Origin: a virus
Length of the DNA stretch: 23,891 bases
IMG/VR virus record: IMGVR_UViG_3300010885_022070
Coordinates: 1 to 23,891 of that record
Direction: 5' to 3' (one strand)
Below are positions 1 through 23,891 of the stretch, piece after piece. The notes under the pieces were generated by a model, which was not told the DNA's origin, did no database searches, and saw nothing but the letters and a program-made list of their open reading frames with translations. Position numbers and translations under genes: made by a program. The number at the start of each line of letters is the position of its first letter. Positions within the stretch are counted from its first letter, which is position 1.

Positions 1-2
1 AG

Positions 3-434
3 GAGACGCATGGCTACCACTCTTCGGAGAATGGCGACCTCGCCACGCTCCGCTCCCTGCTGGAGAGAGTTTCTTTTATCCGCGATTATCCGGAGCCAGA
101 TAATACGGCCAGCGAGGACAACGACCCTGCGGCGAATAGCACTCCTAATCACCGCACTGACATCGAATATGTGCGGAGCCTAGAGGCACGGCTGGAAGAA
201 CTGCGAACCGCCGCCGACCAAGCAGATGCGGAGTACCGTACCGAGATCTCCAGCCTGCGCATGGCTACGGCGAGGCTGTCGGCAGCGAACACATGGCTGC
301 AAGAAGAGATAAAGCGACTGCGGCTCACCGACGCGGAGCGGGAGGCGATCCGCTGGTTTTCCGATTACGGCGATTTGCAATCAGAGGCACGGCGAGCAGA
401 GGTGCTACGCGGCCTGCTGGAACGAGCGCAGTGA
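3..434 (+). CDS. 5'-truncated coiled-coil protein with repeated 'LR.LLER' motif
   Basis: This reading frame is open from the first bases of the window to the TGA at 432-434, so the gene begins upstream; about 143 residues are visible. An internal GTG at 171 could give an 87-residue product, but the frame upstream of it codes sensibly and I see no good ribosome site, so I prefer a truncated longer gene. Seen: a heptad-rich central helix from about nt 174 to 325 (SLEARLEELRTAADQADAEY onward), then LTDAEREAIRWF. A motif appears twice: GDLATLRSLLERV near nt 33-71 and GDLQ...AEVLRGLLERA at the C-terminus. From memory, small proteins with LTDAEREAI and LRGLLER elements are common in planctomycetes and their phages, with no established function. 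I assign no role; confidence is for the ORF being real. Confidence 0.6.
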   Translation, partial: ETHGYHSSENGDLATLRSLLERVSFIRDYPEPDNTASEDNDPAANSTPNHRTDIEYVRSLEARLEELRTAADQADAEYRTEISSLRMATARLSAANTWLQEEIKRLRLTDAEREAIRWFSDYGDLQSEARRAEVLRGLLERAQ

Positions 435-447
435 GAACGATGAAGCT

Positions 448-516
448 CACTAGCCGAGTGAGCGAAGCGAACTCGGTCTAGTGCAGCGAGTGGTTCGGCG
501 GCATATGCCGCACCAC
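448..516. repeat. Two adjacent inverted repeats just after the first gene
   Basis: First hairpin: arm CACTAGCCGAGT (448-459) pairs with ACTCGGTCTAGTG (471-483), with one bulged T and an 11-nt loop. Second: GCGGCATATGCCGC is a perfect 14-bp palindrome (498-511), extended after a 3-nt bulge by GTGGT (490-494) with ACCAC (512-516). Neither is followed by a T-run, so they are not textbook terminators, although their place 14 bp after a stop codon would suit termination or RNA protection. Confidence 0.55.
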
Positions 517-536
517 CGGGTCGCGTCGCCTCGAAA

Positions 537-550
537 AAACCGAACGGTTT
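537..550. promoter_or_regulatory. Perfect palindrome AAACCG-AA-CGGTTT
   Basis: Six-base arms around a 2-bp centre, preceded by an A-rich run (534-539). The spacer is too short for an RNA hairpin, so a dimeric protein binding site is the more natural reading. No regulator gene is identified for it. Confidence 0.3.
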
Positions 551-562
551 GGCGCGTCGATA

Positions 563-622
563 CTGCGTTACGCTCTACGGCGAGCATCAACGCAGTTATG
601 CTGCGCCTAGAGCGTAACGCAG
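563..622. repeat. Long inverted repeat (15-bp perfect arms)
   Basis: CTGCGTTACGCTCTA (563-577) is exactly complementary to TAGAGCGTAACGCAG (608-622). Inside, AGCAT (583-587) pairs with ATGCT (598-602), and GGC (579-581) can pair with GCC (605-607), giving a cruciform-like stem of about 23 bp with a 10-nt apical loop (588-597). There is no T-tract. It could be a replication or attachment element, or a processed RNA structure; sequence alone does not decide. Confidence 0.6.
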
Positions 623-715
623 GTGTCAAATCGCTGCGCCACGCCCCTCGGCCCTCTCTCAGCATTGCGTCACCAAGTGATGCATATGTCCGACGAACTA
701 GTGGATACGCGGACC

Positions 716-820
716 CGTATATCCGCCACCGCTGGCCGTATATCTGCAAACCGTCAGCGCCGTGCAGCCGCTAGTCACAGGCTTGTCGCGCTAACGCGGA
801 TTATCTGCTGCATATCTCGC
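716..820. repeat. Degenerate direct repeats CGTATATCYGC / GCATATCTCGC
   Basis: CGTATATCCGC at 716-726 and CGTATATCTGC at 737-747 are 21 bp apart (two helical turns) in the same orientation. GCATATCTCGC at 810-820 is a weaker copy, and CATATG cores occur at about 502-507 and 683-688. Spacing of the best pair suits iteron or operator binding, but only two copies are strong. Confidence 0.3.
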
Positions 821-823
821 CGT

Positions 824-889
824 CGTGTCACGTTTCGCGACACGAAAACTTGACGTATGTCAAAATCGACGAAAAGCGAACACGTTCGC
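824..889. promoter_or_regulatory. Three consecutive palindromes upstream of the 957 gene
   Basis: CGTGTC (824-829) pairs with GACACG (839-844). TTGAC-GTAT-GTCAA spans 850-863. GCGAAC-AC-GTTCGC spans 876-889. Centres are about 22 and 26 bp apart. The middle one (TTGAC N4 GTCAAAAT) partly matches the recurrent element at 19862. This looks like a clustered operator or promoter region for the downstream microprotein and head genes. Confidence 0.4.
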
Positions 890-956
890 GTATGAGTCGG
901 GCCCGCTGAACGCCCGTATCGGCCGGGAGGTAAAATGGCGGCAAGGAGACACCGCC

Positions 957-1037
957 ATGCCAGCCTATCTCGACGACGCATTTTGGGATGAGGTCGACGA
1001 CGAGATCGAGTGCGATGTCTTCATTGAGTTTCTATAG
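957..1037 (+). CDS. 26-residue acidic microprotein
   Basis: A very good ribosome binding site (AAGGAG at 943-948, 8 nt before ATG) decides this start. The same frame is open further upstream to 825, but that part overlaps the palindromes and has no ribosome site. The product is MPAYLDDAFWDEVDDEIECD plus six residues, about one third Asp or Glu with several aromatics and one Cys, and no recognisable domain. It sits alone between the operator-like DNA and the head genes. Such acidic micropeptides can act as DNA mimics or inhibitors, but that is speculation here. It is too small for homology to prove it; the ribosome site is the main support. Confidence 0.5.
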   Translation: MPAYLDDAFWDEVDDEIECDVFIEFL

Positions 1038-1050
1038 CCGGTCGTGGTAG

Positions 1051-1066
1051 TAGACATTGGTACACT
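1051..1066 (+). promoter_or_regulatory. Recurrent intergenic element, copy 1 (AGACATTGGTACACT)
   Basis: AGACATTGGTACACTGG matches the elements at 12719, 19862 and 21883. The TACACT (1061-1066) resembles a -10 box. It lies 45 nt before the GTG start at 1111, the first gene of the head block, and immediately precedes a hairpin. A promoter for the head module is the simplest reading. Confidence 0.45.
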
Positions 1067-1099
1067 GGTGTTAGGGGCCGTTTTCGGCCACTAAACACC
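1067..1099 (+). other. 5'-leader hairpin before the head operon
   Basis: GGTGTTAG (1067-1074) pairs with CT-AAACACC (1091-1099, one bulged A), and GGCCG (1076-1080) with CGGCC (1085-1089), closing a TTTT tetraloop (1081-1084). It begins one base after the candidate -10 box and ends at the edge of the GGAG ribosome site (1100-1103) of the next gene. It could stabilise the mRNA 5' end or affect translation. If transcription ran in from upstream it could also act as a weak terminator. Confidence 0.4.
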
Positions 1100-1110
1100 G
1101 GAGTGCCCGC

Positions 1111-1320
1111 GTGCCAACCAACGACGAGGTGATCGACGCGATCGCTGCGAATCTGACGCAGCCGAGACGTGCCCGCACCGACGCTGGTGAGGTGGAGCAG
1201 CACGAGCTCGACCGCCAGGTTGAGGCCGCGAAGTTCGTTCTGAGTTCGCGAACCTCGAACGCGGCTTCGCCGTTCGCGTGCATCCGTTACGCCCAATGCC
1301 AGTATCCGGGGGCCGGCTGA
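1111..1320 (+). CDS. Small head protein, gpW-like by position
   Basis: GTG start with GGAG 7 nt upstream; 69 residues; stop at 1318-1320, only 2 bp before the portal ATG. The chain is mostly helical (NDEVIDAIAANL, then VEQHELDRQVEAAKFVL) and ends in a short basic, Cys-containing tail (FACIRYAQCQYPGAG). Lambda gpW is 68 residues, sits directly upstream of the portal gene, and plugs the portal during head completion. Size and position match here, and I know similar short proteins before portals in planctomycete phages. I see no diagnostic gpW motif, so the functional label is inference; the ORF itself is well supported. Confidence 0.6.
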   Translation: MPTNDEVIDAIAANLTQPRRARTDAGEVEQHELDRQVEAAKFVLSSRTSNAASPFACIRYAQCQYPGAG

Positions 1321-1322
1321 GA

Positions 1323-3101
1323 ATGGGGATCTTCTCACGCATTCTTGGACCATCACGGTCCACCATGCAGTCGACGATCGACGCCCAAAAGGCAGCGATC
1401 TCGACGATGGTGCGTGCGAAATACGATTCTGCCCAAACGACCGACTTGAACCGCAACCACTGGTCGCGGGCCGACAACCTCTCGGCCGACGCCGGGCTCC
1501 AGCCGCAGATCCGCCAGACCCTCCGCAATCGTGCCCGCTACGAGTTGCGAAATAACTCCTACGCGGCCGGTATCGCATCGACCTGGTCCAACGACCTGGT
1601 GGGCACCGGCCCGCGTCTCCAACTCGATCTCGGACCCGACGTGTCGCCCGAATCGGTGCGGTCGGTCGAGACGGCTTTTATCGACTGGTCCGACCGGATC
1701 GACCTCGCCCGCAAACTGCGGATCGCGAAGACCAGCAAGATTTCCGACGGCGAAGTGTTCGGTCTCAAGACGAACAACTCGCGGCTCCGCGGAGTGCAGC
1801 TCGACCTCAAGCTGGTCGAGGCCGATCAGGTCATTTCGCCGATCGGCTACCTCACCGAGAACGACGTGGACGGCGTCCGGTTCGACGCTGACGGCAACCC
1901 GACCGACTACTGGGTCGCGAAAAACCACCCCGGATCGCTGCTGCCGGGATTTGTTCTGGATGGTCAGTGGATCGAAGCGGAGTACGTCTGCCACTGGTAT
2001 CACGCGACCCGCCCCGGCCAGCACCGCGGCGTGCCGGAGATTGCCCCGTCGCTGGAGCTGTTCGCCCTTCTGCGGCGTTACACGCTCGCGGTGGTGACGG
2101 CCGCCGAGACGGCGGCCAGTTTCGCGGCGATCTTGAAAACGACCATGCCGGCCGATGGGTCAGGTGCCGCGAGTCTCTCCACCCTCGAGACGATGCCGAT
2201 CGTCCGCGGGATGGCGATCGCCGCTCCCGACGGGTGGGAGCCGGTCCAGATGCGGGCCGAGCACCCGACCTCGTCGCACGACGCATTTGTGCGTCGGATG
2301 CTCAATGAGATCGCCCGGTCGCTGGATATGCCGTACATCGTCGCCGCGATGGATTCGTCCACCGCGAACTACAGTTCGATGCGTGGCGATTACCTCGTCT
2401 ACCGCAAGCGGATCGCCGTCGAGCGGTCGGACATGGAACGGGTGTTCCTTGACCCGCTGCTCATGTCGTGGCTCGACGAGGCCGTGACCGCCGGCATCCT
2501 CCCGCGTGGTCTCCCGCCGTTCGCGTCGTGGAACTGGACGTGGACGTGGGACGGGTTTGAACACGTCGATCCGCTCAAGGAAGCCGACGCCGATGCCGCA
2601 ATGATCGGCAGCAACATGGCGAGCCTCGCCGAAGTCTGTGCCAAGCGTGGCCGCGATTGGCGGATCGTGCTGCGGCAGCGGGCGATTGAGAAGTCGATGG
2701 AGCGCGAACTGGGCGTTGACGCCCAGCCGGCGGCGATGGCTGCCGAGGACGACGAGGACGGCATCGAGGCCGCCGACGGCTACCGCCCCCCGCAAGCCGC
2801 TCGCGACGCTGCCCGACGTGGTCTCGAGTTGCGACGCGAGTACGGGCGTGGCGGCACGGCGATCGGCGTGGCTCGTGCCCGTGACATTGCCAACGGCCGA
2901 TCACTGTCGCTCGACACGATCGGGCGGATGGTGAGTTATTTCGCACGCCACGAGGTTGATAAGCAAGGCCAAGGGTGGTCGGAGGGCGAGGACGGCTACC
3001 CGTCGGCCGGCAAGATTGCGTGGCTGTTGTGGGGCGGTGACGCCGGCCGTTCGTGGGCCGAAGGCGTCTACAAGCGAGAAACCGAGGACGCCAACTCATG
3101 A
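1323..3101 (+). CDS. Phage portal protein, lambda family, with extra C-terminal domain
   Basis: 592 residues from ATG 1323, which I prefer over an ATG at 1278 because the earlier start lies inside the preceding gene. The portal forms the dodecameric ring at the capsid vertex through which DNA is packaged. The lambda-type (Phage_portal_2) signature is clear: RNNSYAAGIASTWSNDLVGTGP at roughly residues 76-97, then VEADQVISP, the GVPEIAPSLELFALLRRYTLA helix, and AMDSSTANYSSMRGDYLVYRK in the distal half. An acidic linker (AAEDDEDGIEA) leads to a separate domain at about 488-592, with GLELRREYGRGGT, RMVSYFARHEVDKQG, GYPSAGKIAWLLWGGDAGRSWA. I have seen this type of domain elsewhere in phage head proteins but know no function for it; fusion to a portal is noteworthy. 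The stop overlaps the next start (ATGA). Confidence 0.93.
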   Translation: MGIFSRILGPSRSTMQSTIDAQKAAISTMVRAKYDSAQTTDLNRNHWSRADNLSADAGLQPQIRQTLRNRARYELRNNSYAAGIASTWSNDLVGTGPRLQLDLGPDVSPESVRSVETAFIDWSDRIDLARKLRIAKTSKISDGEVFGLKTNNSRLRGVQLDLKLVEADQVISPIGYLTENDVDGVRFDADGNPTDYWVAKNHPGSLLPGFVLDGQWIEAEYVCHWYHATRPGQHRGVPEIAPSLELFALLRRYTLAVVTAAETAASFAAILKTTMPADGSGAASLSTLETMPIVRGMAIAAPDGWEPVQMRAEHPTSSHDAFVRRMLNEIARSLDMPYIVAAMDSSTANYSSMRGDYLVYRKRIAVERSDMERVFLDPLLMSWLDEAVTAGILPRGLPPFASWNWTWTWDGFEHVDPLKEADADAAMIGSNMASLAEVCAKRGRDWRIVLRQRAIEKSMERELGVDAQPAAMAAEDDEDGIEAADGYRPPQAARDAARRGLELRREYGRGGTAIGVARARDIANGRSLSLDTIGRMVSYFARHEVDKQGQGWSEGEDGYPSAGKIAWLLWGGDAGRSWAEGVYKRETEDANS

Positions 3102-4933
3102 GCAATCGCATCGAACTGTCAGCGGCCCTCAACGTGCAAGCGGCCGACGAGGCCGCTGTGCCGACGTTTGAGTTGGTGGCCTACACCGGGGCGAGCATCC
3201 GCCAAGGGTGGTCGCGAAACCCGCTGGTGGTGGATCTCGCACACATGGACGCTTCGCGTCCGATCCCGATTCTGTACGCCCACGGCAAGGAAATGCCTCT
3301 CCTCGACTCGGTGATCGGCAAGAGCCTGGAAGCCACCAACGACGGCAACCAGCTCATGCTTCGCGGTGAACTGATCCGCGGGACGCCAGCGGCCGACAAG
3401 CTCATCGCTTTGGCGAAGGCCGGGGTGCCGCTGCAAGCGAGCATCGGTGCCGACGTTGGCTCAATCGAAAACATTGCCGCGGGAGCGAGCGTGACCGTCA
3501 ACGGTCGCGAGTTCCCCGGCCCCATCAGCGTTGCTCGTGGAGCGGTTCTCCGCGAGACGAGTGTGGTCCTGTTCGGTGCGGACGCATCAACGTCCGCGGC
3601 TATCGCCGCCGAGGCGAATGAGGTTTCCAACATGAGCGAGCAGCTCAACGAGAAGCCCGTCGAGGCCGCCGTGCCAACGACGGAAGCCACGGCGATTGTC
3701 GCCGCGGACCAGAAGGTGATTGCCGGCAACGACGGTGCCAACACCATCGACGCCGAGGCCGTCGCCAACATCGTGCTGGAACGGCTCCGTGCCGACCGGC
3801 TCGCCGAGGTTCGTGCCGAGCGGCCCAGGGCTCCGGCTGCCCACGTCGTGGACGCTTCGGCGGCTCACGACCCGCGGGTGATCGAAGCGGCTCTCTGCCT
3901 CAACGGCGGACTCGGCAACGTCGAGAAGGCCTTCGACCAGAAGACCCTCGAGGCGGCTGACCGTCGGCGTGGCAGCACGTCGCTGCAGGAAGTGCTCGTC
4001 GAGGCCGCCCGTGCCAACGGGTATCACGGCCCCGCTCGCATCTCGGCCGGCAACGTGCGGGAGGTGCTCGCGAGTGGTTTCGCGACGCACAGCATCAGCA
4101 ACGTGCTCGCCGCGACCTACGGCAAGTTTCTTCTCCAGGGCTACACCGCTGTCGAAGCGGCGTGGGACCAGATCGCGTCGATCCGCAGCGTCAGTGACTA
4201 CAAGACGGTCACCGGCGTGCGGCTCAACGGCGGTTTCGATTTCGAGGACGTTGGACCTTCCGGCGAACTGAAGTCGGCCGACGCTTCGGACGAGACGCGG
4301 ACGATCCGGGCCAAGCTGACCGGCCGTATGTCGTCCATCACGATGGTTGACATCGTGAACGACGACCTGGGTGCTCTCACCCAGGTTCCGGCCCGTCTGG
4401 GCCGCGGTGCCGCGGTGAAGCTCAACAAGGATTTCTGGACGGAGTACGAGCTGAACAACAGCACGTTCTACCGGAAGGAAACCGCGGCTGCCGGCAACGC
4501 CCTCCAGCTCTCCGCTCTGCGGACGGCGGTGGCGTCCTACCGGAAGTTGACCGATCCGGACGGCAACCCGCTGGGAATCACGCCGCAGATCCTGCTCGTC
4601 CCGCCGGAGCTGGAGATGACGGCCGAGGAGCTGATGGGCTCGTCGGTGCTCATCACCGGAGAGAACGTGACTCGCGGAAACGTGAACGTGTTCGCCGGCC
4701 GGTTCCGTGTCGTGTCCAGTGCGTACCTCACCAGCGGTACGACCTGGTGGCTGATGGCGAACCCGGCCGAACTGCCGGCGATGGAAGTCGCATTCCTCAA
4801 CGGCCAGCGGCTGCCGACGGTGCAGCAGGCCGAGGCGGACTTCAACATGCTCGGCATCCAGGTTCGCGGCCACTTCAGCTACGGCGTTGCCAAGGCTGAG
4901 GCCCGCGGTGCCTACCGGATGGCGACTGCCTGA
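3098..4933 (+). CDS. Fused prohead protease and major capsid protein (Mu gpT-like)
   Basis: 611 residues from ATG 3098, overlapping the portal stop by 4 bp. Residues about 20-175 look like a prohead serine protease: conserved His in ILYAHG (H62), Ser in PLQASIGA (S115), and RETSVVLFGAD (E153 a possible third residue). A hydrophilic, Ala/Glu-rich linker (about 179-270) could serve as scaffold. Residues about 280-611 match major capsid proteins of the Mu gpT-like group: GITPQILLVPPELEMTAEEL, the beta-rich middle, and the C-terminal GIQVRGHFSYGVAKAEARGAYR. In most phages these are two genes; here there is no stop between them. An in-frame ATG at 3632 (M179), with a weak TGAGG 8 nt before it, could yield a separate 433-residue scaffold-capsid form. 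Confidence 0.88.
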   Translation: MSNRIELSAALNVQAADEAAVPTFELVAYTGASIRQGWSRNPLVVDLAHMDASRPIPILYAHGKEMPLLDSVIGKSLEATNDGNQLMLRGELIRGTPAADKLIALAKAGVPLQASIGADVGSIENIAAGASVTVNGREFPGPISVARGAVLRETSVVLFGADASTSAAIAAEANEVSNMSEQLNEKPVEAAVPTTEATAIVAADQKVIAGNDGANTIDAEAVANIVLERLRADRLAEVRAERPRAPAAHVVDASAAHDPRVIEAALCLNGGLGNVEKAFDQKTLEAADRRRGSTSLQEVLVEAARANGYHGPARISAGNVREVLASGFATHSISNVLAATYGKFLLQGYTAVEAAWDQIASIRSVSDYKTVTGVRLNGGFDFEDVGPSGELKSADASDETRTIRAKLTGRMSSITMVDIVNDDLGALTQVPARLGRGAAVKLNKDFWTEYELNNSTFYRKETAAAGNALQLSALRTAVASYRKLTDPDGNPLGITPQILLVPPELEMTAEELMGSSVLITGENVTRGNVNVFAGRFRVVSSAYLTSGTTWWLMANPAELPAMEVAFLNGQRLPTVQQAEADFNMLGIQVRGHFSYGVAKAEARGAYRMATA

Positions 4934-4951
4934 TAAGTGACGTGAGATCGT

Positions 4952-4986
4952 CCCCGGCCGGCGAGGGTCAAACTCGCCGGCCGGGG
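4952..4986. terminator. Strong hairpin after the capsid gene (no T-tract)
   Basis: CCCCGGCCGGCGAG (4952-4965) is perfectly complementary to CTCGCCGGCCGGGG (4973-4986), with a 7-nt loop. It is followed by TAACAAACAAAA rather than Ts, so it may be a partial terminator, an RNase barrier or a 3'-end stabiliser instead of a full intrinsic terminator. Confidence 0.55.
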
Positions 4987-5026
4987 TAACAAACAAAACC
5001 CCCTCTGATGTGAAAGGTTTCTCAAA

Positions 5027-5350
5027 ATGGCTTCTTACAGGACTGAAGGCGACAAGCTCGACTACACCCCGACTACGGGCGTGGCGGCGGGCGACATCGT
5101 TGTCCTTGGCTCCCTCGTGACACTGGCCGATCGGGCGATTGCCGCCAATGAACTCGGTGCGGTGCTGACCAACGGCGTCGTGACCGGCCCGTGCGGCACT
5201 GGCGTGACCGGTGCCCAAGGCGACGCGATCAAGTGGTACGCCACCAGCGGCGTGTTTCACGCCACGACCGGCACCAACTGCGGTTACCTCGCCCGTGCCC
5301 GTGCTGCTGCCGACACGACCGTGTCGGTGCTCCTCTGGCCGGGTTCGTGA
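5027..5350 (+). CDS. Capsid cement/decoration protein, DUF2190 type
   Basis: 107 residues; ATG 5027 with GAAAGG at 5012-5017. The sequence is beta-rich with small residues: an early GDKLDYTPTTGVAAGDIVVLG, a central LTNGVVTGP, and a final VSVLLWPGS. This matches DUF2190-type proteins (Phage_cement_2), which sit on the outside of capsids and stabilise them. Its place directly after the capsid gene fits. It has its own ribosome site and is bracketed by two hairpins with 14-bp stems and 7-nt loops (4952-4986 and 5367-5401), suggesting its mRNA level or stability is set separately, as expected for a protein needed in hundreds of copies. Confidence 0.78.
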   Translation: MASYRTEGDKLDYTPTTGVAAGDIVVLGSLVTLADRAIAANELGAVLTNGVVTGPCGTGVTGAQGDAIKWYATSGVFHATTGTNCGYLARARAAADTTVSVLLWPGS

Positions 5351-5366
5351 TCGACCCCACGCAAGG

Positions 5367-5401
5367 GGGCGGGTGCGGCCAGCTACCGGCCGTGCCCGCC
5401 C
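5367..5401. terminator. Strong hairpin after the cement gene (no T-tract)
   Basis: GGGCGGGTGCGGCC (5367-5380) pairs with GGCCGTGCCCGCCC (5388-5401), with two G-U wobbles and loop AGCTACC (5381-5387); one further G-C pair extends it. It mirrors the hairpin at 4952-4986 in stem length and loop size and lies between the cement gene stop and the next ATG at 5421. Confidence 0.5.
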
Positions 5402-5420
5402 CTCTCGCACCTGGTGACCA

Positions 5421-7448
5421 ATGCAGGACATGATCGCCATTGGCGAGGCGTGGTTTCGATCGCAGCGGCGTGAGCACTTGGCGACTGAGGTTTCGTATCA
5501 GCCGACCATCGGCACCACGCGAACAGTGCGGGCGACTGCCGTCGTTGGGCGATGGGAGTCCATAGATGCCGCCGGCCAAATGCTTCGGACGGAGACGCAA
5601 GACTTTTTCGTTGACACGACGGACCTTGCCCAAGACCCGAAGAAGGGCGACCGGATCGTTGCCGGCGGCTTCACTTACGAGGTGATGGTCCCGCCGGGGG
5701 CCGAGCACCACTGGCGGTGGTCGGACCGCAATAAGACGCTGAGACGGATTCACACGATGGTGACCGATGGCCCAGCCAACCGCACTCCGGCCGTCCCAGG
5801 CCCGCCGACCGCCGTTGTCGGCGTGAATGACTTGCCCGTGACTTGGACGGCCCCTGTAGTGACCGGCGAGTACGCCGTGACTTCCTACAAGGTCTACGCC
5901 GGCGACGTACTGCAGGAAACCGTGACGGCCCCATCGACGACGAGCGTTGGGACGTGGCCTGGTGGAACGGTGATCCGGGTGTCGGCAGTGAATGCGATCG
6001 GCGAGGGGGAAAAAAGTTCGCCAGTCTACCTGCCTTTGTTTCCGCTGTTCGTCTTTACTGGCGAAAGCAACAGCGGTGGCCTGGGGCTCAACAGCCAGGC
6101 TTCTGCGGAAGAGCTGGCCCCGCGTTCGCAGCTTCAGATACTGAACAACTCGTCGCTCGTTTTTGAAGCATTGGACATCGGAACAAACAACCTGTTAGGT
6201 CATGGTGGACTTGAAAGTTACTTCACAACTTGTCACGGAATAGAGTTGCAACTTGCCAATCAGGTTGTCGCCGGCCGCTGGCCGAAAAGCACAGCGTATC
6301 TCGTAAAAACCGGCCAAGGCGGATACAAGATTTCAACATGGCTGAATAACACTCAGACCTTCGCGGCTACGTTTTCTCAACGAGTCGCAACGGCCATGCA
6401 ACTGCTTGAGGATAATGGCATCGCGTATCGGCCCGTCGTGTTCATGTCGATCGGCATCAACGATGCTTTCGACAACACAGACCCCGCGACGTTCAAGAGC
6501 AACGTCAAGGAAGTGCATGGGAACATCCGGTCGGTGCTCGGGAGCAACACGCTGATCGTGATGACGCTGTTTGAGAGTCCCATTGCGTCATATCAAGAGA
6601 ACGACGAAATAAACGACGTGATTCGGCAAATCGCATCCGAAGATAGTAACGTCCTTGCAATCAGTACGGCGGGGTTTCAAGCGGACGGCGGATCGCACTG
6701 GTCATACGCCGGGCTCAAGTCAGTTGCCGATGCTTTCCGGACGGCTGTGTTTAGCAACGCTGCGGATTTTTCGATTCAAGATCAGGTGGTTCGCGTGCCG
6801 CCTAAAAGCCAACTCGCCGCATGGTATGACGCCGCTGATCGCGGGGCGTTTTTCATTGATTCCGGAAAGGTGTCGAGCTGGTACGACAAAAGCGGCAACT
6901 CAAGGACGGCCACGCAAAGCACGCCAGGAAACCGTCCATCTCTGGCCGGCACGCTGAATGGAAGGTCAACCGTAGCGTTTTCTGCGGCCTCAACAAACTT
7001 CCTGAACATGACGTACAGCGGCTGGAGTCAAAACCCGCTAACGATTTATGTGCTCTATAAGGCCACTAAAACGTCATCTGGGCTGCACACGTCCCTACTC
7101 AGCGGAGGGTCGAACGCCATCTACGTTGGCCGCGAAGGCAGTGCGGACGCTGTGTTAAAGGCTGGATCGGGGACGCACGCAACGGCTGCGGGCGACTCTG
7201 GCTGGCGGCTTCTTCGGTACTCGCAGAGCGGATCGACGTGGAACCTGTCATCGAACGCAAACACAGCGTCGGGGACGAACGGGCCGACATACGCCTCAAC
7301 CAGCGCGTTTCAGATTGGATCTTACGCCTCGCTTTCATCGTTCTGCCTGGACGGCGAAATGGCTGAGATGCTGATCTACAACACAGTAACCGATGCCGCC
7401 ACCGACCAGCGAGTCAGGAGATACATTCAGCAGAAGTGGGGAGTGTAA
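5421..7448 (+). CDS. Neck (head-tail joining) protein fused to FN3, SGNH esterase and lectin-like domains
   Basis: 675 residues in one uninterrupted frame. Residues 1-112 look like an FII-type head-tail joining protein: ATEVSYQPTIG, DFFVDTTDLAQDPKKGDRI, YEVMVPPGAEHHWRWSD, ending LRRIHT as such proteins do. About 126-203 is a fibronectin-III-like domain (PGPPTAVVG, TSYKVYAG, VSAVNAIGEGEKSSP). About 208-445 fits an SGNH or sialate-O-acetylesterase-like hydrolase: GESNSGG (nucleophile S216), TGQGGYKISTW (298-307), GIND (345-348), and DGGSH (D422, H426; spacing DxxxH rather than the usual DxxH). About 463-675 resembles a concanavalin-like sugar-binding domain (LAAWYDAAD, SSWYDKSGN, FSAAS.NFLNM, MAEMLIYN). 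GC falls visibly after about nt 6000, so the esterase and lectin parts look grafted onto a resident neck gene. Inferred: a neck-anchored appendage that binds and deacetylates surface glycans. Confidence 0.75.
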   Translation: MQDMIAIGEAWFRSQRREHLATEVSYQPTIGTTRTVRATAVVGRWESIDAAGQMLRTETQDFFVDTTDLAQDPKKGDRIVAGGFTYEVMVPPGAEHHWRWSDRNKTLRRIHTMVTDGPANRTPAVPGPPTAVVGVNDLPVTWTAPVVTGEYAVTSYKVYAGDVLQETVTAPSTTSVGTWPGGTVIRVSAVNAIGEGEKSSPVYLPLFPLFVFTGESNSGGLGLNSQASAEELAPRSQLQILNNSSLVFEALDIGTNNLLGHGGLESYFTTCHGIELQLANQVVAGRWPKSTAYLVKTGQGGYKISTWLNNTQTFAATFSQRVATAMQLLEDNGIAYRPVVFMSIGINDAFDNTDPATFKSNVKEVHGNIRSVLGSNTLIVMTLFESPIASYQENDEINDVIRQIASEDSNVLAISTAGFQADGGSHWSYAGLKSVADAFRTAVFSNAADFSIQDQVVRVPPKSQLAAWYDAADRGAFFIDSGKVSSWYDKSGNSRTATQSTPGNRPSLAGTLNGRSTVAFSAASTNFLNMTYSGWSQNPLTIYVLYKATKTSSGLHTSLLSGGSNAIYVGREGSADAVLKAGSGTHATAAGDSGWRLLRYSQSGSTWNLSSNANTASGTNGPTYASTSAFQIGSYASLSSFCLDGEMAEMLIYNTVTDAATDQRVRRYIQQKWGV

Positions 7449-7546
7449 GTATCATGCCGGGCGACGTGGCTCATCCAGCGCTGTGAGCGAAGGGCTGAGT
7501 TCGGCGTCGGTGACGGCTGGCCTGGCGTAGCCGAGGAAACATCAAC
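7449..7546. other. 98-bp spacer with small stem and ribosome site
   Basis: The spacer contains a minor stem (GCTCA / TGAGC near 7470-7490) and a good GAGGAAA ribosome site just before ATG 7547. No recurrent element or T-tract terminator is present, so the downstream gene is probably read from upstream. Confidence 0.3.
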
Positions 7547-8437
7547 ATGGCAAAAAATATGATCCGGCGTCCATTCCATCGAGGCGGCATCCGCACCAGT
7601 CTGCCGGTGACGATCTATCGTCGGGCGTCCAATCAGTTGCACCCCGAAGCCCAGGATTGGATCGACCGCGTGGTTGCGAACGGCGGCCAGGTGAGTTCCG
7701 CGACGGCGGGGGCGGTGAATACGTTCTGTAGTGCGATCGCCGACGCGAGCATCCGCGACCGCTTCTACCGGCTCAACTTGTTCTGCGGCACGGGACTCAA
7801 CGCCGCACTGGTGCCGCTGTATCGGGGACCGTCGCTCGGCGACACGCAGTACGGCTGGACCACCGACAACAACTTCGGCCCATTCATGCCAGAGAACTAC
7901 AACGAAACTGGTGCGAGCGGAGGGCTGATTGGTAACGGCAGTACCAAGTACCTAAAAACTGGCTTTATACACAACACGCTGCCGCAGAACGATTCGCATA
8001 TTGCCTCATACGAGATTAGCCGAGCGACGGCAACATTCCGAACAAGCGTCGGGTGTAGAAGCACCGGAACTACAGGCTGTTTTATCCTCGGAACTTGGGC
8101 GAGCACTTCGCAGTATGCGTTGGTCGGCTACGAGAGCAACTCAAACCTTGCGTTGTCCAACAACGGCGGCGGCTTTTACGTTGGCACCATTAACGGCGCA
8201 TCAACGTCAGCGTTGTATCGCAATGCGACTGGGAAAGTTACCACAACGCTGACAACCAGGACGCCTGGTTCGCAAGAGATTTTTGTTTTTGCGTTGAATG
8301 ACGGCGGATCGTTTAGCGTTCCAACGGACGCGCGGCTTGCCGGTTACTCGTTTGGCCTAAAAATGTCAGACGATCAAGTGATTGCGTACAACGCTGCAAT
8401 GCAGGCGTTTCAGACTGCGCTAGGGAGAAACGTCTAA
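7547..8437 (+). CDS. Fibre/virion surface protein, lectin-like
   Basis: 296 residues; ATG 7547 preceded by GAGGAAA. The N-terminal part carries a signature I know from phage and prophage surface proteins: AQDWIDRVVANGGQVSSATA, then FCSAIADASIRDRFYRLNLFCGTGLNAALVPLY. In those proteins this element comes before a jelly-roll lectin-like domain. The remainder here is beta-rich and Asn/Ser/Thr/Gly-rich (GLIGNGSTKYLKTGF, LGTWASTSQYALVG) and ends in a helix MSDDQVIAYNAAMQAFQTAL. GC is lower in the C-terminal half, as in the preceding esterase-lectin protein. Likely a host-binding or decorating protein working with it; the substrate cannot be inferred. The stop overlaps the next start (TAATG). Confidence 0.62.
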   Translation: MAKNMIRRPFHRGGIRTSLPVTIYRRASNQLHPEAQDWIDRVVANGGQVSSATAGAVNTFCSAIADASIRDRFYRLNLFCGTGLNAALVPLYRGPSLGDTQYGWTTDNNFGPFMPENYNETGASGGLIGNGSTKYLKTGFIHNTLPQNDSHIASYEISRATATFRTSVGCRSTGTTGCFILGTWASTSQYALVGYESNSNLALSNNGGGFYVGTINGASTSALYRNATGKVTTTLTTRTPGSQEIFVFALNDGGSFSVPTDARLAGYSFGLKMSDDQVIAYNAAMQAFQTALGRNV

Positions 8438-8754
8438 TGACACTCGCTGAACTGACGCTTCCGGCGACACGCGACAACTGCAAAGACATCGCCCTAGTCT
8501 ACCACTACGATGTTGCCGTCGCACTGTACCAAGTGCAAGTCGAACACGGCGACCCGCGCCACGTTCCTATTGGTCGGGAACTGACGGATGGCCGCTGGAT
8601 GATGCTGGGCGAGGTGCTGTCTGAAGTCGGGCCGGGCGGTCTGCTCTTTGGTGCGTTCCGGCACATCACGCCCGAGATGATGGCGAAGGTGGAAGTCATC
8701 CCGCTGGCTGATGCTACTTCCCTCCTGCCAGAGTGCCCTAGCCCTGTGGGCTAG
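8437..8754 (+). CDS. Small conserved-looking protein of unknown function
   Basis: 105 residues, start overlapping the previous stop by 1 bp (TAATG) and stop overlapping the next GTG (TAGTGA), so it is firmly embedded in the operon. The sequence (VYHYDVAVALYQVQVEHGDPRH, LTDGRWMMLGEVLSEVGPGGLLFGAF) is compact alpha/beta with no signal peptide, membrane helix or catalytic motif I recognise. I do not know the family. Its place after a fibre-like gene would fit a fibre assembly helper, but nothing in the sequence proves this. Confidence 0.6.
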   Translation: MTLAELTLPATRDNCKDIALVYHYDVAVALYQVQVEHGDPRHVPIGRELTDGRWMMLGEVLSEVGPGGLLFGAFRHITPEMMAKVEVIPLADATSLLPECPSPVG

Positions 8755-9890
8755 TGAACTTCCGCCGCGTGAAATCCGGGGTTTACGCCGACGCCAATCC
8801 CGCTAGGCTAACCGGTGAACAGGTGAACACCGGCATGATCGAACACCTACACAGACTCGCGGCCCACGCCTACTACGTCGGCGAGCACGACGCTGGCCGC
8901 CGGGCGTGCGAACGGCTCATGCGTCTCCCTCTCTCCGCGGAGAAAGAGGAGAAGGTGCGGTCCAACCGCACTTGGTACACGCGGACGCTGACCGATCAGG
9001 GCGTCGCCGCGGAGTTCACGAAGATCGACGTGCCGCCGGCCCGCGTCGGATGGTCGCTGTTCAACCCGTCGGTCGTGAGCCACCGCGACCGGTTGCTGGT
9101 CAACGTGCGATCAAGCAACTATTCGATCGACGAAAACGGTCGCTACGTCATTCCGGCAGAGGACCGGGAAGCGATCCGGACATACAACTGTCTCGTCGAA
9201 GACGGGCACGCACGATATTGGGCCGCCGACTACGAAGCCACCGGATTCTCGGTGACGGGGCTCGAGGACGTGCGGCTCAACTCCGTAGGCGGCGAACTGA
9301 TCGCGTCGGCCACGATCCGCAACTGGGCGGGCCGCGATGGGACTTGCCGTATCGGCGTCGGAATCTTGGATAGATTCGACCGAATCCGCGATCTTCGCTG
9401 CCACGACACCGTCAGCGGCCGGCATGAGAAGAACTGGATGCCGATCACCGGCCGGCGGGAGTGGCTGTATTCATGCAGCCACGAAGGCAGGACGTGCCTC
9501 GTCCGCGAAGACGGCAACGATTGGACGGTGACGGCACACGCCGAGGCTCCGCTGGTGGCCCGCGGGTTCCGGGGCGGCTCGCAGCTCGTCGAGCACCCAT
9601 GGGCTCCTGGTCTGTGGTGGGCGATCGTCCACGAGGTGGCCGTCTCCGGTGGCCGTCGGGTCTATGAGCACCGATTTGTGATGTTCGACGAGGGTGCTGA
9701 TTGGCGGATCACGCGGGTATCCCCGCCCTTCGCGTTCCGCGAAACCCGCACTATTGAGTTCGCCGCCGGGCTCGCGGTCAGCGACCAGAACACCCTCGTG
9801 GCATCGTTCGGCGTGCGGGACGCCGAGGCGTGGCTGGCCTACGTTCCGATCGCCGACGTACTCAACATCATGGTGGACGCATGGGAGTGA
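8754..9890 (+). CDS. Beta-propeller glycosidase/phosphorylase-like protein (GH130-like)
   Basis: 378 residues from GTG 8754, translationally coupled to the preceding stop; no separate ribosome site is visible. Residues about 25-80 form a helical, TPR-like segment (LHRLAAHAYYVGEHDAGRRACERL). The rest resembles the five-bladed propeller of GH130 and related GH43/GH32-like enzymes: NPSVV (104-108), GLEDVRL (169-175; the Asp of 'EDxR' is catalytic in GH130), EKNWMPI (225-231), RGGSQLVE (273-280), IVHE (291-294), YEHRF (304-308), IEFAAGL (334-340). GH130 enzymes act on mannosides, but related propeller proteins linked to TPR-glycosyltransferases may have other roles, so the substrate is open. It heads a three-gene cassette with a methyltransferase and a GT2 enzyme. 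Confidence 0.65.
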   Translation: MNFRRVKSGVYADANPARLTGEQVNTGMIEHLHRLAAHAYYVGEHDAGRRACERLMRLPLSAEKEEKVRSNRTWYTRTLTDQGVAAEFTKIDVPPARVGWSLFNPSVVSHRDRLLVNVRSSNYSIDENGRYVIPAEDREAIRTYNCLVEDGHARYWAADYEATGFSVTGLEDVRLNSVGGELIASATIRNWAGRDGTCRIGVGILDRFDRIRDLRCHDTVSGRHEKNWMPITGRREWLYSCSHEGRTCLVREDGNDWTVTAHAEAPLVARGFRGGSQLVEHPWAPGLWWAIVHEVAVSGGRRVYEHRFVMFDEGADWRITRVSPPFAFRETRTIEFAAGLAVSDQNTLVASFGVRDAEAWLAYVPIADVLNIMVDAWE

Positions 9891-10441
9891 CCGCATCGGC
9901 GGCATGGACCGAATCAGTCCGCAAGCTGCTGGAAAGCAACTGGCGTGAAGATGATTGGTTCGGTTGCGACAGCAGGGTGATTTTCCATTACGCAATGAAG
10001 GGTGAGATTTTTCGCCGCTACAAGCCGGCCAGCGTGATCGAGATCGGCACCCGCTGCGGCTACTCGCTGCTGACATTTGAGGCCGCGGCCCCCGGTGCCC
10101 ACTATCTCTGCATCGACGGGGCGATGGACGCCGACTCCTACGACTGCCTCGCCCACTGGCGGCGGCTGGTCGAGAAGCACCAGATCGACGCCGACCTGGT
10201 CGTGGTCGACTCCCACGCAATCAAGAGTCTGCCGCCGGCAGACTTCGCCCACATCGACGGCGACCACTCCTACGCCGGGGCTCTCGCCGACCTCCGGCTG
10301 GTGGCCGGAAGCCGGGTGATCTTGGCCGACGACTGCGACAACCGGGAGGTCCGGTCGGCGGTGGAGACGTTCGCCAAAGAGCAAGCCCGGACGGTTGAGT
10401 ATTTCGATGACGGGCTGCGGCAGGGGGCGGTGCTCACATGA
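9881..10441 (+). CDS. Class I SAM-dependent methyltransferase-like protein
   Basis: 186 residues from ATG 9881, overlapping the previous gene by 10 bp; an upstream ATG at 9830 is less likely because it lies deeper inside that gene. The Rossmann-type SAM fold is indicated by VIEIGTRCGYS (52-62, motif I), LCIDGAMD (77-84, the acidic end of strand 2), FAHIDGDHSYAGALADLRL (122-140) and VILADDCDN (146-154). The HIDGDHSY pattern is typical of the Methyltransf_24 group often found beside glycosyltransferases. Together with neighbours it probably methylates a sugar or a glycosylated protein, but the acceptor is not deducible. The ATGA overlap at its end couples it to the next gene. Confidence 0.75.
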   Translation: MGVTASAAWTESVRKLLESNWREDDWFGCDSRVIFHYAMKGEIFRRYKPASVIEIGTRCGYSLLTFEAAAPGAHYLCIDGAMDADSYDCLAHWRRLVEKHQIDADLVVVDSHAIKSLPPADFAHIDGDHSYAGALADLRLVAGSRVILADDCDNREVRSAVETFAKEQARTVEYFDDGLRQGAVLT

Positions 10442-11493
10442 AAGTCGCCATTTACGCCCTCGCCCGCAACGAAGCCGCCAACGTTGAGCGGTGGGAGTCG
10501 TCGTGCCGAGAGGCCGACGTGCGGGTGGTCACCGACACCGGCTCCACCGACAACACGGTGGAGCTGCTCGAGGCCGCGGGCGTGACGGTGGCCCGCGGCT
10601 GCCCGATCCCGTGGCGGTGGGACGACGCCCACAACCTATCCCTCATGCACGCCCCGGCCGACGCCGATGTGGTGATCCGGCTGGACCTCGACGAAGCCCT
10701 CGACCCCGGCTGGCGGGAAGCCCTAGAGCGTGATTGGAAGCCGGAGACCACCAAACTCCGCTACTGGTACTGGTGGTCAGACGTGGTCCGCTTCCGCTGC
10801 GACCGCATTCACACCAGAAACGGCTACCGGTGGACCGGGGCGACGCACGAGGGGCTCGTGCGGTGGGACGGCGACGAAGTGCAGACGCAATCGGACGGCG
10901 TCGTGATCCGCCACCATCGGCAACCAGGCAAAACCCACTCAACCGACCTCACGCTCCTCCGGCAAGCCGTCCGTGAGAATCCGACCGACGCCCGGATGCA
11001 GTGGTATTTCGCTCGCGAGCTGGATTACGCCAACGATGCGGCGTGCGTGGAAGAGTTTGCGAAATACCTTGCCATGCCGGGTGGGGCTCCGAACGAGCGT
11101 GCGTATGCCCGCCGGGTCATGGGAAGGCGGGACGAGCATGGGCGTGCCCGCCACATGCTCGGGTCCATGCTAGAGAGCCCGCTGGAGCCGGAGGCATACG
11201 TCCACGTCGCCGAGTTGGCGTGGGCGAAGGGCGATCCGGTGGGCACGCTTTACTGGGCACGGCAAGCCCTCAACTGCTCCGACGAAAACCGGTCGCACGC
11301 GAGCGATCAGGCGTGCTACTCATATGCCGTACCTGATTTGGCGTGCTCGGCTGCCATGCAGATGGGTCGCTACGGCGAGGCTTTGCTGCACGCCAAGGAC
11401 GCCCTCTCTAGAAACCCAAATGATGAGAGGCTCAAGAAGAACGTCCGCATACTAGAGACAATGGAATCGGAGGACGGCCCCAAGGCCGAATAA
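10438..11493 (+). CDS. Family 2 glycosyltransferase with C-terminal TPR repeats
   Basis: 351 residues, start overlapping the methyltransferase stop by 4 bp. The GT-A fold is shown by IYALARNEA (5-13), DTGSTDNT (33-40, nucleotide binding), WDDAHNLSL (61-69), IRLDLDEAL (80-88, containing the metal-binding DxD) and THEGLV (136-141). From about residue 170 the chain turns to helical repeats with TPR spacing: WYFARELDYAND..CVEEFAKYL, AYVHVAELAWAKGDPVGTLYWARQAL, RYGEALLHAKDAL. GT2-TPR proteins transfer sugars to proteins or surface glycans, with the TPR part holding the acceptor. In a virion gene block this points to glycosylation of a structural protein or alteration of host surface sugar. Confidence 0.85.
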   Translation: MKVAIYALARNEAANVERWESSCREADVRVVTDTGSTDNTVELLEAAGVTVARGCPIPWRWDDAHNLSLMHAPADADVVIRLDLDEALDPGWREALERDWKPETTKLRYWYWWSDVVRFRCDRIHTRNGYRWTGATHEGLVRWDGDEVQTQSDGVVIRHHRQPGKTHSTDLTLLRQAVRENPTDARMQWYFARELDYANDAACVEEFAKYLAMPGGAPNERAYARRVMGRRDEHGRARHMLGSMLESPLEPEAYVHVAELAWAKGDPVGTLYWARQALNCSDENRSHASDQACYSYAVPDLACSAAMQMGRYGEALLHAKDALSRNPNDERLKKNVRILETMESEDGPKAE

Positions 11494-11495
11494 GA

Positions 11496-11945
11496 ATGTC
11501 GATCGCCGTTGAAATCGCGGATTCGCTGGCCGCCGCACTGACATCGCATACGTTCTCGGTGCCGTTCGTAGCGTCTAGGAAATATGTTCCGGACTACGAC
11601 CGGCCAGACCTTGAAGAGCTTCGTGTCTCTGTGGTGCCGGGGCCAGCCGAGACCGAACGGATTTCAAGGGGGCAAGACTTATTTACCCACTCGATCATGG
11701 TGATAGTTGCTAAGGCAACCGACGGCAGCAATGGGCAAGTCGATCCGCTCATGCAGTTGTGCGAAGAAATAATCAACGTGATCCGCGGCGACACGATCTC
11801 GGCAAGGATGATGCCTGAAGAGGCGAAATACTTCTCGTCCTCGTTCCAAACAATGTTCGACCGAGATACGCTCGGCGATCATCGCGTTTTTACGGCTCAG
11901 ATAGAGGTTACATACCGAGTCCCACGACAGAACAGTGGAGTTTAG
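11496..11945 (+). CDS. Tail terminator / tail completion-like protein
   Basis: 149 residues; ATG 11496, 2 bp after the previous stop. A helical start (IAVEIADSLAAALTSHTF) is followed by LEELRVSVVPGPAETERISRG, HSIMVIVAKATDG and a final VFTAQIEVTYRVPR strand. This alternation is typical of phage tail terminator and minor tail proteins of the gpU / gp9 kind, which cap the tail tube at the neck. The place, before a gp10-like gene and the tail tube genes, fits the usual siphovirus order. I see no unique motif, so the assignment rests on fold-like pattern and synteny. Confidence 0.6.
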   Translation: MSIAVEIADSLAAALTSHTFSVPFVASRKYVPDYDRPDLEELRVSVVPGPAETERISRGQDLFTHSIMVIVAKATDGSNGQVDPLMQLCEEIINVIRGDTISARMMPEEAKYFSSSFQTMFDRDTLGDHRVFTAQIEVTYRVPRQNSGV

Positions 11946-11947
11946 AC

Positions 11948-12718
11948 ATGGTGTTTTTCCCGATGGGAGGAAACCCGTTTGCTGCCGCTATGGGCGGCGG
12001 GTTTCAAATACCTAGCGTCTCGCTGCGTGTCAGCACGAGTATGTTCTTTGACCGGGCCGCAGTGAAGTCGGCACTGAGTGCGATGGAATACAAAGCCCTC
12101 TCAAGGGGGTCGCTGCGGATCAAGGACTATGCGAGGAGGTCGATTCGCAAGATGGGGTCGGCTAGGCCAAAGCTCAAAATCATGAAGGACAATCCTGGCG
12201 TGGGACTGAGAGAGTTGGCGAACAGGCCGGGGACCAATAACCGGACTCGCCGTTCGATCCAGACCAGGGTGATGGAGATACAGACGAGGCCGCCGTCACC
12301 TCCGGGCACACCTCCGCACACGCACGTCCCTTACTCGCACATGCTCGGCTTCCGCCGAAACCTCTGGAACTACTTCGACGCACAGACTAGGTCGGCCGTC
12401 GTCGGCCCAAGCAAGAAGGGAAAGATGCTGCCCTACTTGCACGAGTTCGGCGGCACTCAGACCCTATCCGTGTGGGTATTTCGCAACCGCTATCCGGGCG
12501 GCCAAGTCATTACCAGGACTGGTGCTCCGGGAAGCCGACCGGTCAACGGGGCTATGTGGCAGGCCACGTCGCAGCGGCGAGTGGTGAGGTATCCAGAACG
12601 TCCGTACATGCACCCGGCACTCATGCGGGCCGTCACCAATGGCGACCTCGCCAAAGCGTTCGGCGGTCAGTTTAGCGCGTCGCAGTCCGGCCGGGGCACG
12701 TTCATCCGGGGATCGTAG
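11948..12718 (+). CDS. HK97 gp10-like / minor tail protein
   Basis: 256 residues; ATG 11948, 2 bp after the previous stop. The protein is basic, with a helical region ALSRGSLRIKDYARRSIRKM, a Pro-rich stretch PPSPPGTPPHTHVPYSHM, LPYLHEFGG (the 'HEFG' of gp10-like proteins) and a C-terminal RYPERPYMHPALMRAV, matching the 'RPFM.PAL' end of that family. These proteins help join heads to tails and assemble the tail. It is longer than the usual 110-150 residues, mainly through a Gly/Phe-rich N-terminus. Synteny with the tail terminator before it and the tail tube after it supports the call. Confidence 0.65.
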   Translation: MVFFPMGGNPFAAAMGGGFQIPSVSLRVSTSMFFDRAAVKSALSAMEYKALSRGSLRIKDYARRSIRKMGSARPKLKIMKDNPGVGLRELANRPGTNNRTRRSIQTRVMEIQTRPPSPPGTPPHTHVPYSHMLGFRRNLWNYFDAQTRSAVVGPSKKGKMLPYLHEFGGTQTLSVWVFRNRYPGGQVITRTGAPGSRPVNGAMWQATSQRRVVRYPERPYMHPALMRAVTNGDLAKAFGGQFSASQSGRGTFIRGS

Positions 12719-12749
12719 GTTTACGGGTATACTGGCGTATAGGTACACT
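12719..12749 (+). promoter_or_regulatory. Recurrent intergenic element, tandem copy 2
   Basis: GGTATACT (12726-12733) and GGTACACT (12742-12749) form a tandem pair 16 bp apart, starting right after the stop of the gp10-like gene. Both are -10-like (TATACT, TACACT). The region starts 35-50 nt before the tail tube ATG at 12785, so a promoter boosting the abundant tail tube protein is plausible. Confidence 0.45.
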
Positions 12750-12784
12750 AACCTAACCGCATTGCATCAGGAGCTATCGACAAA

Positions 12785-13159
12785 ATGGCCGTTGCCCACA
12801 CTTACTACCTCGGCAAGAATGGCACATTCACGTTTTCGGGCGGAATCGTCAATAAGGACGTGAAATCCGTCACGGTTAATCGCGAAACATCGGCCGAAGC
12901 CGATGTCACCACTCGCGGCAGCGATGATGAGCAGGAGTTCGCGTTCGTTCGAAAAAACACAAGCATTGACGTTACCTGCCTAAACCACACGGTCACTGGG
13001 CTCGGTACTACCGGAACGATCACATGCACGCTGTCTCCGTCCGGTCCATTCGTGAGCCCGACTGGCGCGTTCCAGGTCATGAGCATTACAGAGTCGCAGG
13101 ATCTTGATAACGCGGTCGAGTGGACGATCAACCTCCGAAAGACAGCTACGATTGGGTAA
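12785..13159 (+). CDS. Tail tube-like protein 1
   Basis: 124 residues; ATG 12785 with AGGAG at 12769-12773. The chain is beta-rich: AHTYYLGKNGTFTFSGG, VKSVTVNRETSAEADVTTRGSDDEQEF, TSIDVTCLNHTV, FQVMSITESQDLDNAVEWTINLRKT. The alternating pattern and the terminal 'W.I.LR' strand fit siphovirus major tail tube proteins, which stack as hexamers around the tape measure. The dedicated upstream element supports high expression. The next gene is a similar paralogue, so either could be the main tube subunit. Confidence 0.6.
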   Translation: MAVAHTYYLGKNGTFTFSGGIVNKDVKSVTVNRETSAEADVTTRGSDDEQEFAFVRKNTSIDVTCLNHTVTGLGTTGTITCTLSPSGPFVSPTGAFQVMSITESQDLDNAVEWTINLRKTATIG

Positions 13160-13183
13160 TCAGCTCGTCGCAAGAGGTGAGCC

Positions 13184-13549
13184 GTGCCCGCTGAAAAGTT
13201 TGTTCTTGGCCGTAAGTGCTTATTTAGGGTCGACGGCTTCACGCTTGAAAGCGTTCGTGACGTAGGCGTGAGGCGTACCACCAATGAGGTGGACGCCACG
13301 GGCTACGGGCACCTATGCAGATCGTCGGTCGTCATTCATCGAACGTACGAGATGGAGGTCGAGGTCTTTGATACGGCAGAGGTTGCAGTGCTCCGATCTG
13401 CCGAGTTTTCAGATACCCCTATTACGGTGAAAACGCAGAATGGGCTGATGCCAGTTTCGGCAAAGTTCACTATTCACGAAATCTCGGCCGACGAAGGCAT
13501 CAACGATGCGGTGGTTGCCAGATTTACTCTCAGACAGTGGGGCCACTAA
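13184..13549 (+). CDS. Tail tube-like protein 2 (paralogue of the previous gene)
   Basis: 121 residues from GTG 13184, with AGAGGTGA shortly upstream. It shares a plan with the preceding protein: an early glycine-containing strand (FVLGRKCLFRVDG), SVRDVGVRRTTNEVDATGYG (compare SVTVNRETSAEADVTTRG), a central YEMEVEVFD, and an ending VARFTLRQWGH. Two tandem tube-like genes could mean a major and a minor (adaptor) tube protein, or a tube protein plus a decorating one. Function is inferred from resemblance to the neighbour and place before the tail chaperone. Confidence 0.52.
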   Translation: MPAEKFVLGRKCLFRVDGFTLESVRDVGVRRTTNEVDATGYGHLCRSSVVIHRTYEMEVEVFDTAEVAVLRSAEFSDTPITVKTQNGLMPVSAKFTIHEISADEGINDAVVARFTLRQWGH

Positions 13550-13558
13550 GTCGAACCA

Positions 13559-14116
13559 ATGAAGGCATTCACGGACACTGAGGGGCGGATCTGGAGCATC
13601 CGAGGCAGTCTCGGGGCTTTTGAGCGGGCCAAGACGCTGACCGGCGTCGATATGCTCGACCTTCCAACTACGCAGAACTGCCTCAAAGAAATCAACAACG
13701 TCTTCACGCTCGGCCGCGTTCTCTATGCGATGTGCCAAGACCAGGTTGAGTCTCGCGGTTTGACGCCAGAGCAGTTTGCCGACGGGTTCAACGCCGACAC
13801 GTTGCACGATGCCAGCAACGCCCTTTTGGATGAGGTGGTTTTTTTTTGCCGGAAGGATCTGAGGCCGGCACTCCAGATGGCTCTCGACAAGGCGAGGCAG
13901 GCCGACGCAATGGTGGTGGAGACGATGCAGTCGAGGGTGCATCACATGGAGAAGGAGATGGACCTCGTGATCGAGAACCTCCTGACCTCTACCAGCTCTG
14001 CTACGAGCTTGCCGGCGTCATCGGAGTCCACCCCGGAGAGTGGACGCTCCGCGGCCTCGTCTGGGCGGCCACAGCCAAGCAAAAAGAAGCGTGGGGCCAC
14101 ACCTCAACCGTCGTAG
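13559..14116 (+). CDS. Tail assembly chaperone, frame-0 product (gpG-like)
   Basis: 185 residues from ATG 13559. The N-terminal half has the look of siphovirus tail chaperones: AFTDTEGRIWSIRGSLGAFERAK, VFTLGRVLYAMCQDQVESRGLTPEQFADGF, ALLDEVVFFCRKDLR. A charged helix follows (LDKARQADAMVVETMQ, HHMEKEMDLVIENLL), then a Ser/Pro/Lys-rich tail without structure. It lies between tail tube and tape measure, and its last 270 bp overlap a second frame with its own coding signal, the classic G/GT arrangement. Third-position GC stays high in this frame until about 13985 and falls after it, suggesting the final 40 residues are weakly constrained. Confidence 0.75.
   Translation: MKAFTDTEGRIWSIRGSLGAFERAKTLTGVDMLDLPTTQNCLKEINNVFTLGRVLYAMCQDQVESRGLTPEQFADGFNADTLHDASNALLDEVVFFCRKDLRPALQMALDKARQADAMVVETMQSRVHHMEKEMDLVIENLLTSTSSATSLPASSESTPESGRSAASSGRPQPSKKKRGATPQPS
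13839..13847 (+). promoter_or_regulatory. Candidate -1 slippery site (T9)
   Basis: Nine consecutive Ts are read as G GTT TTT TTT TGC in frame 0. The heptamer T TTT TTT allows both Phe tRNAs to re-pair after a -1 slip, after which translation continues as TTG CCG GAA. Whether this is the site used is uncertain, because frame-0 codon bias persists about 140 nt beyond it. Confidence 0.5.
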
Positions 14117-14253
14117 CCCAGCACTATTCAATCCACCGCGATCCAAAGAAGAGGCGTGAGCCCTACAAGCCGCACGAGTTCAATCCGTTCTGCGAGAAGT
14201 CAAAGCCAAAGATGCTCGACGAGAAATCATTCGCTGAAATGTTTGGGGACTAA
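13846..14253 (+). CDS. -1 frame extension of the tail chaperone (GT-like)
   Basis: This frame has no ATG or GTG; its only possible start is a TTG at 13846 inside a run of nine Ts, so expression by -1 slippage from the preceding gene is more likely. Slippage there would give a 231-residue fusion. The convincing part begins near 13984: LYQLCYELAGVIGVHPGEWTLRGLVWAATAKQKEAWGHTS, then IHRDPKKRREPYKPHEFNPF, matching the second half of such chaperones in related phages as I know them. The stretch from 13846 to 13980 reads as Gly/Arg/Asp-rich filler. The fused form is expected to bind the tape measure, whose gene starts 2 bp after this stop. Confidence 0.68.
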   Translation: MPEGSEAGTPDGSRQGEAGRRNGGGDDAVEGASHGEGDGPRDREPPDLYQLCYELAGVIGVHPGEWTLRGLVWAATAKQKEAWGHTSTVVAQHYSIHRDPKKRREPYKPHEFNPFCEKSKPKMLDEKSFAEMFGD

Positions 14254-14255
14254 GA

Positions 14256-16568
14256 ATGGCTGGCGCCGGTGGAGTTCGTGCCGGTGGTGCCTTCGTAGAA
14301 ATCTACGCTAAGGACACACGATTCCAGCAAGCCATGGCTCGCGTCCAGGGCCGGCTCAAGGCTATCGGCTCGACGATGCAGGCTCTTGGCACGTCGATGT
14401 CTCTCGTCGGGACGGCCCTCGGGCTCCCGATGGTGCTCGCGGCAAAGACGGCCGCCAAGTTTGAGGATGCCATGCTCGGCATGAAGGCCGCGGCTGGCCT
14501 GACTGACGGCGAGCTGAAGGCGGTCGAGCAGGCCGCACTCAACTTATCGAAGACGATGAACGTCGCGCCGTCCGGCATCGCGGAGGCTTTCCTTGAACTG
14601 CTGAAGGCCGGAATGTCGCTCGAGCAAGTGCTGGGTGGTGCCGGCAAGGCCGCGGTAGAGTTTGCAAGGGTGTCGGGCGTCGAGATGGCAGACGCTGCCG
14701 TATTTATGAAGGTTTCGATGAACACGTTCGGCGTATCGGCTACGCAAGCAGTCGATACGCTTTCCGCTGCCGCGGATGCCAGCGAAACTTCAATCGCGTC
14801 CATGGTCGAGTCGTTCGGCTTGGTCGGATCTGCCGGTGCTCTGTTCAATCAGTCTCTTTTTGATATTTCGCAAGGTCTGGCGGTGTTGGCAAGGTTCGGC
14901 ATCAAAGGAGAAGAAGCCGGCACGGGTATCAAAACGGCCCTAATGCGTCTCACGTCTCCGGCCAAGGAATCTGAGGATGCACTGGCCCAAATCGGACTCA
15001 CCTTGGAGAGTTTTCGGAATGCCGACGGAGAACTGCTTCCGCTCGTCCAGATTGTTGGCGTCCTCCAGGATGCGTTAGTCGGCGTCGATCAAGTGATGCG
15101 AGACCGGATCCTCGGCCAAGTGTTCGGCGACCGCGGTATCCGAGTGGTCGGTGCATTCCTCAACGTCGGCGTTGCTGGATTTGAAGACATCGCCGACGCG
15201 ATGGAGGCAAACCTTCCGGTGGCGCTCAAGTTCCAGATCCTTATGAGCGGAATCACTGGGGCGATGCAAACGATGTATGCGGCCGTCGAGCGGCTGACAA
15301 TCGCGTTTGCGAAGGCTCTCGGGCCAAATATTGCCTACGCAGCGGCAGCGGCCGCAAAGTTCATCGACATTGCGGCGGCCCTCATTTCAGCCTTCCCAGG
15401 CGTGACAACGGCAGTGGTCGGGGCCACGGTTGCACTCGTCGGGATGGGCGTCGTGCTCATAGCCACCGGGCTCGCATTCAAGGCGCTCGCCGCTGGGGTG
15501 GCGGTGCTGTCGGCAGCCTTGGCATTGCTCACGTCGCCGATTGGTCTGGCAGCGGCCGCCCTAACGGCCGGCGTGGCGATCATGCTGGTGAACATGTACA
15601 AGCTGTCACCAGCATTTGCCGAGGAAATGGACGCGATCATGGCGGCGGCGATGGCGCTTGATTTTGGAACCGCGTGGCAGCTCATGAACATCAACCTCGC
15701 CATCGCGTTGGTTGAGATGCAGCAGCGTTTCCATGACACGTTCTCCGCGGTGAAGAACACGGTCATGGGAGTTAGTGATTGGATTGGCGACAAGCTGATT
15801 GAGGGGCTGGACCGTTTTCTAGGTCTTTTCGGTAGCGACATTCTTTGGTTGCAGGGGAACCTTGAGAAGCTCGGGAAGTATTTCAAGGCGGCGTTTGATT
15901 GGGACTTCGCCTTGAACGGATTGACCGACGCCCTCGCGGCCGTCGACGCCCGCATTGAGAAGGAGAGGGCGAAGGCCCCGAATGCCGATGCTCGGGCTCA
16001 GGAAAGGGACGCGGAGATGGATCGCAGGGCGAAGGCACGCCAAGCGGCCGACGACGAGGCCCAGAAGAATCGCCCCGGCACGATCGACGAGCTGAAGGCA
16101 GAGCGGGAAAGGATCAAGAAGAAGGGCGAGGAGAATCGCAAGAAGGTGGAAGAGGTTCGCCAGAACGAAGCGAAGCGCGGCGATCTTGAAATGCCCATGA
16201 TGGACGCCGCGGCTGGTGGCGTCACCGCCAAATCGGTCGGCACCTTCTCCGCAGCACTTGCCGGCAGGATCGGAGTCGGGCCGGAAATCCAAGTAATGAA
16301 CGCCATTGCGGACAACACCGGCAGAGCTGCCGACGCGCTTGAAGGGATGCTGCAGGGCAACTTCAAGAACGCCAACCCTCTTGGCGACATCAACGCCGTA
16401 AATGGTGCGATCGCGGCCGCGGCCCGCGTGCAAAACGCCCCGGTTGCCGGCGGTGACGAAGCACTCGTGACCCCTATGGAGCAGACGGCGGCATCGGTGG
16501 CCGAATCTACGCGGCACCTAAGAGAGCTTGTTGGCCTGGCCCGTTCGGGCGGGCTCGCGTTTGCATAA
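14256..16568 (+). CDS. Tail tape measure protein (TP901 type)
   Basis: 770 residues; ATG 14256, 2 bp after the chaperone frame's stop. The N-terminal third has the TP901 tape-measure core: TAAKFEDAMLGMKAAAG, LNLSKTMNVAPSGIAEAFLELLKAGM, VFMKVSMNTFGVSATQAVDTL, FGIKGEEAGTGIKTALMRL. A hydrophobic stretch at about residues 383-450 (VVGATVALVGMGVVLIATGL and following) could insert into the host membrane during DNA entry. A highly charged helix at about 560-640 (KAERERIKKKGEENRKKVEE) is coiled-coil-like. At the usual 0.15 nm per residue the tail would be of the order of 115 nm (an inference). A tape measure this long is typical of siphoviruses. Confidence 0.9.
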   Translation: MAGAGGVRAGGAFVEIYAKDTRFQQAMARVQGRLKAIGSTMQALGTSMSLVGTALGLPMVLAAKTAAKFEDAMLGMKAAAGLTDGELKAVEQAALNLSKTMNVAPSGIAEAFLELLKAGMSLEQVLGGAGKAAVEFARVSGVEMADAAVFMKVSMNTFGVSATQAVDTLSAAADASETSIASMVESFGLVGSAGALFNQSLFDISQGLAVLARFGIKGEEAGTGIKTALMRLTSPAKESEDALAQIGLTLESFRNADGELLPLVQIVGVLQDALVGVDQVMRDRILGQVFGDRGIRVVGAFLNVGVAGFEDIADAMEANLPVALKFQILMSGITGAMQTMYAAVERLTIAFAKALGPNIAYAAAAAAKFIDIAAALISAFPGVTTAVVGATVALVGMGVVLIATGLAFKALAAGVAVLSAALALLTSPIGLAAAALTAGVAIMLVNMYKLSPAFAEEMDAIMAAAMALDFGTAWQLMNINLAIALVEMQQRFHDTFSAVKNTVMGVSDWIGDKLIEGLDRFLGLFGSDILWLQGNLEKLGKYFKAAFDWDFALNGLTDALAAVDARIEKERAKAPNADARAQERDAEMDRRAKARQAADDEAQKNRPGTIDELKAERERIKKKGEENRKKVEEVRQNEAKRGDLEMPMMDAAAGGVTAKSVGTFSAALAGRIGVGPEIQVMNAIADNTGRAADALEGMLQGNFKNANPLGDINAVNGAIAAAARVQNAPVAGGDEALVTPMEQTAASVAESTRHLRELVGLARSGGLAFA

Positions 16569-16576
16569 GTGAAACA

Positions 16577-17512
16577 ATGGCATATCCAAAAGTAATCGAA
16601 CTATTCGACTCCGGGTCCGGTGGGCTGACGACCAACGACAAGGGCGGCCTTGAGCGTGAGGTCACGCTGCGGTGGCTTGTGTCGCAAAAGGCCGGATACC
16701 TAGAAGCAGAACAGTGGGCGACAGAAAACTCCCCGCTCTACCAGTACGGCCACAAGCGATCCAGGATCGACATTCGAGGGCTGGGCAACTACTGGTGGGA
16801 GATTTCCGCTCAGTACGTCAATCTTGCGATCAACTCCGACGAGGAACAGCCAGACCAAAACTCGCAGGATGACGGCGGCGACGGTGTTTCTGGAAGTATT
16901 TCGTTTGACACGACCAGCGGCACCGGGCACATCACGCAGGCGAACAAAAAGAATGTCGCCGGCCTTACGGACGGCACAGGCCAGTCGAAATATGCGGTCG
17001 CACCTGGGACCGCACCAGACGTAGAGGGGGCCATAGACATTGAGGGCGACCAGGTCCGCGGCGTCGACGTAACCATACCGGCGTTCACTTTTTCAGAGAC
17101 GTGGACTTTCCCTTCGGAATCCGTGGTCAAGAGATACCTCGCGGACGTGTATGACTTGACCGGAAAGATCAACAATGCGTCATGGCGAATGTTTGAAAAG
17201 GGAGAGGTGCTTTTCCTTGGGGCACGCGGCCAAGTGGATCGCGGTGCGTCAAAGTGCCAAATCACCTTTTCGTTTTCCGCGAGCCCAAACAAGAAAAACC
17301 TAGAAGTCGGCGCAATAAGTGGGATCAACAAGGGCGGCTGGGACTACATGACAGTCACCTACGAAACCGCCGCCGTAGCCGAGTCAATCGTCAAGCGGCC
17401 CAAGTTTGTTTACGTCAACAGCGTCTATGAGGGCGGCGACTTCACGAAACTCAATATCGGCGGGACAACCTTCCCGCAAGTCTGGCAGCCAAAAAAGGAT
17501 TTCGGTAAGTAA
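16577..17512 (+). CDS. Distal-tail structural protein candidate
   Basis: 311 residues; ATG 16577, 8 bp after the tape measure stop. The sequence is beta-rich with many aromatics: LTTNDKGGLEREVTLRWLV, YQYGHKRSRIDIRGLGNYWWEIS, an acidic loop DEEQPDQNSQDDGGDG, FTFSETWTFPSESVVKRYLADVYDLTGKINN, CQITFSFSASPN, WDYMTVTYET. The gene after the tape measure in siphoviruses usually encodes the distal tail protein or an early baseplate component. I recognise similar proteins at this place in planctomycete phages but no characterised member. The stop overlaps the next ATG by 1 bp. Confidence 0.55.
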   Translation: MAYPKVIELFDSGSGGLTTNDKGGLEREVTLRWLVSQKAGYLEAEQWATENSPLYQYGHKRSRIDIRGLGNYWWEISAQYVNLAINSDEEQPDQNSQDDGGDGVSGSISFDTTSGTGHITQANKKNVAGLTDGTGQSKYAVAPGTAPDVEGAIDIEGDQVRGVDVTIPAFTFSETWTFPSESVVKRYLADVYDLTGKINNASWRMFEKGEVLFLGARGQVDRGASKCQITFSFSASPNKKNLEVGAISGINKGGWDYMTVTYETAAVAESIVKRPKFVYVNSVYEGGDFTKLNIGGTTFPQVWQPKKDFGK

Positions 17513-18294
17513 TGTCAGGCGATCCTTACGCAAAAGCACAGCCGGGCGAGAAGCTGAAGATCCATGCGACGACCTGGAATCGGGTCGTGGATCTTGTGAA
17601 GCCAGGGGCGGCTGCCGCACCAGGCGAGGAGTTTTCGTATCGCCGGACCAACTTCCGCGTCTACTGCCAAAACAAGACGAGCGGCACAGTGCCACAGTGG
17701 GGCGTGCTGCATATCGACGGCGTGCTGCCGACACCAAGCGGCAGCACGGGCACGGCAACGGAAGGCTTTCAGTCCTCGCCGGCCGTCATTGGGAAAACGC
17801 CAACTGGCACGACCAACGGTAGTTTTGTGATCGCCGTCGAGCCGATCGGTGCCGACAAACTTGGCATGGCCGCGATCGACGGGGTCGTGCAGTGCAAGCT
17901 GGACGTGACAGACGCGAGCCATCGGTTTGCGACCCCAAAGCCAGGATCAACGACGGAGTTGAAAACGGCGTCGTCCGGCGAGGCCGCGATTCTATGGAAG
18001 GAGAGCGGCACCGGGGCTGGGAAGTGGGGGCTCGTGCGGATCGGCGCTGGAAGCGGTGGCGGCGTGAAGGTCGGCAAGATCACCGGCACCTGGACCAAGG
18101 GGTCGACGCAAACCGTGTGGGAATACACAGGGGCCGGGGTCCAAGCCAGCGGGCCAAGCGGGCCGCTATCGCTGACCGGCGTCAATAGGTTTGTGACGGT
18201 CACCGTGTCTGGAACCTCTGGAAGTGCAGCCAAGTGGGTCGCGGTAGCGAACGTCGATTCGACGTGGCACCTGATCGCGGCGGAGTGCTCGTGA
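17512..18294 (+). CDS. Tail/baseplate-associated structural protein candidate
   Basis: 260 residues; ATG 17512 overlaps the preceding stop. The N-terminus DPYAKAQPGEKLKIHATTWNRVVDLVK matches a short element ('DPF.K...G..L.I.A..WN...D') that I have seen at the start of several phage structural proteins. Two beta-rich, Gly/Thr/Ser-rich modules follow, including WKESGTGAGKWGLVRIGAG and VTVTVSGTSGSAAKWVAVANV. It has no catalytic motif. It probably belongs to the tail tip, together with its neighbours. The stop overlaps the next start as TGATG. Confidence 0.52.
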   Translation: MSGDPYAKAQPGEKLKIHATTWNRVVDLVKPGAAAAPGEEFSYRRTNFRVYCQNKTSGTVPQWGVLHIDGVLPTPSGSTGTATEGFQSSPAVIGKTPTGTTNGSFVIAVEPIGADKLGMAAIDGVVQCKLDVTDASHRFATPKPGSTTELKTASSGEAAILWKESGTGAGKWGLVRIGAGSGGGVKVGKITGTWTKGSTQTVWEYTGAGVQASGPSGPLSLTGVNRFVTVTVSGTSGSAAKWVAVANVDSTWHLIAAECS

Positions 18295-19406
18295 TGGTGC
18301 TACTACCTAACTGTGGGTGCTGCCGAAGCCCATGTGAAGCGTGCGTAGACATTTATAAATCATTTTCAATCCAGGTAAACGCCGACAATAAATGCCACCC
18401 AACCGCTGGCCCTGAATGCACGATCACTATTCCAAGTGAGTATTCGCTTCCGGTTACCGTCAGACTATCAGGCATTGTTGATGACGATTTAAAGTTCAAC
18501 GGAAGCATCGTTGAGCCAGGTCGGTACATCTACGCTGACAACTGCAACGGCGGCCACTACATCGGAACAGCAAATGGCGGCCCAGGGTACGTTGACGAGA
18601 CCGCAGACGATCAGTCATTCACGCTAAAACTGGTTGACAACTTTGGCATGGTTAGTTGGATGTCACTCAAAGTGTGTATTGACCCGGAAAACGAGCAGGG
18701 TGTGTGCATCCCTCCAACGACCGACTGCCCGATTCCGCCGCCGCCCGACGTGCAGTGCTGCAAACGCATTGCCAACTGCGGAGGCGTATATATATCAACA
18801 TGCGCAACTGTGCCGGCTGACGTGTGCTGTAAGTCGTATGCCAACGGAGACGACACTGGCTGTGACGGTATTTCGCCACCTTATACGTCATGCGAGACCG
18901 AGGGGGCTTCTCCAAGTTTTTCGCCGCCGTACGACTGCTTGAACGGAAGTTTTCAAGGTGGCGCATGGGTGAAAATCTCTGGCTGGGACGCATCCATTCA
19001 AGAAATCATAGACGATGGAAGTCCAATCATAGGGGATGCCCTCTTAGCGAATGCCTTCCTCGAATCAAAGATAAATCAGACATTTTTTGTGCCTTTTGAT
19101 TGCCTTGGGGCTGGGCAACTCGCGCTCGACCTTGGGCCTGGCGAGACGTATCCAGGGGGTTCAGAATGCTCGGGAGCAAACTTGTTCCTCTACATTTATG
19201 TCAACCTTTGTGCAAGAACAGCAGGCGTTGCCATTCGCCACGCTGGGTGCTACGGCGTGGACGACATATCTATTGACCTTGGTGCGCTGAGCCCTATCAG
19301 CGTGCCGTGCAACTACTGGACTGGGTGCAACTGCGAAGGTTACTCAGGCAGCATTCCTGTCGGTGGCATATCCGGCGGCGGAACACTGACTGTTTCCAGT
19401 TCGTGA
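18294..19406 (+). CDS. Cysteine-rich, low-GC surface protein
   Basis: 370 residues from ATG 18294 (coupled TGATG); an upstream ATG at 18234 lies inside the previous gene and is unlikely. Seen: about 27 cysteines, with clusters NCGCCRSPCEAC at the N-terminus, QCCKRIANCG and VCCKSY in the middle, and GCNC near the end; several DxN or NG-rich loops; and a proline linker PIPPPPDVQCC near the centre. GC is clearly lower than in flanking tail genes and codons end in A or T more often. No signal peptide is evident. It could be a disulfide-rich tail-tip or receptor-binding protein, or bind metal; neither is demonstrable. Its position after the tail genes fits a late-acquired host-interaction protein. 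Confidence 0.55.
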   Translation: MVLLPNCGCCRSPCEACVDIYKSFSIQVNADNKCHPTAGPECTITIPSEYSLPVTVRLSGIVDDDLKFNGSIVEPGRYIYADNCNGGHYIGTANGGPGYVDETADDQSFTLKLVDNFGMVSWMSLKVCIDPENEQGVCIPPTTDCPIPPPPDVQCCKRIANCGGVYISTCATVPADVCCKSYANGDDTGCDGISPPYTSCETEGASPSFSPPYDCLNGSFQGGAWVKISGWDASIQEIIDDGSPIIGDALLANAFLESKINQTFFVPFDCLGAGQLALDLGPGETYPGGSECSGANLFLYIYVNLCARTAGVAIRHAGCYGVDDISIDLGALSPISVPCNYWTGCNCEGYSGSIPVGGISGGGTLTVSSS

Positions 19407-19418
19407 CATTGGTGATTT

Positions 19419-19865
19419 ATGGACGTTCTCTGCCAGTTTGAGCAGCAAGATGACGGGACGCACTTGTGTCCCGTATGCGGGCTGCGCGCTCCAAAGATTG
19501 CCGTCAGTCCTGTTGCAGTGTGCCGGCCGCGAACGCAGCATTTAGCCACGCAGGATGACTCACACAAACCGCCCATCGGGCCTGGGTCGATGCTGAAAGG
19601 TCTGCTGCGCGACTGGCTCGGCATTGAGGCAAGCCCGACGTGCCGGTGTAACGGAATGGCAATCAAGATGGACCAACTCGGCCCGGACTGGTGCATGTCC
19701 GACGGCGGCATGGCCGAGATTCTTGGAGTGATGCGTGACGAGCACGCGAAGCGGTGGGCGGATGGGGCGACCATCCTCCCGTGGACCGATTTCGCGGCGC
19801 GGAAACTCGTGATGCTTGCTTGCAAGCGGGCACGCGTCGCGTCCGCCCCCGAAAACAAGGGTTGA
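19419..19865 (+). CDS. Small Cys-containing (zinc-ribbon-like) protein
   Basis: 148 residues; ATG 19419, 12 bp after the previous stop. Cysteines at 5, 17, 20 and 35 (CPVCG) could bind zinc, and a second set occurs at 75, 77 and 92 (PTCRCNGMAIKMDQLGPDWC). The middle LKGLLRDWLGIE and the following Cys-rich loop recall short phage proteins with 'LGI....C.C..R...LN..G'. The C-terminus is helical and basic (FAARKLVMLACKRARVA). No catalytic residues are recognised. The stop codon TGA lies inside the recurrent element that precedes the next gene. Confidence 0.5.
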   Translation: MDVLCQFEQQDDGTHLCPVCGLRAPKIAVSPVAVCRPRTQHLATQDDSHKPPIGPGSMLKGLLRDWLGIEASPTCRCNGMAIKMDQLGPDWCMSDGGMAEILGVMRDEHAKRWADGATILPWTDFAARKLVMLACKRARVASAPENKG

Positions 19866-19878
19866 CACCCGTACACTA
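19862..19878 (+). promoter_or_regulatory. Recurrent intergenic element, copy 3 (TTGACACCCGTACACTA)
   Basis: The best copy of the element; it includes the stop codon of the preceding gene. TACACT (19872-19877) lies only 18 nt before ATG 19896. A ribosome-site-like GAGGA occurs at about 19884-19888, so a promoter using TACACT as -10 would leave a leader of about 11 nt. That is tight, and the site may instead be an operator. Confidence 0.45.
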
Positions 19879-19895
19879 TCCGCGAGGATCGTGCT

Positions 19896-20144
19896 ATGGG
19901 CACGCTCGTCGACCGCATCAACGCGGCTGCCGCCGGCATCAAATCCGCCCCCCGCGGGTTTGAGTCTCGGCTGCCGCCTGCCGTCCGCGAGCAGCTCCTA
20001 GAGATCCGCCGGCAGTGGCAGTCAGGTGAGCTGCAAGTCTCCGCGTGCTGGCTAGCAGATCAGATCGTCGCCATGGCGGCGGCGGATGGATTCCCGGTGT
20101 GTGGTCGCCAAGGGCTCCGGCAATGGCTGACAAGGAAAGACTGA
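19896..20144 (+). CDS. Small HTH-like DNA-binding protein
   Basis: 82 residues; ATG 19896. Seen: RLPPAVREQLLEIRRQWQSGEL, ACWLADQIVAMAAADGFPVCG and a terminal RQGLRQWLTRKD. This is the size and helix pattern of small helix-turn-helix proteins found next to phage metallophosphoesterase genes, some of which resemble terminase small subunits or ParB-like DNA binders. Terminal 'LR.WL.R' is typical of a recognition or wing segment. The exact role (regulation, packaging or replication) is open. It overlaps the next gene by 22 bp, which implies coupled expression. Confidence 0.52.
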   Translation: MGTLVDRINAAAAGIKSAPRGFESRLPPAVREQLLEIRRQWQSGELQVSACWLADQIVAMAAADGFPVCGRQGLRQWLTRKD

Positions 20145-21289
20145 TCGACCGGGTGAAGGCCGCGGCCCCGCCGCCGGCTCCAGCCGCCGACGCCGAGCAA
20201 GTCACGAAACGCCAGGACGGCGACGTGCTCGAGGCCAGGTCCACGTCGCGGACGATCCGGACGGTCGAGGATTTGCTGCGGCATATCGAAGCGGACCTCG
20301 ACCGGTACGAGGTCGCGGCGAGTGAAGCGACCAAGTGGGAGAGCGCCAGCGTCGACCGAAATACCGGGCAGCCGGTGGTAACAGAGTTGTTCCGGGTGTT
20401 TGTGCGGTTGAAGCCGCGGGGCGGGCCGACAACTAGGGAAATCGTGAACGGGCTGATCGCGGCTGCGTCTAGTTCGCTACGGCTTCCCAAGCGGGGCGGG
20501 CACGGCCGCAAGCAGTCCGGCTTGTGGAGTGTGCTGGTGATGAGCGATCTGCATTTCGGCGGTCGCTCCTGGCGTCACACGACCGGCAGCGACTACGACT
20601 TGTCGATCGCCGCCGAGCTGGTCGGAAAGACGGCGAGCCGGCTGATTGACCGGAGTGCTGCTTCGTGCCGGCGGACCATTGTCCTCGCTGGCGACACGCT
20701 GCATTTCGACACGATCTCAGGGACCACTACGGGGGGCACCTACATCGACCGCGACTCTCGGCTGCAGAAGACGATCGAGATGGCCGTCGCTGCCATCGCC
20801 GGAGTGGTGGAGCAGTCTGCCGAAACGCTGCCGACTGAGGTTGTCTTCGTTCCCGGCAATCACGACACCGCGATGGCGTGGGCTCTCCAAAAGATATTCG
20901 CCGAGCGGTATCGGGACGACAAGCGTGTGTCGGTCAACACAGAGTTCACGTCAAGAAAGTATTTGACGCACGGCGGCAATCTGATCGGCGTCACTCATGG
21001 CGACAAGGCGAGGAAGAAGCTGAGTGGCGTGATGGCGATTGAGGCCGCGGCCCAGTGGTCGCAGTGCCGACATCGCGAGTGGCACGTCGGGCACCTTCAC
21101 CACCAGGCCGCCGAGGTTGGGACGATCGACAGTGTGATCGTCCGGACGGCACCGACGATCGTTCCTCCGGATTCGTGGCACGTCGACATGGGCTTCGTCG
21201 GGGCCGAGCGTGCGATGCAAGGCTTCGTGTATTCGCAGCGTGGCGGGCTGCACGAGATGCACATGGAGTATGTCGGGGGTGCGAAGTGA
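20123..21289 (+). CDS. Calcineurin-like metallophosphoesterase with N-terminal extension
   Basis: 388 residues from ATG 20123. All metal-binding motifs of the calcineurin-like phosphoesterase superfamily are present: SDLHFG (D142, H144), AGDTLHFD (D191), GNHD (N246, H247), THGD (H292) and GHLHH (H324, H326). The N-terminal 130 residues are helical and charged (IDRVKAAAP, TIRTVEDLLRHIEADLDRYEV, then FRVFVRLKP) and may bind DNA or the partner HTH protein. The family includes DNA nucleases (Mre11/SbcD-like) and nucleotide or RNA phosphodiesterases. The lack of further nuclease landmarks leaves the substrate open. It directly follows an HTH gene and precedes a DUF6378 gene, suggesting a DNA or nucleotide-handling unit within the late region. 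Confidence 0.85.
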   Translation: MADKERLIDRVKAAAPPPAPAADAEQVTKRQDGDVLEARSTSRTIRTVEDLLRHIEADLDRYEVAASEATKWESASVDRNTGQPVVTELFRVFVRLKPRGGPTTREIVNGLIAAASSSLRLPKRGGHGRKQSGLWSVLVMSDLHFGGRSWRHTTGSDYDLSIAAELVGKTASRLIDRSAASCRRTIVLAGDTLHFDTISGTTTGGTYIDRDSRLQKTIEMAVAAIAGVVEQSAETLPTEVVFVPGNHDTAMAWALQKIFAERYRDDKRVSVNTEFTSRKYLTHGGNLIGVTHGDKARKKLSGVMAIEAAAQWSQCRHREWHVGHLHHQAAEVGTIDSVIVRTAPTIVPPDSWHVDMGFVGAERAMQGFVYSQRGGLHEMHMEYVGGAK

Positions 21290-21885
21290 CAAAACCTATG
21301 CCCTTAGAAACTTCGGCAGAGGTTTTGTTACACGAACCGCTAACTGAGGAATACATCGCGACGGTCGTGCGTGACGCCCGTCGCTATCAAGGGCAGTGGA
21401 CCGGAACAGCGGGCACGTTGGCGGCCCACTGCATGAGACTCGTGAGAGAGAGGGAAAGAATGCTGGAAGCGAATCGAGAGAAAGAGGCTGGCGGGGCGAT
21501 GCTGGAAGCAGCGTGGGAGAAATACCGGCGGGACCAAATCGCCCCAGACGGCGAGCCGATCACCCGGCGGGTCTACGGTGCCAGCGGCGATCAGCCGGAG
21601 CAGACTCCCGCCGAGCAGTTGTGCGAGAGGACGGCCGAAGTCATTCGCGACCGACGGCCCAAGTATGGCGGGCCGCAAAAGCATTTCGCCAGGACGGTCG
21701 GCATGGTCAATGCCGCGTTCTCCGAGGTGCTGAAGCGACCGCTCACCGAAGCGGATTGGGCCACGATCATGATCTTGGACAAAATCGCCAGATTCAGGGG
21801 TCCAAGTTCAACCATCGACGGACCCGTCGACATCGCCGGCTACGCCGCGTGCCTCTACGAGGTCATGGACCGAGAGGGCCAGTGA
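21286..21885 (+). CDS. DUF6378 family protein
   Basis: 199 residues from GTG 21286, overlapping the previous stop (GTGA); ATG 21298 is an alternative. A charged helix in the middle (AHCMRLVRERERMLEANREKE) precedes the DUF6378-like domain at about 107-195: AEQLCERTAEVIRDRRPKYG, AAFSEVLKRPLTEADWATIMILDKIAR, and the hallmark VDIAGYAACLYEV. The family is widespread in phages and of unknown function; the 'K.aR....D...DiaGY' end hints at an all-helical fold of MazG-like nucleotide hydrolases, which is only a suggestion. It fits beside the metallophosphoesterase as a nucleotide-related gene. Confidence 0.72.
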   Translation: MTKPMPLETSAEVLLHEPLTEEYIATVVRDARRYQGQWTGTAGTLAAHCMRLVRERERMLEANREKEAGGAMLEAAWEKYRRDQIAPDGEPITRRVYGASGDQPEQTPAEQLCERTAEVIRDRRPKYGGPQKHFARTVGMVNAAFSEVLKRPLTEADWATIMILDKIARFRGPSSTIDGPVDIAGYAACLYEVMDREGQ

Positions 21886-21900
21886 ACATTCGTACAATGG
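21883..21900 (+). promoter_or_regulatory. Recurrent intergenic element, copy 4 (TGAACATTCGTACAATGG)
   Basis: Matches copies at 1051, 12719 and 19862 in ACATT, GTACA and the -10-like TACAAT (21893-21898), and again includes the stop codon of the preceding gene. ATG 21917 follows 19 nt after TACAAT, with AGAGGG at 21905-21910. Confidence 0.42.
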
Positions 21901-21916
21901 TGGTAGAGGGTGCTGC

Positions 21917-22150
21917 ATGACCGACTCGTTGTTTCGATCAACCGCCAGGGGCCGCGAGCCGCTGGCGTCGGCCAGCGATGCCGGCGAGCACGTTCATTAC
22001 GAGCCCTCGCGGCGTGTCGGGATCGGGTCGATCACCAGCCGGAAGCCATCAAGCCGCACGCCACTGACGTTTTTTGAGTACCTCGCCCTACGGGCTGGCC
22101 TCACGCTCGCCGAAGCTAAAAGACTCCACGAAGAAGGGAAGATTCGCTGA
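21917..22150 (+). CDS. Small phage protein with LTF.EYLALRAGL motif
   Basis: 77 residues; ATG 21917 with AGAGGG about 6 nt upstream. The N-terminal 45 residues are polar, Ser/Arg-rich and probably disordered. The C-terminus is a conserved-looking helical unit, LTFFEYLALRAGLTLAEAKRLHEEGKI, which I have met at the ends of short phage proteins of planctomycetes, always without assigned function. It could be an adaptor or a small DNA-binding helix pair. The stop overlaps the next ATG by 1 bp. Confidence 0.52.
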   Translation: MTDSLFRSTARGREPLASASDAGEHVHYEPSRRVGIGSITSRKPSSRTPLTFFEYLALRAGLTLAEAKRLHEEGKIR

Positions 22151-22620
22151 TGCCTACGTCACTTACCATTGCCGGGTCGACTCGTCTCGCATGGTCGCTC
22201 GCCGATTCTCAGTCGGCCGCCTCGTACTCCGCGTCCGGCGAGGAGCGGTCGTCTAGGTCAATCTCAAACGGCACCGACGTAGGCCAGGCCAACGTCGCCG
22301 CGAGCACGACCATCACCGGCACGCAGGCCGGATTCTCGCTGGCAATCACGGGTATCACGGGGTCAATCCTCGGGGCTACGCAAACCGCTCGCGTGAACAC
22401 CGTTCGCGAGCTGCTCGTCCAAGTAAATACCGGCCCGACCGGCGGGTTTGTCACCATGACGCACCCCGGCATCTCCGGCGTGCGGATCGGCAATGGCGGG
22501 CAGTTCCATCTGGCCGACTACGGGTCCGGCATCACCGGCGGGACGTTGGCGTTCGCCGCGAGTGTCACTGGCACTTATTCGGTCGACGTTACCGCGGTTG
22601 GCGTGGGGACGTATTCGTGA
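22150..22620 (+). CDS. Beta-rich small virion-like protein
   Basis: 156 residues; ATG 22150 overlaps the previous stop. Rich in Ser, Thr, Gly and Ala with alternating beta pattern: SLTIAGSTRLAWSL, STTITGTQAGFSLAITGITGS, VRELLVQVNTGPTGGFVTMTHP, GVRIGNGGQFHLADYGSGI, GTYSVDVTAVGVGTYS. No Cys, no catalytic motif. It resembles small virion accessory (decoration) proteins sometimes placed just before the lysis genes. The assignment is from composition and place only. The stop overlaps the following GTG. Confidence 0.5.
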   Translation: MPTSLTIAGSTRLAWSLADSQSAASYSASGEERSSRSISNGTDVGQANVAASTTITGTQAGFSLAITGITGSILGATQTARVNTVRELLVQVNTGPTGGFVTMTHPGISGVRIGNGGQFHLADYGSGITGGTLAFAASVTGTYSVDVTAVGVGTYS

Positions 22621-22991
22621 TCGCCGACGCACCGATCGCCGTCGCAGAGGCCGCCCCTGGTGGTGTGCTCACGAAGATCGACGCATTCATCAGCGCCGCC
22701 AGGTCGTCGGCCGCCGACGGCCTCACTTGGGCTGAGTTCGGGGAGTTGCTGGTCGCCCTTCTGCACCTCGCGGTCGCGGCCATCGACGCCGTCACCAGCA
22801 TGACGGGCGAGGAGAAGAAGGCCGCGGTGCTCGACGGTGTGGGGCGGTTGTTCGACGCCGTCGCTGACCGCTGCGTGCCGCTGGTTCTGTGGCCGCTATG
22901 GGGGCTGTGCCGCGGCCCCGTCCGGCTCTTGGTTCTCGCCCTCGCGTCCGGGGCGGTCGAGCAAATCCTTCCACTTGTGAGGCTCGCATGA
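22617..22991 (+). CDS. Small membrane protein, holin-like candidate
   Basis: 124 residues from GTG 22617 (GTGA coupling). Two hydrophobic segments are visible: FGELLVALLHLAVAAIDAV (about 41-59, amphipathic) and CVPLVLWPLWGLCRGPVRLL with its continuation (about 85-121). The N-terminus is polar and no signal peptide cleavage site is obvious. A small, coupled membrane protein just before another membrane protein and a cell-wall-type enzyme suggests a holin or an accessory pore protein. Holins are too diverse to identify by sequence, so this is positional inference. Confidence 0.45.
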   Translation: MIADAPIAVAEAAPGGVLTKIDAFISAARSSAADGLTWAEFGELLVALLHLAVAAIDAVTSMTGEEKKAAVLDGVGRLFDAVADRCVPLVLWPLWGLCRGPVRLLVLALASGAVEQILPLVRLA

Positions 22992-23542
22992 TTCCTACGC
23001 TTCTCGTTCTCGCAGCGGTGGCAGCCTGGTGCTGGCCTCACCTCCAGCCGTTGGCCGAGAAGGCCAAGGCCGCCGCCGCCAAACTCACGCCCCGCCACTA
23101 CGCCGGCATCGCACTAGTGGCCGCGGCCGTGGCGTATGGGCTTGGCCCGTCGGCGTCTCCCGCCCCCGGCCCGACGCCGGCCCCCGACGCCGGCACGTTT
23201 TCGCTGGCCGGTTTGTTCGCGGGTGAGACGGCATCAGAGGACGCGGCCCTCATCGGTGCCATGTGTTCTGAGCTGGCCGACGAGATTGAGTTTTCTTCCG
23301 GAAAGCCGGACGGCTACCTCTCCACCGGGATCGCGGTCGACGAGTTGCGGAAGCGGACCCGAATCCTCCGCTGCCGTGGTATTTCGATCGGCGACCGGCA
23401 GCCGGCAGCACGGGACGCGATCGCCAAGTACCTCGAGGACGCAGTGGGCACCGACGGCGGGCCGCTGACGCCAGAGCAGCGGACGGCGTGGGTTGTGGCA
23501 TATCGCGATCTTGGGAGGGCAGCCACCGATGCGGCGAAGTGA
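22988..23542 (+). CDS. Two-helix membrane protein with soluble domain, lysis-associated
   Basis: 184 residues from ATG 22988 (ATGA overlap); an upstream frame extension to 22889 is inside the previous gene and arginine-rich, so rejected. Seen: a hydrophobic N-terminus IPTLLVLAAVAAWCW (2-16), a second segment YAGIALVAAAVAYGLG (about 39-54), a proline-rich linker SASPAPGPTPAPDAG, and a soluble helical domain (EDAALIGAMCSELADEIEF, AVDELRKRTRIL, RDAIAKYLEDAVG). The layout of membrane anchor, Pro linker and soluble domain is compatible with a holin partner or spanin-like protein. I recognise no family. Confidence 0.48.
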   Translation: MIPTLLVLAAVAAWCWPHLQPLAEKAKAAAAKLTPRHYAGIALVAAAVAYGLGPSASPAPGPTPAPDAGTFSLAGLFAGETASEDAALIGAMCSELADEIEFSSGKPDGYLSTGIAVDELRKRTRILRCRGISIGDRQPAARDAIAKYLEDAVGTDGGPLTPEQRTAWVVAYRDLGRAATDAAK

Positions 23543-23891
23543 TTGGTCGTGGTCTGCGATCGCGTTCGTGACGTTCGCGGCGGTGCTGGGGACGATCGTC
23601 TCGCGGTACGTTTCCAAGCTGGCCGACAAAGTTGAGAGCAACTTTGGTTACGTCCCCGACGCCGAGGGCACACGCGAGTTCCTTCGCGAGCTGGATCAGC
23701 CGCTATTCCGCCAGGCCGGTGCCGATGTCATCGCTGGGGCTAAGGGGAATGACGCCTACCTTTATCGTTTCGCCGACCGCTGCCACCGGCAGAAGTACGG
23801 CAAGCCGTTCGGGCCGCTCAACCAGGGCAGTGCAGGAACGTGTGTCGGCCATGGTTGGTCGATGGGAAGTTATGTAACGCAAGCCGTGGAT
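23529..23891 (+). CDS. Membrane-anchored papain-like (C1-fold) lysis enzyme, 3'-truncated
   Basis: Starts at ATG 23529, overlapping the previous gene by 14 bp, and remains open to the window end (121 residues visible). An N-terminal membrane helix (SAIAFVTFAAVLGTIVSRYV, about 9-28) is followed by YVPDAEGTREFLRELDQPLF, a linker DAYLYRFADRCHRQKYG, and NQGSAGTCVGHGWS at about 95-108. In papain-like folds the Gln of 'NQG' forms the oxyanion hole and the Cys of 'CVGHGW' is the nucleophile; the catalytic His would lie beyond the window. In phages such proteins near holin-like genes are candidate endolysins or peptidases. Membrane anchoring would suit a signal-arrest-release enzyme, which is inference. 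Confidence 0.66.
   Translation, partial: MRRSDWSWSAIAFVTFAAVLGTIVSRYVSKLADKVESNFGYVPDAEGTREFLRELDQPLFRQAGADVIAGAKGNDAYLYRFADRCHRQKYGKPFGPLNQGSAGTCVGHGWSMGSYVTQAVD

Follow-up and report, generated by a model that had tools for sequence, protein, structure and literature searches.

A phage head-tail joining protein extended by FN3, SGNH-hydrolase and LamG-like domains, and the exchange of such extensions among its relatives

Locus and reading frame

The window, by which we mean the whole stretch of DNA that was analysed, comprises an entire virus record (23,891 bases) and is probably part of a larger genome, given that the longest close relatives reach 41–42 kb. The features on which the argument draws are as follows, with position, strand and identity.

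1278..3101, +, portal protein (PF05136, 8e-59)
3119..4933, +, head protease fused to major capsid protein, one polypeptide (phrog_4523, 9e-57)
5027..5350, +, head cement/decoration protein (PF09956, 1.4e-14)
5421..5759, +, stopper (FII-type head-tail joining) domain, residues 1-113 (PF25138, PF05354, sister fold, one per record)
5760..5795, +, linker, residues 114-125 (sequence between domains)
5796..6035, +, FN3 domain, residues 126-205 (weak fn3 match here, strong in sisters, alignment)
6036..6764, +, SGNH hydrolase domain, residues 206-448 (PF03629, AF2 model, invariant residues)
6066-6068, 6459-6461, 6684-6686 and 6696-6698, +, SGNH residues Ser216, Asn347, Asp422 and His426, respectively
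6765..7445, +, LamG/concanavalin-like domain, residues 449-675 (phrog_10356, homology to sister LamG)
7547..8437, +, next gene: RGGVRTxLP-type N-terminus and phrog_17104 module, LamG absent here but present in most sisters
8437..8754, +, 105-residue ORF within the variable cassette (similar small ORF in the same place in, e.g., L005, L029 and L057)
8754..9890, +, conserved ORF at the cassette's downstream end (marker in relatives)
9848..10441, +, methyltransferase, start approximate (PF13578, 3e-9)
10438..11493, +, family-2-like glycosyltransferase (PF00535, 2.6e-4, just under cut-off)
14256..16568, +, tape measure protein (PF10145, 4e-32)

As the original prediction had it, positions 5421–7448 form a single uninterrupted ATG frame, here of 675 codons' worth of protein, in which Pfam, PHROGs and sister alignment place, in order, an FII-type stopper, FN3, an SGNH hydrolase and a LamG/concanavalin-like domain. 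The motifs named at the outset lie where they were put (LRRIHT at residues 107–112, GESNSGG at 214–220, GIND at 345–348 and DGGSH at 422–426). Codon adaptation is best in frame 0 in every whole domain, and frame 0 also tops most sliding windows, the few exceptions being near-ties; neither scale of analysis indicates the frameshift that the prediction had considered. A reading as two genes, or as one frameshifted gene, is rejected on the open frame together with this codon use. GC content is 0.64 in FN3, 0.53 in the SGNH domain and 0.57 in LamG, and both GC and codon use shift sharply at residue 206, where the SGNH domain starts. Near that junction, no start codon inside the frame has a convincing ribosome site.

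Several features of the surrounding genes deserve mention in their own right. The C-terminal ~100 residues of the portal protein (residues ~502–601) match phrog_2859, and the portal query splits into two pieces in Roseobacter phage CRP-811 and Synechococcus phage S-CBS3, one on the portal and one on the capsid-protein gene, which suggests that in those two phages the capsid gene carries this domain. The ORF, methyltransferase and glycosyltransferase at 8754–11493, behind the cassette, occupy the same place in relatives and might modify virion or host glycans. Past the tape measure gene, 18234–19406 holds a cysteine-rich ORF of 390 residues with no Pfam match.

The joining domain and its extensions

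The N-terminal domain of the ORF at 5421–7448 is the head-tail joining (stopper) protein of this phage, as profile, sister fold and gene position agree, and the FII-like joining domain claimed for residues 1–112 is thereby borne out. Residues 3–113 match PF25138 (Phage_H_T_join_3) at E=1e-21, with 77.7 bits against a cut-off of 27; the protein also matches the lambda FII family, PF05354, at 1.7e-6 (29.0 bits, cut-off 26), and scores 18.2 with NCBIfam tail_join_FII, under the cut-off of 25. When either the stopper or the SGNH domain was compared by sequence with solved structures, only chance matches came up. The fold was modelled on a sister, L039, whose residues 1–118 are 84% identical to those of the window. 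This model shows an N-terminal helix, then strands, and a long hairpin at 34–65, that is, a beta-sandwich with an inserted hairpin; lambda gpFII, too, consists of an N-terminal helix, strands and a long hairpin (PMC10721106). The top structural matches of the model are the lambda, R4C, Pa193, Chi and T4 gp13/gp14 necks and SPP1 neck/stopper chains, with VIA-align Z scores of 11.0 for the Chi neck, 10.1 for Pam3, 9.7 for the lambda neck and 8.4 for R4C.

The stopper gene follows the portal, capsid and cement genes and precedes the tail genes. In CRP-811, a distant cultured relative, the U gene comes directly after FII, and it is by this comparison that the window's cassette, 5760–11493, can be seen to sit between stopper and tail genes. 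Exactly one PF25138 homologue is present per record in 12 of 12 records, the window included; the same profile finds no second stopper gene in the window or in 11 relatives, and phrog_82 matches the same gene only. A single stopper homologue in each of 12 records identifies the ORF at 5421–7448 as the neck protein, and the separate neck gene that would have spoken against the original prediction does not appear in the window record. An adaptor (gpW) gene was not identified.

In helix, beta-sandwich, inserted hairpin and gene place, the domain resembles lambda gpFII and the hexameric stoppers of R4C, Chi, T1 and SPP1 (gp16). It differs in what follows: lambda gpFII has 117 residues and the CRP-811 FII 98, whereas the window stopper adds an extension of 560 residues. 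The lambda stopper is a hexamer, for which the place of the C-terminal loop is given (PMC10721106), so the 12-mer assumed earlier does not hold for gpFII-type stoppers, and the protein described here would be expected to assemble as six copies. The accompanying premise, that joining proteins are normally small and buried, needs qualifying: an external beta-sandwich is present on the stopper of phage 812 (PMC12886913), and among the homologues collected here every stopper that reads past the joining domain bears a C-terminal extension.

These extensions come in several kinds. Although the fn3 match in the window protein is weak (0.012, residues 133–202), those in sisters are strong (5e-9 in L002, 7e-9 in L056) and their joining and FN3 regions align with the window's, which makes the FN3 assignment secure. 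Two FN3 domains are found in, for example, L002, L003 and L026, and one in L005, L006 and L037; L007, L039 and L014 have instead a strand-rich domain of ~115 residues unrelated to FN3. The L039 copy of this alternative domain (L039:6349-6681) is without a match in annotated phages. The SGNH-LamG extension was found in the window record only. A survey of homologues for the same fusion found no other case in overlapping sets of 23 and 44 loci, in annotated phages or, searched by exact short patterns only, in bacterial genomes; 25 related records contain no SASA domain, and no prophage relative of the window phage was found.

The type of extension goes with the type of the gene that follows. Behind FN3 extensions lies an RGGVRTxLP-type gene (16/16, the window counted), often with LamG repeats and the phrog_17104 module, and behind the ~115-residue extension a GTNVVAP fibre (15/15), which in L047 has collagen and glycine-rich parts. 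The two types agree in all 31 cases. On the stopper DNA tree each undergoes five changes, at least three of them on supported branches; a sign test on paired swaps has three supported independent pairs, all in agreement, which are too few for significance. Such complete agreement despite repeated swaps implies that stopper extension and next gene move as one unit. Joint exchange of this kind would fit a pair of physical partners, and linkage alone could also produce the pattern. It is this family-wide exchange of stopper extensions, beyond the single fusion, that we find surprising.

The hydrolase and LamG-like domains

Residues 209–437 match the SASA profile PF03629 (2.8e-10, 40.6 bits against a cut-off of 24.8), and the same region matches GDSL PF13472 at 1.1e-7. 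An AF2 model covers residues 207–675, with usable confidence in the SGNH part and low confidence in the LamG part. The folds closest to its first ~245 residues are those of CE6/SASA enzymes (1zmb, Z 23.5; 2apj, 23.2; NanS, 19.0), together with the cyanophage Pan3 tailspike (19.6). Ser216, Asn347 and His426 are invariant among five phage homologues, down to 32% identity, and the window protein keeps the Asn that classical SGNH enzymes have in block III.

SASA enzymes are defined by a Gln next to the catalytic Ser (GQS in block I) and by (H)QGE in block III (PMC9487903). All five phage homologues read GES in block I, the defining Gln being absent; block III is SQGIND in four of them and SIGIND in the window, where Ile replaces Gln, and there is no (H)QGE. 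With GES for GQS in block I and SIGIND for HQGE in block III, the domain falls outside SASA in the strict sense. Of the original "SGNH/sialate-esterase-like" label, then, the SGNH fold with its Ser, Asn and His stands, and "sialate esterase" is only the nearest profile. The prediction was also right that block V, DGGSH, reads DxxxH and not the usual DxxH, but this is a modest loop variation: two homologues have DxxH (L079, L102) and two no Asp there (L097, L099), while DxxH is not strict across the superfamily, EcNanS lacking the Asp and AlgX/AlgJ and CE20 enzymes carrying DxH (PMC9487903). On motifs and model, we take the domain to be an SGNH hydrolase that belongs to a phage subfamily and is probably a carbohydrate O-acetylesterase, for which the block III Ile and the DxxxH make weak or no activity possible.

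An alternative, which we consider unlikely but still deserving of attention, takes up that last point: a catalytically weak or dead SGNH domain would work together with LamG and FN3 in adhesion to glycans, mucus or matrix. The substituted Ile and shifted Asp lend themselves to this reading, as do the nature of LamG and FN3 as binding or spacer modules and the sisters, which bear only non-enzymatic domains at the same place. Set against these is the invariance of Ser216, Asn347 and His426 in five homologues of such low identity; moreover, SGNH enzymes with a Ser-His dyad or a displaced Asp are active (PMC9487903).

The concanavalin-like domain that had been claimed for the C-terminus is probably LamG-like, to judge by its relatives; a Pfam search of the window protein itself gives no LamG match. 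It matches phrog_10356, a virion structural family, at 1.7e-15, and is homologous to LamG domains of sisters (best matches iE 2e-17 to 4e-14), of which that in L003 passes Laminin_G_3 at 4e-7. In the sisters these domains belong to the next gene; the window's own next gene is without LamG and has retained both ends. SGNH homologues with 32–47% identity occur in other viral contigs (L079, L097, L099, L102), none of them joined to a stopper. The L079 domain has a gene of its own near the end of the tail module, and that in L099 is the C-terminus of a 469-residue late structural protein; in L079 and L097 the SGNH homologue closes a tail or late-gene module, in one case with lysis-like genes following. 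Acquisition of an SGNH domain plus transfer of LamG would fit the window's version best.

The GC and codon shift at residue 206 would be consistent with recent acquisition, and also with an assembly chimera in which a stopper-FN3 gene was misjoined to an SGNH-LamG gene of another phage, a reading that the absence of the join from any second record searched would likewise suit. The frame, however, stays open across the join, and sister phages have homologues of both LamG and the next gene (MAKNMIRRPFHRGGIRTSLPVTIYRR) in the same place. With both flanks from the same phage family, a chimera would need two matching in-frame false joins, and we regard it as improbable. We give equally little credence to processing, in which cleavage would free the stopper and leave SGNH-LamG as an enzyme of its own, soluble or active at the lysis stage, for although neck proteins are usually small and the L079 and L097 domains have the late, partly lysis-side setting just described, the junction offers no convincing internal start and FN3 stays covalently attached in frame in sisters.

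A putative enzymatic arm at the neck

The reading that we favour, with moderate confidence, is that of a stopper with six neck-exposed esterase-lectin arms. A ring of six copies would close off the portal-adaptor channel and accept the tail, and the C-terminal arm of each subunit would exit the ring on the outer side of the neck, bearing in order an FN3 spacer, an SGNH-fold carbohydrate O-acetylesterase and a LamG-like glycan-binding domain. The virion would then carry six covalently anchored arms. These may attach to O-acylated polysaccharide of a surface or matrix and remove its acyl groups as the phage approaches or adsorbs. Exit of the arm to the outside is made plausible by phage 812, in which the N- and C-termini of the stopper touch outer decoration proteins (PMC12886913). 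Counting against the full reading are the occurrence of the SGNH-LamG version in one record and the compositional shift at residue 206. In addition, the carbohydrate-binding module of the Anabaena phage A-1(L) neck fibre failed to bind its host (PMC10966104), so that neck appendages need not act in adsorption.

Each element of the proposed arm is known singly, in stoppers with an external domain, in neck fibres with carbohydrate-binding modules, and in SGNH deacetylases on tail fibres or tailspikes. The phage 812 stopper, gp97, has an added external beta-sandwich as well as termini at the outer neck decoration, but no enzymatic or lectin role is described for this domain, and the 812 whiskers are separate proteins (PMC12886913). 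The TP901-1 neck passage structure (NPS, ORF51; PMC10747895) is likewise an elongated neck-anchored protein with carbohydrate-binding modules at its end; it has, however, its own gene and an N-terminal domain that forms a ring of its own around the adaptor, with neither stopper fusion nor esterase. The window arm, as part of the stopper chain, differs from a neck passage structure or collar whisker, which is a separate protein with its own ring domain. The A-1(L) neck fibres (gp82-gp81-gp80; PMC10966104) share the distal carbohydrate-binding module, but are separate proteins on a 15-fold neck ring. Virion-borne SGNH domains with deacetylase activity on host polysaccharide are known from Possum gp66 and G7C gp63.1 (PMC9569702) and from Aristophanes gp41 (PMC8471582), in these cases on tail fibres or tailspikes and not on a stopper. 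A stopper fused to an esterase or lectin was found neither in the open-access literature searched nor in annotated phages, in keeping with the original statement that no described phage has this layout.

Since relatives carry exchangeable stopper extensions, surface-active appendages may be mounted at the neck. A broader proposal, which we advance tentatively and with more doubt than conviction, is that the stopper is a general mounting hub in this phage group, its extension and the adjacent fibre gene being swapped together, so that host-surface binding, and here also enzymatic glycan deacetylation, would be organised at the neck and not at the tail tip alone. Little is understood of neck whiskers and collars, whose mode of attachment is known in few phages. 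With an appendage that is part of the stopper chain and is exchanged along with the next gene as a cassette, the function of neck appendages becomes testable through the swap or deletion of a single arm. The fusion further points to a way in which phages may gain polysaccharide-modifying enzymes while leaving the tail tip untouched.

A related arrangement of genes is seen in S-CBS3. Here the FII-like gp08 is followed directly by a fibre gene with Mtd_N (L119:9390-10420), the fibre thus being a separate gene, and an Mtd-like gene (L119:7835-8992) stands before it. As around the window stopper, genes of apparent host-binding type flank the FII-like gene.
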